Below are positions 1 to 64,000 of a stretch of DNA of 64,000 bases, piece after piece (within the stretch, counting starts at the first letter, position 1; the number at the start of each line of letters is the position of its first letter). Made by a program: the position numbers and the translations under genes. The stretch spans positions 124,001 through 188,000 of the forward strand of contig NZ_RYFV01000001.1 in the NCBI RefSeq assembly GCF_004104015.1, read 5' to 3'. The notes below the pieces were generated by a model. It worked only from the letters and a program-made list of their open reading frames with translations. It had not been told where the DNA came from and did not search any database. Source of the stretch: Actinomyces oricola. GTDB taxonomy: Bacteria > Actinomycetota > Actinomycetes > Actinomycetales > Actinomycetaceae.

Positions 1-190
1 CCCGTGAGGGGGACAGGGCCGCCCGACGTCGCCCCGCTCGAGTTCCTCGACTTCCTTGGCCTCCTTGTCGCCCACCTCCCGGGCCAGTGGCGCGGGGCGC
101 GCCGGCGGCGACCGGGGAGGAGCCGCCCCGGCCGGTCCCCCCAGCGGAGGTCGCAGCGTCCAGGTCAGGGAGGGCGGGCGTGTGGCTCAT
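1..190 (-). CDS. Possible 5' end of a leftward gene, product unknown, cut by window edge
   Basis: A leftward ATG at 188-190 is preceded, on its own strand, by the hexamer TAGCGT (198-203) seven bases upstream. This is the same leaderless -10/start arrangement used by many genes in the window. The first 34 codons have GC-rich third positions and encode a Pro/Ala/Gly-rich stretch. After about position 88 the third-position bias jumps to the next frame, which reads LAREVGDKEAKEVEELERGD and looks more protein-like. Either the gene carries a frameshift or it starts later. The product cannot be named. Confidence 0.3.
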   Translation of the reverse strand, partial: MSHTPALPDLDAATSAGGTGRGGSSPVAAGAPRATGPGGGRQGGQGSRGTRAGRRRAALSPSR

Positions 191-532
191 GGACACGACG
201 CTACCGCCCACCCCCGGCACCGGGTGAAGCCAATCCACAGAAGGGCGCCACCGGGGGTGCTCAGAGCGGTCCTGTGGAGCGGAGCAGGAGGCACAGGCGC
301 ACGACGCCCTCGCGGTGGGAGCGCCGCCGTGGCGCGCCGCGGGGAGCAGTCCCCATGAGCCGGGCGCAGCGGTTGACGTCCTGACCGGAGGGCGGTGCTA
401 CGGTCGTTACGCGGTGCCTGGTCGCCTCCAGGCGCCAGGTGGTTCCAGTCGCGTCCTGACGGCGAGCCGCCCATCAGCGCACGCTGTCCTGACACCTCAC
501 CGCATGCAGCACCGGACAGGAGGCTGATACCA
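191..532. other. Divergent intergenic region before the TPR gene
   Basis: About 340 bases without a convincing gene. It holds the -10 of the leftward edge gene at 198-203 and a candidate rightward promoter at 373-404. A GTG at 395 would extend the TPR reading frame upstream, but those codons overlap the promoter and do not resemble the TPR family. A leader of about 120 bases would therefore precede the TPR start. Confidence 0.5.
373..404 (+). promoter_or_regulatory. Candidate promoter of the TPR gene
   Basis: TTGACG at 373-378 matches a -35 box. TGCTACGGT at 396-404 looks like an extended -10 (TACGGT at 399-404). The spacer is 20 bases, longer than ideal, so the call is moderate. Confidence 0.45.
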
Positions 533-1579
533 GTGGAGCAATCAATCCCTCACCTCCAGGAGACCACCGCCAGGCTCGAGCAGTCGCTGGGCCCCGACCA
601 CCCCGACACCCTCATGTCGCGCAACAACCTCGCCTCCGCCTACAAGCTGGCGGGCGACCTGGCTCAGGCCATTCCCCTGCTGGAGCGGACTTCGGCCGAC
701 TGCGAGCGGGTACTGGGCCCCGACCACCCCGACACCCTCATGTTGCGCAACAATCTTGCGGGTGCCTACGAGTCGGCCGGCAACGTGGCCCAGGCCACCA
801 CCCTGTTCGAGCGGACCCTGTTGGACGCCGAGAAGATCCTCGGTCCGGACCACCCCCACACCCTGACCTTGCGCAATAACCTTGCGGGTGCCTACGAGTC
901 GGCCGGCAACGTGGCCCAGGCCACCGCCCTGTTCGAGCGGACCCTGTTGGACGCCGAGAAGATCCTCGGTCCGGACCACCCCCACACCGTAACCTTGCGC
1001 AACAATCTTGCCCGCGCCTACCGGGCAAGTGGTGACCTGGGCAAGACGATCCCCCTGCACGAGCGCAACCTGGTCGACCGCGAACGGGTGCTGGGCCCGG
1101 ACCACCCCCACACCCTGACCACGCGCAATAGCCTCGCCCACGCCTACCGGGCGGTCGGCGACTTGAAGCGGGCCATCCCCCTGTATGAGCGGACCCTGAC
1201 GGACCGCAAACGGGTGCTGGGCCCGGACCACCCTGACACCCTCATGTCGCGCAACAACCTGGCTTACGCCTACCAGAGCGCCGGCCAACTGGACCGGGCC
1301 ATCCCCTTGTACCAACGGGCCTTGGCTGATATCGAACGCATCCTCGGCCCCGGCCACCCCAACACGCTCATGACGCGCAATAACCTCGCGGGCGCCTACG
1401 AGTCGGCCGGTGACCTGGGTCAGGCGGTGCCCCTGTATGAGCGGACCCTCAGGGACTGTGAGCGCCACCTGAGCCCGGGCCACCCCATCGCCGACACTGT
1501 GCGCTCCAACCTGGAGCACGCCCGCCGGGTCCAGGGCCGGCAGGCGCCACCAGACCTTGTCCACGGCCAGGTCCAGTGA
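533..1579 (+). CDS. Tetratricopeptide-repeat protein, kinesin-light-chain type
   Basis: Predicted 348 residues, built almost entirely of eight tandem 42-residue TPR units with the signature GPDHPDTL..RNNLA.AY. Such units form a helical scaffold for protein-protein contacts and are often the C-terminal half of NB-ARC or signalling proteins; no other domain is attached here. I chose the GTG at 533 because AGGAGG lies about nine bases upstream and the frame before it is not TPR-like. Units 2 and 3 (755-880 and 881-1006) are near-identical at the DNA level, a sign of recent duplication or gene conversion. There is no signal peptide, so it is probably cytoplasmic. Partners and role are unknown. 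Confidence 0.8.
   Translation: MEQSIPHLQETTARLEQSLGPDHPDTLMSRNNLASAYKLAGDLAQAIPLLERTSADCERVLGPDHPDTLMLRNNLAGAYESAGNVAQATTLFERTLLDAEKILGPDHPHTLTLRNNLAGAYESAGNVAQATALFERTLLDAEKILGPDHPHTVTLRNNLARAYRASGDLGKTIPLHERNLVDRERVLGPDHPHTLTTRNSLAHAYRAVGDLKRAIPLYERTLTDRKRVLGPDHPDTLMSRNNLAYAYQSAGQLDRAIPLYQRALADIERILGPGHPNTLMTRNNLAGAYESAGDLGQAVPLYERTLRDCERHLSPGHPIADTVRSNLEHARRVQGRQAPPDLVHGQVQ
755..1006 (+). repeat. Near-identical 126-bp tandem duplication inside the TPR gene
   Basis: The segments 755-880 and 881-1006 differ at only a handful of positions, whereas the other TPR units have diverged widely. The duplication keeps the reading frame (42 codons). Copy number could change by recombination. Confidence 0.8.
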
Positions 1580-1727
1580 CTAACCGGCGCCACCGCCGTC
1601 CCCTCACTTGTCTCTCCACTGTTCCTTCACTGCCCCGTCACTGCCCCGTCGGGCGGGCGCCGGAGCCCGTCCCCGCCCCGCGCCAATGAGGCGCAATCAT
1701 GCCGGGCGGGCGGTGTCATCGGCCGGC

Positions 1728-2513
1728 TCAGGGCAGGGCCTTGACCGCGCGAATGGCGGCCACCGCACGGGGGAAGCCGATGTAGGGGAAGCAGTGGATG
1801 AGGGCGGCCACAACCTCCTCCTTGGAGTTGCCCACCTGCATGCAGGCGCGTGCATGGGGGCCGAGCTGGGCTGAGGTGTCCCCAATGGTCGCCAGGGCGC
1901 ACAGGGCCAGCAGCTCACGCTGAGCCAGGGTCAGGCCGCCGCGGGTGTAGAAGTCACCGAAGCAGAACTCGGTGAGGAATCGGGGCAGCGCCTCGTTGAA
2001 GGGTTCAGGCAGGTCGGCGAGATTGTCTTTAATCTCCTCGCCGTACAACGGCGCCTGCCCCGCCAGACCCCGCTCGTAGCGCTCGGCGTCCCTGACACCG
2101 CCCTGGTCGGGCAGCGGCAGGGTGATGCCGTAGTCACGGAAGACCTTGTTCACGGCGCCCACGGCGTTCAGGGTGCGGGGGAATCCGATGAATGGGGCGA
2201 GCTGGTAGATCGCCTCCCGGATCTGTACCGGGGTCACGCCCACATTGAGCGCCGCCCTCGTGTGGGCGCCCAGCTGGGGGAGGGTTTGCATACAGGCCAA
2301 GACCGTCACCGTGATGAGTTCACGGGCCTGGTCGTCCAGGGTGCCGACGTGGAAAACGTCGCCGAAGATGAAGCCCCGTAGAATCTCCATGAGTTCGGGA
2401 TCCTCCTCCGGGGCGCCGGGGTCACGGCGCCCAAAAAGACGCTCATAGGTGGCCTCGGCGCGGGCGCGGCGCGTGAGGTCCTGGTTGTGGTTCTCATCCG
2501 AAAGAGCACTCAT
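1728..2513 (-). CDS. Carboxymuconolactone decarboxylase family protein, two domains
   Basis: Predicted 261 residues with two copies of the CMD/AhpD-like fold: one around residues 60-125 (LITVTVLACMQTLPQLGAHT) and one around 185-250 (LLALCALATIGDTSAQLGPH). Both copies end in a similar (F/Y)IGFPR motif, which supports internal duplication. AhpD-type peroxidases use a CxxC pair; here each domain has only one Cys near the helical core, so the protein is closer to the gamma-carboxymuconolactone decarboxylase type. Substrate and reaction are unknown. The ATG at 2511-2513 is preceded by GAGAGGAAAG, a good ribosome site. It is divergent from the site-2 protease gene and convergent with the TPR gene. 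Confidence 0.75.
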   Translation of the reverse strand: MSALSDENHNQDLTRRARAEATYERLFGRRDPGAPEEDPELMEILRGFIFGDVFHVGTLDDQARELITVTVLACMQTLPQLGAHTRAALNVGVTPVQIREAIYQLAPFIGFPRTLNAVGAVNKVFRDYGITLPLPDQGGVRDAERYERGLAGQAPLYGEEIKDNLADLPEPFNEALPRFLTEFCFGDFYTRGGLTLAQRELLALCALATIGDTSAQLGPHARACMQVGNSKEEVVAALIHCFPYIGFPRAVAAIRAVKALP

Positions 2514-2625
2514 GGTCTTTCCTCTCAAACGTGCCTTGTAGCCTTCGTGGCCGCTGGCGCCCCGCGGCGCCCCTGCCACAGTACCGTTGCGGGCCTGATG
2601 GCAGCCGTGGTTCAGTCCGGCCCGC

Positions 2626-2631
2626 TAGGCT
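2626..2631 (+). promoter_or_regulatory. -10 element (TAGGCT) of leaderless site-2 protease gene
   Basis: TAGGCT ends seven bases before the ATG at 2639, and no Shine-Dalgarno sequence is present. Confidence 0.6.
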
Positions 2632-2638
2632 CACGCCC

Positions 2639-3748
2639 ATGTCTACTGCCTCCCCGGCTCGCAGCGGCGAGTGGGTGCTGGGTCGCGTTGGCGGAGCACC
2701 CGTCGTTGTCGCCCCGACCTCGCTGCTCCTGGGCCTACTCATTGCCGCCTCCTGGTACCCGGTGGTCTCCTCCGTCCTATCGCCGTCTGGAACCTTTATC
2801 GTCCTGGGCACGGTTGTGGGCACGGTGCTGGGGGTGGCCGCCTCGATCCTGGCCCACGAACTCGCCCACGGCCTGAGCGGCACACTTCTGGGTCGCAGGC
2901 CGGTGCGCTATGAGCTCCACCTGCTTGGTGGGCGCACCTCCTTCGGGCCGACCAATGCGTGGGCGCCCTGGAGAGACGTCGTCACCTCACTGGCCGGGCC
3001 CGCCACCAACGCCCTGATTTGGGCCGGCACCAACCGGCTCCTGGACTCCGTCGTCCTACCGGTCCCGATGTGGGTGGCCGTGTGGGCGATCAGCTGGGTC
3101 AACCTGGCCCTGGCCATCTTCAACGCCCTGCCCGGACTGCCCCTGGACGGTGGCCACGCCCTGGCCTCCCTCATCACCCAAGTCACCGGACGACGGCGCC
3201 TCGGCGAGCAGGTCGCCGCCTGGGGCGGGTTGCTGGTGGTCGCCGGCATGGCCTGGCTGTGGGTGCTGCGCCCACTGGTGCTCGACGGCCAGCAGCCCAG
3301 CACCTTCAACCTCATTCTGGTCGTAATGGTTGACTGGTCCATTGGTTCCACCTGCTGGGGCGTGCTGGGGCTTGGCCGGGGGGCCCGTGCCGCCGCCGCC
3401 CTGGATCTGCGCGATCTGGCCCGGCCTGTGGCCGCCGTCGATACGGCGATGCCGGTGGCGCGGGTGCGCGAACTACTGGAGTCCGGAACCGCCCTGGTGC
3501 TGGTCTCCCAGGCGGGGCAGGTGCTCGGGGCCATTGACGCCATCGACCTCGACACCCTGGGTCTGGCCGATGAGACCGCCGCTACCGCGGGGCAGGTGTG
3601 CACGGTCGTGCCGGCCGCGGCTTTCTCCACCCAGCTCACCGGCCAGGGAGCCGCCGCCGCGCTCAAACGGGCCCGGGGGGTGTCCCGCTGGCTGGTGCTC
3701 CTGGAGGCCGGGCGCCTCACCGGCGCCGTGCCCACAGGGGCGCGCTGA
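2639..3748 (+). CDS. Site-2 protease family (M50) membrane metalloprotease with CBS region
   Basis: Predicted 369-residue intramembrane zinc protease, related to the Rip3-type enzymes of actinobacteria. The zinc motif HELAH is at residues 73-77 and the second motif NALPGLPLDGG, supplying the Asp ligand, at about 162-172; both active-site parts are present. About six hydrophobic segments fill residues 20-245. The C-terminal third (about 265-365) resembles CBS domains, which in this family face the cytoplasm. Rip proteins cut membrane substrates such as anti-sigma factors; the substrate here is unknown. The ATG at 2639 follows a TAGGCT -10 by seven bases. The gene precedes trmI and the pupylation genes, a common actinobacterial order. 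Confidence 0.88.
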   Translation: MSTASPARSGEWVLGRVGGAPVVVAPTSLLLGLLIAASWYPVVSSVLSPSGTFIVLGTVVGTVLGVAASILAHELAHGLSGTLLGRRPVRYELHLLGGRTSFGPTNAWAPWRDVVTSLAGPATNALIWAGTNRLLDSVVLPVPMWVAVWAISWVNLALAIFNALPGLPLDGGHALASLITQVTGRRRLGEQVAAWGGLLVVAGMAWLWVLRPLVLDGQQPSTFNLILVVMVDWSIGSTCWGVLGLGRGARAAAALDLRDLARPVAAVDTAMPVARVRELLESGTALVLVSQAGQVLGAIDAIDLDTLGLADETAATAGQVCTVVPAAAFSTQLTGQGAAAALKRARGVSRWLVLLEAGRLTGAVPTGAR

Positions 3749-3931
3749 ACCTCACCCGGCCCGCCATCGATCACCCATCGGTCACTCATCCGTCATCTAT
3801 CCGTCGCCTATCCGTCGTCACAGAGCGTCAGCGGGGCCTATGGGCCCGGCGCCCATGGCGGGGGGCGCACCACCGGGGCCGCGAGTCTCGGCGAGGACCG
3901 GAGGCCCCTGGAGGCCATAGACTCGCGCGCG
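3749..3931 (+). promoter_or_regulatory. Intergenic region with trmI -10 and short tandem repeats
   Basis: It holds three degenerate copies of an ATCCGTC-containing 10-11-mer at about 3785-3818 and the hexamer TAGACT at 3918-3923, eight bases before the trmI ATG. No clear terminator is seen after the protease gene. Confidence 0.5.
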
Positions 3932-5044
3932 ATGACCCACTCCACCTCCGCTGGCGCCACCCCCATGAACAATGACGCCCCGGCGCCCCCGCCCCGCCAC
4001 CTCACCCAGGAGACGCTGGGCCAGGCGGGCCGCCGGGGCCCGCTGCGCTACGGCGAGCGCGTCCAGGTCACCGACTCCAAGGGCCGCAAGCACACCTTCG
4101 TCCTAGATGAGCGCGGCTACTTCCAGTCGGTGCGCGGCTCCTTCCATCACCGCGAGGTGGTGGGCCTTCAGGAGGGGACGGTCATCACCACCGAGACCGG
4201 TCACGAACTCCTTCTGCTGCGCCCTCTACTGGCCGACTATGTGCTGTCCATGCCGCGCGGCGCCCAGGTGGTCTACGCCAAGGATTCCGGTCAGGTTATC
4301 GCCCTGGGTGATATTTTCCCCGGTGCCCGCGTCCTGGAGGCCGGGGTCGGTTCCGGGGCCCTGACCATGAGCCTGCTGTCGGCCATTGGTGAGGGCGGCC
4401 ACCTGCTGTCTATTGAGCGGCGCGAGGACTTCGCCCAGATCGCCGCCTCTAATGTCGACTCCTGGTTCGGCGGGCACCATCCTGCCTGGGAACTGCGCAC
4501 CGGCGACTTCGCTCATGTCGTGGCCGCGCACGTGGGGGCTGCGTCTATCGACCGGGTGGTCCTGGACATGCTCGCCCCGTGGGAGAACATTGGGGCCTCC
4601 GCACGGGCCCTGGTCCCCGGAGGCGTCTTCATCGCCTACGTGGCCACCGTCACCCAGCTCTCCCGCACCGTGGAGGCCCTGCGACACTCGGGACTGTTCA
4701 CTGAACCCGAGTCCTGGGAGTCCATGGTGCGCACCTGGAAGGTCGATGGCCTGGCCGTTCGCCCCGACCACCGCATGGTTGCCCACACTGGTTTTCTGCT
4801 GTCTGCTCGCCGCTTGGCGGCGGGCTCGGCGCCCCCGACCCGCAAGCGCCCGCCGGCCCGCGGCGCCTATGACGAGGGCGGCTACTGGCTGCCCGAGGAC
4901 GTGGGGGAGCGCACCAGTACCGACAGAAAGGTCCGCCGGGTTCTGCGCGACTGCCGTGCCAAGCAACCCGCGGATGCCACCGTGATCCGGGGAGGCGCCG
5001 ATGACGCCGACCGGGCGGATCAGGCAGATCAGGAGGTGCCATGA
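3932..5044 (+). CDS. trmI: tRNA (adenine-58-N1)-methyltransferase TrmI
   Basis: Predicted 370 residues. It methylates N1 of adenine 58 in the tRNA T-loop, using S-adenosylmethionine. The N-terminal beta domain (about 35-105) is followed by a Rossmann fold with the SAM motif VLEAGVGSGALT near 134-145 and the family motif VVLDMLAPWE near 210-219. The start is supported by the -10 hexamer TAGACT at 3918-3923; a second ATG eleven codons downstream (MNNDAP) is an alternative. The C-terminal 70 residues are polar and variable. It overlaps mpa by four bases (ATGA), so the two are translationally coupled. This is the usual neighbour of the Mpa gene in actinobacteria. Confidence 0.93.
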   Translation: MTHSTSAGATPMNNDAPAPPPRHLTQETLGQAGRRGPLRYGERVQVTDSKGRKHTFVLDERGYFQSVRGSFHHREVVGLQEGTVITTETGHELLLLRPLLADYVLSMPRGAQVVYAKDSGQVIALGDIFPGARVLEAGVGSGALTMSLLSAIGEGGHLLSIERREDFAQIAASNVDSWFGGHHPAWELRTGDFAHVVAAHVGAASIDRVVLDMLAPWENIGASARALVPGGVFIAYVATVTQLSRTVEALRHSGLFTEPESWESMVRTWKVDGLAVRPDHRMVAHTGFLLSARRLAAGSAPPTRKRPPARGAYDEGGYWLPEDVGERTSTDRKVRRVLRDCRAKQPADATVIRGGADDADRADQADQEVP

Positions 5045-6888
5045 GTGACTCTCACTCCCTGGGTATGCCCGCCCCCAGCTTCACCAGCCACCAGCTGCGC
5101 GAAGCCCGCGCCGAGGCCATCTCGCTGGCGGCCAAGAACGAGCGGCTGGTGGCGGCCCTGACCGCAGCGCGCGAACGTATTGCCGAGCTCGGCGCCCAAC
5201 TCGACACTGTCACCCTCCCACCGGCCACCTTCGGCCTTCTCACCGGGATCCCAGAGGGGCGCGGCCCTGGCGCCCCAGGGCAGGGCGAGGCCGCCGGCGC
5301 CAGTCCTGGCCCCGGGGCCGGCCAGGGCCGCGGCTCAACCCCCGGGGCCGATGGCGCCCCGCAGGCCCCTAACGCCTCCCAACAAGCCGCCGGGGCCCTC
5401 GAGCCGCCGGCGCGGCCCCAGGAGGTCGACGTGTTCCTGGGCGGGCGCCCCATGCGCCTGGGCCTTCACCCGGCTCTGGAGGCCGCCGCGCTGCGCGTGG
5501 GGCAACTCGTGGCCGTCAACGACCAGATGCTCGTCGTTGACGCGCTGCCCGAGCCCGTCACCGGGGAGGCCATCACCCTCGACGAGGTCCTCGACGGCCA
5601 CCGGGTCCTGGCCACCACCGGCTCAGGGGCCACCCGGGTCTTGTCGCTCGCCGACGCCCTGGATCCCGAATCTCTTCAGCCGGGCACCACTTTGGCCGCG
5701 GACCTGCGCGCCAATGTCGCCACCGCCATTATTGAGCGCACCAGCGTCGAGCAACTCGTCGTGGCGGAGACCCCCGACGTCTCCTGGGAGGACATTGGCG
5801 GCCTGGCCGAGCAGATCGAGGCCATCCGCGACGCCCTGGAACTGCCTTTCGCCCACCCCGACCTTTACCGCTCCTACAGCCTGCGCGCCCCCAAGGGGCT
5901 GCTCCTGTACGGTCCGCCGGGATGCGGCAAGACCCTGATCGCTAAAGCCGTAGCCACCTCCCTGGCCTCGGCCGGCCGCGGCCCCGGGCAGGGGCGCAGC
6001 GCCGCCTTCCTCAATATCAAGGGCCCCGAACTGCTCAGCAAGTTCGTTGGCGAGACTGAGCGGCAGATCCGCGCCATCTTCGAGCAGGCCCGCAAGGTCG
6101 CCGCCGAGGACCGGCCAGTGGTGGTCTTCTTCGATGAGATGGAGGCCCTGTTCCGCACCCGCGGCACCGGGGTGTCCAGTGACGTCGAGACCATGATCGT
6201 GCCCCAGGTCCTGGCCGAGATCGACGGCGTGGAGTCCCTGCGCAATGTTGTCATTATTGGCGCCTCCAACCGTGAGGACATGATCGACCCGGCGATTCTG
6301 CGCCCCGGCCGCCTGGACGTGAAGATCCGGGTGGGCCGCCCCGACGCCGACGGCGCCCTGGACATCCTCTCCCGCCACCTGACCGCCGAGCTGCCCCTGG
6401 ATCCTGATGAGCTCGCCGCTCACGGCGGTGACCGTGAGGCCACCGCGCAGGCCGTGCGCCGCGCTGCCGTCGACGCCCTCTACGCCCGCACCCCGACCAC
6501 GGGGGTCCTGGAGATCACCTACGCCTCCGGGCTATGCGAAACCCTCCACCTGGCCGACCTCGCCTCCGGGGCCATGCTCGCGGCGGTGGTGGCCCGCGCC
6601 AAGACCGCCGCCATCAAGGACGAGCTCGCCGGCGGGCCCGGCGGACTGTCCACCCCCCGGATTCTGGCCGCGGTGGCCGCTGAGGCGCAGGCGAACGAGG
6701 AGATCGCGGGAGCGACCACACCTGAAGGCTGGGCGCGCGTCACCGGCCACCACAGCGAGCCCGTGCGCACCGTGCGGCGGCTGACCCCCGCGCTCGCCCC
6801 GGGGGGCCGAAACCTCCATGGCCCTACGGCCTCCTCCCCTCCTGGTGCCAATGGCCGGTCGGGCCCGCCAGGACGGGGGAGAGCATGA
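5041..6888 (+). CDS. mpa: Proteasome-associated AAA ATPase (Mpa/ARC)
   Basis: Predicted 615-residue ring ATPase that unfolds pupylated proteins. An N-terminal coiled coil (about 15-60) would bind Pup. The OB-type interdomain region follows, with a Pro/Gly/Ala-rich insert at about 75-125. The AAA core has Walker A GPPGCGKT (291-298), Walker B VVFFDEME (361-368) and the arginine-finger region ILRPGRLD (about 420). Proteasome-linked members end in a Gln-Tyr-Leu docking tail; this protein ends in a Pro/Gly/Arg-rich stretch (PPGRGRA) with no such tail. It overlaps trmI and dop by four bases each. The missing tail fits the absence of prcBA nearby. Confidence 0.93.
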   Translation: MSDSHSLGMPAPSFTSHQLREARAEAISLAAKNERLVAALTAARERIAELGAQLDTVTLPPATFGLLTGIPEGRGPGAPGQGEAAGASPGPGAGQGRGSTPGADGAPQAPNASQQAAGALEPPARPQEVDVFLGGRPMRLGLHPALEAAALRVGQLVAVNDQMLVVDALPEPVTGEAITLDEVLDGHRVLATTGSGATRVLSLADALDPESLQPGTTLAADLRANVATAIIERTSVEQLVVAETPDVSWEDIGGLAEQIEAIRDALELPFAHPDLYRSYSLRAPKGLLLYGPPGCGKTLIAKAVATSLASAGRGPGQGRSAAFLNIKGPELLSKFVGETERQIRAIFEQARKVAAEDRPVVVFFDEMEALFRTRGTGVSSDVETMIVPQVLAEIDGVESLRNVVIIGASNREDMIDPAILRPGRLDVKIRVGRPDADGALDILSRHLTAELPLDPDELAAHGGDREATAQAVRRAAVDALYARTPTTGVLEITYASGLCETLHLADLASGAMLAAVVARAKTAAIKDELAGGPGGLSTPRILAAVAAEAQANEEIAGATTPEGWARVTGHHSEPVRTVRRLTPALAPGGRNLHGPTASSPPGANGRSGPPGRGRA

Positions 6889-8579
6889 GCGCGTACCTGC
6901 CCCTGGGCCCGGTGACCCGACCCGTCGGCCTGGAGACCGAGTTCGGAATCCTGGAACCGGGAAACCCCTACGCCAACGCCGTGGCCATGGCCAGCCGCGT
7001 GGTTGACGCCTACGGCGAGATCTCACGCCCCGGCCTGCCCGGGGCGCCGGCAGTGCGCTGGGATTACGAGGGGGAGGACCCTCTGGCGGACCTGCGCGGT
7101 GGGCACCTGGAGCGCGCCAGCGCTCACCCCAGTCTTCTCACTGATAACCCGGCCCTGCCCGCCCCCTCCGGGCAGGAGCCCTGGCCCGCCCGGGAGGGCC
7201 CCCCGCCCGCGCCCTGGGGCGTCCGCCCCCGCCCCAGCGCCGCCGAGGCCGCCCTGCCGCGCGCCACCACCGCGGTACTCACCAATGGGGCGCGGTTCTA
7301 TGTCGATCACGCCCACCCCGAATACTCCTCGCCGGAGACCCTCACCCCACGCGACGCCCTGGTGTGGGACCGTGCCGGGGAGGTGGTGGCCCGGCGCGCC
7401 ATGCACGCCGCCCACCGCGACGCGTCCGGGGCGCCGCCCTGCGATGTCGTCCTCTACAAAAACAATGTCGACGGCAAGGGCGCCGCCTATGGTTCTCACG
7501 AGAACTACCTGGTGCGCCGTGATCTCCCCTTCGAATGCCTGGCCGCGGCCCTCATCCCCTTTCTGGCCACCCGCCCCGTCTACGCCGGCGCCGGGCGGGT
7601 GGGTATTGGCCGGCGCTCCGAAATCCCCGGCTTCCAGATCAGCCAACGAGCCGACTACGTGGGGTGCGACATAGGCCTGCAAACCACGTTCAACCGGCCC
7701 ATCGTCAACACCCGCGACGAGCCCCATGCCGACGCCGCCCGCTTTCGTCGCCTCCATGTCATTAATGGGGACGCCAACCGCTTTGACGTTCCCATCTACC
7801 TCAAGGTCGCCGCCACCGACCTGCTCCTGTGGTATCTGGAGCGCGCCCACGACCGCGGTGAGGGCCGTGGCGCCCTGGCGGACCTGGAACTGACCCGCGA
7901 CCCCGTCGAGGAGCACTGGGCGTTTTCCCGGGACACCACTTTGACCTACGAGCTGCCCACCGCCGGCGGCCCTATGACTGCACTGGCCATACAGCGCGCC
8001 CACCTGGAGGCGATCACCGGGGCGGTTGCCGCCGACTTCGGTGGCACTGACGCGGGCAGCGCCGGTGAGCGGGTCGCCGCCGCCCTGACCCTGTGGGAGG
8101 AGGTGATCACCGCCTTGGAGGCGCTGGCCGACGCGCCCGATGACCCGGCCGCCACGACGCGGGCCGCCGCCCTGGTGGAGTGGGTCGCCAAGCGCCAACT
8201 GTGCGAGGGTCTGCGCGCCCGGACGGGCTCGAGCTGGGAGGACGCCCGCCTGGCCGCCCTGGATATCCAGTGGGCCGACCTGCGTTCGGGAGCGAGCATT
8301 GTCGAGCGTCTCGACGCCGCCGGCAGGATCCGGCGCCTGTGCACCGACGCCGAGGTGGAGGCCGCCGCCGACATCCCGCCCACCGGGACCCGCGCGGCCA
8401 TCCGGGGGGCGGCAGTGGCCGGCTGCCCGGCGGTGGTGGGCGCCTCGTGGAGCAGCCTGGTGCTCGACTCACCCGGGAATCCGGATCTAGTGCGTCTGAG
8501 CTTGCCCGACGGCGTTGTGGCCTCCACTAGTGAGATAGCCGCCATTCTGGAGGCGATTGGTCTGGGCGCGCCCTTGTGA
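6885..8579 (+). CDS. dop: Pup deamidase/depupylase Dop
   Basis: Predicted 564 residues, of the glutamine-synthetase-like Dop/PafA family. Dop converts the C-terminal Gln of Pup to Glu and also removes Pup from tagged proteins. The metal/ATP motif GLETEFGI is at 15-22, with VDHAHPEYSSPE near 140-150 and YKNNVDGKG near 188-196. The Pro-rich stretch at about 95-125 corresponds to the flexible Dop loop, which separates Dop from PafA. The four-base overlap with mpa shows coupled translation. The adjacent Pup ends in GGQ, so a deamidase is required, which fits. Confidence 0.93.
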   Translation: MSAYLPLGPVTRPVGLETEFGILEPGNPYANAVAMASRVVDAYGEISRPGLPGAPAVRWDYEGEDPLADLRGGHLERASAHPSLLTDNPALPAPSGQEPWPAREGPPPAPWGVRPRPSAAEAALPRATTAVLTNGARFYVDHAHPEYSSPETLTPRDALVWDRAGEVVARRAMHAAHRDASGAPPCDVVLYKNNVDGKGAAYGSHENYLVRRDLPFECLAAALIPFLATRPVYAGAGRVGIGRRSEIPGFQISQRADYVGCDIGLQTTFNRPIVNTRDEPHADAARFRRLHVINGDANRFDVPIYLKVAATDLLLWYLERAHDRGEGRGALADLELTRDPVEEHWAFSRDTTLTYELPTAGGPMTALAIQRAHLEAITGAVAADFGGTDAGSAGERVAAALTLWEEVITALEALADAPDDPAATTRAAALVEWVAKRQLCEGLRARTGSSWEDARLAALDIQWADLRSGASIVERLDAAGRIRRLCTDAEVEAAADIPPTGTRAAIRGAAVAGCPAVVGASWSSLVLDSPGNPDLVRLSLPDGVVASTSEIAAILEAIGLGAPL

Positions 8580-8673
8580 GAGACACTGGTAAGACCATCT
8601 CCCACCTCCCGGCGCAGAAGACGAGCCCCTAATCCGAGGCTGAGTGCCTGAGGCGACAAGACGAGGACAGCAC
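8580..8673 (+). other. Short dop-pup spacer
   Basis: Ninety-four bases with no clear promoter or terminator. GAGGAC about ten bases before the pup ATG is the likely ribosome site. Confidence 0.5.
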
Positions 8674-8853
8674 ATGACACCGCAGAGCTCCCAGCAGGTC
8701 CACTCCGACGGCGGGTCTGAGGAGGACGCGCAGGCCGCCGGCGGCCAGGTCCAGGTCAGCGGCGTCGATGACATCCTCGATGAGATCGACGCCGTCCTGG
8801 AGACCAATGCCGCCGCTTTCGTCCAGGGTTTTGTCCAGAAGGGTGGCCAATGA
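8674..8853 (+). CDS. pup: Prokaryotic ubiquitin-like protein Pup
   Basis: Predicted 59 residues, close to the family size of about 60-70. The disordered acidic N-terminal half is followed by the helix-forming DDILDEIDAVLETNA segment that binds the Mpa coiled coil, and the invariant tail FVQKGGQ. The final residue is Gln, so Dop must deamidate it before PafA can link Pup to lysines. The ATG at 8674 gives the expected length; an in-frame upstream ATG at 8644 would add ten residues without family support. The TGA overlaps the pafA ATG (ATGA). Confidence 0.95.
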   Translation: MTPQSSQQVHSDGGSEEDAQAAGGQVQVSGVDDILDEIDAVLETNAAAFVQGFVQKGGQ

Positions 8854-10292
8854 GCAGACCCGGTCGGCGGCCCACAACCCGGCGCATTATTGGTATTGAA
8901 ACCGAGTACGGCATTACCTGCGCCTCCACCACCGGAGGCCCGCCGCCCCTGGACGCTGACCACGCCGCCCGCCTGCTCTTCGAGCCCATTGTCCAGATGG
9001 GGCGCTCCTCTAACGTTTTCACCCGGGCGGGTGCGCGCCTCTACCTTGATGTGGGGAGTCACCCCGAGTTCGCCACCGCCGAGTGCGACCGGCTCGAGGA
9101 CCTTCTGGCCCAGGACCGGGCCGGGGAGCTCACCATGGCGGACCTGGCGGCTACAGCCAACACCTACTTGGAGCAGGCCGGGATCCGTGGGCGCATCCAC
9201 CTGCTCAAGAACAACCTTGATGCGGTCGGTGCCGGCTTCGGCTGTCACGAGAACTACCTTGTGCCTCGTCGCGGCAACTTCTGGAACGACGCCCGCACCC
9301 TCGTCCCGCACTTGGTGACCCGGCAAATCCTCGTCGGCGCCGGGCATATTCTGACCGGCAATCGTCAGGCCCCGGCCCGCTACGTCTTCTCCCAACGCGC
9401 CAACGACATGTGGGACGCCGTCTCCTCGGCCACCACACGCGCCCGACCCCTGATTAATACCCGCGATGAGCCGCACGCCGATGCCGAGCTCTACCGGCGC
9501 ATGCACGTCATTGTCGGCGATTCCAATATCGCCCAGGGGTCGACCCTGCTCAAGACCGCCGCCATGGACCTGCTCCTGGACTACGTGGAGGCCGGCGGGA
9601 GCCTGACCGACCTCGCCCTGGCCGATCCCATGCGGGCCATCCGCGACACTTGTCACGACCTGAGCGGTACCGTCGCCCTGGAGCGCGCCGATGGGCGCAC
9701 CATCACCCCCATTGAGCTCCAAGCCGAGCACTTGGAGCGGGTGCGCGCCCACGCCGAGGCGAACCTGGATCTCACTGAGCTACAGGCCGCCGCCCTGGAC
9801 CTGTGGGAACGGGGCCTGGAGGCAGTGCGGTCCGGTGATCCGGCACTGGTGTCCACCGAACTCGACTGGGCGGCCAAGCACCGCATCCTCACTCGCTACG
9901 CCGAACGCTCCGGCTGCGAACTCGACGACCCGCGGGTCACCCGCCTGGCCCTGGCCTACCACGACGTCTCTGCCGACCAGGGGCTGCGCACCCGTCTGGA
10001 GGCTACCGGGCTGCTGCGCCGCTTTGTGGACGAGAAGGCCGCCACAGCAGCACGAACAACGCCACCGGCCACGACCCGGGCCCACCTGCGCGGCACCGTG
10101 GTCGGACGCGCCCAAGACCTGCGCCGCGACCTGACCGTCGACTGGGTCAATCTGAAGCTCGACGACGGGAAGAGCTCCCCCGTGGCCCTGCGCGACCCCT
10201 TCGCCGCACTCGATCCGCGCGTCAATGAGATCCTTGAGGCCATGGAGACCGGGGCGGCGCACGCCGCCACGCAAATGCCGGCAGGGATCTGA
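8850..10292 (+). CDS. pafA: Pup-protein ligase PafA
   Basis: Predicted 480 residues. It uses ATP to join the C-terminal glutamate of deamidated Pup to lysine side chains of target proteins. It is a glutamine-synthetase-like fold, with GIETEYGIT at about 15-23, YLDVGSHPEFATAE near 65-80, HLLKNNLDAVG near 118-128 and RPLINTRDEPHADAE near 200-215. The length matches the family and the sequence lacks the Dop loop. It follows pup directly by a four-base overlap. In mycobacteria the prcB and prcA genes sit between pup and pafA; here nothing does. Confidence 0.95.
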   Translation: MSRPGRRPTTRRIIGIETEYGITCASTTGGPPPLDADHAARLLFEPIVQMGRSSNVFTRAGARLYLDVGSHPEFATAECDRLEDLLAQDRAGELTMADLAATANTYLEQAGIRGRIHLLKNNLDAVGAGFGCHENYLVPRRGNFWNDARTLVPHLVTRQILVGAGHILTGNRQAPARYVFSQRANDMWDAVSSATTRARPLINTRDEPHADAELYRRMHVIVGDSNIAQGSTLLKTAAMDLLLDYVEAGGSLTDLALADPMRAIRDTCHDLSGTVALERADGRTITPIELQAEHLERVRAHAEANLDLTELQAAALDLWERGLEAVRSGDPALVSTELDWAAKHRILTRYAERSGCELDDPRVTRLALAYHDVSADQGLRTRLEATGLLRRFVDEKAATAARTTPPATTRAHLRGTVVGRAQDLRRDLTVDWVNLKLDDGKSSPVALRDPFAALDPRVNEILEAMETGAAHAATQMPAGI

Positions 10293-10314
10293 GGGGATCG
10301 CAGGAGGTATGAGC

Positions 10315-11754
10315 ATGGGTGAGCACACCGCGTCCACCGGTGCGTCACAGGGGCGATCCCTTACGCGCCGTCAGCGCCGCGAGCTTGAGCGCTCCAAGCA
10401 GATCCCCGCCGTTGAAGCGGAGGCGCCGGACAACCCGGCGTCGTCTTCGGGGCCGGCGGCGCCACCGGGGCCCTTCTCCGGTGAGCGGCCCGCCTTCCCG
10501 CCCCTGCACGCGTTCGCAGATCCGCAAGCCCCCTCCGGGCCCGCGCCGTCGCCCCCCAGGCGCAGCCTGTCAGCGCCCGCGCCCCCCGAGGCACCGGACT
10601 CCGCCCCCCCGCCCAGGCGGGCCGCTTCAGCATCCTCGCCCAGGCGGGCCACCTCCGCCCCCTCGCCCAGGCGAGCCGCCTCCGCACCTTCCCCGGCGGC
10701 CTCCGAGCCACCGGCGGCACCCCGCGAGCCGCGTGAACCACCGGCGACCACCGGCGCTCAGCGCGCTATTGGCGCCACCCTGGGCCGGCCACGACCTCGA
10801 GGCCATGCAGCCCTGGTGCTGTCCATTATGGTGGCCCTGGCTATTGTCCTGGTGCCGGTGATTATTGTGCGCATGATCGGGCAGTCGGCGAATGTCGCAG
10901 TCCTGGCAGCGGACGCACCATTGAGTTCGGTCATGGAGGTGGCCGGGCGAGTTGGGGCGACCCCGGTCGTCTCCCTCAAGGGGCGACTCGCCCCCGCCTC
11001 CACAGTCACCGTTGACGTCCTCGTTGAGGGCGGGGGCCGCGAGTTGGCCACCGGGGACGCCGTGCTGCTGTCCGTCGCGGTCTTCTCGGGGACGGACGGT
11101 GCAAACCTGACGGGCACGGCCTCCGGCACACGGATCTACCGGGGCAGCCTCAGTGCGGAGAACCTGGGGGACACCCTGGCGAATGCGGTCACCGGTGCAA
11201 CGGAGGGGACCCGCGTGGTCCTGCGTGCGCCGGTGACCATGAACAATGGGCAGCACGCCACTGAGATCACGGTTGTTGATGTACTGCCCACCATTGCCCA
11301 GGGCCAGGAGGTGACCGCCGACCCTGCTATGCCCGCGGTCTCCATGGGGGAGGATGAGCAGGTCGCGATCTCGGTGGCGGGCCTGCCGGTGCCCACGCGT
11401 TCCAGCGCCGCCTTCCTCATTCAGGGCAACGGGGCCCAGGTCACCGCCGACTCCACCGTCATCGCCCGCTACGCCACGGTGAGCTGGGCGGATGGCACCG
11501 TGCGTGCGAGCACCTACGGGGCCACAACCGTTCCCACCACCATCAATATGGCCGACACCATGTCCGGCATCGCCGAGCACCTTGTAGACGTCCCAGTGGG
11601 CAGCCGTGTCGTCCTCGCCCTGCCCGCGGACCAGGCCCGCGGCGACGAGGCCATGGCGGTGGTCATTGATGTGCTCGCCATCGCTGACGCCTCCGACCTG
11701 GCCCCTGCCAGCGGGGACCCGCGTGTAGCGGTCACGCCCAACGCCGCATCCTGA
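10315..11754 (+). CDS. FKBP-type peptidyl-prolyl isomerase-like membrane protein, degenerate
   Basis: Predicted 479 residues. The N-terminal 160 residues are Pro/Ala/Ser/Arg-rich and include tandem PRRAASAPS units (10600-10690). One transmembrane helix follows (about 164-189), with an extracellular region of two FKBP-like domains (about 230-325 and 362-458). Each ends in the family pattern G(T/S)RVVL.., and the second runs into AVVIDVLAI. The aromatic pocket residues of active FKBPs are mostly missing, so isomerase activity is doubtful. AGGAGG lies seven bases before the ATG at 10315; the ATG at 10309 is too close to it. FKBP-like genes commonly follow pafA in actinobacteria. Confidence 0.65.
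   Translation: MGEHTASTGASQGRSLTRRQRRELERSKQIPAVEAEAPDNPASSSGPAAPPGPFSGERPAFPPLHAFADPQAPSGPAPSPPRRSLSAPAPPEAPDSAPPPRRAASASSPRRATSAPSPRRAASAPSPAASEPPAAPREPREPPATTGAQRAIGATLGRPRPRGHAALVLSIMVALAIVLVPVIIVRMIGQSANVAVLAADAPLSSVMEVAGRVGATPVVSLKGRLAPASTVTVDVLVEGGGRELATGDAVLLSVAVFSGTDGANLTGTASGTRIYRGSLSAENLGDTLANAVTGATEGTRVVLRAPVTMNNGQHATEITVVDVLPTIAQGQEVTADPAMPAVSMGEDEQVAISVAGLPVPTRSSAAFLIQGNGAQVTADSTVIARYATVSWADGTVRASTYGATTVPTTINMADTMSGIAEHLVDVPVGSRVVLALPADQARGDEAMAVVIDVLAIADASDLAPASGDPRVAVTPNAAS
10600..10690 (+). repeat. Tandem 27-bp coding repeat (PRRAASAPS units)
   Basis: At least three imperfect copies of a 27-base unit encode PRRA(A/T)SA(P/S)S within the N-terminal tail of the FKBP-like protein. 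Confidence 0.7.
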
Positions 11755-11829
11755 CCCTATTCCGACCATCGCCGGGCCCCGGCATAGGCCCGGCATAGGC
11801 GGCCCCGGTACAGATAGACGGCGCGGCTC

Positions 11830-11854
11830 GGCGCCCCGCCGTCAATGGGGCGCC
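11830..11854. terminator. Hairpin between convergent genes
   Basis: GGCGCCCC (11830-11837) pairs with GGGGCGCC (11847-11854) around a nine-base loop. There is no T-run, so it is only a possible terminator for the FKBP-like and kinase genes. Confidence 0.4.
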
Positions 11855-11857
11855 GGC

Positions 11858-12463
11858 TCAGTCGGGGACGATGACAGCGCCCGGCGTGTAGGCAGAAACG
11901 CCCTGCCAGGATCGTGCAACCCCCGCCTCCTGACGCTCCCAGGAAGAAACGTCCCAGTCGTAGCCGTCGCGCTCCACTACCCGGGCGTGACGCAGGGGCG
12001 CCGGCGCGCACACGAGCACCCGCAGCACTATGAGATGCCCCAGATCCTGGGCCGCCGCGGCCAATGCCCCGCAACCCTCGACAATAAGGACGCCCCCGGC
12101 GGGCAGCGCCATGCAGTGCACGGGGCCCGGCCGCATGGCCCTCCAATCCCACGTCCGCAGCCGCGCAACCTCACCGCGGTCCATGGCCGCCAGGGCCTGG
12201 CGACACTCTTGGACGCCGTCGGCGAGTCGGTCCCAGCCGGGGACCAGCGCCTCGACCTCCAGGAGCTCCGTCCGCAGGTCGGCCAGCGCCTCGACCAGCT
12301 GGTGCGCCAGCCACGACTTGCCCGAGCCGGTCATGCCGTCCACAGCCACGACCAGCCCGCGGGCCGGAAGCACCTGCGGCTCAGGGGCGCGCAGGGCGGT
12401 GCGCACTGCCCGCCCCAGGACCGCCGCCGCGTCCCCGGCAGAGATCCTCTGTGCTGGAGTCAT
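11858..12463 (-). CDS. P-loop nucleotide kinase-like protein (uridine kinase superfamily)
   Basis: Predicted 201 residues. The P-loop GMTGSGKS is at 43-50, preceded by the beta strand LVVAVD. A central [28 protein letters not shown] segment resembles the substrate region and the second beta strand of uridine/pantothenate-type kinases. The substrate cannot be assigned. The ATG at 12461-12463 follows, on its own strand, TAGCCT (12470-12475) by six bases and lacks a ribosome site, so it is probably leaderless. It is divergent from hisF and convergent with the FKBP-like gene. It is not part of the his operon. Confidence 0.65.
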
Positions 12464-12469
12464 GGCCCC

Positions 12470-12475
12470 AGGCTA
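12470..12475 (-). promoter_or_regulatory. -10 element (TAGCCT) of leaderless kinase gene
   Basis: On the minus strand TAGCCT ends six bases before the start codon at 12463. Confidence 0.6.
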
Positions 12476-12624
12476 GAGGGCGTGGGCGTGGCGCGCTGCC
12501 GGCTCCGGGCGCGCCGAAGCGTTCGGCATCGCACGGCCGAGGCGTTCGGGGCCCGCCCCGCGCTAGTCTGGCGGAGTTCTCGCCCGCTTCCGGCGGGCGC
12601 ACGCCCGAACCCAGGAGCCCCCAC

Positions 12625-13395
12625 ATGAGCGTCGCCATCCGCGTCATCCCCTGCCTCGACGTCAAGGACGGACGCGTGGTCAAGGGCGTCAACTTCAAGG
12701 GCCTGCGCGACGCGGGGGACCCCGTCGAGCTCGCCCGACGCTACGACGCCCAGGGCGCCGACGAAATCACCTTCCTCGATGTTTCCGCCTCCTCCGAGGG
12801 GCGCGCCACCATGATGGACGTCGTCTCGGCTACTGCGGAGCAGGTCTTCGTGCCGCTGACCGTGGGCGGGGGAGTGCGCAGCGTCGAGGACGTCGACCGG
12901 CTCCTGCGCGCCGGAGCGGACAAGGTGGGTATCAACACTGCGGCACTCGCCCGCCCTGAGCTCCTGGCTGAGGTCGCCGGGCGTTTCGGCAGTCAGGTCG
13001 TGGTTCTCTCCGTGGACGCGCGCCGCTGCCCGGAGGGGGTGACGACACCTTCCGGCTATGAAGTCACCACCCATGGCGGGACCCGCTCCACGGGCCTTGA
13101 CGCCGTGGCCTGGGCGGCACGGGCCGCCGAGCTGGGCGTCGGGGAGATCCTGCTGAACTCCATGGATGCTGACGGCGTCACCGGCGGCTTCGATCTGCAG
13201 ATGCTTGACGATGTGCGCCGCGAGGTACATGTGCCCCTTATCGCCTCCGGGGGCGCGGGACGACCCGAGGACTTCGCCGCCGCCGCCGACCATGGCGCGG
13301 ACGCGGTGCTGGCCGCCAGTGTCTTCCACTACGGCACCATGACCATCAGCCAGGCGAAGAAGGCCCTACGTGATGCCGGACACCCGGTGCGCTAG
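12625..13395 (+). CDS. hisF: Imidazole glycerol phosphate synthase, cyclase subunit HisF
   Basis: Predicted 256-residue (beta/alpha)8 barrel. With HisH it closes the imidazole ring, giving imidazole glycerol phosphate and AICAR in histidine synthesis. The catalytic Asp pair is present: [12 protein letters not shown] at the N-terminus (Asp 11 equivalent) and SVDARR (Asp 130 equivalent). Phosphate-binding motifs VGGGVRS and IASGGAG are intact. AGGAG lies eight bases before the ATG. A likely -10, TAGTCT near 12563, leaves a short leader. hisH and hisA are not in this window, so the his genes are split; hisI lies three genes downstream. Confidence 0.95.
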
Positions 13396-13611
13396 GCGGG
13401 TAACGTCCTGCCGCGTTTTGCGGAAAGATACGGGGAGTACTCCCCATCTTCTGTGCGGCCTCGTGCACTAGGGGCAGGAGACTGGTGTGTAGGGTGTGTC
13501 TGGCCATGTGCAAGGGAACACCATGAGACGGTACCCTCACCGCAGGTGGCGTGTCGCCGTATGTCCGGTGTTCCACCCGGCTCCCTCAACCAACTGACAG
13601 GAAGCACGACT
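13396..13611 (+). other. hisF-DUF4190 intergenic region
   Basis: It contains the palindrome GGGGAGTACTCCCC (13432-13445) and a possible -10 TAGGGT near 13493, which would give a leader of about 110 bases for the next gene. I see no riboswitch core. Confidence 0.4.
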
Positions 13612-13977
13612 ATGACAAGCTATGACCCGAACCAGAATCCCTATGGCGGCCAGGGCGGAGACCCGAACGCCTACCCTCAGGGCGCCGGCGGCATGTACGC
13701 CCCCGGCGTGAGCCCCTTCACCCAGTCCACCGAGAAGAACAGCCTGGGCGGATGGGCCCTGGGGCTGGGCATTGCCAGTATCGTGTGCTGCGGCCTCTTC
13801 ACCGGCATCCCGGCCCTCATCTGCGGATTCATGGGCATGCAGGCCGCCAATGAGGGGCGCGCCACGAACAAGGGCATGGCCATCGCCGGCATGGTTCTGG
13901 GCGGACTTTCCATTGTGTGGACCATTATTGCGATCTCTTCGGGTCTACTCACCGGCATCCTCAACAGCGGTTCCTGA
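13612..13977 (+). CDS. DUF4190 domain membrane protein
   Basis: Predicted 121 residues. A Gln/Asn/Gly/Tyr-rich soluble N-terminus (about 1-45) precedes two hydrophobic segments (about 46-75 and 85-115) joined by QAANEGRATNKGMAIAGMVLG, the hallmark loop of DUF4190. The function of this family is unknown; it is often found next to DUF2752 proteins, as here. The ATG at 13612 follows AGGAAG by about nine bases. Confidence 0.8.
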   Translation: MTSYDPNQNPYGGQGGDPNAYPQGAGGMYAPGVSPFTQSTEKNSLGGWALGLGIASIVCCGLFTGIPALICGFMGMQAANEGRATNKGMAIAGMVLGGLSIVWTIIAISSGLLTGILNSGS

Positions 13978-14025
13978 CGGGTTCGGCCCTGCATGCGCAA
14001 TGGCGCACTCCCCGATGCCACGGTC

Positions 14026-14451
14026 ATGAGCCACCGGCCCCCGGGCCGGGCCCTCACCAAGGCGCTCATCGGTCTATCGCTAGTGCCAAGTGCCGCCCTC
14101 ATTGTGCCGGGCCTGCTGCCCGCCACGGGGGCGCGCCCGGACCTGTGCATCCTGCACCGGGTGACCGGCATGTGGTGCCCCCTGTGCGGCGGCACCCGTG
14201 CCACTGGTGCGCTGCTGCGCGGCGATCTGACTGAAGCACTGGGCTACAACGCCTTCGCCCTGGTCACTGATGTGATCCTCGCGCTGGTGCTCTTGCGCTG
14301 GCTGCTCGCATGGCGCAGGGGCGGGAGCCGGGCACTGGTTTCACAGCGCGAGCTCATCGCCTACTGCGTCCTGGCGTCCACTTTCGCGGTCGTGCGCAAC
14401 CTGCCGGGCATGTGGGTCTATCTTGGCCCCCTGCTCGGCCCCGCCGGTTGA
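14026..14451 (+). CDS. DUF2752 membrane protein
   Basis: Predicted 141 residues with three or four transmembrane helices. The signature [17 protein letters not shown] (about residues 48-64), followed by an AFAL segment, is typical of DUF2752, whose function is unknown. The Cys pair may bind metal or form a disulphide. The start is uncertain: ATG 14026 begins the conserved part, and an in-frame ATG at 13993 adds eleven residues. It lies 48 bases after the DUF4190 gene and is probably co-transcribed with it. Confidence 0.75.
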
Positions 14452-14480
14452 AACACCGTCCCCGACCAGGCCGCGCAGGC

Positions 14481-14531
14481 CGACGTCGCCTGTTCCGGCG
14501 CCGCACTCCGGCGCCGGAACAGGCGACGTCG
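14481..14531. terminator. Perfect 23-bp stem hairpin before hisI
   Basis: CGACGTCGCCTGTTCCGGCG plus CCG (14481-14503) pairs without mismatch with 14509-14531 around a five-base loop. There is no T-run. It separates the DUF2752 gene from hisI and probably terminates the former. Confidence 0.65.
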
Positions 14532-14549
14532 TCGTGTCACAATGCCCGC

Positions 14550-14960
14550 ATGACTCCTGCCAGCGCCCCCACGGACACCCTCCCCGGGGAAGGCCCCCTG
14601 CCCGTTGAGCTCACCGAGCGTCTCAAACGCGACCCCCAAGGGCTGGTTTGCGCCGTCATTCAGCAGCATGACACCCGTGAGGTGCTCATGGTCGGGTGGA
14701 TGGACGACGAGGCCCTGCGGCGCACCCTGACCCAGGGGCGCGTCACCTTCTGGTCCCGTTCCCGGGGCGAGTACTGGCGCAAGGGGGACACCTCCGGCCA
14801 CTACCAGTACGTCAAGGCAGTCCACATGGACTGCGACGGCGACGCCCTGCTGGTCGAGGTGGACCAGGTGGGGGCTGCCTGCCATACCGGTGCGCGCACC
14901 TGCTTCCTGGCCGGCGGGGACCTGGGCGCCACTGTCGGGGAGCGGCCGGCCACGTCCTGA
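14550..14960 (+). CDS. hisI: Phosphoribosyl-AMP cyclohydrolase HisI
   Basis: Predicted 136 residues. It opens the purine ring of phosphoribosyl-AMP in the third step of histidine synthesis and needs zinc and magnesium. Family motifs are present: [32 protein letters not shown], the acidic metal site DCDGDALL and zinc-binding cysteines in [10 protein letters not shown]. There is no fused HisE domain. The ATG at 14550 is preceded six bases upstream by CACAAT, a weaker version of the window's -10/start pattern, and lies just after a strong hairpin, so it probably starts its own transcript. Confidence 0.93.
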
Positions 14961-15040
14961 GAGCCCGGACCGCGGATTTGCCTCACGGCCCGCCCGCCGA
15001 CGACGATGGCGTCATTGGCGCTAACGCGGAAGGTGCACGC

Positions 15041-15865
15041 ATGATCGGTTTCGAGGACCTGACCCTCGCAGCGCGCGCGGCCGTCGCCGTCCGCGAGCAA
15101 CTCGTCCCCCTGAGCGAGTTGCGCCGCCTGGTGCACAGTTGCCCCACCGCACAAGACGCCGCCGCCATTCTGCGCACCTCCGGCCGCGCAGTCTCCGTGA
15201 TCGCAGAGGTCAAGCGGGCCACCGCCACCTTCGCAGACCTCTCAGGAGTCGGAGACCCCGGCGTCCTCGCCCGTTTCTACGAGGCCGGGGGCGCCGCCTG
15301 CGTTTCCGTGGTCACCGAGCCCTCACGGGCCCACGGCAGCCTGGCGGACCTCAATGCCGTGCGCGCCGCCGTCGAGGCCCCGGTCCTGGTTAACGACGTT
15401 ATTGTCACCCCCTACCAAGTCCACGAGGCGCGCGCCCATGGTGCGGACCTGCTCACGCTCGACGCCCGCCTGGAGCCCATTGTGCTGGAGTCCCTGATTG
15501 AGCGCACCCACTCCCTGGGGATGCTCGCCGTGGTCGAGGCCCACTCCCGCCGGGAGGCGATTACGGCAGCGGAGTCGGGGGGACGGGCCATCGCCGTGGA
15601 CGCCCGCGACCCCCGGACCCTGCGAGTGGACCGCTGCCGCTTCGAACAGGTTGCCGAGGTCCTGCCCCGGTCCATTATCCGTATCGCCGCGGGCGGCGTG
15701 CGCGGCCCTCACGACGTCATGCGCTACGCCCGCTCCGGGGCCGACGTGGTCCTCGTGGGTGAGGCCGTGATCCGCTCGGCCGACCCCCAGCGCTTCGTCG
15801 CCGAGCTCGTCGCCGCGGGCAGCCACCCGGCCCTCCTGCCCCCCGCCCACCGAGAGGTTCTTTGA
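15041..15865 (+). CDS. TrpC-like protein with lost indole-glycerol-phosphate synthase active site
   Basis: Predicted 274 residues that align along their whole length with indole-3-glycerol phosphate synthase (compare VIAEVKRA, TPYQVHEARAHGAD, VLVGEAV). Yet key residues differ: the general-acid Lys of (R/C)KDF is Asn118 in LVNDV; the Asn of VNARDL is Asp187 in VDARDP; the Glu-Ser of AESG is Ala217-Gly218 in AAGG. Glu56, Lys58 and Glu166 remain. The classical reaction therefore looks impossible, and the role is unknown. GGAAGG precedes the ATG. It sits between hisI and lgt, where many actinobacteria carry trpE-trpC-trpB-trpA; only this relic remains. Confidence 0.75.
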   Translation: MIGFEDLTLAARAAVAVREQLVPLSELRRLVHSCPTAQDAAAILRTSGRAVSVIAEVKRATATFADLSGVGDPGVLARFYEAGGAACVSVVTEPSRAHGSLADLNAVRAAVEAPVLVNDVIVTPYQVHEARAHGADLLTLDARLEPIVLESLIERTHSLGMLAVVEAHSRREAITAAESGGRAIAVDARDPRTLRVDRCRFEQVAEVLPRSIIRIAAGGVRGPHDVMRYARSGADVVLVGEAVIRSADPQRFVAELVAAGSHPALLPPAHREVL

Positions 15866-16870
15866 GTGCCCACCATTCTCACCGCCGATCTCACCGCCGC
15901 CCTGGCCACGGCAATCGCCGGCCCGCGGCCGACCTCCCTGCCCAGCCCCTCGCAGGGGGTGTGGTACCTGGGTCCCATCCCACTGCGCGCCTACGCCCTG
16001 TGCATCCTGGCCGGGGTGGCCGTAGCCGTATGGTGGACCGACAAGCGCTACCGGGCCCGCGGGGGAGGGGCCGAGCAGGTTCTCGACGTCGCTCTCCTCT
16101 CCGTTCCCATTGGCATTCTGGGGGCGCGCGCCTACCACGTCATCACCTCCCCGGACGCCTACTTCGGGCCCGACGGCGACCCCGTGCGCATTGTGCAGAT
16201 TTGGAACGGGGGCCTGGGCATCTGGGGAGGCGTCGCAGCGGGGCTGGCGGCCGCTGCCTGGCTGCTGCACCGTCGGCGTCTGCGCCCCGCCCCGCTCTTC
16301 GACGCCGCCGCCCCAGCCCTACTGGTGGCCCAAGCCATTGGGAGGGTGGGCAACTGGTTCAACCAGGAACTCTTCGGCGGCCCCACCACCCTGCCCTGGG
16401 GCCTGCAGATCGACGCCGCCCACCGGCCGAAGGGCTACGCGCCCGGCACCCTGTTCCACCCGACCTTCCTTTACGAGGCCCTGTGGAACCTGGCCGGCGC
16501 CGCGGCACTGGTGGCCTTGGACCGGCGCCTGCGCGCCCGGGGCGGAGCCAGTGGCGGACGGGTGCTGTGGGCCTACCTGGTGGTCTACACCCTGGGTCGG
16601 GTGTGGATCGAGGGCCTGCGGGTCGATGAGGCCCAGATTGTGCTGGGAGTGCGCCTCAATGTGTGGACCTCCATTTTGGTCATGGTGGTCGGCGTCATCG
16701 GCTTCCTGGTCACCTCACGCCGCGGCCCCAGCGACCAGATCCACCGCACCGCCCAGGATGCCCCGGCCCCTGGGGCGGGGGACCCCACCGCTCCGGCCCC
16801 CGGGGCGAAAGACACCTCCCACGAGACCGCCGACAGCGGGGAGAACCCGGTGACAACGCTCCCAACCTGA
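15866..16870 (+). CDS. lgt: Prolipoprotein diacylglyceryl transferase Lgt
   Basis: Predicted 334-residue membrane enzyme that transfers diacylglycerol from phosphatidylglycerol to the lipobox Cys of prolipoproteins, the first step of lipoprotein maturation. About seven transmembrane helices. The catalytic His lies in RAYHVITS and the signature GRVGNWFNQELFGGPT begins near residue 159. The last 55 residues are an Ala/Pro-rich cytoplasmic tail. The GTG start directly follows the TrpC-like stop, with GAGAGG upstream, so the two genes are one transcript. The window's own Tat lipoprotein (27905-28600) is a possible substrate. Confidence 0.94.
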   Translation: MPTILTADLTAALATAIAGPRPTSLPSPSQGVWYLGPIPLRAYALCILAGVAVAVWWTDKRYRARGGGAEQVLDVALLSVPIGILGARAYHVITSPDAYFGPDGDPVRIVQIWNGGLGIWGGVAAGLAAAAWLLHRRRLRPAPLFDAAAPALLVAQAIGRVGNWFNQELFGGPTTLPWGLQIDAAHRPKGYAPGTLFHPTFLYEALWNLAGAAALVALDRRLRARGGASGGRVLWAYLVVYTLGRVWIEGLRVDEAQIVLGVRLNVWTSILVMVVGVIGFLVTSRRGPSDQIHRTAQDAPAPGAGDPTAPAPGAKDTSHETADSGENPVTTLPT

Positions 16871-16875
16871 GACGA

Positions 16876-16911
16876 TTGACGCCCGCCCCTCCTCACGAGG
16901 GCGGGCGTCAA
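16876..16911. terminator. Hairpin terminator after lgt
   Basis: TTGACGCCCGCCC (16876-16888) pairs perfectly with 16899-16911 around a ten-base loop. There is no T-run. It ends one base before the pyk -10 element. Confidence 0.65.
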
Positions 16912-16912
16912 C

Positions 16913-16918
16913 TAGCAT
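16913..16918 (+). promoter_or_regulatory. -10 element (TAGCAT) of leaderless pyk
   Basis: TAGCAT ends six bases before the pyk ATG; the region between has no ribosome site. Confidence 0.6.
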
Positions 16919-16924
16919 GGGGCC

Positions 16925-18355
16925 ATGCGCAGAGCGAAGATCGTATGCACCCTGGGCCCCGCCACTGATTCTCCCGAACAGGTGCAGGCGCTCGTAGACG
17001 CCGGCATGAACGTGGCCAGGATCAACCGCTCCCACGGACGTGCAGAGGACCAGGAGGAGGTCATCGCCCGCGTACGCGAGGCGGCCGAGGCCTCCGGGCG
17101 CGCCATCGCCATCCTCGTGGACCTCCAGGGACCCAAGATCCGCCTGGGGAAGTTCGTCAACGACCAGAAGGTCATGCTCCACAAGGGCGACGAGTTCACC
17201 ATCACCACCGACGACGTTCTGGGCACCGTCAAGCGCTGCTCAACTACTTTCAAGGGCCTGCCCGGGGACTGCCGCCCCGGTGATCGCCTTCTCATTGACG
17301 ACGGCAATGTCGCCGTGCGCGTGGTGGCCGTCACTGACACCGACGTGGTCACCAAGGTTGAAGTGGCCGGTTACGTGTCCAACCACAAGGGGCTCAACCT
17401 GCCCGGCGTGGCGGTCTCCGTGCCCGCCCTGAGCGAGAAGGACCGTGAGGATCTGCGTTGGGCCATTAAGATCGGCGCCGACCTCATCGCCCTGTCCTTT
17501 GTGCGCAATGCCGACGACATTAACGATGTCCACCAGATCATGGACGAGGCCGGTGTGCGCATCCCGGTCATTGCTAAGATCGAGAAGCCGCAGGCAGTCG
17601 ATAATCTCTTCGACATTGTCTCCGCCTTCGACGGCATTATGGTGGCCCGCGGCGACCTGGGCGTGGAGATGCCGCTGGAGTCGGTGCCACTGGCCCAAAA
17701 GCGCGCCATTGAGCTCGCCCGCCGTCAGGCCAAGCCCGTCATTGTGGCCACTCAGGTGCTGGAGTCCATGATCCAGAACCCGCGCCCCACGCGTGCCGAG
17801 GCCTCCGACTGCGCCAATGCCATCCTCGACGGCGCCGACGCCGTCATGCTCTCCGGCGAGACCTCCGTGGGCGCCTACCCGATTGAGGCCGTCCGCACCA
17901 TGGCCCGCATTATTGAGAACGTGGAGGAGAACGGCGGCGAGCGCATTGCCGAGCTGGGCTCCTACCCGCAGACCCGCGCCGGCGCACTGACCCGCGCCGC
18001 CGCCGAGATGGGCGAGCAGCTCGACGCCGCCTACCTGGTGACCTTCACCCAGTCCGGTGACACCGCCCGCCGCCTGTCCCGTTTGCGCACCACCATCCCC
18101 TTGCTGGCTTTCACTCCTCTGCACTCCACTCGCGCCCAACTGGCCGTGTCCTGGGGGGTGTCCACCTACGAGGTGCCCGAGGTCAAGCACACCGATGAAA
18201 TGGTCGCCCAAGTCGATGAGCTTCTGCGGGCCAAGCACCTGGCCAATGAGGGGGACACAGTGGTGATTGTGGCGGGGCTACCGCCCGGCACGCCGGGCTC
18301 AACCAACTCCCTGCGCATTCACACCGTCGGCGAGAAGGCCATTTTCGAGCACTGA
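16925..18355 (+). CDS. pyk: Pyruvate kinase
   Basis: Predicted 476 residues. It makes pyruvate and ATP from phosphoenolpyruvate and ADP, the last step of glycolysis. The N-terminus MRRAKIVCTLGPA is the family's usual start. Active-site parts are present: NRSHG, the signature IPVIAKIEKPQAVDN, MVARGDLGVEMP and VMLSGETSVGAYP. The C-terminal allosteric domain is complete. The ATG at 16925 follows the -10 TAGCAT by six bases; an ATG at 16917 is out of frame. A strong hairpin follows the stop. It is separate from the gap-pgk-tpiA cluster at the other end of the window. Confidence 0.96.
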   Translation: MRRAKIVCTLGPATDSPEQVQALVDAGMNVARINRSHGRAEDQEEVIARVREAAEASGRAIAILVDLQGPKIRLGKFVNDQKVMLHKGDEFTITTDDVLGTVKRCSTTFKGLPGDCRPGDRLLIDDGNVAVRVVAVTDTDVVTKVEVAGYVSNHKGLNLPGVAVSVPALSEKDREDLRWAIKIGADLIALSFVRNADDINDVHQIMDEAGVRIPVIAKIEKPQAVDNLFDIVSAFDGIMVARGDLGVEMPLESVPLAQKRAIELARRQAKPVIVATQVLESMIQNPRPTRAEASDCANAILDGADAVMLSGETSVGAYPIEAVRTMARIIENVEENGGERIAELGSYPQTRAGALTRAAAEMGEQLDAAYLVTFTQSGDTARRLSRLRTTIPLLAFTPLHSTRAQLAVSWGVSTYEVPEVKHTDEMVAQVDELLRAKHLANEGDTVVIVAGLPPGTPGSTNSLRIHTVGEKAIFEH

Positions 18356-18363
18356 GACCGGTG

Positions 18364-18406
18364 ACGCCGGTGGGCCCCGCTCTTTATGAGCGGGGCCCAC
18401 CGGCGT
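18364..18406 (+). terminator. Hairpin terminator after pyk
   Basis: An 18-bp perfect stem (18364-18381 with 18389-18406) closes a seven-base loop CTTTATG. There is little T-richness after it. Confidence 0.7.
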
Positions 18407-18463
18407 TGTGACGCGGAAACGGGGCGTCCAGACACGAAGACAGGGGCGCCCAGGGGCCTGCGG

Positions 18464-18537
18464 GCCGCCGCATAGCCGTTGTGTAGCCGCCGCATAGCTG
18501 TATATGGCCGTATATACGGGCATATACAGCTATGCGG
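18464..18537. repeat. AT-rich nested palindrome with direct repeats next to tRNA-Leu
   Basis: CCGCATAGCTGTATATG (18490-18506) is inverted perfectly at 18521-18537. Between the arms lies a second palindrome, CCGTATATACGG (18508-18519). The 13-mer GCCGCCGCATAGC occurs directly at 18464 and 18486. The element is unusually AT-rich for this DNA and lies just past the 3' end of the leftward tRNA-Leu. It could be a tRNA terminator, a protein-binding site or an old attachment scar. Confidence 0.7.
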
Positions 18538-18550
18538 GCCCGCGGGGCGC

Positions 18551-18627
18551 TGGTGCCTCCGGTGGGACTCGAACCCACACTGGTCCGATTTTGAGTCGGA
18601 TGCCTCTGCCAATTGGGCTACGGAGGC
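18551..18627 (-). tRNA. tRNA-Leu (CAA), short variable loop, CCA encoded
   Basis: Read on the minus strand: a seven-bp acceptor stem GCCTCCG/CGGAGGC, a D arm, anticodon stem TCCGA/TCGGA with loop CTCAAAA (anticodon CAA), a five-base variable loop, the T arm GTGGG/CCCAC and ACCA. The discriminator is A, as leucyl-tRNA synthetase needs. At 77 bases including CCA it lacks the long variable arm normal for tRNA-Leu. Confidence 0.9.
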
Positions 18628-18669
18628 GCGCCGCCGTGTGGATCGGCGGCGTCACGCTAATGAGCATAC

Positions 18670-18675
18670 TAGGAT
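18670..18675 (+). promoter_or_regulatory. -10 element (TAGGAT) of leaderless pdtaR
   Basis: TAGGAT ends six bases before the GTG at 18682. Confidence 0.6.
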
Positions 18676-18681
18676 CGGTGC

Positions 18682-19293
18682 GTGAGTAACGAGTCCACCG
18701 CACCAAGTCCCCGTAGGGTCCTCGTCGCAGAGGACGAGACCCTCATCCGTCTCGACATCGTCGAGACCCTGGTAGACGCAGGATACAGGGTCGTCGCCGA
18801 GGCCGCCAATGGTGAGGAGGCCGTCCGCCTGGCCGCGGAGCACGAGCCCGACCTGTGCGTTATGGATATTAAGATGCCGGTCATGGACGGCATTACTGCC
18901 GCCGAGCGGATCATTGACCAACACGATTGTGCTGTGGTCATGCTCACCGCTTTCTCCCAGACCGACCTGGTCGAGCGGGCCGGGGCGGCCGGAGCCATGG
19001 CCTACGTGGTCAAGCCCTTCACTCCCGCCGATCTCATCCCCGCACTTGAGATCGCCATGTCCCGGCACGAGGAGATCCAGTCCTTAGAGGCCGAGATCAG
19101 TGACCTCACCGAGCGCTTTGAAACTCGCAAGCGCGTGGACCGGGCCAAGGGCCTGCTCATGGAGAAGATGGGCCTATCGGAGCCGGACGCTTTCCGCTGG
19201 CTCCAAAAGACCTCCATGAACCGCCGCCTGACCATGCGGGAGGTCGCCGACGCCGTCATTGAGCAGGTCGGCGATTCCCCCAAGCGATCCTGA
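18682..19293 (+). CDS. pdtaR: ANTAR-domain response regulator PdtaR
   Basis: Predicted 203 residues. A receiver domain (about 12-125) has acidic residues Glu17/Asp18, phosphoacceptor Asp62 in VMDIKMP and the conserved Lys of VVKPF. A coiled linker leads to an ANTAR RNA-binding domain (about 135-195, RAKGLLMEKMGLSEPDAFRWLQKTS). Such proteins act after transcription starts, preventing termination at paired RNA hairpins once phosphorylated by a histidine kinase such as PdtaS. No kinase is adjacent. The GTG start follows TAGGAT by six bases. Position beside polA matches mycobacteria. Confidence 0.9.
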   Translation: MSNESTAPSPRRVLVAEDETLIRLDIVETLVDAGYRVVAEAANGEEAVRLAAEHEPDLCVMDIKMPVMDGITAAERIIDQHDCAVVMLTAFSQTDLVERAGAAGAMAYVVKPFTPADLIPALEIAMSRHEEIQSLEAEISDLTERFETRKRVDRAKGLLMEKMGLSEPDAFRWLQKTSMNRRLTMREVADAVIEQVGDSPKRS

Positions 19294-19356
19294 GCCCACG
19301 CTTCCGCCCCTGTCCGCCCACCCCAATGGCGGCGTGCCCGTGACCGGGGCAGGATC

Positions 19357-19926
19357 TCAGGTGAACAGACTCCGCAGGGTGCCGCGCCCCACCAGCCGTC
19401 CGTCCTCGTCGCTGATCGAGACCTCGTAGACCGCGGTGCGGCCGCCGCGATGCACAGGAACCGCGACTGCCGTAACCCAGCCGCGATACACAGGGCGCAG
19501 GTGGCTGACCTGCAACTCCGCACCCACCGGCACCAGGCCCTCAGGGGCCGCCTGCCGTGAGGCCACCGAGGCGGCCGTCTCCACCAGGGCCGCGGTGGCC
19601 CCGCCGTGAAGAGTCCCGGCCACCTGGAGAGCACCCTCCACCGGCATGCGCACCACGGTGCGCTCCGCCCCCCGCTCGAGAACCTCCATGCCCAAAGTCG
19701 CCATGAGCGTGCCGGCCTCGGCGCTCTCCAACCCCAGGCGCATAGCGCTGGCCGCCGACACCGCCGAGCCGGCCGGCCGCGGATCGGGGTAGGGGCGCAC
19801 CCCCGGTGGGGGGAAGGCGACTGCCATCTCCGCTGAACGGCCGGTGCGCCGCCCACCGTCGGCCCCCGGGGCGGCGACGGAGTCGGGGGAGGAGGGGCGG
19901 GCAGCATCGGGCTTCTGATTACTCAT
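19357..19926 (-). CDS. Hotdog-fold acyl-CoA thioesterase, PaaI family
   Basis: Predicted 189 residues. A low-complexity N-terminus (about 1-55) precedes a hotdog domain containing TLHGGATAALVETAAS (residues 105-120), with the family's His-Gly-Gly and catalytic Glu116. The enzyme would hydrolyse aromatic or fatty acyl-CoA; the true substrate is unknown. The start at 19926 is only 17 bases from the divergent polA start, so their promoters must interleave. A later ATG (MAVAFPPPG) is an alternative start. It is convergent with pdtaR. Confidence 0.8.
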   Translation of the reverse strand: MSNQKPDAARPSSPDSVAAPGADGGRRTGRSAEMAVAFPPPGVRPYPDPRPAGSAVSAASAMRLGLESAEAGTLMATLGMEVLERGAERTVVRMPVEGALQVAGTLHGGATAALVETAASVASRQAAPEGLVPVGAELQVSHLRPVYRGWVTAVAVPVHRGGRTAVYEVSISDEDGRLVGRGTLRSLFT

Positions 19927-19931
19927 ACCCG

Positions 19932-19937
19932 TAGGCT
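19932..19937 (+). promoter_or_regulatory. -10 element (TAGGCT) of leaderless polA
   Basis: TAGGCT ends six bases before the polA GTG at 19944. Confidence 0.6.
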
Positions 19938-19943
19938 GGCACG

Positions 19944-22724
19944 GTGAGCACCACGACGACCAGCCCGCCGAGCGCGTCACATAACACGCTCCTCCTCATT
20001 GACGGCCACTCCATGGCCTTCCGCGCCTACTATGCGCTGCCCGTGGACTCCTTCGCCACCTCCACCGGCCAGCCCACCAATGCCGTCCACGGTTTCACCT
20101 CCATGTTCCTGTCACTGCTGGAGCAGGAGACCCCCACCCATGTGGCGGTCGCCTTCGACCTGGCCGGCGGAACCTTCCGCACACAGGAGTACCCCGAGTA
20201 CAAGGCCACCCGCGATGAGACCCCGCAGCCCTTCGTCGGGCAGGTCGAGCTCATAGAGGAGGTCCTGGCCGCCATGGGGATACCCGCCATTACCGCCCCC
20301 GGCTATGAGGCCGATGACATCCTGGCCACCCTGGCCGCCGCCGGCCAGCGTGAGCACATGGAGGTGCTCTTGTGCTCCGGGGACCGCGACACCTTCCAGA
20401 CCGTGACCGAGCACTGCACCGTGCTCTACCCCGTCAAAGGCGTATCCACCATGCGCCGCATGACGCCGGCGGAGGTGGAGGAGCGCTACGGCGTGCCCCC
20501 GCAGCGCTACCCTCACCTGGCTGCTCTCGTGGGGGAGACCAGCGACAACCTTCCCGGCGTACCCGGGGTCGGGCCCAAGACCGCCGCGAAGTGGATTAAG
20601 CAGTACGACGGCCTGGACAGCATTATTGCCCGCGCTGATGAGATCAAGGGCAAGGTCGGCCAATCCTTGCGCGACCACCTCGACAACGTCCTGCGCAACC
20701 GCCGCCTCAACCGGTTGGTCACCGACCTGGATCTGGGCCTCGACCCGGACGTCGACCTGCGATTGCGCGGCGCCGACCGCGCCGCTCTCGCCCGCGTCAT
20801 GGAGTCCCTGGAGTTCCGCACCCTCCATGCCCGGGCCCTGCGCACCCTGCCCTTCACCGACACCGCCGACCAGGCGCCCCCCGCCGACGGCTCCGAGGAC
20901 GACCTGGCCTCCCGCCTGGCTCACCTGCCCACCACCGTGCCCGGAACGGACCTGGCCCCCGGCGCCCTGGGGCAGTGGTTGGCCGAGCACCTGACTGGTG
21001 ACACCCCACTGGGGCTGTCGGTCACCGGCACCATGCGCCCCGGTGAGGGGGACGCCGTGCTCGTGGCGCTCTCCGACGGCGTCACCGCCGCGGCCATTGA
21101 CCTGGCCCTCATCTCACCGGAGGACGAGGCGACCCTGGCGGCGCTGCTCTCCGACCCCGCCCGCACCAAGGTCGTCGCCGACGCCAAAGGCGCGTGGCAC
21201 GCCCTGCGCGCCCGGGGACTCGCCCTTGACGGCGTGAGCGCCGACCCCTCCCTGGCCGGCTACCTGTGCCGCCCCGAGCAGCGCAGCTACGACGTCGACT
21301 CCTTGGCCCAGCGCTGGCTCGGAATTGAAATGGGATCCGTTAGCGCCAATGCCCCGGCCGAGGACGCCCAGAGCGCCTTCGATTTGGAGGCCCTGACCCA
21401 GCAGGCCCCGCCGACCGCCGCCCTGGAGGCTGCGCGCCGCGCCGCCGTGCTCCTGCCCCTCCAGGCCGAACTCGACACCCAGATGGGCCGCCGGGGTGTG
21501 CGCGAGCTCTTCACCGCCCTGGAAATGCCCGTGGCGGCGTGCCTGGCGGCGATGGAGGACGCCGGCATCGCCGTGGACGACAAGGTCCTCGCCCAACGGC
21601 AGGTCGAGCTCGACGCGCGCGTCACGGCGGCGGCGGCCCGCGCCTATGAGGCCGCCGGCCACGAGCTCAACCTCTCCAGCCCCAAACAGCTCCAAGCAGT
21701 GCTGTTCGACGAGCTCGGCATGCCCAAGACGCGTCGCACCAAGACCGGATACACCACTGACGCCGGGGCGCTGGCCAACCTCTTCGCCCGCACCGGCCAC
21801 CCCTTCCTGGAGAACCTTCTGGAGCACCGCGACGCCATTAAGCTGCGACAGACCGTTGAGGGGCTGCGCAAGGCGATCCTGCCCGACGGGCGCATCCACA
21901 CCACCTTCCAGCAGACGGTCGCCGCCACCGGCCGCCTGTCCTCCACCGACCCCAACCTGCAGAACATTCCCGCCCGCACTATTGAGGGTATGCGCATCCG
22001 GGAGGCCTTCACCGTGGGCGAGGGCTACGAGTGCCTCATGACGGCCGACTACTCCCAAATCGAAATGCGCATTATGGCGCACCTATCCGGTGACGAGGCC
22101 CTTATTGAGGCCTTCCGCAGCGGAGAAGACCTGCACCGCTACGTCGCCGCCCTCGTCCACGATATTGACGTCGAGGCCGTCACCGCCGAGCAGCGCAGCC
22201 ACGTCAAGGCCATGAGCTACGGCCTGGCCTATGGACTGTCCACCTTCGGGCTGGCCCGCCAGCTCGGCATTGAGAACGGCGAGGCCGCCTCCCTGCGCGA
22301 CCGCTACTTCGCCCGCTTCGGGCGGGTGCGCGACTACCTGGAGTCCGTGGTCGAGGAGGCCCGCCGCGACGGCTACACCCAGACCATGTTCGGCCGCCGC
22401 CGCTACCTACCGGATCTGGCGAGCACCAACCGCCAGCGCCGCGAGATGGCGGAGCGCGCCGCCCTCAACGCCCCCATCCAGGGCAGCGCCGCAGACATTG
22501 TCAAAAAGGCCATGATCGACGTCGAGCAGGCCCTGGGGGAGGCGGGGTTGACCAGCCGCCTCCTGCTGCAAATCCATGACGAGCTCCTGGTCGAGGTCGC
22601 CCCCGGTCAGGCCGACGCCGTTGAAGAGCTCCTGCATGAGCGCATGGGGGCGGCGGCGGAGCTGTCGGTGCCTTTAGACGTGTCGGTGGGGCGGGGTGCG
22701 AACTGGCGGGAGGCCGCCCATTGA
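19944..22724 (+). CDS. polA: DNA polymerase I
   Basis: Predicted 926 residues. The 5'-3' exonuclease domain (about 14-310) has LLIDGHSMAFRAYYALP, GYEADD and VGETSDNLPGVPGVGPKTA. The middle 3'-5' exonuclease-like domain lacks the acidic catalytic residues, so proofreading is probably absent, as in other actinobacterial PolA. The polymerase domain has motif A DYSQIEMRIMAHLSGDE near 700, motif B RREMAERAALNAPIQGSAAD and motif C QIHDELLVEV. It fills gaps and removes RNA primers in replication and excision repair. The GTG start follows TAGGCT by six bases. Confidence 0.96.
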   Translation: MSTTTTSPPSASHNTLLLIDGHSMAFRAYYALPVDSFATSTGQPTNAVHGFTSMFLSLLEQETPTHVAVAFDLAGGTFRTQEYPEYKATRDETPQPFVGQVELIEEVLAAMGIPAITAPGYEADDILATLAAAGQREHMEVLLCSGDRDTFQTVTEHCTVLYPVKGVSTMRRMTPAEVEERYGVPPQRYPHLAALVGETSDNLPGVPGVGPKTAAKWIKQYDGLDSIIARADEIKGKVGQSLRDHLDNVLRNRRLNRLVTDLDLGLDPDVDLRLRGADRAALARVMESLEFRTLHARALRTLPFTDTADQAPPADGSEDDLASRLAHLPTTVPGTDLAPGALGQWLAEHLTGDTPLGLSVTGTMRPGEGDAVLVALSDGVTAAAIDLALISPEDEATLAALLSDPARTKVVADAKGAWHALRARGLALDGVSADPSLAGYLCRPEQRSYDVDSLAQRWLGIEMGSVSANAPAEDAQSAFDLEALTQQAPPTAALEAARRAAVLLPLQAELDTQMGRRGVRELFTALEMPVAACLAAMEDAGIAVDDKVLAQRQVELDARVTAAAARAYEAAGHELNLSSPKQLQAVLFDELGMPKTRRTKTGYTTDAGALANLFARTGHPFLENLLEHRDAIKLRQTVEGLRKAILPDGRIHTTFQQTVAATGRLSSTDPNLQNIPARTIEGMRIREAFTVGEGYECLMTADYSQIEMRIMAHLSGDEALIEAFRSGEDLHRYVAALVHDIDVEAVTAEQRSHVKAMSYGLAYGLSTFGLARQLGIENGEAASLRDRYFARFGRVRDYLESVVEEARRDGYTQTMFGRRRYLPDLASTNRQRREMAERAALNAPIQGSAADIVKKAMIDVEQALGEAGLTSRLLLQIHDELLVEVAPGQADAVEELLHERMGAAAELSVPLDVSVGRGANWREAAH

Positions 22725-23016
22725 GGCGCCCGGCACCGCAGGCCGACTGGCGTCCTGCCGGGCGGGGCGGACGTTGACGTGAGACATCCCACTGCCGTCG
22801 ATGGCTGACATTGATGGCGGTGAACAGTCACAGACTGGACTACCCCTGGTAGAGTCCGATGTGTGCGCCCCTGGGCGCCTGCGGCTGTCCCTGTCCTTGG
22901 CGGGACTCTCGGGCACCCGACTGCGCCGCGGAACCAGTCCGGGCTGGCTCCCGGTTCGGGGGGATGCATGGTAACTATCGTCCCGACCCCCTTTCCGTAT
23001 TCGGAGCAACCACTCA
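22725..23016 (+). promoter_or_regulatory. rpsA leader with candidate -10
   Basis: The 292-base gap holds TAGAGT at 22850-22855, a good -10 hexamer, but no clear -35. It implies a leader of about 155 bases before rpsA, where autoregulation by S1 could act. No other gene is seen. Confidence 0.45.
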
Positions 23017-24465
23017 ATGACCACCACCACGCCCACCCCCGCCCCGGTCGCCGTCAACGACATCGGTTCGACCGAGGAGATCCTCGCCGCCGTCGACGAG
23101 ACCATCAAGTACTTCGACGACGGTGACATCGTCGAGGGCACTGTTGTCAAGGTCGACCGTGATGAGGTCCTCCTGGACATCGGCTACAAGACCGAGGGCG
23201 TTATCCTCGCTCGCGAGCTGTCCATTAAGCATGACGTCGACCCCGATGAGATCGTCTCGGTCGGCGATGAGATCGAGGCCCTGGTTCTCCAGAAGGAGGA
23301 CAAGGAGGGCCGTTTGCTGCTGAGCAAGAAGCGTGCCCAGTACGAGCGCGCCTGGGGCACCATCGAGCGCGTTAAGGAAGAGGACGGCGTCGTCACCGGC
23401 ACCGTCATTGAGGTCGTCAAGGGTGGTCTCATCCTCGACATCGGCCTGCGCGGGTTCCTCCCCGCCTCCCTGGTCGAAATGCGCCGTGTGCGCGACCTCC
23501 AGCCCTATGTGGGCCGCGAGCTCGAGGCCAAGATCATCGAGCTGGACAAGAACCGCAATAACGTGGTTCTCTCCCGCCGGGCCTGGTTGGAGCAGACCCA
23601 GTCCGAGGTCCGCACCAACTTCCTCCAGACCCTCCAGAAGGGCCAGGTACGTCCCGGTGTGGTCTCCTCCATTGTCAACTTCGGCGCCTTCGTGGACCTG
23701 GGCGGCGTGGACGGCCTGGTGCATGTCTCCGAGCTGTCCTGGAAGCACATCGACCACCCCTCCGAGGTCGTCGAAGTGGGCCAGGAAGTCACCGTTGAGG
23801 TCTTGGATGTTGACTTCGACCGTGAACGCGTCTCCTTGTCGCTGAAGGCCACCCAGGAGGACCCGTGGCAGGCCTTCGCCCGCACCCACGCCATTGGTCA
23901 GGTGGTGCCCGGTAAGGTCACCAAGCTCGTCCCCTTCGGCGCCTTCGTCCGCGTTGAGGACGGCATTGAGGGCCTGGTACACATCTCCGAGCTGGCTCAG
24001 CGTCATGTTGAGGTGCCTGAGCAGGTCGCCAAGGTCGGTGACGAGGTCTTCGTCAAGGTTATTGACATTGATTTGGAGCGCCGCCGTATCTCCTTGTCCC
24101 TCAAGCAGGCCAATGAGGGCGTGGATCCCGCTTCGGAGGACTTCGATCCCTCCCTGTACGGCATGGCCGCCGAGTACGACGAGAACGGCAACTACAAGTA
24201 CCCCGAGGGCTTCGACCCGGAGACCAACGAGTGGCTTGAAGGCTACGACGCCCAGCGCGAGGCCTGGGAGGCCGAGTACGCGGCGGCTCACGCCCGCTGG
24301 GAGGCCCACAAGGCCCAGGTGGCCAGGGCCATGGAGAATGACACTGAGCCCGACACCGCCCCAGCCGGCTCCACCTCCTACTCCTCGGCCCCTTCGGAGG
24401 CCTCGGGCACCCTCGCCTCTGACGAGGCGCTGGCAGCGCTGCGCGAGAAGCTGACCGGCAACTGA
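23017..24465 (+). CDS. rpsA: 30S ribosomal protein S1
   Basis: Predicted 482 residues with four S1 RNA-binding domains, starting near residues 34, 120, 205 and 290 (GDIVEGTVVKVDRDEVLLDIG, GVVTGTVIEVVKGGLILDIG, GVVSSIVNFGAFVDLGG, GKVTKLVPFGAFVRVEDG). It helps mRNA bind the ribosome; with many leaderless transcripts its reach here may be narrower. Actinobacteria have four domains rather than the six of E. coli, which fits. The C-terminal tail (about 370-482) is acidic and Ala/Ser-rich. A strong hairpin follows. Confidence 0.96.
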   Translation: MTTTTPTPAPVAVNDIGSTEEILAAVDETIKYFDDGDIVEGTVVKVDRDEVLLDIGYKTEGVILARELSIKHDVDPDEIVSVGDEIEALVLQKEDKEGRLLLSKKRAQYERAWGTIERVKEEDGVVTGTVIEVVKGGLILDIGLRGFLPASLVEMRRVRDLQPYVGRELEAKIIELDKNRNNVVLSRRAWLEQTQSEVRTNFLQTLQKGQVRPGVVSSIVNFGAFVDLGGVDGLVHVSELSWKHIDHPSEVVEVGQEVTVEVLDVDFDRERVSLSLKATQEDPWQAFARTHAIGQVVPGKVTKLVPFGAFVRVEDGIEGLVHISELAQRHVEVPEQVAKVGDEVFVKVIDIDLERRRISLSLKQANEGVDPASEDFDPSLYGMAAEYDENGNYKYPEGFDPETNEWLEGYDAQREAWEAEYAAAHARWEAHKAQVARAMENDTEPDTAPAGSTSYSSAPSEASGTLASDEALAALREKLTGN

Positions 24466-24481
24466 CGGGCCACTGAGCCCA

Positions 24482-24523
24482 CGGTTGTGGGGCCCCACCC
24501 GTTCGGGTGGGGCCCCACAACCG
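24482..24523 (+). terminator. Hairpin terminator after rpsA
   Basis: A perfect 19-bp stem (24482-24500 with 24505-24523) closes a GTTC tetraloop. No T-run follows. Confidence 0.75.
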
Positions 24524-24701
24524 CTGTTGCCCAGATCCGACTGCGGGCCGGAACAGCAGCGGCCTCTCCCAGGTCCGGGCGCCTGAGGGCCGCTAGCATC
24601 ATCCGTGGTGGACTGCGCTCCCCATCGCACCCGCTAAGTGCCTGTGCCAGGCTGACTCGCGGGTGCCGGAGCGCCTGGATCTGAGTTGATAGGGAGGACC
24701 G

Positions 24702-26453
24702 ATGACGAGCTGGGCCGAGGTGTCCACGCTGCTGACGGATATGGGTGACCCCCGCAGCCCGGCGCGCACGGGAAACCTGTACACCGCGTTGGTGGACCAG
24801 CCGCCCCAGGAGGACCTGCCCGGCGACATGACGGCCAGCATTATCCACAGCCTCACCCAGATCGACCGGCCCTGGCTGGCGACTCTGGGGGAGGACCCCG
24901 ACCGCAGCCGAGCCGACATTGATCGTGCTGTGGCGGCCTGCGAAAAGCTCCGTACTGACAACGGGCACTCCGCCCTGCCGCTGCGCTACGCCCGCGTCGA
25001 GTTATGCCCTACCCTCGGGCAGCGGGCCGACGCCATAGAGCAGCTGCGTGTGGCACGCCTGTTCTCCTTCGGGGAGGTCGATGCCAGCGCCACCTTGGCG
25101 GCCGCCAAAATGCACGACGACTTCTCCGGTGTCATCCGCACCACGACGGCAGTAGTCACCCGCCCCGACGCCGACCCCGCAGGCACCGCCCGCAACCTGG
25201 CCGCCAGCCTCCTGCCCTACCTGGCCCAGAACCGCAAGGTCGAGGCCGAGGACGCCATGATGTCCCTCGGTCTGATAGAAATCCCCGATTTCATGCGCAT
25301 CCGGGTCCTGGGCGACCAGATGGAGTACCTGGGTCTGTCCGGGCAGTGGGAGCGGGCCTTCGCCATTCTGCGCCACACCGACCTGACCGACGCCTCATCC
25401 TCCAGCGCCTGGTCGCTAATGAATGGTGCCGCGGGGACCGCCGTCGTTCTCAGAGAGTCGGTGCGGGCCGGGTACGGCGCCAACGCCCTGGGGTCGACCA
25501 TCTCCTGGACCACGCCCTGGGGGCCGGCCCTGCAAGTCACTGGTTGGGACACTGTCGCCCACGCCTATGACGCCGTCACCGCCTTCGCCCGCACCCTGGC
25601 CGTCCGTTTCGACCGGCGCAACGACAACAATGGCGTGTCCCTGCGCATTGAGACCCGCATGGCCTCCGAGATCGCGAGCCTGGCCACCCGCTCCTACGGC
25701 ACTGTCACCGGAGGCGCCGCAATCCCCTCCGCTCGCCTGCTGAACCGGGGGGCCCTGCTGGAGGAGGTCAATGACCTGTTGGTCCTGGCACGCGGCTACG
25801 GCCTGGACTCGGTGCGGGAGCGGGCCATCTCCACTGCCGAGACGGTCAGCCAGTCGCTGGCCGAGCTCACCGACGACTCCCAGCTCGAGATAATCGTGGA
25901 CCTGCGCATCGCCTTCTCCCGATTGCTCACGGCCCTGGGCGCCCACGAGCGCGCCGAAGCCGAGGCCCTGGACACCACCGAGTTGTGCCTGTCCCAGGGG
26001 TGGTTGGAGTTGGGCTGCGCCTCTATGGTCATTGCCGCCCAGAGCGCCGCCAGCCGGGGCGACCATGCCGGCGCCACTGTCCACTGGCAGCGCATCCATG
26101 AGCTCCTCACCGACTGGGGAACCATCCGCATGGGGGAGCGCCTGGGGGCTGTCATTAATGCCATCGGCGACCCCTGCGGCTCGGTGCGGCTCCTGACCGA
26201 CCTGGCCGAGATCACCGCCGAGGGCGTTGAAACAACACCCGCCCGCGCCTCCGCTGCGCGGGAGGTGTGCAGGCGGGCGCGCGCCGAGCTCGAGCGGTGC
26301 CGGTCGGTTCCCGACGATGTCTCCCAACGACTTGCCGCTGTTGAGCAAACTATTGCCCCCTACGGACGAGGTCGATCCGGCCGGCGCCGCGCCGGCGGCG
26401 AAAGGACGGCGGCAACGCCTGACAGGGCGAGCCGGCCGGAGAAGCGCGAGTGA
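24702..26453 (+). CDS. Uncharacterised helical-repeat protein
   Basis: Predicted 583 residues. I do not recognise the family. The sequence has no transmembrane segment or signal peptide and is rich in Ala, Leu, Arg and Glu. Paired-helix patterns (for example ADAIEQLRVARLFSFGEVDASATLAA and GQWERAFAILRH) suggest TPR-like or similar alpha-solenoid repeats. The last 40 residues are basic (RGRSGRRRAGGERT) and probably disordered. GGGAGGA lies just before the ATG at 24702. It stands between rpsA and the coaE fusion gene, after a strong terminator, so it has its own promoter, not identified. Confidence 0.7.
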   Translation: MTSWAEVSTLLTDMGDPRSPARTGNLYTALVDQPPQEDLPGDMTASIIHSLTQIDRPWLATLGEDPDRSRADIDRAVAACEKLRTDNGHSALPLRYARVELCPTLGQRADAIEQLRVARLFSFGEVDASATLAAAKMHDDFSGVIRTTTAVVTRPDADPAGTARNLAASLLPYLAQNRKVEAEDAMMSLGLIEIPDFMRIRVLGDQMEYLGLSGQWERAFAILRHTDLTDASSSSAWSLMNGAAGTAVVLRESVRAGYGANALGSTISWTTPWGPALQVTGWDTVAHAYDAVTAFARTLAVRFDRRNDNNGVSLRIETRMASEIASLATRSYGTVTGGAAIPSARLLNRGALLEEVNDLLVLARGYGLDSVRERAISTAETVSQSLAELTDDSQLEIIVDLRIAFSRLLTALGAHERAEAEALDTTELCLSQGWLELGCASMVIAAQSAASRGDHAGATVHWQRIHELLTDWGTIRMGERLGAVINAIGDPCGSVRLLTDLAEITAEGVETTPARASAAREVCRRARAELERCRSVPDDVSQRLAAVEQTIAPYGRGRSGRRRAGGERTAATPDRASRPEKRE

Positions 26454-26540
26454 GAGAACCGCTTCACGTGCGGGGCGGTGACCCCGCCCTCGCGCACGCC
26501 GTGCAGGTGCATGCGGGTGGCCGGCGAGCGCCCGCGCCGC

Positions 26541-26546
26541 TAGCCT
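26541..26546 (+). promoter_or_regulatory. -10 element (TAGCCT) of leaderless coaE fusion gene
   Basis: TAGCCT ends six bases before the ATG at 26553. Confidence 0.6.
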
Positions 26547-26552
26547 CACCGC

Positions 26553-27875
26553 ATGATGCAGACGCAGGACGCCCTCGGCTCTCAGGGCCCCGCCCCGACG
26601 GCCTCAAAGGCGGTCAATGCGCCAGTGCGGGTCCATGTCACCGGTTTCGAGCCTGTTGACGCCGCCGCGCCCAACGCTTCGCTGGACGTCGTGCGGCTTC
26701 TGCCCGAGAGCATTGAGTTGGCGGGGGGGCGGGCCATGGTGACCCGAGAGCTCCTGCCAACGGCCTTCGCGGGAGCGGCGGCGGCCAGCCGCAGCGCCAT
26801 TGAGTACCTGCGCCCCGACGTCGTCGTGCATGTCGGCCTCCGGGCGGGGGGAGGGGCGGTGACGTTGGAGACCACCGCCCACAATGAGGCGACGGCGCAC
26901 CACCCCGACACCACCGGGTTTCAGCCCAACGGTGAGGCGCTCGTCCCCGGCGGCCCGCCCCAGCGCCGGGTCGCATGGCCGGTAGCGGCGCTAGTGGGCC
27001 GGCTCGGCGCAGCGGGCCTGCCGGTGGCCCGTTCGGACGACGCCGGAAGGCACATCTGCAATGCCGCGCTCTATGCGGCGCTCGACGCCGCCGCGGGCGT
27101 GCCGGAGGCGAACCGGCCCGTCGTCGGCCTCGTGCGCGTGCCGGCCAGTGGGTCCGTGTCCCAGTCGGAGGCGGTGCGGGTGCTGCGCGCGCTCGTGATC
27201 GAACTCGCCGACCTGGTTCGCCGTCGTCGCGCCGCGGCCGCGGGCATTGGCAGGCTTCGGGTACCACGCGGTGACCGAGCACTGCGCGTCGGACTCACCG
27301 GCGGCATTGGCTCGGGCAAGTCGACGGTGGCGCACCTGCTCGCGGTGCGCGGGGCGCACGTCGTGGATGCGGACGTTATCGCCCGTGAGGTGGTCGAGCC
27401 CGGCCAACCCGGGCTCACCGAGATCGTCGCCGTGTTCGGGACCGCGATCCTGGCCGCCGACGGCGCCCTGGACCGCAGGGCGCTGGCCGAACGCGTCTTC
27501 CATGACCCGGCGGCTCGCAGCGTCCTGGAGGCAATACTGCTGCCGCGTATCGCCCAGACGGCGGCCTGGCGCATGGAGGCGGCGAGGGCGGGGGGTGTGG
27601 CCGTCTACGATGTTCCTCTCCTCGTCGAGGGGGGGATGGAGGATCTTTTCGATTGCGTCCTGGTGGTTGAAGCGCCCCGCGCCATGAGGCTGGCGCGGCT
27701 GCGGGAACGGGGCCTGTCGCGGAATGAGGCGGAGGGCCGTATGGCCGGCCAGGCCAGTGACCAGGAGCGCCGTCGAGCAGCCGATATTCTGCTCCCCAAC
27801 AATGGCAGCCGGCAGGACCTCGCCGGCCGGGTCGACTGGCTGTGGGAGCACCGGCTCGCCGCCGGCCCGACATGA
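26553..27875 (+). CDS. coaE: Fusion of pyroglutamyl-peptidase-like domain and dephospho-CoA kinase
   Basis: Predicted 440 residues in one uninterrupted frame. The N-terminal part (about 25-215) resembles pyrrolidone-carboxyl peptidase (C15): VHVTGFEPVDAAAPNASLDV at its start, the catalytic Glu106 in LETTAHN and Cys169 in SDDAGRHICN. The third triad member, His, is replaced by Arg195 in GLVRVP, so peptidase activity is doubtful. The C-terminal part is CoaE, which phosphorylates dephospho-CoA in the last step of CoA synthesis: P-loop GLTGGIGSGKST (247-258), DADVIAREVV and YDVPLLVE. The CoaE half stands in the usual rpsA-coaE-uvrB order. The start follows TAGCCT by six bases. Confidence 0.85.
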   Translation: MMQTQDALGSQGPAPTASKAVNAPVRVHVTGFEPVDAAAPNASLDVVRLLPESIELAGGRAMVTRELLPTAFAGAAAASRSAIEYLRPDVVVHVGLRAGGGAVTLETTAHNEATAHHPDTTGFQPNGEALVPGGPPQRRVAWPVAALVGRLGAAGLPVARSDDAGRHICNAALYAALDAAAGVPEANRPVVGLVRVPASGSVSQSEAVRVLRALVIELADLVRRRRAAAAGIGRLRVPRGDRALRVGLTGGIGSGKSTVAHLLAVRGAHVVDADVIAREVVEPGQPGLTEIVAVFGTAILAADGALDRRALAERVFHDPAARSVLEAILLPRIAQTAAWRMEAARAGGVAVYDVPLLVEGGMEDLFDCVLVVEAPRAMRLARLRERGLSRNEAEGRMAGQASDQERRRAADILLPNNGSRQDLAGRVDWLWEHRLAAGPT

Positions 27876-27904
27876 GTCAAGGCCACGCCATGGTGGCCGC
27901 TGCG

Positions 27905-28600
27905 CTACAGGTCGCTGCCTCCCCATTCAACTGCGGTGAAGCCGGTACGGGCGGGTGCGGGGGTCAGGACCTGCTCGGGCACAGGAGCGGCCGGGGCGTC
28001 AGAGACAAGGATGTAGACGCGGATGAAGGTGGTCGGGGTGATCTCCTCACCGGCGGAGGCGAAGCGGTAGCGAGCAGTATTGGTGTACTGGTCGCCTAGG
28101 AAGGTCACCAGGGCCTCGCCCCGCTCGGCGATCCGCGGCCCCCAGAAGGTGATGCACTCGGCGGCCTCGCGGTCGTTGAGACCCAGAACGGCGAGCTTGT
28201 CCTCCAGGAAACCGGTGGCGTCGCCGGCCTTAACAACAAAGCCGGTGTCCTGCGCAAAGGCGGTGCTGCTCTCACCCTCCCAGAACAGTGAGGGGTAGTG
28301 GCGGCCACTGGCGTCGGTCAAGTCCCCATCTGGATGGGCCGTCACCGCCCATGACACGGTGCCGTCGGGCATCTGCTCGGGCTGCGGATAGGTGTAGGTG
28401 AGCCGGCCGTCATAGTCGAGTTCCACGGTGACATCGGTCATCGTCTCGGGATACAGGTACAGCACCGGCTTGTACGACTTCTCCGGTTCTCTTCTCGTGC
28501 CGCAGGCGGAGGCGGCCAGGAGAACCGTGGCCTGTCCGATCAGGGCGAGTGCACCGCGCCTGCTTGTCATATGGGTTGGAATCTTCCCCAGGGTTGGCAT
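27905..28600 (-). CDS. Tat-exported lipoprotein of the KPVLYLYP family, unknown function
   Basis: Predicted 231 residues. A twin-arginine signal (MTSRRGALALIGQA) is followed by the lipobox LLAASAC, so the mature protein is probably lipid-anchored on the outside after Tat export. The mature N-terminus has KPVLYLYPETMTDVTVELD, then LTYTYPQPE and HYPSLFWEG, a pattern I recall from poorly described bacterial proteins with a KPVIYLYP motif; no enzymatic motif is clear. Two starts are possible, 28600 (GAGAGG upstream) and 28570. The two start regions are similar to each other, perhaps a small duplication. It is convergent with the coaE fusion gene. Confidence 0.7.
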   Translation of the reverse strand: MPTLGKIPTHMTSRRGALALIGQATVLLAASACGTRREPEKSYKPVLYLYPETMTDVTVELDYDGRLTYTYPQPEQMPDGTVSWAVTAHPDGDLTDASGRHYPSLFWEGESSTAFAQDTGFVVKAGDATGFLEDKLAVLGLNDREAAECITFWGPRIAERGEALVTFLGDQYTNTARYRFASAGEEITPTTFIRVYILVSDAPAAPVPEQVLTPAPARTGFTAVEWGGSDL

Positions 28601-28813
28601 GGGTGGGAATCCTCTCGGTCGACGCCATTGAGGAGAGACGGTTGAACGGTAGCCTCCACATTCATCCGCAACTATGGGAAGTGCTACCCGGGCTCACGAC
28701 GGGTCGGCGGCGAACCGGTACTCTCACAGCCGGCCGGCCCAATGCGGGCTCAAGAATACAAGAGTATGGGCTCACGTATGAGGACGGCAATGCGAACCGG
28801 GGGCAGGGGCACC
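28601..28813. other. Divergent intergenic region
   Basis: Upstream of both the lipoprotein gene and the flavin reductase-like gene. It is less GC-rich than its surroundings (for example AAGAATACAAGAGTATGG near 28751). I see no gene. Confidence 0.4.
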
Positions 28814-28849
28814 GATATCGTGGATATCGGGGATATTGTGGATATCGTG
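28814..28849 (+). repeat. Four tandem 9-bp repeats carrying the -10 element
   Basis: The units are GATATCGTG, GATATCGGG, GATATTGTG and GATATCGTG. The last supplies TATCGT (28843-28848), six bases before the ATG at 28855, and two other units also hold a TAnnnT hexamer. Unit number could alter the promoter. Confidence 0.8.
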
Positions 28850-28854
28850 GCCGC

Positions 28855-29427
28855 ATGAGCGATGGAGCGTTCCACACTCTGCCCCTCGACAAGTGGCAGT
28901 GGCATCCCTCACCGGTGGCCGGACAGGTCGTCTACGCGGTCACCACCGACCGGGACGGCTCGGCGAGCCTGGCGCCCAAGAGCTGGGTATCCATGGCGGC
29001 GTTCACCGGACCAGTCATCGGCTTCGGCTGTCAACAGCACCATCGCACCTGCCGGAACGCGACGGAGACCGGCCGCTTCACGCTCTGCTTCCCCACCGTC
29101 GAGCAGGCGCGCGCGGCGCAGGCGGTAGCGTCGGCCCCTCACGCCGCCAGGCTCACTGTGTCCGGCTTGACGCTGAGTACACCCCTCGACGGCGCCGCGC
29201 CGCATCTGCTGGAGTGCCCGGCGTACTGCGAGTGCTCCCTCATCCGCACAGTCGGCTTCGACGGGGGAGAGGTGTTCCTCTTCGGGCGGATCGAGTTGAT
29301 GGCGGTCCACGAAGAAATCTGCGGAATGCCCGCCGCCGAGGCCTACGCCCGGTTGGCCCCCGCCTTCTTCCTCGAGCCGGGCGCCATGGCGGGACTGGGG
29401 GAGGTGCTGCGCCCCGATGCCCGATGA
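28855..29427 (+). CDS. Flavin reductase-like FMN-binding protein
   Basis: Predicted 190 residues, resembling the flavin reductase-like split-barrel family (DIM6/NTAB). Expected parts are visible: VYAVTTDRDGSASLAPKSWV near the N-terminus, FGCQQHHRTCRNATETGRF in the middle and CECSLIRTVGFDGGEVFLFGRI near residues 123-143. Members bind FMN and reduce flavins or carry out related oxidoreductions; the substrate is unknown. The start follows TATCGT from the tandem 9-bp repeats by six bases. It ends 28 bases before uvrB, with the uvrB -10 inside the gap. Confidence 0.75.
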   Translation: MSDGAFHTLPLDKWQWHPSPVAGQVVYAVTTDRDGSASLAPKSWVSMAAFTGPVIGFGCQQHHRTCRNATETGRFTLCFPTVEQARAAQAVASAPHAARLTVSGLTLSTPLDGAAPHLLECPAYCECSLIRTVGFDGGEVFLFGRIELMAVHEEICGMPAAEAYARLAPAFFLEPGAMAGLGEVLRPDAR

Positions 29428-29443
29428 CGTCGCCGTGGCCGCG

Positions 29444-29449
29444 TAGCCT
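29444..29449 (+). promoter_or_regulatory. -10 element (TAGCCT) of leaderless uvrB
   Basis: TAGCCT ends six bases before the uvrB ATG. No LexA-like palindrome is seen around it. Confidence 0.6.
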
Positions 29450-29455
29450 GGGGTC

Positions 29456-31552
29456 ATGCGTCCTGTTACCGAGCTCCAGCGTGCAGCCAAGCCCTTCGAG
29501 GTCGTCAGCCCTTACCGGCCCAGCGGCGATCAGCCCACCGCCATTGCCGAGCTCACCAAGCGGCTGAGCGCCGGGGAGAAGGACATTGTCCTCTTGGGGG
29601 CGACCGGGACCGGCAAGTCCGCCACCGCCGCCTGGCTGGTCGAGCAGGTGCAGCGCCCCACCCTCATCCTGGAGCCGAACAAGACGCTGGCCGCGCAGAT
29701 GGCCGCAGAGTTTCGCGAGCTGCTGCCGGGCAACGCGGTGGAGTACTTCGTCTCCTACTACGACTACTACCAGCCCGAGGCCTATGTCCCCCAGACGGAC
29801 ACCTTTATTGAGAAGGATTCCTCCATCAATGATGAGGTCGAGCGCCTGCGCCACAGCGCCACCAACTCGCTGCTGACTCGCCGAGACGTGGTGGTGGTCT
29901 CCTCGGTGTCCTGCATCTACGGCCTGGGCACGCCCCAGGAGTACGTGGACCGCATGACCCCTTTGCAGGTGGGCCAGCGCATTGACCGCGACGACCTCCT
30001 GCGCCGGTTCGTGTCCATGCAGTACACCCGCAATGACATCGACTTCACCCGCGGCACTTTTCGCGTGCGCGGCGACACCGTCGAGATCATCCCCATGTAC
30101 GAGGAGCTCGCCATCCGCATTGAGTTCTTCGGGGACGAGATCGAGGCCCTGTCCACCCTTCACCCGGTGACCGGGGAGGCCATTGACGCCGCCGACCAGG
30201 TGTTCGTCTTCCCCGCCTCCCACTATGTGGCCGGCCCCGAGCGCATGGAGCGCGCCATAAACGGCATTGAGGACGAGTTGGCCGCGCGCCTGGCCGAGCT
30301 TGAGCGCGCCGGCAAGCTCCTGGAGGCGCAACGCCTGCGCATGCGCACCACCTACGACCTGGAGATGATGCGCCAAATCGGCTCGTGCTCTGGCATTGAG
30401 AACTACTCCCTGCACATTGACGGCCGCTCTCCGGGCACGCCCCCCAACACGCTCCTGGACTATTTCCCCGAGGACTTCCTCCTGGTCATTGACGAGTCCC
30501 ATGTGACGGTCCCGCAGATCGGCGCCATGCACGAGGGGGACGCCTCGCGCAAGCGGACCCTGGTCGATCACGGTTTCCGCCTGCCCTCCGCCTTGGACAA
30601 CCGGCCCCTGACATTCACCGAGTTCGAGGACCGCATTGGGCAGACCATCTACCTGTCCGCCACGCCCGGGGACTACGAGATGGGCCTGTCCGACGGCGTC
30701 GTCGAGCAGATCATCCGCCCCACCGGCCTGGTCGACCCCAAGGTGGTGGTCAAGCCCACCCGGGGGCAGATCGACGACCTTCTGGAGGAGGTGCGCACCC
30801 GCGTGGAGGCCGATGAGCGCATCTTGGTGACCACCTTGACCAAGCGCATGGCCGAGGACCTGACCACCTATTTGGCGGACCGGGGGGTGCGCGTGGAGTA
30901 CCTGCACTCCGATGTGGACACTCTGCGCCGCGTCGAGCTCCTGCGCGAGCTGCGCCTGGGCCAGTTCGATGTGCTCGTGGGCATTAACCTGCTGCGCGAG
31001 GGCCTGGACCTGCCCGAGGTGTCCCTGGTGTCCATCCTGGACGCGGACAAGGAGGGGTTCCTGCGCTCCACCCGCTCCCTGATCCAGACCATTGGCCGCG
31101 CCGCCCGCAATGTGTCGGGCGAGGTTCACATGTATGCGGACACGGTCACCGCCGCCATGGCTGAGGCCATTGAAGAGACTGAGCGGCGGCGCACCAAGCA
31201 GATCGCCTACAACGAAGCCAATGGCATCGACCCGCAGCCGCTGCGCAAGAAGATCGCCGATGTCACCGACATGCTCGCCCGTGAGGACGTCGACACCGCC
31301 GAGCTGCTGGCCGGCGGCTACCGCGGACACGAGGAGAGGCGTGTGCGCGCCGGCCGCAAGAAGGCGGCCGAGGCGACCGTGCGCGAGAGGCTTGCCGGCG
31401 CGGCCCAGGGGGACTTGGTCGAGCTCATCTCCGAACTCACCGAGCAAATGCATGCCGCCGCCGAGGACCTCCACTTCGAGCTCGCCGCCCGCCTGCGCGA
31501 CGAGATCCAGGATCTGAAGAAGGAACTGCGCGCCATGCGCGCCGCCGGCTGA
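29456..31552 (+). CDS. uvrB: Excinuclease ABC subunit B
   Basis: Predicted 698 residues. This helicase-like protein is loaded by UvrA at DNA damage and positions UvrC for incision. Walker A GATGTGKS (about 48-55), the damage-probing beta-hairpin [21 protein letters not shown], the DESH helicase motif VIDESH, motif [18 protein letters not shown] and motif [11 protein letters not shown] are present. The C-terminal UVR domain (about 655-695) binds UvrC. The length is normal. The start follows TAGCCT by six bases. Unlike uvrA, no SOS box is visible upstream. Confidence 0.97.
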
Positions 31553-31810
31553 GCGCATTCGGCACCCGCCGCGGGCCGGCGAGGGACAGGGGGCGCACAG
31601 TCCATCCGCGCACGTGACCCGGAGCCGCCCGGCCATGAGCCAGGGGGGGGCGAAGGCAACGGGCCGGCGACTCCGCCGGCCCGCAGCGCACCCCACCATG
31701 AGCCGGGGGACGGGAGCCGTCTCGGACCCGCCGTTGCCGATGCCACAGCCGCCGGCGGGCCCGACCCATCGTCGCCACAGGGTCGGGACGTTAAACTCAT
31801 AATCGTCTAA
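31553..31810 (+). promoter_or_regulatory. uvrB-terC intergenic region with hairpin and terC promoter
   Basis: No gene is seen in this stretch. GGGCCGGCG (31661-31669) pairs with CGCCGGCCC (31674-31682), a possible uvrB terminator. TAAACT (31792-31797) and CATAAT (31798-31803) are candidate -10 boxes that would start RNA right at the riboswitch. Confidence 0.5.
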
Positions 31811-31975
31811 CGGAGGGGAGTACTCCCACCAACGGCGACGTCGTCATCACGGCGGACCGACTGGCCCGCAGGCCCGCGGCCCCCCGGCGTCGCAGGCCAT
31901 CACGCCACGGCGACCAGCTCGACGGGGATGGCGGGAAGAGACCTCCGGTACTCGATCCGTACCGGAGGAGCACAC
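31811..31975 (+). promoter_or_regulatory. yybP-ykoY manganese riboswitch with ribosome-site expression platform
   Basis: Conserved parts appear in order: CGGAGGGGAGTA (31811-31822), TCGTCATCACGG (31841-31852) and GGGAAGAGACCTCCG (31933-31947). P1 would pair CGGAGG (31811-31816) with CCTCCG (31942-31947). The same CCTCCG can instead form a 10-bp hairpin (31942-31951 with 31959-31968) that hides the ribosome site GGAGGAG before terC. Bound Mn2+ should stabilise P1 and free the ribosome site, an ON switch. The exact ends are approximate. Confidence 0.88.
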
Positions 31976-33001
31976 GTGGAGGTCCACGCTCTCGGCTGGC
32001 TGGCCCTGGCCGCCATTATCCTGACAATGATTACCGTCGACATCGTCGGCCATGTCAGGACCCCTCACGAGCCCAGTGTGAAAGAGGCAGCCGGGTGGTC
32101 GGTGGCCTACATCGCCATGGCGGTGGTCTTCGGCGGCATTGTCTGGGCCGTCTGGGGGCACGTGTACGGTGCAGAATACTTTGGCGGCTACATCACTGAG
32201 AAGGCCTTAAGCGTCGACAATCTCTTCGTCTTCGTCATTATGATCTCGGCCTTCCGGGTGCCCCGGAAGTATCAGCAGGAGGTTTTGCTGGCGGGCATTG
32301 TCATCGCCCTGGTGCTGCGCCTGGTGTTCATCCTCGTCGGCGCGGTCTTCATCCAGAACTTCTCCTGGATCTTCTACATCTTCGGCGCCTGGCTACTGTG
32401 GACCGCCATCTCCCAGGCCCGTGAGGGGGTCGAGGAGCCCGAGGAGCACTCCCCGGAGGAGTACAAACCCACCGGTTTCGTCAAGCTGGTGGCCAGAGTG
32501 GTCCCCATGACCGACGGATTCGTCGGCGGCAAGATCATTCACCGCGCACGTGGGCGCACCATGATCACCCCGCTGCTCCTGGTCATTATCGCCATTGGCA
32601 CCGCCGACGTCATGTTCGCCGTCGACTCCATTCCGGCGATCTACTCCCTGACCAAGGAGCCCTACCTGGTCTTCGCGGCCAACGCCTTCTCCCTGCTGGG
32701 CCTGCGCCAGCTCTACTTCCTCATTGACGGCCTGCTCGACCGCCTCATCTACCTGCACTACGGCCTGGCCGCCATCCTGGGCTTCATTGGTTTTAAGCTC
32801 ATTAACCACGCCCTGCACGAGAACGAGGTTTTCTTCATTAACGGCGGTGAACACTGGGACGTCATCCCCGAGCCGAGCATCGTCACCTCCCTGGGCTTCA
32901 TTGTGACGGTCATCCTCATAACGGTGGCCGCCTCCATAATGGGATCCCGCAAGCGGGTCAAGAAGGAGAAGACGGCTGCCCTGGAGGCGGCCCAGGCATG
33001 A
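31976..33001 (+). CDS. terC: TerC family membrane protein, probable manganese exporter
   Basis: Predicted 341 residues with about nine transmembrane helices. TerC-family features include SVDNLFVFVIMISAFRVP near residues 75-92 and the acidic helix TADVMFAVDSIPAIYSLT near 203-220. Members controlled by yybP-ykoY riboswitches export manganese, in some organisms to metallate secreted proteins. The GTG at 31976 has GGAGGAG seven bases upstream, inside the riboswitch platform. The TGA overlaps the start of the P-type ATPase gene (ATGA), so translation of the two is coupled. Confidence 0.9.
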   Translation: MEVHALGWLALAAIILTMITVDIVGHVRTPHEPSVKEAAGWSVAYIAMAVVFGGIVWAVWGHVYGAEYFGGYITEKALSVDNLFVFVIMISAFRVPRKYQQEVLLAGIVIALVLRLVFILVGAVFIQNFSWIFYIFGAWLLWTAISQAREGVEEPEEHSPEEYKPTGFVKLVARVVPMTDGFVGGKIIHRARGRTMITPLLLVIIAIGTADVMFAVDSIPAIYSLTKEPYLVFAANAFSLLGLRQLYFLIDGLLDRLIYLHYGLAAILGFIGFKLINHALHENEVFFINGGEHWDVIPEPSIVTSLGFIVTVILITVAASIMGSRKRVKKEKTAALEAAQA

Positions 33002-35439
33002 GTACCGTCCCCGCACACACCCCCGCCCACCCCGGCCTGACCCGCGCCGAAGTAGCTGAGCGCGTGCGCAGGGGGCAGACCAACGCCTACGAGGAGAAGA
33101 CCTCCCGCTCCGCGACCGAAATCCTGAGGGCCAATGTTCTGACGATTTTCAACGGCATTCTCGGTACCGCCCTGGTGCTCATCCTCGTTCTCGGGCACTG
33201 GCCCGACGCCCTTTTCGGCTTCGTGCTGCTGATCAACACCACCACGGGGACCATTGCGGAGATCCGCGCCAAACGCGCCTTGGACCGCCTCGCCGTCCTG
33301 GAGGAGCCCTTCGCCCACGTCATCCGCGACGGTGAGGAGACCCGTATCGACATTGCCGAGGTCGTGCTCGACGACGTCGTGCGCCTGCGCAGCGGCGAAC
33401 AAGTCCCCGCCGACGGGGAGGTGCTGGCCAGCGACGGCTTGGAACTCGACGAGTCCATCCTCACCGGCGAAACCCGCACCGTGCGCCCCGCGAAGGGGGA
33501 CCGGGTGCTTTCAGGGACCACGGTCACCGCGGGCACGGCCCTCATGCGCGCCACCGCCGTCGGGGGGGACGCCTACGCCCACCGCCTGGCCCGCGAGGCG
33601 CGCCAGTACTCGGTGGTCGTCTCCGAGCTCCAGTCCGGCACCAACCGGGTCCTGCGGTGGATCTCCTGGGTCATCGTCCCGGTGGCCCTCCTGCTCGTCT
33701 GGTCCCAGATGCGGCTGGCCGGCGGCCCGGCCGAGGCGCTGAGCAACGGGAGCTGGAAAGCAGCGCTGGTGGCCGGCATTGCCGGCGTCGTGGGCATGGT
33801 GCCCCAGGGCCTGGTCCTGCTCACCAGCGTCAATTTCGCCACGGCCGCCATGGCCCTGGCGCGCCGGCGGGTGCTGGTCCAGGAGCTGCCGGCCGTGGAG
33901 GTCCTGGCCCGCGTCGACACCCTCTGCCTGGACAAGACCGGCACCATTACCACCGGCGGCATCACCTTGCGGGAGCTGCGCTCGGCCAGTGGCGCCGAGC
34001 CCGATGAGGAGCTGCGCGCCGCCCTGCGGGCGCTGTGCGCAGGCGCGGACGCCAACGCCACCGCCAAGGCGATCCGTGCCGGCCTGGACACCGGCAGCGG
34101 TGCCCCGCCCACGCCGCCGGAGAACGTCATCCCGTTCTCCTCGCGCCGTAAGTGGTCCGGGGCCCGCCTGGGCGCCATCACCTGGGTTATGGGCGCCCCC
34201 GAGATTCTTTCGGAGCAGTGCCGGGGCGGTGGCCTCGCCCTGGAGCGCTCCGACCAACTTGCCTCACTGGGGGCCCGGGTCGTTGCGGTGGCCAGCAGCG
34301 AGCAGCCGCCCACCACTGATGAGACCGGGGAGCCGGTTCTTCCCCAAGGGCTCACCGCCCGCGGCGTCGTCGTCCTCAGTGAGAGGGTCAGGCCCGATGC
34401 GGCCCGGACCCTTGACTATTTCCGCGACCAGGGGGTGGACGTCAAGGTCATTAGTGGGGACAACCCCGTCACCGTCGGCGCCGTGGCCAGGTCGGTGGGG
34501 TTGCGTTCACCGGACGGCGGCGAGCCGGTCGCCCTGGACGCGCGGGAACTGCCCACGGAGGTCACTACCGTGGCCGAGCAGGAGGCGCTGGGGGAGGTGC
34601 TTGAGGGCGTCCAGGTGTTGGGTCGAGTCACTCCGGAGCAGAAACGCGCCATTGTCAAGGCGCTTCAGCGGCGCGGGCGCACCGTGGCCATGACCGGCGA
34701 CGGCGTCAATGACGCCCTGGCTCTCAAGGAGGCCGACCTGGGCATCGCCATGGGCAATGGGGCGCCCGCGACTAAGGCCGTGGCCCGGATCGTGCTCCTG
34801 ACCGGGGAGTTCTCAGCACTGCCGGGGGTGGTGGCCCAGGGTCGGCGCGTCATGGCGAACACCGAGCGCATTGCCTCCCTGTTCCTGGCCAAGACCATCT
34901 ACGCCTCCCTCATCGCAGTGGTCGTGGCCATGACCGCGATCGCCTACCCCTTCCTGCCGCGCCAGTTGACAATCGTCTCCTCCCTGACCATTGGCGTCCC
35001 CGCCTTCATCCTGGCGCTGGCGCCCAGCGCCCAGCGCTACCGGGCCGGTTTCCTGCCGCGGGTTCTCAGTCTCGCCGTGCCCGCGGGCCTGGTGGCGGGG
35101 TTCTCCACTCTGGCGGCCCGCACCTGGCTGGCGCTCAGCGGGGCTAGCGCAGCCCAGGTGACCACTGGTGCCACCCTGGTGCTGGTGGTCTCCGGCCTGT
35201 GGCTGCTCACGCTCACCTCCCGGCCACTCCTGGGGTGGCGCCTGGGCCTGGTCGGGGTCATGGCCGGTGCGGCCGTACTGGTTGTTCTTCTGCCGCCGGT
35301 GCGGGCCTTCTTCTGGCTGGCCTGGCCCGCGCCGAGCACCTGGCTCGTGGTCGCGGTGGTGGCCGGGGCCGCGGTGGCGGGGATCGAGGCGGTGCACCAC
35401 GGGCGTTCGCGTCTGGTGCCCTCACACCGGCGCCCCTGA
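32998..35439 (+). CDS. P-type ATPase, CtpE-like, probable Mn2+/Ca2+ exporter
   Basis: Predicted 813 residues. The actuator motif LTGET is near residue 158, the phosphorylation motif DKTGT starts at Asp312, and the hinge motif TGDGVND lies near 566-572. The transport helix has [14 protein letters not shown] in place of the PEGL of classical calcium pumps, as in the CtpE group. About ten transmembrane helices are predicted. It overlaps terC by four bases and so falls under the same manganese riboswitch; riboswitches of this class control related pumps in other bacteria. Manganese is thus the most likely ion, and calcium the main alternative. Confidence 0.87.
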
Positions 35440-35447
35440 GTCAGGTC

Positions 35448-35732
35448 TCAGGCCAGGCGGCCGATCACCGGGTTCCACTGGCGCACGACGCGCTCGGCAA
35501 TGAAGCCCGCCTGGTTGAAAGGATCCTCCTCCAGCAGGGCCAGCGCCCCGGCCTCGTCCTCAGCACGCACCACAATCAGCGCGTTGTGCGTACCCACGTA
35601 GGGGCCAGCGGCCAGGAGAAGGCCCTTGTCGGCCAGGGCCCCATTGAAAGCGCGGTGGGAGGGGCGAACCTGTGCCATCTCCTCGTCCTTGTCGGTGACG
35701 TAGTGGTACTCCACGGCATAGATCATGCTCAT
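35448..35732 (-). CDS. YciI-family protein
   Basis: Predicted 94 residues of the ferredoxin-like YCII family: [28 protein letters not shown] with the conserved His, [15 protein letters not shown], and DPFNQAGF near the C-terminus. The family's role is unclear; some members act on small substrates. The ATG at 35730-35732 follows TAGGGT (35739-35744, minus strand) by six bases, which favours it over the ATG two codons later. It is convergent with the P-type ATPase gene and divergent from uvrA. Confidence 0.85.
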
Positions 35733-35738
35733 GGACCC

Positions 35739-35744
35739 ACCCTA
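35739..35744 (-). promoter_or_regulatory. -10 element (TAGGGT) of leaderless YciI gene
   Basis: Read on the minus strand, TAGGGT ends six bases before the start at 35732. Confidence 0.6.
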
Positions 35745-35915
35745 TCCGCCGACGGACCGCATCCGGGCCGGGCGGCGCCCCCGGGGGCGCACGGAAGCGG
35801 CGGTCTTGCGCGCCGTCGTCTTGGCGCCCAGGGCCCCGGACGGCGCCCGGAAGCAGTCGGCCGGACCCGCCCTGCGGAGAAGCGGGGCGAGTGGTCAATC
35901 ACTCGCCAACGACAG

Positions 35916-35931
35916 TCGAACAGGTGTTTGA
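35916..35931 (+). promoter_or_regulatory. LexA (SOS) box upstream of uvrA
   Basis: TCGAACAGGTGTTTGA matches the actinobacterial SOS consensus TCGAACnnnnGTTCGA with one mismatch. It lies inside a longer dyad (35911-35936, GACAGTC to GACTGTC). It covers the expected -35 position of the uvrA promoter. Confidence 0.85.
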
Positions 35932-35949
35932 CTGTCCCGCGCCCCCACC

Positions 35950-35955
35950 TAGACT
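35950..35955 (+). promoter_or_regulatory. -10 element (TAGACT) of leaderless uvrA
   Basis: TAGACT ends eight bases before the GTG at 35964, and the SOS box lies 18 bases upstream of it. Confidence 0.6.
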
Positions 35956-35963
35956 CGTGCCCC

Positions 35964-38804
35964 GTGAGCGATTCCCTCATCATTCGCGGCGCCCGGGAGC
36001 ACAACCTTCAGGGCATTGACCTCGACCTGCCACGCGAGAAGATGATCGTCTTCACCGGACTGTCCGGCTCGGGCAAATCCTCGTTGGCCTTCGACACCAT
36101 TTTCGCCGAGGGGCAGCGCCGCTATGTGGAGTCCCTGTCCTCCTACGCCCGCCAGTTCCTGGGCCAGATGGACAAGCCCAACGTCGAGCTCATTGAGGGG
36201 CTGAGCCCGGCGGTGTCCATTGACCAGAAGTCCACCTCCCACAATCCGCGCTCCACCGTGGGTACCGTCACTGAGGTTTACGACTACCTCCGCCTCCTCT
36301 ACGCCCGCGCCGGCGTGCAGCACTGTCCCGTGTGCAACGAGGTGATCTCCTCTCAGACCCCTCAGCAGATCGTCGACCAGGTCGGGGCCCTGCCCGAGGG
36401 GACCCGTTTCCAGGTGCTCGCCCCCGTGGTCCGGGGCCGCAAGGGCGAGTACTCCGAACTCTTCGAGGAGCTGCGCGGCCGGGGCTTTAACCGGGTGCGC
36501 GTTGACGGCGAGGTCTCGCGCCTTGATGCGGTCCCCGCCCTGAGTAAGAAGCTCAAGCATGACATTGAGGTTGTTATTGACCGCCTCGTGGTGCGTGAGG
36601 GCATGCGCCAGCGCCTCACTGACTCCGTCGAGACCGCCCTGGGGCTTGCCGACGGGCTGGTCATCATTGAGCAGGTGGACCTGCCCGCCGATGACCCGGC
36701 CCGGGAGCGGCGCTACTCGGAGAAGCGCGCCTGCCCCAACGAGCACCCTCTTCAACTCGACGAGATGGAGCCCCGCACCTTCTCCTTCAACGCCCCTTAC
36801 GGCGCCTGCCCGGTGTGCACGGGGATCGGTACGCGCCTGGAAGTCGACCCCGAGCTGGTGGTCCCCGATGAGGATCTCACCCTCGCCGAGGGCGCCATCG
36901 CCCCGTGGTCGGGGCACCAGAAGTACTTCATTCGCCAGCTGGCGGCCCTGGGTGAGGAGCTCGCCTTCGATGTCGACACCCCCTGGCGGACCCTGCCCGA
37001 GCGCGCCAAGGAGGCGATTCTGCGCGGGCAGAATTACGAGGTCAAGGTCAGGTACCGCAATCGCTGGGGCAGGGAGCGCATCTACTCCTCAGGTTTCGAG
37101 GGCGTCCTGGACTATGTCATGCGCAAGCATTCCGAGACCGACTCGGAGTGGTCGCGCGAGCGGTACGAGGGCTACATGCGCGAGGTGCCCTGCCCCACCT
37201 GCCAGGGCACCCGTCTCAAGCCCGAGGTGCTGGCGGTGCGCGTGGGCGGCATGTCCATCGCCGAGCTGTGCGACCTGTCGATTGTGGAGGCCCGTGACGC
37301 CCTGCGCGACCTGGGTCTGACCGGCCAGGCCCAGCGGATCGCCGGCTCTGTCCTGGCCGAGATCAATGCCCGCCTCGGGTTCCTGGTGGACGTCGGCCTG
37401 GACTACCTGAGCCTGTCGCGCGGGGCGGCGACCCTCTCGGGCGGTGAGGCCCAGCGCATCCGCTTGGCCACGCAGATCGGCTCGGGCCTGGTGGGCGTGC
37501 TCTACGTCCTGGACGAACCGAGCATTGGCCTGCACCAGCGCGACAATCAGCGCCTCATTGAGACCCTGGAGCGCCTGCGGGACCTGGGCAACACACTGAT
37601 CGTCGTGGAGCACGACGAGGACACGATCCGCTCCGCCGACTGGGTGGTGGACATTGGGCCGGGCGCCGGGGAACTGGGGGGGCGGATTGTCCACTCCGGC
37701 ACCTTCGCGGGCCTGTTGGAAGCCTCCGGCTCGGTCACCGGGGACTACTTGGCGCGACGTCGCCGCATTGAGGTCCCCCCTCAGCGGCGCCCGCGGGGCA
37801 AGGGGCGCGAAGTCACCGTCGTCGGCGCCAAAGAGAACAACCTCAAGAACATCACGGTGAGCTTCCCCCTGGGAGTGTTGACCGCGGTCACCGGGGTGTC
37901 GGGCTCGGGGAAGTCCTCGCTGGTTAACGCGATCCTGTACCGGGTGCTGGCTAACCGCCTCAACCGCGCCCGGGGTGTGCCGGGCCGCCACCGAACCGTC
38001 AAGGGCCTGGAGAACCTGGACAAGGTGGTCCATGTCGATCAGTCGCCGATCGGCCGTACACCGCGCTCCAACCCCGCCACCTACACCGGCGTGTGGGACC
38101 ACGTGCGCAAGATTTTCGCCTCCGTGCCCGAGTCCAAGGTGCGCGGCTACGCACCGGGGCGCTTCTCCTTCAATGTCAAGGGCGGTCGCTGCGAGGCCTG
38201 CAAGGGGGACGGCACGCTCAAGATCGAGATGAACTTCCTGCCCGACGTCTACGTTCCGTGCGAGGTCTGCCACGGTTCACGCTACAACCGGGAAACTCTG
38301 GAGATCCGTTACAAGGGCAAGACGGTGGCCGACGTCCTGGAGATGACCATCCACCAGGCCGCAGACTTCTTCGCCGCCACCCCGGTCATCGCCCGTCATC
38401 TCAACACCTTGGTGGAGGTGGGGTTGGGCTACGTGCGTCTGGGGCAGTCGGCCACGACGCTCTCCGGCGGTGAGGCGCAGCGAGTCAAACTCGCCACCGA
38501 GCTCCAGCGCCGCTCCACGGGCCGCACCATCTACGTCCTGGATGAGCCGACGACGGGCCTGCACTTCGAGGACATCCGCAAGCTCCTGGCCGTGCTTCAA
38601 GGGCTGGTGGACAAGGGCAACTCGGTGATCGTCATTGAGCACAACCTCGACGTTATTGCCAACGCCGACTGGGTCATTGACATGGGCCCTGAGGGCGGCA
38701 AGGGCGGCGGAACGGTGGTGGCCACCGGCACCCCGGAAGAGATGGCCCGCAACGAGGCCTCCTTCACCGGCCGCTTTCTGGCTCCGCTCCTGGAGCGCCG
38801 CTGA
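35964..38804 (+). CDS. uvrA: Excinuclease ABC subunit A
   Basis: Predicted 946 residues. It recognises DNA damage and loads UvrB. Two ABC ATPase units: Walker [10 protein letters not shown] near residue 32 and GVSGSGKSS near 645, with signature motifs [11 protein letters not shown] and [11 protein letters not shown]. Zinc-binding sets include CPxC and CPNEH types plus [10 protein letters not shown]. The GTG at 35964 gives the usual [15 protein letters not shown] start; the frame stays open upstream but that part is not UvrA-like. The LexA box indicates DNA-damage induction. Confidence 0.97.
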
Positions 38805-38835
38805 GCCCCGTGAACACTCGTGAACAGACGGGCCC

Positions 38836-41415
38836 CTACCCGCGGGGAGGTCTGCGTTGCTCCTGATTGGCGTAGTGCGTGTAGGCCAGGGACAGCAGAA
38901 AACAGACGACTCCAGCGGCGGCCAGGGACAGCACCCTGACCAGGGAGGTCTGGTCGCCAATGTCGACCAGGGCGAGCTTAAGAACAGTCACCAGGACGAG
39001 CACGAGCCCGTAGTGCCGCAGGGCTGTCGCCCCCATCCGAAAGCCCAGGACAATGAAGGCGGCTCCAATGAGCAGGATAGTGGCGCTCATGAGCACTGAG
39101 GTCAGACTGGTCCCGGTGAAGATTAGGACCGAGCCGGAGACGAGGATCGTCATCACAATGGCGGCGACGATCGCAATCTCACTGCGACGCCTCCACGGCC
39201 ACACCAGCCAGGTGCCCGCGGTGGCCGCGGCCAGGGAGCCGACCACAAGGACCGACTGTTGCAGGGGCGCGTCCATGAGCCCCCCTGGGCTGAGACACAC
39301 TAGGGAGACGGCCCAGGCGAAACCGGCCGTCGCCCAGATGCGGTTCGGGATCCTGGCGAGCAGTGGCTCGCCGCTGGCGCTCACCCCCAGGCGCCGCTTG
39401 ATGCAGCGGCCTGTCAGCAGGGTGGCGGGCCGCAGCCCGGGGGCCCCTAGCCCCAGAAATACCAGGGCGGTAGTCAGTGCCGTTGCCAGCGTTATGGCCA
39501 GTGCCATCGCCCAGTCCGCAGTCAGGTACTGCGTTGAGCGCAGGAGCCGATAGCAGGACACGGGCAGTATCACCACGAGCTCTGCGCCCAGGCCCCACGC
39601 CAGCACGGAGAAGTAGGGCTTGACGGGCATGGAGGCGGCGGAATCGCGGTGCAGCCAGCTGTCCGCCGCGATCACGGGGAGTGGGCAGAGCAGGACTGCC
39701 AGGAGAAGGCTCACCAGCACGCCCGTGCTCTCGGTGGGCAGGAGCGCCGCGGGCAGCCCCAGGAGGGCGAGGAGGAGCAGGGGGTAAGAGCGGTCGGCTT
39801 GTAGCGCCGGCAGGGCGGATGCGGCCAGCGCCACCATGAACACGAGCCACAGCCCGGCGCCGTCGGTACTGATCAGCCCGAACACGACCACGACCGCGGT
39901 GCAGCACAGCGAACTGGCTTCCGTTATTGTCCCTGCCTGGGCCGGCAGCAGGCGCGCCAGCAGGAGCAGGCAGAACAAGGAGCACACGGCCAGCAGCGTC
40001 AAGGTGAGGATGGTCTCGGCCTGGGGGCCGGGCGATAGGCGCGTCGGCCCCGGCCTGTTAAGAGCGGAGAAGAGCTGGAACAGGGTGAGCCACACGACGA
40101 CGGGCAGGCCGCACCACAGTACGGTTACGGCGCTGCGCAGACGGGTGTGCCACAGCAGGGCGGTGACCACGTGGACATTCGCCATGAGGAGGACCATGGC
40201 CACGGTGACAACCAGCAGGGCACCGAGGAACGAGGTGAGGAGCATTGGGGGCATGGGCGCGGCGAGCAGGCAGGCGGCTACCACGACAATAGAGGTCAAC
40301 GGGTACCACGCGGCGTGCTCGGAGGTGCTGCGGCGCGTGAGCACCGTCGTGGTGACGCTCAGGGCCACTGCGTCAGCGAGGATCAGCCACCAGAGCGTAA
40401 TGGACACCTCGGGGCGCGCATGGGCGTAGCTGATCGCGAAGCCCATCGTCACCAGCCCGCCGACCATGGAGATGACCGCGGTGAAGACGACACGGGTCAG
40501 GTGGGACACGGCCAAGAGCAGCAGCCCCCATAGCGCCATGAGGCTAAAGGCGAGCGGAGCAGGCAGCATGCCGTCAAGAAGGACGGCGCCAATGATTGAC
40601 ACGAACCCCAGGCCGCCTCCGGTGCCGGTCAGGGTGGCTGCTGCCACGCGCTGGTGGGGGCGGGCCTGGCTGAGTCCGATGCCGGTGACCGTCATAACCA
40701 GGGCGATTGTTGCCAGGACAATGATCTTGACCAGGTCCGGGATGGAGTCCCAGACCAGTGCAAGAAGGCTGGCCCCGGCCAGGAGTACGAGGATCGCAGC
40801 GGCTATGGAGAGGGCGTACTTACCGATCTCATTCTCACCAATGGGCTGACGTGCGGGGCGGTAAGGGCCGGCGCCGGGGGCCGTTTGCGGCTTCGGGGTC
40901 ACCTGCGGCTTCGGGGTCACCTGCGGCTTCGGGGTCACCTGTCCGTAAGCAGCCGGGCCCTGGGCGGCCGCCTGGGCCGCCGGGCGCTGCGGAACCGGGT
41001 ATTGGGGGTCCCCGGGCCTCATGGCTGCGGGCGCCGGGATTGCCGCGGGCACCGGGCCTGCTGGGGCCCGGGTGACCGGCTTGGCGGAGATATTGCGGTT
41101 GGGCGCCGGCCCGTTGCCCGGGGTTGTGCCGGCGCCATCCCGCCCCGGTGGAGTCCATTGGGAGGCCGCAACGCGGGCTCCCGGGGGCTGGAACCGGGAA
41201 TCCGACGGTGGCTGGGGCGAGGGCGGGGCCTCGTGCGCGAGCGCGTTCTCGGGACTCGTCGGCTGTTCCGTACCTGTGGGGGAGTGGCCCGGCGCGGTTT
41301 CAACGAGCAGTTGCCGGGCGATCCAGTCGATCTTGGCTTCAAGCAGGTCGAGTCGTCTCATCACCGGGATGATCTCGGGAGATACAGGGGCTCCTGAGCG
41401 GGGAGCAGAGACCAT
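38836..41415 (-). CDS. DUF2339 polytopic membrane protein
   Basis: Predicted 859 residues. The cytoplasmic N-terminus starts with a short coiled stretch (PVMRRLDLLEAKIDWIARQLL) and continues as a Pro/Ala-rich region with three QVTPKP units. From about residue 195 there are some twenty or more transmembrane helices. The arrangement fits DUF2339, a family of unknown function. The ATG at 41413-41415 has GAGGAG upstream; the frame stays open before it without family resemblance. It is convergent with uvrA and divergent from the UDP-glucose pyrophosphorylase gene. Confidence 0.8.
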   Translation of the reverse strand: MVSAPRSGAPVSPEIIPVMRRLDLLEAKIDWIARQLLVETAPGHSPTGTEQPTSPENALAHEAPPSPQPPSDSRFQPPGARVAASQWTPPGRDGAGTTPGNGPAPNRNISAKPVTRAPAGPVPAAIPAPAAMRPGDPQYPVPQRPAAQAAAQGPAAYGQVTPKPQVTPKPQVTPKPQTAPGAGPYRPARQPIGENEIGKYALSIAAAILVLLAGASLLALVWDSIPDLVKIIVLATIALVMTVTGIGLSQARPHQRVAAATLTGTGGGLGFVSIIGAVLLDGMLPAPLAFSLMALWGLLLLAVSHLTRVVFTAVISMVGGLVTMGFAISYAHARPEVSITLWWLILADAVALSVTTTVLTRRSTSEHAAWYPLTSIVVVAACLLAAPMPPMLLTSFLGALLVVTVAMVLLMANVHVVTALLWHTRLRSAVTVLWCGLPVVVWLTLFQLFSALNRPGPTRLSPGPQAETILTLTLLAVCSLFCLLLLARLLPAQAGTITEASSLCCTAVVVVFGLISTDGAGLWLVFMVALAASALPALQADRSYPLLLLALLGLPAALLPTESTGVLVSLLLAVLLCPLPVIAADSWLHRDSAASMPVKPYFSVLAWGLGAELVVILPVSCYRLLRSTQYLTADWAMALAITLATALTTALVFLGLGAPGLRPATLLTGRCIKRRLGVSASGEPLLARIPNRIWATAGFAWAVSLVCLSPGGLMDAPLQQSVLVVGSLAAATAGTWLVWPWRRRSEIAIVAAIVMTILVSGSVLIFTGTSLTSVLMSATILLIGAAFIVLGFRMGATALRHYGLVLVLVTVLKLALVDIGDQTSLVRVLSLAAAGVVCFLLSLAYTHYANQEQRRPPRG
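40889..40942 (-). repeat. Tandem 18-bp coding repeat (QVTPKP units)
   Basis: Three near-identical copies of an 18-base unit encode QVTPKP in the linker of the DUF2339 protein. The approximate limits are given. Confidence 0.75.
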
Positions 41416-41497
41416 GACGGCTCCTCGGGCGAGGGATGGCAGATAACACGAACAGATTATGGGCGTGACTAGCCTTGCGCGAGCAGAACAACAACCC

Positions 41498-41506
41498 TGT
41501 GGATAA
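41498..41506 (-). promoter_or_regulatory. Perfect DnaA box
   Basis: TGTGGATAA on the plus strand is the exact complement of TTATCCACA. It lies between the DUF2339 and pyrophosphorylase starts. Only one perfect copy is seen there, so it is not an origin by itself. Confidence 0.6.
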
Positions 41507-41584
41507 CTGGCGACGACAGTCGCCACGAGACACTCAGAATCGAACAGAGACGAACAACATAGGACTTAAACCACCAACACGAGG

Positions 41585-41590
41585 TAGTCT
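41585..41590 (+). promoter_or_regulatory. -10 element (TAGTCT) of UDP-glucose pyrophosphorylase gene
   Basis: TAGTCT ends seven bases before the ATG at 41598. GGAGG is present but only one base from the ATG, too close to act as a ribosome site. Confidence 0.55.
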
Positions 41591-41597
41591 TGGAGGC

Positions 41598-42974
41598 ATG
41601 AGCGAGCAAGGACTCCAAGCTGCCCAACGCAAGATGCGCGACGCCGGCGTCGCCCAACAGGCCATTGACGTTTTCACCCACTACTACAGGGCCCTTGAAG
41701 AGGGGGCCACCGGCCTCATCCCCGAGGACACCATTGAGCCCCTGACCCGGATCGACTCCATTGAAGATGTCGAGGTCAGTGAGGAGGACGCCCGCCGGGC
41801 CCTGTCTCAGACCGTCCTCATTAAGCTCAACGGCGGCCTGGGCACCTCCATGGGCATGCCCAAGGCCAAGTCGCTCCTGCCGGTGCGCGGAGGCAAGAGC
41901 TTCCTGGACCTTCTGGTCGACCAGGTCATGGCCGCCCGTGCGCGCTACGGCGTGAGCCTGCCCCTGGTGTTCATGGACTCTTTCCGCACCAGCGAAGACA
42001 CCCTGGCCGCTCTGGCGGCGCACCCGGGCATTGAGGTTGACGGCCTGCCCCTGGACTTCATTCAGAACCGGGAGCCTAAACTGCGGGCCGATGACCTCAC
42101 TCCCGTGCAGTGGCCGGCGAACCCCGAGTTGGAGTGGTGCCCGCCGGGACATGGCGACATCTACACCGCGCTGCTGGCCTCCGGGGTGCTCGACGCCCTC
42201 CTGGAGCGCGGTTTCCGTTACGCCATGACCTCCAACTCCGACAACCTTGGGGCCGCCCCTTCGGCGCGTATCGCCGGCTGGTTCGCCGCCTCGGGAGCCC
42301 CTTACGCGGCCGAGCTGTGTCGACGCACTCCCGCCGATGTCAAGGGCGGGCACTTGGCGGTGCGCAAGGACGACGGCCGCATCATTCTGCGCGACACCGC
42401 CCAGACGCCGCCGGAGGAGATGCACTATTTCACCGACCAGTTCCGTCACCCCTTCTTCCACACCAACAACCTCTGGTTCGACCTGGAGGTCCTGCGCGAC
42501 ACCCTGAGGGAGCGCGACGGCGTGCTGGGCCTGCCGCTCATTAAGAACGCCAAGACCGTCGATCCCGCGGACCGCTCCTCCACCCCCGTCATTCAGTTGG
42601 AGTGCGCCATGGGGGCCGCTATCGAGGCCTTCGAGGGCGCTACCGCCATTGAGGTCCCCCGCAGCCGCTTTCAGCCGGTCAAGACCACCAATGATCTGCT
42701 GCTGGTGCGTTCCGACGTCTATGAGGTGGATGAGGAGGGGCTGCTGGTCCAGGTGCCGCAGGAGGCCTGCACCATTGATCTGGATCCGGCCTACTTCAAA
42801 ACCATCCAGGACTTCGACGCCCGTTTCCCCAACGGTGCGCCATCGCTGCGCGGCGCCCGCTCGCTCACGGTTCGCGGCGACTGGACTTTCGGGGCCGGGG
42901 TAGTGGTAACCGGCGAGGCCGTCATCAAGGACGACGGCGCCCCCGGCGTCATCGCCGACGGCGCCCGGATCTGA
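41598..42974 (+). CDS. UTP-glucose-1-phosphate uridylyltransferase, eukaryotic type
   Basis: Predicted 458 residues of the UDPGP family, the eukaryote-like type also found in bifidobacteria and actinomycetes, unrelated to GalU. It makes UDP-glucose from UTP and glucose 1-phosphate for glycans and galactose use. The nucleotide loop LNGGLGTSMGMPKAKSLLPV starts near residue 77; SNSDNLGA, KGGHLAVRK and HTNNLWFDLEVL are also typical. The start follows the -10 TAGTCT by seven bases. It is divergent from the DUF2339 gene. Confidence 0.92.
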   Translation: MSEQGLQAAQRKMRDAGVAQQAIDVFTHYYRALEEGATGLIPEDTIEPLTRIDSIEDVEVSEEDARRALSQTVLIKLNGGLGTSMGMPKAKSLLPVRGGKSFLDLLVDQVMAARARYGVSLPLVFMDSFRTSEDTLAALAAHPGIEVDGLPLDFIQNREPKLRADDLTPVQWPANPELEWCPPGHGDIYTALLASGVLDALLERGFRYAMTSNSDNLGAAPSARIAGWFAASGAPYAAELCRRTPADVKGGHLAVRKDDGRIILRDTAQTPPEEMHYFTDQFRHPFFHTNNLWFDLEVLRDTLRERDGVLGLPLIKNAKTVDPADRSSTPVIQLECAMGAAIEAFEGATAIEVPRSRFQPVKTTNDLLLVRSDVYEVDEEGLLVQVPQEACTIDLDPAYFKTIQDFDARFPNGAPSLRGARSLTVRGDWTFGAGVVVTGEAVIKDDGAPGVIADGARI

Positions 42975-43104
42975 GCCGCCCGCAGGCCCATGGGCGGGGC
43001 GATTCGGGGAGACTCCGGGAGGCCGGCTCCGCCCACGGGCCGCGCGCTACAGGCCGTGGGCGGCCCCGGCGCCCGGACCCGCCCGGGGCCCCGGCGCCTC
43101 GCGC

Positions 43105-43110
43105 TACGCT
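43105..43110 (+). promoter_or_regulatory. -10 element (TACGCT) of leaderless IMPase-like gene
   Basis: TACGCT ends six bases before the ATG at 43117. Confidence 0.6.
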
Positions 43111-43116
43111 GGCCGT

Positions 43117-43914
43117 ATGAGCCTGACCGACTCCGACGTTGCTGTCCTCGCCGCCGAGGCCGCCGCCTCGGTCCACCGTTCGCGGACCGGCGGGGGCCTT
43201 GAGCGGCAGTGGAAGTCCGGCGCCGACTTCGCCACGGACGTGGACGTCGCGGCCGAGGAGGCGGTTCTCGCCCTCCTGCGCGAGCAGCGCCCCGATGACG
43301 CGGTGGTTGCCGAGGAGTCCGGGCACAGCGGCCCCCGGGACGCTCAGCGGGTGTGGCTCGTCGACCCGCTGTGCGGCACCCTCAACTACGCCGCCGGTGA
43401 GGGGCCCTACGGCGCCTCGGTCGCCCTGACGCGCGGTGACGACGTCCTGGCCGCCGCGGTCGCGGAGCCGCATCGGCTGACCTGGACGGACGGGACCGAG
43501 GCCCGGACGCGTGTCGCCGGTCACGAGGGGCCCGCCGTCCCGAGCGCGTCCTCGCGGCTGGTGGAGATCCTCATGGAGACCGTCGACCCGGACGAACAGG
43601 GCTTCTCCTCGGCACGGTTCTGGCGGTCCTCGGCCTTCGCGACCCTGAGCCCCCGGTTCGTCGGCACCGGGATCACCCTGGCCTGGGTGGCGTGCGGGCT
43701 CCGTGCGGGCTTCGTCCTGCCAGGGCGGCGCGGGCCCAGCGTCCACTTCTCCAGCGGGATCGGGATCTGCCGCGCCGCAGGCTGCGTCCTGACCGGGCTC
43801 CGCGGCGAGCCGCTCCACCTGGCCCACGACGGCCTGGTCTGCGCCGCGGACGCCCGGACGCACGCCGAGCTGCTCGCCGGGGTCGCTGAGCAGCTCGGTG
43901 GACGACGGACGTAG
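43117..43914 (+). CDS. Inositol-monophosphatase-like protein with altered metal ligands
   Basis: Predicted 265 residues of the IMPase/FIG superfamily fold. The acidic pair EE (66-67) and Asp83 of the DPxDGTxN motif are present. But that motif reads DPLCGTLN, with Cys86 in place of the second metal-binding Asp. The later W-D-x-A-A-G motif reads ICRAAG, with Cys218 in place of its Asp. Family members need both Asp residues for Mg2+ catalysis, so normal phosphatase activity is doubtful; whether the two Cys bind another metal is open. The start follows TACGCT by six bases. Confidence 0.8.
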   Translation: MSLTDSDVAVLAAEAAASVHRSRTGGGLERQWKSGADFATDVDVAAEEAVLALLREQRPDDAVVAEESGHSGPRDAQRVWLVDPLCGTLNYAAGEGPYGASVALTRGDDVLAAAVAEPHRLTWTDGTEARTRVAGHEGPAVPSASSRLVEILMETVDPDEQGFSSARFWRSSAFATLSPRFVGTGITLAWVACGLRAGFVLPGRRGPSVHFSSGIGICRAAGCVLTGLRGEPLHLAHDGLVCAADARTHAELLAGVAEQLGGRRT

Positions 43915-44004
43915 GAGACGCAGGAGGACGGGGCGGGGATCGGTGAGGGCGCCCCGAGCCGGTCCCAGGATCCGCAGGAACGGGCAAACAGGCAAAGGAC
44001 GAAC

Positions 44005-44036
44005 AAAAAAGAGGCTGGGACCACGTGGTCCCAGCC
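44005..44036 (-). terminator. Bidirectional terminator, best for tRNA-Val(CAC)
   Basis: GGCTGGGACCAC (44013-44024) and GTGGTCCCAGCC (44025-44036) form a perfect stem. On the minus strand a run of six T follows (44005-44010), a classical terminator 33 bases beyond tRNA-Val(CAC). On the plus strand it may end the IMPase-like transcript. Confidence 0.85.
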
Positions 44037-44069
44037 CTTATTCCCCAGCATGCCCTGAAGGTAGGGGAG

Positions 44070-44142
44070 TGGGCGATACTGGAATCGAACCAGTGACCTC
44101 CTCGGTGTGAACGAGGCGCTCTAACCCCTGAGCCAATCGCCC
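44070..44142 (-). tRNA. tRNA-Val (CAC)
   Basis: Minus-strand cloverleaf: acceptor GGGCGAT/ATCGCCC, anticodon stem CCTCG/CGAGG with loop TTCACAC (anticodon CAC), T arm CTGG/CCAG, 73 bases, CCA not encoded. A promoter (TTGCCC, 18-base spacer, TAACGT) lies upstream. Confidence 0.95.
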
Positions 44143-44154
44143 TACGCGGGCAGT

Positions 44155-44184
44155 ACGTTAGCCAGCCGGCGCAGTCGAGGGCAA
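44155..44184 (-). promoter_or_regulatory. Promoter of tRNA-Val(CAC)
   Basis: On the minus strand, TTGCCC (44184-44179) and TAACGT (44160-44155) are 18 bases apart and end 12 bases before the tRNA. Confidence 0.55.
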
Positions 44185-44220
44185 ATCAGCCCCCGGTGAG
44201 GTGGATCACCGCCACGTTGT

Positions 44221-44251
44221 TTGCATTTGCTCGGCGGGTGGGTGTTATGGT
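44221..44251 (+). promoter_or_regulatory. Candidate promoter of the tRNA-Gly-Cys-Val cluster
   Basis: TTGCAT (44221-44226) and TATGGT (44246-44251) are 19 bases apart and lie about 40 bases before tRNA-Gly. Confidence 0.45.
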
Positions 44252-44290
44252 TCTCCAGCACCAGGTGGTTCGCAGTAGTTGCTTGGGTGT

Positions 44291-44363
44291 GCGGATGTGG
44301 CTCAGTTGGTAGAGCATCACCTTGCCAAGGTGAGGGTCGCGGGTTCGAGTCCCGTCATCCGCT
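44291..44363 (+). tRNA. tRNA-Gly (GCC)
   Basis: Cloverleaf with acceptor GCGGATG/CATCCGC, anticodon loop TTGCCAA (anticodon GCC), T arm GCGGG/CCCGT region and discriminator T. It is the first of three co-oriented tRNAs. Confidence 0.95.
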
Positions 44364-44402
44364 CCGAGGAGCCGGGAGCAGCCCAGTCCCCTGCATCTCA
44401 TT

Positions 44403-44473
44403 GGTGGGTTGGCCGAGAGGCTAGGCACCGGCCTGCAAAGCCGTTTACACCGGTTCGAATCCGGTACCCACCT
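44403..44473 (+). tRNA. tRNA-Cys (GCA)
   Basis: Acceptor GGTGGGT/ACCCACC, anticodon loop CTGCAAA (anticodon GCA), discriminator T as expected for tRNA-Cys, 71 bases. Confidence 0.95.
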
Positions 44474-44474
44474 C

Positions 44475-44546
44475 GGGCGATTGGCGCAGCGGTAGCGCGC
44501 TTCCCTGACACGGAAGAGGTCACTGGTTCGATCCCAGTATCGCCCA
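44475..44546 (+). tRNA. tRNA-Val (GAC)
   Basis: Acceptor GGGCGAT/ATCGCCC, anticodon stem CTTCC/GGAAG with loop CTGACAC (anticodon GAC). CCA is encoded at 44547-44549. Its 3' half is almost identical to that of the oppositely oriented tRNA-Val(CAC). Confidence 0.95.
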
Positions 44547-44679
44547 CCACCTGGGTCCGTGGCCGCCATTGCGGGGCCACGGACCTTGTCGTCGCCCAGT
44601 AGAACACGCTCATGCCCGCCGTGCCCCTGGGCGCAGTGCAAGTCCGCGCCGGGTGGCGGCCACGGCAGCCTCCGCCGCG

Positions 44680-44685
44680 TAGCCT
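44680..44685 (+). promoter_or_regulatory. -10 element (TAGCCT) of leaderless HTH regulator gene
   Basis: TAGCCT ends six bases before the ATG at 44692. Confidence 0.6.
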
Positions 44686-44691
44686 TCACTC

Positions 44692-45357
44692 ATGCCCCGC
44701 ACCGTCCCCAACCCGGCCACCATGCGCGCCGTCGCCCACCCGTTGCGCATGAGAATCCTCATTGAGTTGTGGGACGCTGACGCACCACTGAGGGCCAAGG
44801 ACCTCGCCGAGGCCCTGGGGGAACCGGCGAACTCGGTGAGCTACCACGTGCGGCGCCTGCGCGACGCCGGGTACGTCCAAGACGCGGAGCCGCCAGAGGG
44901 CTCTACCGCACGTGACCGCTGGTACGAGGCCCCGGTGCGCGGTATCCAGGGCGCTGAGGGCAGTGAGGACAGCCCCGAGACTGCGGCCGCCTTCGGTGCC
45001 GTCATGCGCACCGTCCACACCCAGATCGCCGAGCAGGTGATCACCGCCCAGGAGAAGCAGATTGGGCCGCTGCTCCATGTCGACGGCTTCGTGTGGCTGC
45101 CCCAGGACGTGGCCGCGGCCTTCACCCGCCGCTTGTCGGAGATCTCCCGGGAGCTGCGCCGCGCGGCCGCCGAGGCCCGCGAGACCGCCGCGCCAAGCAC
45201 TCCCTTCACCCGCTACACCTATGCGGTCAATCTCGTGGCGCAGACCAGGGACGGCGAGCCGCTGACTCTTCCCGCCGCAAAAGTCCCTCAGCGGGACGCC
45301 ATTGAGGACGCCGAGGACATTGAAGATCGTGACGACATTGAAGGCGAGGAGGGGTAG
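44692..45357 (+). CDS. ArsR-type winged helix-turn-helix regulator
   Basis: Predicted 221 residues. The winged HTH occupies about residues 8-80: PATMRAVAHPLRMRILIEL, then AKDLAEALGEPANSVSYHVRRLRDAGYV, the recognition-helix pattern of ArsR-like repressors. No metal-binding cysteines are present in the HTH, so a metal sensor is unlikely. The remaining 140 residues are helical and end in an acidic Asp/Glu tail. The target and signal are unknown. The start follows TAGCCT by six bases. The nearest neighbours are tRNAs upstream and convergent HAD genes downstream. Confidence 0.83.
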   Translation: MPRTVPNPATMRAVAHPLRMRILIELWDADAPLRAKDLAEALGEPANSVSYHVRRLRDAGYVQDAEPPEGSTARDRWYEAPVRGIQGAEGSEDSPETAAAFGAVMRTVHTQIAEQVITAQEKQIGPLLHVDGFVWLPQDVAAAFTRRLSEISRELRRAAAEARETAAPSTPFTRYTYAVNLVAQTRDGEPLTLPAAKVPQRDAIEDAEDIEDRDDIEGEEG

Positions 45358-45461
45358 GGCCCGGGCCGTCCACCGCGCGCCGGTACCGACACGAGCCGAC
45401 CCGGTCGATCGGGTTCCGATCGGGTCCGCGCCCGGCCGGATCGGGCCCGCGCCCGGCCGGG
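45358..45461. other. Convergent intergenic spacer with short repeats
   Basis: It contains the 13-mer CGCGCCCGGCCGG twice and several GATCGGG motifs. No clear terminator stands out. Confidence 0.4.
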
Positions 45462-46328
45462 TCAGGACACGGGCGCCGGTGGCCCGCTCATTAGCCCCAG
45501 GCGCTCGAAGGCCTTGAGCAGCCCGTCGTCCTCGACGTCGTCGGTGACCAGATCCGCGGCGGCCTTGACCTGCTCCGAGCCATTGCCCATGGCCACGCCC
45601 ACCCCGCAGTGCTGGAGCATCCCAATGTCCACGGTGGCGTCTCCGAACGCGATTGAGTCCTGGAGATCAATCCCCCGGTGTTCCAGGAGCAGGTCAATGG
45701 CCTGGACCTTGTTGGCCTCATCGCGGGCCACATCCCCGAACAGGGCGTCATGCCCGCGCCCGCCCCACGAGCCCACGAGCAGGTCGGAGAACTGCTCGCG
45801 GGCCGCCTCGAGGTCGGCGTAGGAGGACAAGACGAAGCTGATCTTGTTCACGTCGTCGCGCACGAGCTCCTTGGTCAGAATCATCTCGGGAAAAATGTCG
45901 CTCACGTCAAGGGTGTCGGTGTCGGTGGTGCCCTTGCCCGCGGCGTAGGCGCGCAGGGCGGCGAGCGCCTGGTGGGCGAAGGCCGGCGGGGCGTAGAGGC
46001 CGGAGTTGGCCTCCAAGTAGAAGACCAGGCCGCGCCGGGTCAGCCAGGAGACGATCTGGGCGCACTGCGCGCCGCTGAGGTGCTGGTGGAGGAGGACTGT
46101 GCCGTCGTCCTCCACATAGGCGCCATTGCCGCCAATCATGCCGTCCAGGCCAATGGCCCAGATATGGGCGGGCATCTCCGCCTTGGAGCGACCGGTGCAG
46201 GCGTAGACGCGGTGGCCGGCTGCGCGTGCCCGGCCCACCGCCTGTGCCGCCGAACGCGGCAACCGGTTCTCATAGTCGACGAGGGTCCCATCCACGTCCA
46301 GAAAGATCATCCGGGGCCCGTGCCTCAT
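45462..46328 (-). CDS. Cof-type HAD hydrolase
   Basis: Predicted 288 residues. HAD motif I is FLDVDGTLVD near residue 10, motif II the Thr of ACTGRS, motif III a Lys of the cap-core junction (RDEANKVQAIDLLLEH) and motif IV FGDATVDIGML, so the phosphatase core is intact. The C2 cap between motifs II and III is typical of Cof proteins, which dephosphorylate sugar phosphates or nucleotides; the substrate is unknown. The start overlaps the stop of the next HAD gene (ATGA), so the two are translated together. Confidence 0.87.
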   Translation of the reverse strand: MRHGPRMIFLDVDGTLVDYENRLPRSAAQAVGRARAAGHRVYACTGRSKAEMPAHIWAIGLDGMIGGNGAYVEDDGTVLLHQHLSGAQCAQIVSWLTRRGLVFYLEANSGLYAPPAFAHQALAALRAYAAGKGTTDTDTLDVSDIFPEMILTKELVRDDVNKISFVLSSYADLEAAREQFSDLLVGSWGGRGHDALFGDVARDEANKVQAIDLLLEHRGIDLQDSIAFGDATVDIGMLQHCGVGVAMGNGSEQVKAAADLVTDDVEDDGLLKAFERLGLMSGPPAPVS

Positions 46329-47200
46329 TGCAGAAACCACCTTTCCAGGGTCTGGAGGACCCCGTCGTCGTTGTTGCTGGGCGCCCGGAAGCGGGCGTCT
46401 TGGGCCAGCGCCGGGTGGGCGTTGCCCATGGCCACACCGTATCCGCACATGGCCAGCATCTCCCGGTCGTTGAGGGAGTCGCCGAAGGCGGCGGCCTGGG
46501 AGGCGGGCACGGCCCAGCGCTCCAAGAGGCGGGTCAGGCCGGAGGCCTTGTGGCAGCCGGGCACAATGAGGTCGACACTCACGTTCCCACTGGTCACCGG
46601 TTTGACAATGCCGCCCAGACGCTCGCTCAGGCGGGCGGAGAAGGCGTCGGCGCGCCCGCGGGGCACCAGCAGGGAGAACTTGAACAGCTCCCCGGCCACC
46701 TCCCGCAGGTCCGGCACGCGCACCATGCGCGGGTAGTAGAAGGACAGTTCCTCAAAGGTCTGCCGGCTCAAGGACTCCTCGGCGAACCCACCGCCGGGGC
46801 CCGAGGCGATGAACTCCACCTCCGGCTCGTCCTCAAGCACGTCCAGGACGGCGAGGGAGTTTGCGCGGGACAGCCAGGCGGTGAAAAGCGTCTCGTCGCC
46901 GGCGCGCACCATGGCACCGTTCTCCGATACGAAGGCCATCCGCTCGCCCTCGGGACCGAAGAAGGAGCGCAACTGCTCGTACTGGTTGCCGCTGGCCACC
47001 ACCAGGCGGCAGCCGGCGGCCTCCATAGCGGCGTGGACGCGTTCGAAGCGTGGCCGGTCGTAGGTGGACCCGGTGCGCAGGAAGGTGCCGTCCATATCGA
47101 CGGCAACAACGCGCACCGGTGGCCTGGGCGCGTTGGGGACCTGGGGGAGGGCTGCAATGGGCGCGGACGGTGGACTCATGCCCAGGGACGGCGGACTCAT
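46325..47200 (-). CDS. Cof-type HAD hydrolase, upstream partner
   Basis: Predicted 291 residues. HAD motif I VDMDGTFL, motif II VVASGNQYEQL, a C2 cap, the Lys of GCHKASGLTRLLE and motif IV FGDSLNDREML are present. It resembles its downstream neighbour but is clearly diverged. The start at 47198-47200 follows TACCAT (47207-47212, minus strand) by six bases. A second ATG seven codons later lies in a tandem copy of the same 21 bases, so both starts are plausible. It is divergent from uvrC. The substrate is unknown. Confidence 0.85.
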   Translation of the reverse strand: MSPPSLGMSPPSAPIAALPQVPNAPRPPVRVVAVDMDGTFLRTGSTYDRPRFERVHAAMEAAGCRLVVASGNQYEQLRSFFGPEGERMAFVSENGAMVRAGDETLFTAWLSRANSLAVLDVLEDEPEVEFIASGPGGGFAEESLSRQTFEELSFYYPRMVRVPDLREVAGELFKFSLLVPRGRADAFSARLSERLGGIVKPVTSGNVSVDLIVPGCHKASGLTRLLERWAVPASQAAAFGDSLNDREMLAMCGYGVAMGNAHPALAQDARFRAPSNNDDGVLQTLERWFLQ

Positions 47201-47206
47201 GCCCAG

Positions 47207-47212
47207 ATGGTA
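47207..47212 (-). promoter_or_regulatory. -10 element (TACCAT) of leaderless HAD operon
   Basis: Read on the minus strand, TACCAT ends six bases before the start at 47200. Confidence 0.55.
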
Positions 47213-47279
47213 CGGCCCACTGCGGGGCGCGCCGCCACGACGGGTCGCCTGGGCGTGCCCTGACGGGGGGTGAACCCCG

Positions 47280-47285
47280 TACGCT
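47280..47285 (+). promoter_or_regulatory. -10 element (TACGCT) of leaderless uvrC
   Basis: TACGCT ends six bases before the uvrC ATG. Confidence 0.6.
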
Positions 47286-47291
47286 GCCGCC

Positions 47292-49529
47292 ATGGCCGAC
47301 CCCTCCACGTACCGCCCTGCGCCGGGGGAGATCCCCACCTCGCCCGGGGTCTACCGCTTCCTGGACAGTGAAGGACGCGTCATCTATGTCGGCAAGGCCA
47401 AGAACCTGCGCTCGCGCCTGTCCAGCTACTTCCACGACATCACCGCCCTGCACCCGCGCACGCAGACCATGGTGACCACCGCGGCCGCCGTGGAGTGGAC
47501 GGTGGTGTCCACCGAGGTGGAGTCCCTGGCCCTGGAGTACTCCTGGATTAAGGAGTTCAACCCCCGTTTCAACGTCATGTACAAGGACGACAAGTCCTAC
47601 CCGTACCTGGCGGTCACCATGTCCGAGTCCTACCCGCGCGTGCAGGTGGTGCGCGGCGCTCGCAGGAGCGGCACCCGGTACTTCGGCCCCTTTGTGGCGG
47701 CCGGGTCGATCCGGGACACCGTCGACCAGCTTCTGCGCGTCTTCCCCGTGCGCTCCTGCTCGGCGGGGGTCTTCAAGCGCGCCCACGCCTCGGGCCGCCC
47801 CTGCCTGCTGGGCTACATTGACAAGTGCTCGGCCCCCTGCGTGGGCCGCATTAGCCCCGAGGACCACCGCGCCCTGGCTGAGGACTTCTGCTCCTTCATG
47901 GCCGGACGCACCGGCCCCTACCTGCGTGAGATTGAGAGCCAAATGCGGGCGGCCGCCGCGGCCCTGGACTTTGAGAAGGCCGCCCGCCTGCGCGATGACG
48001 CCGCGGCCCTGACCAAGGTGCTTGAGCGCAACGCCGTGGTCCTGCCCGACGCCACTGACGCCGACGTCTTCGCCCTGGTCCGCGATGAGTTGGAGGCCGC
48101 CGTCCAGGTCTTCCATGTGCGCGGGGGGCGGGTGCGCGGGCAGCGCGGCTGGGTCATTGACCTGGTTGAGCAGGCCAATGACGCTGAGCTCATTGAACGC
48201 CTTCTGCAGCAGGTTTACGCCGAGCTCCTCAACCCCGCCGACCCGGAGGCGGCAACCGATGCCACGGTGCGCGACGGCCGGGATGCTACTGGTGGCCGGG
48301 CCGCCCCGGCCATTTCGGGGCCTACCACCAGCCTGGGTGTGGGCCCTCGTGCCCCGGCCGCCCCCCAGCCGCGCGCCGGGACGGCCCACGCACCCGCCCC
48401 GCGCGCCGGCGAAGCGGCCGCCACCAGCGTCGACGACGTCGCGCACACCGCTACCACCGCCGTCCCCCGGGAGGTCCTGGTCCCGGTCCTGCCCGACGAT
48501 GCCACTGCGGTGCGCCAATGGCTGTGCTCCCTGCGCGGCGCGAAAGTCGACCTGCGCGTGCCATTGCGCGGGGACAAGGCGGCGCTCATGGACACGGTGC
48601 GCAAGAACGCGCAGGAGGCGCTGCGCCTGCACAAGACCCGCCGCGCCGGCGACCTCACCCAGCGCTCCCAAGCCCTGGAAGAGCTCGCCGCGGCCCTGGA
48701 CCTGCCCGAGGCGCCCCTGCGGGTGGAGTGCTATGACATCTCCCATACCCAGGGCACCTACCAGGTCGGCTCCATGGTGGTCTTCGAGGATGGCGCGCCC
48801 CGCAAATCCGACTACCGTCGTTTTACCCTGCGCGGGCCCGAGGGCGGCGGGGCCGGCGATGACACCGCCGCCATGGCGGAAGTCCTCACTCGCCGCTTTA
48901 AGCGGCTGCTGGCCGAGCAGGGCGAACTCACCGGCGACAACCCCGCCGGCGATGGCGCGGCGGGGGAGGGGCTGCCGGACCTCGTCCCTGACGTCTTCGA
49001 CGGGCGGGCCACCGCCGTGGACACCGACGGCGTCCCCATCGCCTCGGGGCCCATCGACCCGAGTACCGGACGGGCTCGGCGCTTTTCCTACGCGCCCAGC
49101 CTTGTGGTCGTCGACGGCGGGCTGCCCCAGGTTAATGCCGCCAGGGCCGTCCTTGACGAGTTGGGGGTGGACGTGCCCCTGGTGGGTTTGGCCAAGCGCC
49201 TGGAGGAAGTGTGGGTACCCGGAGAGGAGTTCCCCGTGGTCCTACCGCGCACCTCACCGGCCCTCTACCTGCTCCAGCACCTGCGCGATGAGTCGCACCG
49301 CTTCGCCATCACCCACCACCGCAAGAAGCGCTCGACGGGCATGACCCGCTCCGTACTCGACGATATTCCCGGCCTGGGGCCGGCCCGGCAGGCCGCTTTG
49401 CTCAAGGAGTTCGGAAGCGTTAAGCGGCTGCGCCGGGCCAGCGCCGAGCAAATCGCCTCCGTCAAGGGCATTGGCCCGGCCCTGGCGGCCGCCGTCCTCA
49501 ACCACCTGGGTGGTGGACAGGGCTCCTGA
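47292..49529 (+). CDS. uvrC: Excinuclease ABC subunit C
   Basis: Predicted 745 residues, somewhat longer than usual. It makes both incisions at UvrB-marked damage. N-terminal GIY-YIG nuclease ([20 protein letters not shown], about 17-36), UVR domain near residues 215-250, the RNase H-like C-terminal nuclease ([34 protein letters not shown]) and tandem HhH at the end. An Ala/Pro-rich insert of about 75 residues (48240-48470) separates the halves and explains the extra length. The start follows TACGCT by six bases. In many actinobacteria rapZ follows directly; here the bgl genes and purT intervene. Confidence 0.95.
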
Positions 49530-49615
49530 GGCGCCTGGCACCGGATGGCCGCCGGCACCCCCGCGGACCCTCCCGGAGAGTCACCAGACAGTGCTCACAA
49601 GGCGCCTGACAATGG

Positions 49616-49621
49616 CACACT
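49616..49621 (+). promoter_or_regulatory. Weak -10-like element (CACACT) of antiterminator gene
   Basis: CACACT ends six bases before the ATG at 49628, a variant of the window's leaderless pattern. Confidence 0.4.
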
Positions 49622-49627
49622 CACCGT

Positions 49628-50479
49628 ATGGAGATCCTGCGGGTGTTCAACAACAACGTCGTGCTGGCGCGTGACGAGCTTGGGCGCGAGGCCATCTTGA
49701 CCGGTCGCGGCCTGGGCTTCCAACGCCGGCGCGGGGACACCGTCGATCCCGGGCTCATTGCCCGCCGCTATGTGCCCGCCCAGAACGCCGAGTCCGTGGC
49801 CGAGGTCATTGCCGGCATCCCCCTGGAGCGGATCTCGCTGATCGAGCGCACCTTCATCCAAGCCGCGCACGAGCTGAAGACGGCGGTGCCCTCCTCAACC
49901 GTGCTGGCGGTCGTCGACCACGTCAACCAGGCCATGGAGCGGGTTCGCACCGGACTGGTCATGGATTACCCGCTGCGCGCCGAGGTGGCCCACCTCCATC
50001 CCGAGGAGCTGCGGCTGGCCGAGAAGATGGTGGCCAATATCAATGCCTCTCAGGAGGTCCAGCTCCCTTCCGGGGAGGCCATTGCCCTGGCCCTCCACTT
50101 GTTCACGGCCGCCGTCGGGGCTCCCTCAACCCAGGAGGCATCACGCCAGTCCCGGCTCATTGCCCAGGTCATGGACCTGCTCAAGGGCGCCTTCGGCGAG
50201 GCCTTCGACGAGCACTCGATCGGCACTGCACGCTTCGCCGTCCACCTGCGCTACCTGCTGGTGCGCTCTCGCACTGGCGAGCAGATCGCCGACGGGACGG
50301 CGTCGGCCATAGCCGACGTGCTACGCGCCACGCACCCTGAGGCGCACCGGGTGGCACTGCGGATCAAGGAGCTTCTTGAGTTGCGTCTGGGCACCCGCAT
50401 TGAGGCCGATGAAACCGCTTACCTCACTCTTCACGTCGCCCGCCTTCAGACGGGAATGCCCCCACTGACAGTGATGTGA
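49628..50479 (+). CDS. BglG/LicT family transcriptional antiterminator
   Basis: Predicted 283 residues. An RNA-binding CAT domain (about 1-58, MEILRVFNNNVVLARDELG) is followed by two PTS regulation domains: PRD1 about 65-170 (VVDHVNQAMERV) and PRD2 about 171-283 (FAVHLRYLLVR, DETAYLTLHV). Without sugar the PTS enzyme would phosphorylate the PRDs and keep the protein inactive; with beta-glucoside it dimerises, binds the RNA antiterminator (50557-50584) and lets transcription pass the terminator in front of the PTS gene. The target site lies 78 bases after its own stop. Confidence 0.93.
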   Translation: MEILRVFNNNVVLARDELGREAILTGRGLGFQRRRGDTVDPGLIARRYVPAQNAESVAEVIAGIPLERISLIERTFIQAAHELKTAVPSSTVLAVVDHVNQAMERVRTGLVMDYPLRAEVAHLHPEELRLAEKMVANINASQEVQLPSGEAIALALHLFTAAVGAPSTQEASRQSRLIAQVMDLLKGAFGEAFDEHSIGTARFAVHLRYLLVRSRTGEQIADGTASAIADVLRATHPEAHRVALRIKELLELRLGTRIEADETAYLTLHVARLQTGMPPLTVM

Positions 50480-50501
50480 CTTATGACACATCACTCCGTA
50501 C

Positions 50502-50530
50502 TTGTTTCTCCGTTAGCGGCTCCCTACGCT
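50502..50530 (+). promoter_or_regulatory. Promoter of the beta-glucoside PTS operon
   Basis: TTGTTT (50502-50507) and TACGCT (50525-50530) are 17 bases apart. Transcription would start about 20 bases before the RNA antiterminator. Confidence 0.6.
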
Positions 50531-50556
50531 TCTCTTGAGCCCCTTGGGGGTTTATA

Positions 50557-50584
50557 GGATTGTGACCCGCAAGGGGCAAGACCT
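50557..50584 (+). promoter_or_regulatory. Ribonucleic antiterminator (RAT) site
   Basis: GGATTGTGACCCGCAAGGGG followed by CAAGACCT matches the BglG/LicT target pattern, GGATTGTnAC...GGCAAnACC. Its 3' end is the 5' arm of the terminator, so forming one prevents the other. Confidence 0.9.
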
Positions 50585-50632
50585 GAGATGTTTTCTGTGC
50601 AAACAGCACAAGAGGCATTTCGGGTCTTTTTT
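50578..50632 (+). terminator. Conditional intrinsic terminator of the bgl operon
   Basis: AAGACCTGAGA (50578-50588) pairs with TTTCGGGTCTT (50618-50628), with an inner stem TGTGC/GCACA, followed by a T-run ending at 50632. It overlaps the RAT site. Confidence 0.9.
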
Positions 50633-50666
50633 GTTCCTCGCGGATCCTGGATCGAGGAGGATCTTG

Positions 50667-54078
<3,412 letters not shown>

Positions 54079-54105
54079 ACCCATTCTCCGGCCCCACCAG
54101 CCGAA

Positions 54106-54162
54106 CTGACATTGTGGGGTGAGACAGACGACGTTGGTGTCTGTCTCACCCCACAATGTCAG
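54106..54162. terminator. Perfect 24-bp stem hairpin between convergent bgl operon and purT
   Basis: 54106-54129 pairs perfectly with 54139-54162 around a nine-base loop. Two further copies of ATGTCAGT follow (to about 54182), so the 5' arm ACTGACAT can pair in three registers. Confidence 0.85.
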
Positions 54163-54223
54163 TAATGTCAGTTAATGTCAGTTCGGGCCGGGTAGTGGCG
54201 GTATTGGCCGGACGGTGGCGGCG

Positions 54224-55447
54224 TCAGTGGGCAACACGAACCGCCTGCGCAGCCGCCCGGGCGCGCTGGCGCGCGACAGCCACAGTGGGACCAGTCGCCA
54301 CCGCTACGCCCATGCGACGCCCCGGGTGCGCCACCGGCTTGCCGAAGAGCCGCAGATCCACGCCGGGCACCGCCAAGGCGGCATCCACACCAGTGAAGAG
54401 CACGCCCTGACCGGGCCTGGACTCCCCGGTGGCCTTGACCACGGCGGAGGCGCCCGGCGAGCGCAGCGACGTATCGACCGGCAGACCCAGCAGAGCGCGC
54501 GCGTGGAGCTCGAACTCGCTGAGCCTCTGGCTGGCCATGGTCACCAGGCCGGTGTCGTGCGGGCGGGGCGAGACCTCGGAGAAAAGAACCTCCTCACCGC
54601 AGACGAACAGCTCGACGCCGAACAGGCCCCAACCGCCCAGGGCCGTCGTCACCGCGCGGGCCATCTCCTGGGCGCGCTCCTGGGCCCCGGCGGGCAGCGC
54701 CTGCGGCTGCCAGGACTCGACGTAGTCGCCGTCGACCTGGCGGTGCCCAATGGGCTGGCAAAAGCTCGTTACCGTCTCGCCGCTGGCGGCGTCCCGGGAG
54801 CGGACCGTCAGCAGGGTGATCTCGGTGTCGAACTCCACGAAGCCCTCAACGATGACCCGCCCCCGGTCCACCCGGGAGTCGGTGGCCGCGTAGCGCCATG
54901 CCGCCTCCAAGTCCCCCGGGCCGCGCAGCACCGACTGGCCGTGCCCCGAGGAGGACATGACCGGTTTGACCACGCAGGGGTAGCCGACCCGGGCGGCGCC
55001 GGCGGCGAGCTCGGCCGGGCTGGAGGCGAAAACATAAGGGCTCGTGGGCAGGCCGAGCTCCTCGGCGGCCAGGCGGCGGATCCCCTCGCGATCCATGGTC
55101 AGGCGCGCGGCGCGCGCGGTGGGGACCACACGCACTTCACCGGCCTCCTCCAGAGCCACCAGCGCCCCGGTAGCCAGCGCCTCGATCTCCGGGATAACGA
55201 TCCTCGCGCCCGTGGAGCGGATCGCGGCGGTTAACGCCTGCGGGTCGGACATGTCCACCGTCAGCGCGTTGTGGGCAACATGCTGAGCCGGGGCACCGTC
55301 ATAGCGGTCAATGGCGGTAACCTCCACGCCCAGCCGCGTCAGGGCGATAGCGACCTCCTTGCCGATCTCACCGCCCCCAAGAAGGACGGCCTGGGTGGCG
55401 CTGGAGGACCAGGGCGTACCAATGACGCCGGGGGCGGTCGTAGTCAT
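54224..55447 (-). CDS. purT: Phosphoribosylglycinamide formyltransferase 2 (formate-dependent)
   Basis: Predicted 407-residue ATP-grasp enzyme. It makes formyl-GAR from GAR, formate and ATP in purine synthesis, bypassing the folate-dependent PurN. Landmarks: [62 protein letters not shown], and [21 protein letters not shown] lies six bases before the ATG at 55445-55447. It is convergent with the bgl operon and divergent from rapZ. Its position is not typical for the rapZ neighbourhood. Confidence 0.94.
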
Positions 55448-55682
55448 ATTGTGCTCCTCGGGGCCGGGGCGGCGGCATTGTGCCCGACGCACGCCGGACA
55501 GCCCCACGCTACCCAAGGACGGCGCACGCAGCCCCACCGCGTCAGTGCGGCGCGCCGCGCCCACCAGGCGCCGCGCCCATAGCCAGGAATAGGGGGAGGC
55601 GGGCGAGCGCCCAGGACCGCATCCACCACGCCCCGGGCCCGGTTCACCCCGGCCGGGCTGTGGCCCATGCCATGCTTGGCTC
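55448..55682. other. Divergent purT-rapZ intergenic region
   Basis: No gene is seen in 235 bases. CATGCT (55671-55676) is six bases before the rapZ ATG and may be its -10. No purine riboswitch or PUR box could be recognised. Confidence 0.4.
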
Positions 55683-56681
55683 ATGGACGCCGACGACCGA
55701 CCCCCGACCTCCGGGCGCGCACCGCACCCCAACACGGCCTCGGGCCGTGATCCCCTCAGGGACACCGTGCCGACCGAGATCCCGGCGATTGACGACGCCG
55801 CACCGCCCGTGCCCCGCGCCCAGCGCCCCGAGATGATCATTGTGACCGGCATGTCCGGGGCCGGGCGCTCGCGCGCGGCCATGGCCCTGGAGGACCTCGA
55901 CTGGTACGTCGTCGACAACCTCCCGCCCCAGCTCCTGCCCGCGCTGGCGGGCATGATGACAACGGTCGGCGCCGGGGTGCACCGTCTGGCAGCCGTCGTC
56001 GACGTGCGCACCCGTGAGTTCTTCGCGTCCTTCATGGACTACCTCAAAGAATTGCGCAGCTCGGGCATTGATGTGCGGCTCATCTTCCTGGACGCCTCCG
56101 ACGCCTCCCTGGTGCGGCGCTTCGAATCCTCCCGCCGCCCCCACCCCCTACAGGGCACGGGCTCGATCCTGGGCGGTATTGAGTACGAGCGCACCCTGCT
56201 GGGCGGCCTCAGGGCCATGGCGGACATGGTGATCGACACCTCTGACTACTCCGTGCACGATTTGGCGCGCCGCGTCCGCGAACTCGTCGCCAAGGACTCC
56301 GAGCTGGCCCTGCGCATTAATGTCATGAGCTTCGGTTTCAAATACGGGCTGCCCATGGACGCCGACCACGTCCTGGATGTGCGGTTCATTCCCAACCCCT
56401 TCTGGGTGGCCGAGCTGCGGCACTTGACGGGCCGCGACGATCCCGTGGCCGAATACGTCTTCAGACAGGAGGGGGCGGCGGCCTTCGTCGATGGCTATGC
56501 CGACCTGCTCGCGCCGGCCCTACCGCGCTACATCGACGAGCTCAAGCCCTTCGTGACCATCGCCGTGGGCTGCACCGGGGGCAAGCACCGTTCTGTGGCC
56601 TCCGCCGAGCGCATTGCGACGCGCCTGCGCTCCAAGGGATTCGCGGTGGTGGCCCAGCATCGGGACCTGGGACGGGAGTAG
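55683..56681 (+). CDS. rapZ: RapZ/YvcJ family nucleotide-binding protein
   Basis: Predicted 332 residues. The P-loop GMSGAGRS (56-63) has Arg in place of the usual Lys, as in many actinobacteria, followed by [14 protein letters not shown] and a C-terminal domain with [14 protein letters not shown]. In E. coli RapZ guides degradation of small RNAs for glucosamine synthesis; in Gram-positives the role is less clear. The first 48 residues are a variable Pro-rich tail. It starts the conserved rapZ-yvcK-whiA cluster, 15 bases from yvcK. Confidence 0.93.
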
Positions 56682-56696
56682 GACAGGAGCAAGGAC

Positions 56697-57704
56697 ATGG
56701 GTACCACCATTGATGCTGAAGGCTGGCCCCGGCGAGGGGAGGAGGGCCCCGCCGTCGTGGCCCTGGGAGGAGGGCACGGCCTGTCAGCAACGTTGCGGGC
56801 CCTGAGTCACGTCACGCACCGCCCCACGGCCGTCGTCACAGTCGCCGACGACGGCGGGTCCTCGGGGCGCCTGCGCCGCGAGTTCGACTGCCTTCCGCCA
56901 GGGGACCTGCGCATGGCACTGGCGGCCCTGTGCGACGAATCGGAGTGGGGCCTGACCTGGAGGGATGTCCTCCAGCACCGCTTCGAGGGCGAGGGAGAGC
57001 TGGATAACCACGCCCTGGGCAACCTTCTCATCCTGGCCCTGTGGCAGCTCCTGGGCGACGAGGTCGAGGGCCTGGCCTGGGTGGGTCGTCTCTTGTCGAT
57101 CCACGGCCGCGTGGTCCCCATGAGCGCCGCCCCACTGGTGATCGAAGCCGACATCGTTAACGACGGGCGGCGCCGCCGTGTCTCGGGCCAGGTGGCCGTG
57201 GCCACCGCCCGGGGGCGCATGGAGAACGTCAGAGTGGTTCCCGAAGACGCCGACGCCCACCCTGAGGCGGTACGCGCCATTGAGGAGGCCGAGTGGGTGG
57301 TACTGGGACCGGGATCCTGGTACACCTCCGTTCTGCCGCATCTCATTCTGCCCGCCATGCGCCGAGCCCTGGTGAGCACCAAGGCCCGTAAGGTCGTGGT
57401 GCTCAATCTTTCCGAGCAGCGCGGGGAGACCGACGGCATGACCGCCGCGGACCACCTGCGGGTTTTATCGGAGTACGCTCCAGACCTGCGCCTGGACGTG
57501 ATTCTGGCCGACCCTTCCGCAGTAGAAGACCTCGGCGACCTCGCCAGGGTGTCCGCCTCCATGGGGGCCTCCCTGGTGCTCCGTCAGGTGCGCATTGACT
57601 CATCTGTATGCCAACATGACCCCCTACGGCTGGCGGCCGCCTTCCGGGACGCCTTCGATGGTGTTGTCGGGGACGTCGCCTCTGGCGATGATCCAGGGGA
57701 CTGA
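56697..57704 (+). CDS. yvcK: YvcK/CofD-like gluconeogenesis factor
   Basis: Predicted 335 residues. The Rossmann-type start VVALGGGHGLSATLRAL and the motifs VADDGGSSGRLRREF, PPGDLRMALAAL and LDNHALGNLL define the YvcK branch of the CofD family. YvcK proteins bind UDP-sugars and are needed for growth on gluconeogenic carbon and for cell shape in other bacteria; their reaction is unknown. AGGAGC lies about nine bases before the ATG. Sixty bases separate it from whiA. Confidence 0.93.
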   Translation: MGTTIDAEGWPRRGEEGPAVVALGGGHGLSATLRALSHVTHRPTAVVTVADDGGSSGRLRREFDCLPPGDLRMALAALCDESEWGLTWRDVLQHRFEGEGELDNHALGNLLILALWQLLGDEVEGLAWVGRLLSIHGRVVPMSAAPLVIEADIVNDGRRRRVSGQVAVATARGRMENVRVVPEDADAHPEAVRAIEEAEWVVLGPGSWYTSVLPHLILPAMRRALVSTKARKVVVLNLSEQRGETDGMTAADHLRVLSEYAPDLRLDVILADPSAVEDLGDLARVSASMGASLVLRQVRIDSSVCQHDPLRLAAAFRDAFDGVVGDVASGDDPGD

Positions 57705-57764
57705 GCGGCAGTCGATCTCGCACACGAGCCGGGGAGGATGAAGACTAGTGGAGGAGTACCGCCC

Positions 57765-58745
57765 ATGTCACTGACCGTGACCGTCAAGGACGAGCTGGCG
57801 CGAACAAGAGTGGACAACGCCGCCCAACGCCGGGCAGAGGTCGCCTCCATGCTCCGCTTCGGCGGGGGCCTGCACATTGTCCAGGGGCGCATTGTCGTGG
57901 AGGCCGAACTCGACCACGGCGCGGCCGCGCGCCGCCTCCATCACGAGCTCAAAGACCTATTCGGCATGGATCCCGAGGTGATGGTCGTTCAGGCCGGCTC
58001 TCTTCACCGGGGCTCGCGCTACATCCTGCGCGTCACCGAGCGGGGCAAGGATCTGGCCCGCCTGACCGGCCTGGTCGACGGGCACGGCCGGCCCGTGCGC
58101 GGCATGCCGGTGGCCGTGGTACAGGGCGGACGCAATGCCGCCGCCGCGGCCTGGCGGGGCGCCTTCCTGGCCCGGGGGTCACTGACCGAGCCTGGGCGGT
58201 CCTCCGCCCTGGAGGTCACCTGTCCGGGCTCTGAGGCGGCGCTGGCCCTGGTGGGGGCCGCGCGCCGCTTCGATGTGGCGGCCAAGGCCCGAGAGGTGCG
58301 CGGCGCCGACCGGGTGGTGGTGCGCGACGGCGAGGCCATTGGCGTTCTGCTGGAGCGCATGGGCGCGGTCGCCGCCTTCAAGACCTGGGGTGAGCGCCGC
58401 AGTCGCCGCGAGTCCCGGGGCACCGCCAACCGTCTGGCGAACTTTGACGACGCCAATCTGCGCCGTTCGGCGCGCGCCGCCGTCGCCTCCGGGGCGCGCG
58501 TGGAGCGGGCCTTCGAGATCCTGGGAGACGACATCCCCTCCCACCTGCAGGAGGCCGGGCGGTTGCGGGTCCAGCACAAGCAGGCCAGCCTGGAGGAGTT
58601 GGGACAGCTCTCCGAGCCCCAGTTGACCAAGGACGCGGTGGCCGGACGGATCCGTCGTCTTCTGGCCATGGCCGACAAGCGCGCCCACGAGTTGGGCGTG
58701 CCCGACACCGAGTCCGTGCTCACCCAGGAAATGCTCGACCTGTGA
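57765..58745 (+). CDS. whiA: WhiA sporulation/cell-division regulator
   Basis: Predicted 326 residues. The N-terminal LAGLIDADG-like domain (about 15-210, for example [14 protein letters not shown]) has lost nuclease function in this family, and the C-terminal HTH (about 225-315, [21 protein letters not shown] and [21 protein letters not shown]) binds DNA. In Streptomyces WhiA works with WhiB for division during sporulation; in non-sporulating relatives it affects division in other ways. GGAGGAG lies about eight bases before ATG 57765; an upstream ATG at 57738 is less likely. Confidence 0.95.
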
Positions 58746-60166
<1,421 letters not shown>

Positions 60167-60199
60167 GACCACGCTGAGAACATGTCTCTTTAAGGGATC

Positions 60200-60232
60200 G
60201 CGCCCGCGCACGCACACTGCGTGCGCGGGCGC
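60200..60232 (+). terminator. GC-rich hairpin between gap and pgk
   Basis: GCGCCCGCGCACGCA (60200-60214) pairs perfectly with 60218-60232 around a three-base loop. It may partly terminate after gap or protect gap mRNA, giving more Gap than Pgk. Confidence 0.65.
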
Positions 60233-60341
60233 AGTCCGTGGAGGGGCGCCGCCCGGCGGCAGGCGCCTCCTCGCCCGGCCCGACTCCGTCGTCGGCCCGG
60301 GCACCCCTTACACACCACCCCGACCGATAATGAGGTTTCGC

Positions 60342-61535
60342 ATGAAGACCATCGAGTCCCTGGGCGAGCTCAAGGGCAAGCGCGTCCTGGTCCGCTCCGA
60401 CTTCAACGTCCCCCTGGACGCCGACAAGAACATTACCGACGACGGCCGCATCCAGGCCGCCCTGCCAACCCTGCGCGCCCTGCTGGACGCGGGCGCCAAG
60501 GTCGTCATTGTCGCCCACCTGGGCCGCCCCAAGGGCAAGGTCAACCCCGACTACTCGCTGGCCCCCGTGGCCAAGCGCCTGGCCGAGGTCACCGGCGCCA
60601 AGGTCACCCTGGCCGAGGACACGGTCGGGGAGTCCGCCAAGGCCGCGGTGGCCGCCATGAAGGACGGCGAGATCGTCCTGCTGGAGAACGTGCGCTTCAA
60701 CGCCGCCGAGACGTCCAAGGTGGATGCCGAGCGCGAGGCCTTCGCCGCTGAGCTGGCCGCCCTGGCCGACGTCTTCGTCTCCGACGGATTCGGCGTCGTG
60801 CACCGCAAGCAGGCCTCGGTCTACGACGTCGCCAAGGTCCTCCCGGCCGCCTCCGGGCTCCTGGTGCTCAAGGAGATCGAGTCCCTGGGCCGTGCCGTCA
60901 ACAACCCCGAGCGCCCCTACACGGTGGTTCTCGGCGGCTCCAAGGTCTCCGACAAACTCGGTGTCATCTCCAACCTCCTGGGCAAGGCCGACCGCCTCCT
61001 CATCGGTGGCGGCATGGCCTACACCTTCCTGGCCGCCAAGGGCTACGAGGTCGGCTCCTCCCTGCTGGAGAAGGAGCAGATCGAGACCGTCAAGGGCTAC
61101 ATGGAGACCGCCAAGGCCAACGGCGTCGAGCTGCTCCTGCCCGTGGACACGGTCGTCGCCCCGGTCTTCGCCGCCGACGCCCCTGCCACCGTGGTTCCCT
61201 CTAACGAGATCCCCGCCGACCAGATGGGCTTGGACATTGGTCCCAAGACCCGTGAGCTCTTCGCCGACGCCATTGCCACCTCTAAGACCGTGGTGTGGAA
61301 CGGCCCCATGGGCGTCTTCGAGTTCGAGGCCTTCGCCGCCGGCACCAAGGCAGTGGCCAAGGCGATCTCCGAGTCGGACGCCTTCTCCGTCATCGGTGGC
61401 GGTGACTCCGCCGCCGCCGTGCGCACCTTGGGCTTCGACGAGTCCACGTTCTCCCACATCTCCACCGGTGGTGGCGCCTCCCTTGAGCTTCTCGAGGGCA
61501 AGACGCTGCCCGGAATCGCTGTCCTGGACGACTGA
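60342..61535 (+). CDS. pgk: Phosphoglycerate kinase
   Basis: Predicted 397 residues. It makes ATP from 1,3-bisphosphoglycerate. [23 protein letters not shown], the nucleotide site [10 protein letters not shown] and the C-terminal GGGDSAAAV are present. GAGG lies seven bases before the ATG at 60342; an ATG four codons upstream is closer to the ribosome site and less likely. tpiA follows after 12 bases. Confidence 0.97.
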
Positions 61536-61547
61536 AGGAACACCGCA

Positions 61548-62327
61548 ATGAGTAACCGCACCCCGCTAATGGCGGGCAACTGGAAGATGAACCTCGACCA
61601 CCTCGAGGCCACCCACCTCGTCCAGGCCCTGGCCATGGACCTGAAGGACAACGACCACGACTACGCCAAGTGCGAGGTCCTGGTCATCCCGCCCTTCACG
61701 GACATCCGTTCGGTTCAGACCAGCGTCGAGGCGGACTCCCTGGGCATTAAGTACGGCGCTCAGGACGTGTCCACCCACGACAAGGGCGCCTACACCGGTG
61801 AGATCTCTACCGCCATGCTCACCAAGCTCGGCTGCACCTACGTGGTCATGGGCCACTCCGAGCGCCGCGAGTACCATGGCGAGTCCGACGAGCTGGTCGG
61901 CGCCAAGGCCCGCAAGGTCCTGGACGCGGGCATGACCCCGATCCTGTGCTGCGGCGAGGCCCTGGAGATTCGCAAGGCCGGCACCCACGTCGAGTTCGTT
62001 CTGGCCCAGATCCGCGCCGCCCTGGCTGGTTGGCAAGCTGAGGACGTCGCCAAGATCGTCATCGCCTATGAGCCCATCTGGGCCATTGGCACCGGTGAGA
62101 CGGCCACCGCCGAGGACGCCCAGGAGGTCTGCGGGGCCATTCGCGAGGCCCTGCGCGCCGACTACGGCGAGGACACCGCCGAGGCCACCCGCATTCTCTA
62201 CGGCGGCAGCGCCAAGCCGGGCAACATTAAGGAGCTCATGGCTCAGGCCGACATTGATGGCGCCCTTGTTGGCGGCGCCTCACTGAAGGCCGATTCCTTC
62301 GGGGCCATGGCCCGCTTCTACGCCTGA
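61548..62327 (+). CDS. tpiA: Triosephosphate isomerase
   Basis: Predicted 259 residues. It interconverts dihydroxyacetone phosphate and glyceraldehyde 3-phosphate. The catalytic Lys is in AGNWKMN, His in [10 protein letters not shown] and Glu in the signature [11 protein letters not shown]; the phosphate loop [10 protein letters not shown] is intact. GAAGGA precedes the ATG. It ends the glycolytic transcript at a hairpin. Confidence 0.97.
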
Positions 62328-62352
62328 TCGCGCGCCGGCGCACCAGACGTAC

Positions 62353-62401
62353 CCCGCCGGGGTCCGGACACCTCACAGCCAGGTGCTCGGACCCCGGCGG
62401 G
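62353..62401 (+). terminator. Hairpin terminator after tpiA
   Basis: CCCGCCGGGGTCCG (62353-62366) pairs with 62388-62401. Inside, CACCT pairs with AGGTG, giving a long stem. There is no T-run. Confidence 0.7.
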
Positions 62402-62410
62402 CATCTCGGG

Positions 62411-62416
62411 TAGAGT
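62411..62416 (+). promoter_or_regulatory. Candidate -10 (TAGAGT) of secG
   Basis: TAGAGT lies shortly after the tpiA hairpin and would give secG a leader of about 50 bases. Confidence 0.4.
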
Positions 62417-62474
62417 CGGGCCGGGCCGCGGCTGCGCGCCGGGCCTCGCGCGACACCGACGAAGGGACCACGAC

Positions 62475-62789
62475 ATGAACATCCTGCGCATTGCTCTTCA
62501 GGTGCTGCTCGTGCTCTCGAGCTTCTTCCTCATTATGTCGATCCTCCTGCACAAGGGGAAGGGCGGCGGCCTGTCGGACATGTTCGGGGGCGGTGTTTCC
62601 TCTTCGGCGGGCACCTCTGGTGTCGCCGAGCGGAACCTGGACCGCATTACGGTTGGCGTGGCCCTGGTGTGGGTCGCCACCATTGTGGGGCTGGGGCTCC
62701 TCACCAAGTTCTTCCCCGACGGCGGCGGGGATACCGCCGACTCGATTGTCGTGGGCCTGGGCCTGGCCTCTGGTCTTCTCCCCAGTTGA
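62475..62789 (+). CDS. secG: Preprotein translocase subunit SecG
   Basis: Predicted 104 residues with two transmembrane helices (about 3-22 and 58-78) joined by the conserved loop LLHKGKGGGLSDMFGGG. It is the small subunit of the SecYEG channel. GAAGGGA lies about nine bases before the ATG. It closes the conserved gap-pgk-tpiA-secG order. The C-terminus after the second helix is somewhat longer than usual. Confidence 0.95.
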   Translation: MNILRIALQVLLVLSSFFLIMSILLHKGKGGGLSDMFGGGVSSSAGTSGVAERNLDRITVGVALVWVATIVGLGLLTKFFPDGGGDTADSIVVGLGLASGLLPS

Positions 62790-62819
62790 GAACCGGCCAC
62801 GGACACCGCCCAGAACCCA

Positions 62820-63776
62820 CTGACCCCGCCCAGGGACGCACTCGAGCGCACCCTGCGCGGGTACTTGGCGCACCTGCGCGTTGAACGCGGGTTGAGCCCT
62901 AATACTCTGAGCGCCTACGAACGGGATTTGAGCCGTTACGCCGATTTCCTGCGGGCTCACGGCACCATGGACCCCGGCCAGGCCACTGAGGAGGACGTCA
63001 CCGACTTCCTTCAGGCCCTGCGCACCGGCCGGGACGGCGGCAGGGCGCTGGCCTCCTCCTCGGCCTCCCGGACGGTGACGGCGGTGCGCGGCTGGCATCG
63101 TTTCCTCCACGAAGAAGGCCTGACGGATGATGATCCGTCTGCGGCCGTGCACCCCCCGCAGGTGGGCCGGCGCCTGCCCAAGGCCCTGACCGTTTCAGAG
63201 GTCCAGCGCCTGCTGGAGTCCGCTGGTGGCGACGACTCCCCGGCCGGCCTGCGCGACCGGGCCCTGCTGGAACTGCTCTACGCCACCGGTGCGCGCATCT
63301 CTGAGGCCGTGGGCCTGGTCGTGGACGACCTGGATGCCTCCACCGGCTGCCTGCGCCTGCTGGGCAAGGGGCGCAAGGAGCGCATTGTGCCCATGGGGGC
63401 CTGCGCCTGGCGGGCCCTGGAGGCCTATCTGGTCCGGGGACGCCCCGAGCTGGCCTCCAAGGGCAGGGGAGTGCCCGAGGTCTTCCTCAACACCCTGGGC
63501 CGTCCGCTCTCACGCCAGAGCGCCTGGGGAGTACTTCAGCAGGCCGCCCAGCGCGCTCAGTTGAGCGGGCCGGACGCCCCCCAGGAGCGCAGCATCTCCC
63601 CGCACACCCTGCGCCACTCCTTCGCCACGCACCTGCTGGCCGGCGGCGCGGACGTGCGCGTAGTCCAGGAGATGCTCGGGCACGCCTCAGTCACCACCAC
63701 CCAGATCTATACGAAAGTCACCGTCAACCAGCTGCGCGAGGTCTACGCCACCAGCCATCCCCGTGCCCTGGGTTGA
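62820..63776 (+). CDS. xerD: Tyrosine recombinase XerD
   Basis: Predicted about 318 residues. XerD with XerC resolves chromosome dimers at dif. The N-terminal core-binding domain ([14 protein letters not shown]) and the catalytic domain are complete: Arg in TGARISEAV, Lys in [16 protein letters not shown], the His of LGHASV and Tyr in QIYTKV. The frame holds no ATG or GTG between the secG stop and the conserved region. CTG at 62820 gives the best family fit; TTG at 62865 would cut the N-terminal helix. The next gene is parA, the usual order. Confidence 0.88.
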
Positions 63777-63907
63777 GTCCGAACCGCACTGCTTATCCGG
63801 TTTTCCCGCCCTCGGCACCGGCGGGTGCAAGCCGGTTTCACCGGCGTTCCGACATGAGGTACAACGGCCCGCGCGCGGGTCGAAGCCGTTACCGGGCCAG
63901 TGTCGAC

Positions 63908-63913
63908 TAGGCT
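63908..63913 (+). promoter_or_regulatory. -10 element (TAGGCT) of leaderless parA
   Basis: TAGGCT ends seven bases before the GTG at 63921. Confidence 0.6.
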
Positions 63914-63920
63914 GACGTTT

Positions 63921-64000
63921 GTGAACGACTCCGATCACCCTGGACTGCTTGATAGGCCCTCTTCCGAGGAGAAGAAAGAGGAGGGGAGAGTCTTTCCCGA
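63921..64000 (+). CDS. ParA-family ATPase, first 26 codons, cut by window edge
   Basis: The frame from the GTG reads MNDSDHPGLLDRPSS and then a charged stretch, cut at the window edge. The polar start with a (L)xxRP motif resembles N-termini of the ParA/Soj-like ATPase encoded after xerD and before scpA in actinobacteria. No Walker motif is within the window, so the name rests on position. The start follows TAGGCT by seven bases. Confidence 0.5.
   Translation, partial: MNDSDHPGLLDRPSSEEKKEEGRVFP

Follow-up and report, generated by a model that had tools for sequence, protein, structure and literature searches.

A dephospho-CoA kinase gene of Actinomyces oricola with a probably inactive N-terminal pyroglutamyl-peptidase-like domain

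The fused gene

The window analysed here is a stretch of 64,000 nucleotides from Actinomyces oricola, in which an uninterrupted frame, opening with an ATG and closed by its stop codon, joins a C15 (pyroglutamyl-peptidase-like) domain through a linker to a dephospho-CoA kinase, CoaE (Table 1). Its conserved neighbours in the locus are presumably rpsA upstream and uvrB downstream. A joined frame of this kind, with a complete CoaE, had been claimed in the preliminary description and was borne out by the domain search. Peptidase_C15 (PF01470) was matched at residues 26-182 with 90.4 bits against a cut-off of 22.7 (profile positions 2-155 of 204), followed by CoaE (PF01121) at residues 246-421 with 186.9 bits against a cut-off of 27 (profile positions 3-179 of 180), and TIGR00152 scored 148.3 bits against 65.55.

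Table 1. Features of the fused gene and its conserved neighbours (window coordinates)
Feature	Coordinates	Strand	Remarks
rpsA (30S ribosomal protein S1; presumed)	23017..24465	+	upstream neighbour conserved in the locus
C15-like domain + linker + dephospho-CoA kinase, one gene	26553..27875	+	440 aa
C15 (pyroglutamyl-peptidase-like) domain	26628..27197	+	residues 26-215; profile, sequence and fold matches
C15 C-terminal helix (model)	27162..27239	+	residues 204-229; corresponding segment retained in the stub clade
Linker	27240..27281	+	residues 230-243; alignment of 20 fused rows
CoaE domain	27282..27824	+	residues 244-424; catalytic residues present; departures 0/62 invariant columns
uvrB (presumed)	29456..31552	+	downstream neighbour conserved in the locus

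CoaE is the enzyme that finishes coenzyme A, and it is essential. The window genome, a 2.93-Mb draft of 78 contigs with a completeness score of 100%, holds a single CoaE match and a single C15 match, both at this locus, so the window CoaE is expected to be active as a kinase on dephospho-CoA. In M. tuberculosis CoaE, mutagenesis indicated that Lys14, Asp30/Asp32, Leu114 and Arg140 matter (PMC3019153); with a constant offset of 242 these become K256, D272, D274, L356 and R382 of the window protein, and all five are present.

The catalytic positions of C15 peptidases we take to be Glu106, Cys169 and position 195, which is His in intact relatives. Read directly from the codons, the window protein has Glu at 106, Cys at 169 and Arg (CGC) at 195, as had been noticed earlier, and the domain is probably inactive on this evidence, although its catalytic mechanism may instead have changed.

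Between residues 215 and 245 the frame of the window gene is free of stop codons. From codon 216 to codon 258 it also lacks ATG, GTG and TTG, and the closest GTG lies 33 codons before the LTGG motif of CoaE, so that a conventional CoaE start could stand only 33 or more codons before that motif; independent translation of the kinase from an internal start was rejected for the window gene on this ground. Of 15 fused rows listed, 10 have a GTG two codons before LTGG, and in these an internal CoaE start may be used. The linker carries R234 and R242, both invariant across the 20 aligned fused rows.

Predicted structure and known relatives

An AlphaFold2 model of the window protein, built from the alignment of the 20 fused proteins, reached a mean pLDDT of 90 and a pTM of 0.89. 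In Foldseek its C15 half matched the pyroglutamyl peptidase 3ro0_C (TM 0.86 by target length, rmsd 2.2) together with many other C15 chains, and the CoaE half matched CoaE 9dug (TM 0.86), so the structural likeness to C15 peptidases on which the earlier reading depended is present in the model. Compared with the solved members of peptidase family C15 (PF01470; 3ro0, 1iu8), the window domain shares the fold over its whole length and the Glu and Cys positions, but it has Arg in place of His and is fused to CoaE. Against the NCBIfam equivalog for pyroglutamyl peptidase I, TIGR00504, it scores 98.8 bits, below the cut-off of 201.75.

The kinase half is a full-length domain like ordinary CoaE (PF01121, TIGR00152), which starts near the P-loop, whereas here an N-terminal C15 domain comes first. 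Fusion of CoaE to a second domain of unclear function has a mycobacterial parallel, in which a C-terminal UPF0157 (GrpB) domain was reported to aid folding (PMC2765170); the window partner, however, is unrelated to GrpB and is N-terminal rather than C-terminal. Unlike the CoaE-GrpB fusion (PRK03333), the window protein stops at residue 440 after CoaE without a GrpB domain. NF002879 was matched with 239.9 bits against a cut-off of 215, but over profile positions 2-195 of 395, the CoaE half. The N-terminal C15 partner had been called unfamiliar, and no paper on a C15-CoaE fusion stood among the matches listed in a search of open-access literature by title or start of abstract; a search for C15 pocket residues likewise gave nothing usable among the matches listed.

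Distribution and origin of the fusion

The survey of CoaE architectures found the fusion in at least 20 of 213 genomes of the family, a lower bound since weakly matching, very eroded copies may be missed. It occurs in 16 of the 49 genomes of the window's genus (catalytic triad intact in 10, broken in 6) and in 4 of the 35 of a second genus, g27 (intact in 3, broken in 1). The rest of the window's genus comprises four genomes with a two-segment stub before CoaE, one (G035) in which C15 is a separate gene adjoining coaE, one (G048) with its C15 gene elsewhere in the genome, and 27 of the 49 whose CoaE has no recognisable C15 part. Among the best 80 of 147 relatives, CoaE directly follows C15 in ten (Actinomyces gerencseriae, A. 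israelii, A. sp. oral taxon 448, A. haliotis, A. urogenitalis, A. dentalis, A. polynesiensis, A. provencensis and two MAGs); in the other 70, CoaE lies near C15 only in Arcanobacterium haemolyticum (L195), as a separate gene about 0.9 kb off. A plasmid search matched 48 records, none over 80% of the query, and the five listed all matched the CoaE half.

The gene order polA-rpsA-C15-coaE-uvrB was found in the family, and C15 adjoins coaE in at least 19 of its unfused genomes. The two genes are also near each other in 12 of 12 sampled genomes of family f13 and in 11 of 15 of family f8, where C15 lies downstream of coaE in 9 of these 11. In one of the other four f8 genomes (G237, locus L165), C15 adjoins uvrB, with no CoaE match within 8.6 kb. 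No CoaE match was seen near C15 within flanks of up to 4 kb in 27 sampled genomes from eight other families of the order; two of these had flanks of only 1.5 kb, one (G330) gave no match to any query, and in another (G441) rpsA is near C15 and the examined stretch ends at rpsA. None was seen near 17 clear C15 matches outside the order within flanks of up to 1.5 kb.

Of 33 known upstream-type loci 27 were examined, and 16 of these have a possible coaE start -7 to +10 nt away from where the C15 stop codon ends. Since start codons are common, this nearness shows that coupled translation of the two genes is possible, not that it occurs. Few changes would be needed for such neighbours to fuse.

In a quick C15 tree, which omits three eroded fused rows, 17 fused rows fall on one side of a branch with support of 92. 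A species tree was built from polA, rpsA and uvrB of 65 genomes, nine of the 74 prepared having been dropped for too little sequence. In it the two genera with the fusion are separated by unfused ones, and the fusion in the second genus may be the same event as that in Actinomyces or a separate one. The window genome is sister to 16 genomes without a C15 domain with support of 0.952; several deep nodes inside the genus are weakly supported.

Two loci of the genus are noted separately. The genome G035, nested among fused genomes, has separate C15 and coaE frames (L062, 6631-8108), and the coaE frame extends back into the end of C15 in another frame; the fusion may have been re-split there by a frameshift, or may never have formed. 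In G048 two different tandem coaE genes were found (L096, 6412-6972 and 7266-7829), 41% and 54% identical to the window CoaE.

Erosion of the C15 domain

The Glu/Cys/His triad is intact in 47 of 54 aligned C15 rows: in 13 of 20 fused rows, in all 19 linked separate genes and in all 15 others. The seven broken rows are thus all fused, and the residues lost differ among them. The window exchanged His for Arg, G014 and G019 lost Cys, G040 has Cys for His, and G028, G038 and G167 show heavier damage. As 13 of 20 fused and 34 of 34 unfused rows keep the triad, the missing His is a local loss and not a feature of the fusion as such.

The damage in the window is not confined to the triad. The 10 intact fused Actinomyces share 57 invariant columns in C15 and 62 in CoaE; the window differs at 12 of the former and at none of the latter (Fisher p 7e-5). 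The twelve are F35V, G37A, W44L, A46V, V70T, A100G, N120T, Y167H, V168I, T172A, F193L and H195R, of which F35V removes an aromatic residue of the conserved GFEPF motif. When the intact rows were left out singly, C15 departures were 0-6 of 57-63 columns and CoaE departures 0-4, but G039 gave 12 of 74 in CoaE. In the remaining five broken rows from the genus, departures number 22-26 of 57 columns in C15 and 1-6 of 62 in CoaE.

Selection on inactive copies and on the stub

Omega was estimated from pairwise codon models, with 5-95% ranges from 60 bootstrap resamples. For the inactive pair G014/G040, C15 omega was 0.286 (0.10-0.41; 2dlnL 26 against omega 1) and CoaE omega 0.068; these two are broken at different residues, so part of their divergence may predate inactivation. 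For G028/G038, which have their damage in common, C15 omega was 0.352 (0.20-0.56; 2dlnL 13 against omega 1) and CoaE omega 0.115.

Three intact fused pairs were usable, with C15 and CoaE omega of 0.08 and 0.14 (G155/G156), 0.23 and 0.14 (G011/G015), and 0.21 and 0.006 (G007/G034); G009/G046 and G046/G039 were saturated for C15, and G013/G027 had a dS of 4.9. The window gave C15 omega of 0.17 against G011 and 0.22 against G015, values not above the 0.23 of the intact pair G011/G015, and CoaE omega of 0.13 in both comparisons. Relaxation in the window is therefore slight by omega and clear by the invariant-column test.

The stub clade consists of four Actinomyces (L018, L019, L021, L022) in which two C15 segments are left before CoaE, together with a linker of the GRL..PRG.RALRV type. 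Over its six pairs stub omega was 0.10-0.46, the pair G010/G018 being not clearly below 1 (2dlnL 3.7), and CoaE omega was 0.04-0.15. The stub was modelled with helices at 11-26 (pLDDT 75-92 by block of ten) and 58-81 (90-93), and this two-segment form is a candidate minimal element. C15 omega below 1 in the two inactive pairs and in the stub indicates that the remnant is not drifting freely.

Proposed history and alternatives

We favour, with a probability of about 0.68, a history in which a neighbouring peptidase gene was fused to coaE and then repeatedly inactivated, trimmed or lost, so that the window protein would be a plain dephospho-CoA kinase with a dead N-terminal domain. Three families of the order have a C15-type pyroglutamyl-peptidase gene next to coaE, between rpsA and uvrB. 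On the way to most Actinomyces the two frames would have merged, placing an originally active-looking C15 domain before CoaE. The peptidase activity would then have become dispensable, and several Actinomyces lineages, that of the window among them, would have lost conserved residues, catalytic ones included, with CoaE remaining strongly constrained; in other lineages the domain would have been trimmed to two segments or lost. The window protein, presumably a working CoaE with a folded dead C15 domain, would lie midway from neighbouring genes to loss. The fusion, its gene neighbours, the triad states, the unequal erosion of the two halves and the tree position are observed; the loss of activity and the order of these events we infer from the comparisons above, and the residual domain would serve at most as an aid to CoaE folding or stability, a structural role that is possible. 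Such a history would form a graded natural series, in which an essential gene captures the gene of a neighbouring enzyme that is then eroded, a process usually reconstructed from its end points.

A more demanding proposal, which has appreciable plausibility yet falls short of an even chance, is that the dead C15 domain, finally two segments and a linker, is kept because the folding or solubility of CoaE depends on it. Most of this history is common to the favoured reading, and the one point of difference is whether CoaE requires the remnant. The proposal draws support from omega values below 1 among inactive copies, from the two segments, modelled as helices, and linker retained by the stub clade, from the invariant R234 and R242, from the want of a conventional start between codons 216 and 258 in the window gene, and from the mycobacterial UPF0157 domain (PMC2765170). 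However, the 27 of 49 genomes of the genus whose CoaE has no recognisable C15 manage without it, and the constraint could reflect avoidance of misfolding only. If CoaE does need the remnant, this would be a second case of CoaE relying on an attached foreign domain. More speculatively still, a C15 domain devoid of catalysis may have been pared to a minimal helix-linker on which CoaE depends, a second and independent counterpart of mycobacterial UPF0157, with all stages alive in one family: separate coupled genes, active-looking fusion, dead fusion, two-segment stub and full loss.

That the 13 triad-intact fusions are active bifunctional enzymes, coupling peptide trimming with CoA synthesis, is unlikely. 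Their triads, the low C15 omega of the three usable intact pairs and the C15-coaE neighbourhood kept in three families are in its favour, but the frequent loss implies that the peptidase is dispensable, and the idea does not apply to the window copy. Pyroglutamyl peptides and dephospho-CoA are not known to be connected metabolically.

The preliminary description, right about the architecture and the His-to-Arg change, went on to suggest that the dead domain may bind a small ligand and regulate CoA synthesis, and this part found no support; we regard it as decidedly improbable. It could draw on a domain that is folded in the model, keeps Glu106 and Cys169 and is joined to an essential enzyme. 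Yet the triad is intact in 13 of 20 fused rows, F35V of the GFEPF motif, W44L, N120T and F193L are among the window departures, the residues broken differ from lineage to lineage, and several related lineages have the domain eroded or lack it, whereas a conserved regulatory site should not erode or vanish in this way. A catalytic residue lost in one genome should not be read as a sign of a regulatory pseudoenzyme before relatives have been checked. Lastly, an assembly or sequencing error that joined two genes or made the His-to-Arg change, conceivable in a draft of 78 contigs, has almost no credibility left, as the same fusion occurs in 19 other genomes, and 12 scattered changes in C15 stand against none in CoaE.

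Other features of the locus

Between rpsA and the fusion the window encodes a 583-aa protein (24702-26453, +) with no Pfam match at E 0.01, copies of which, 45-65% identical, are present at the equivalent position in many of the searched Actinomyces loci. On the opposite strand, 27905-28600 (-) encodes a 231-aa orphan with no Pfam match, whose start resembles a lipoprotein signal by eye; its relatives adjoin coaE in several Actinomyces loci. Upstream of polA lies a gene for a response regulator with an ANTAR domain (18682-19293, +).
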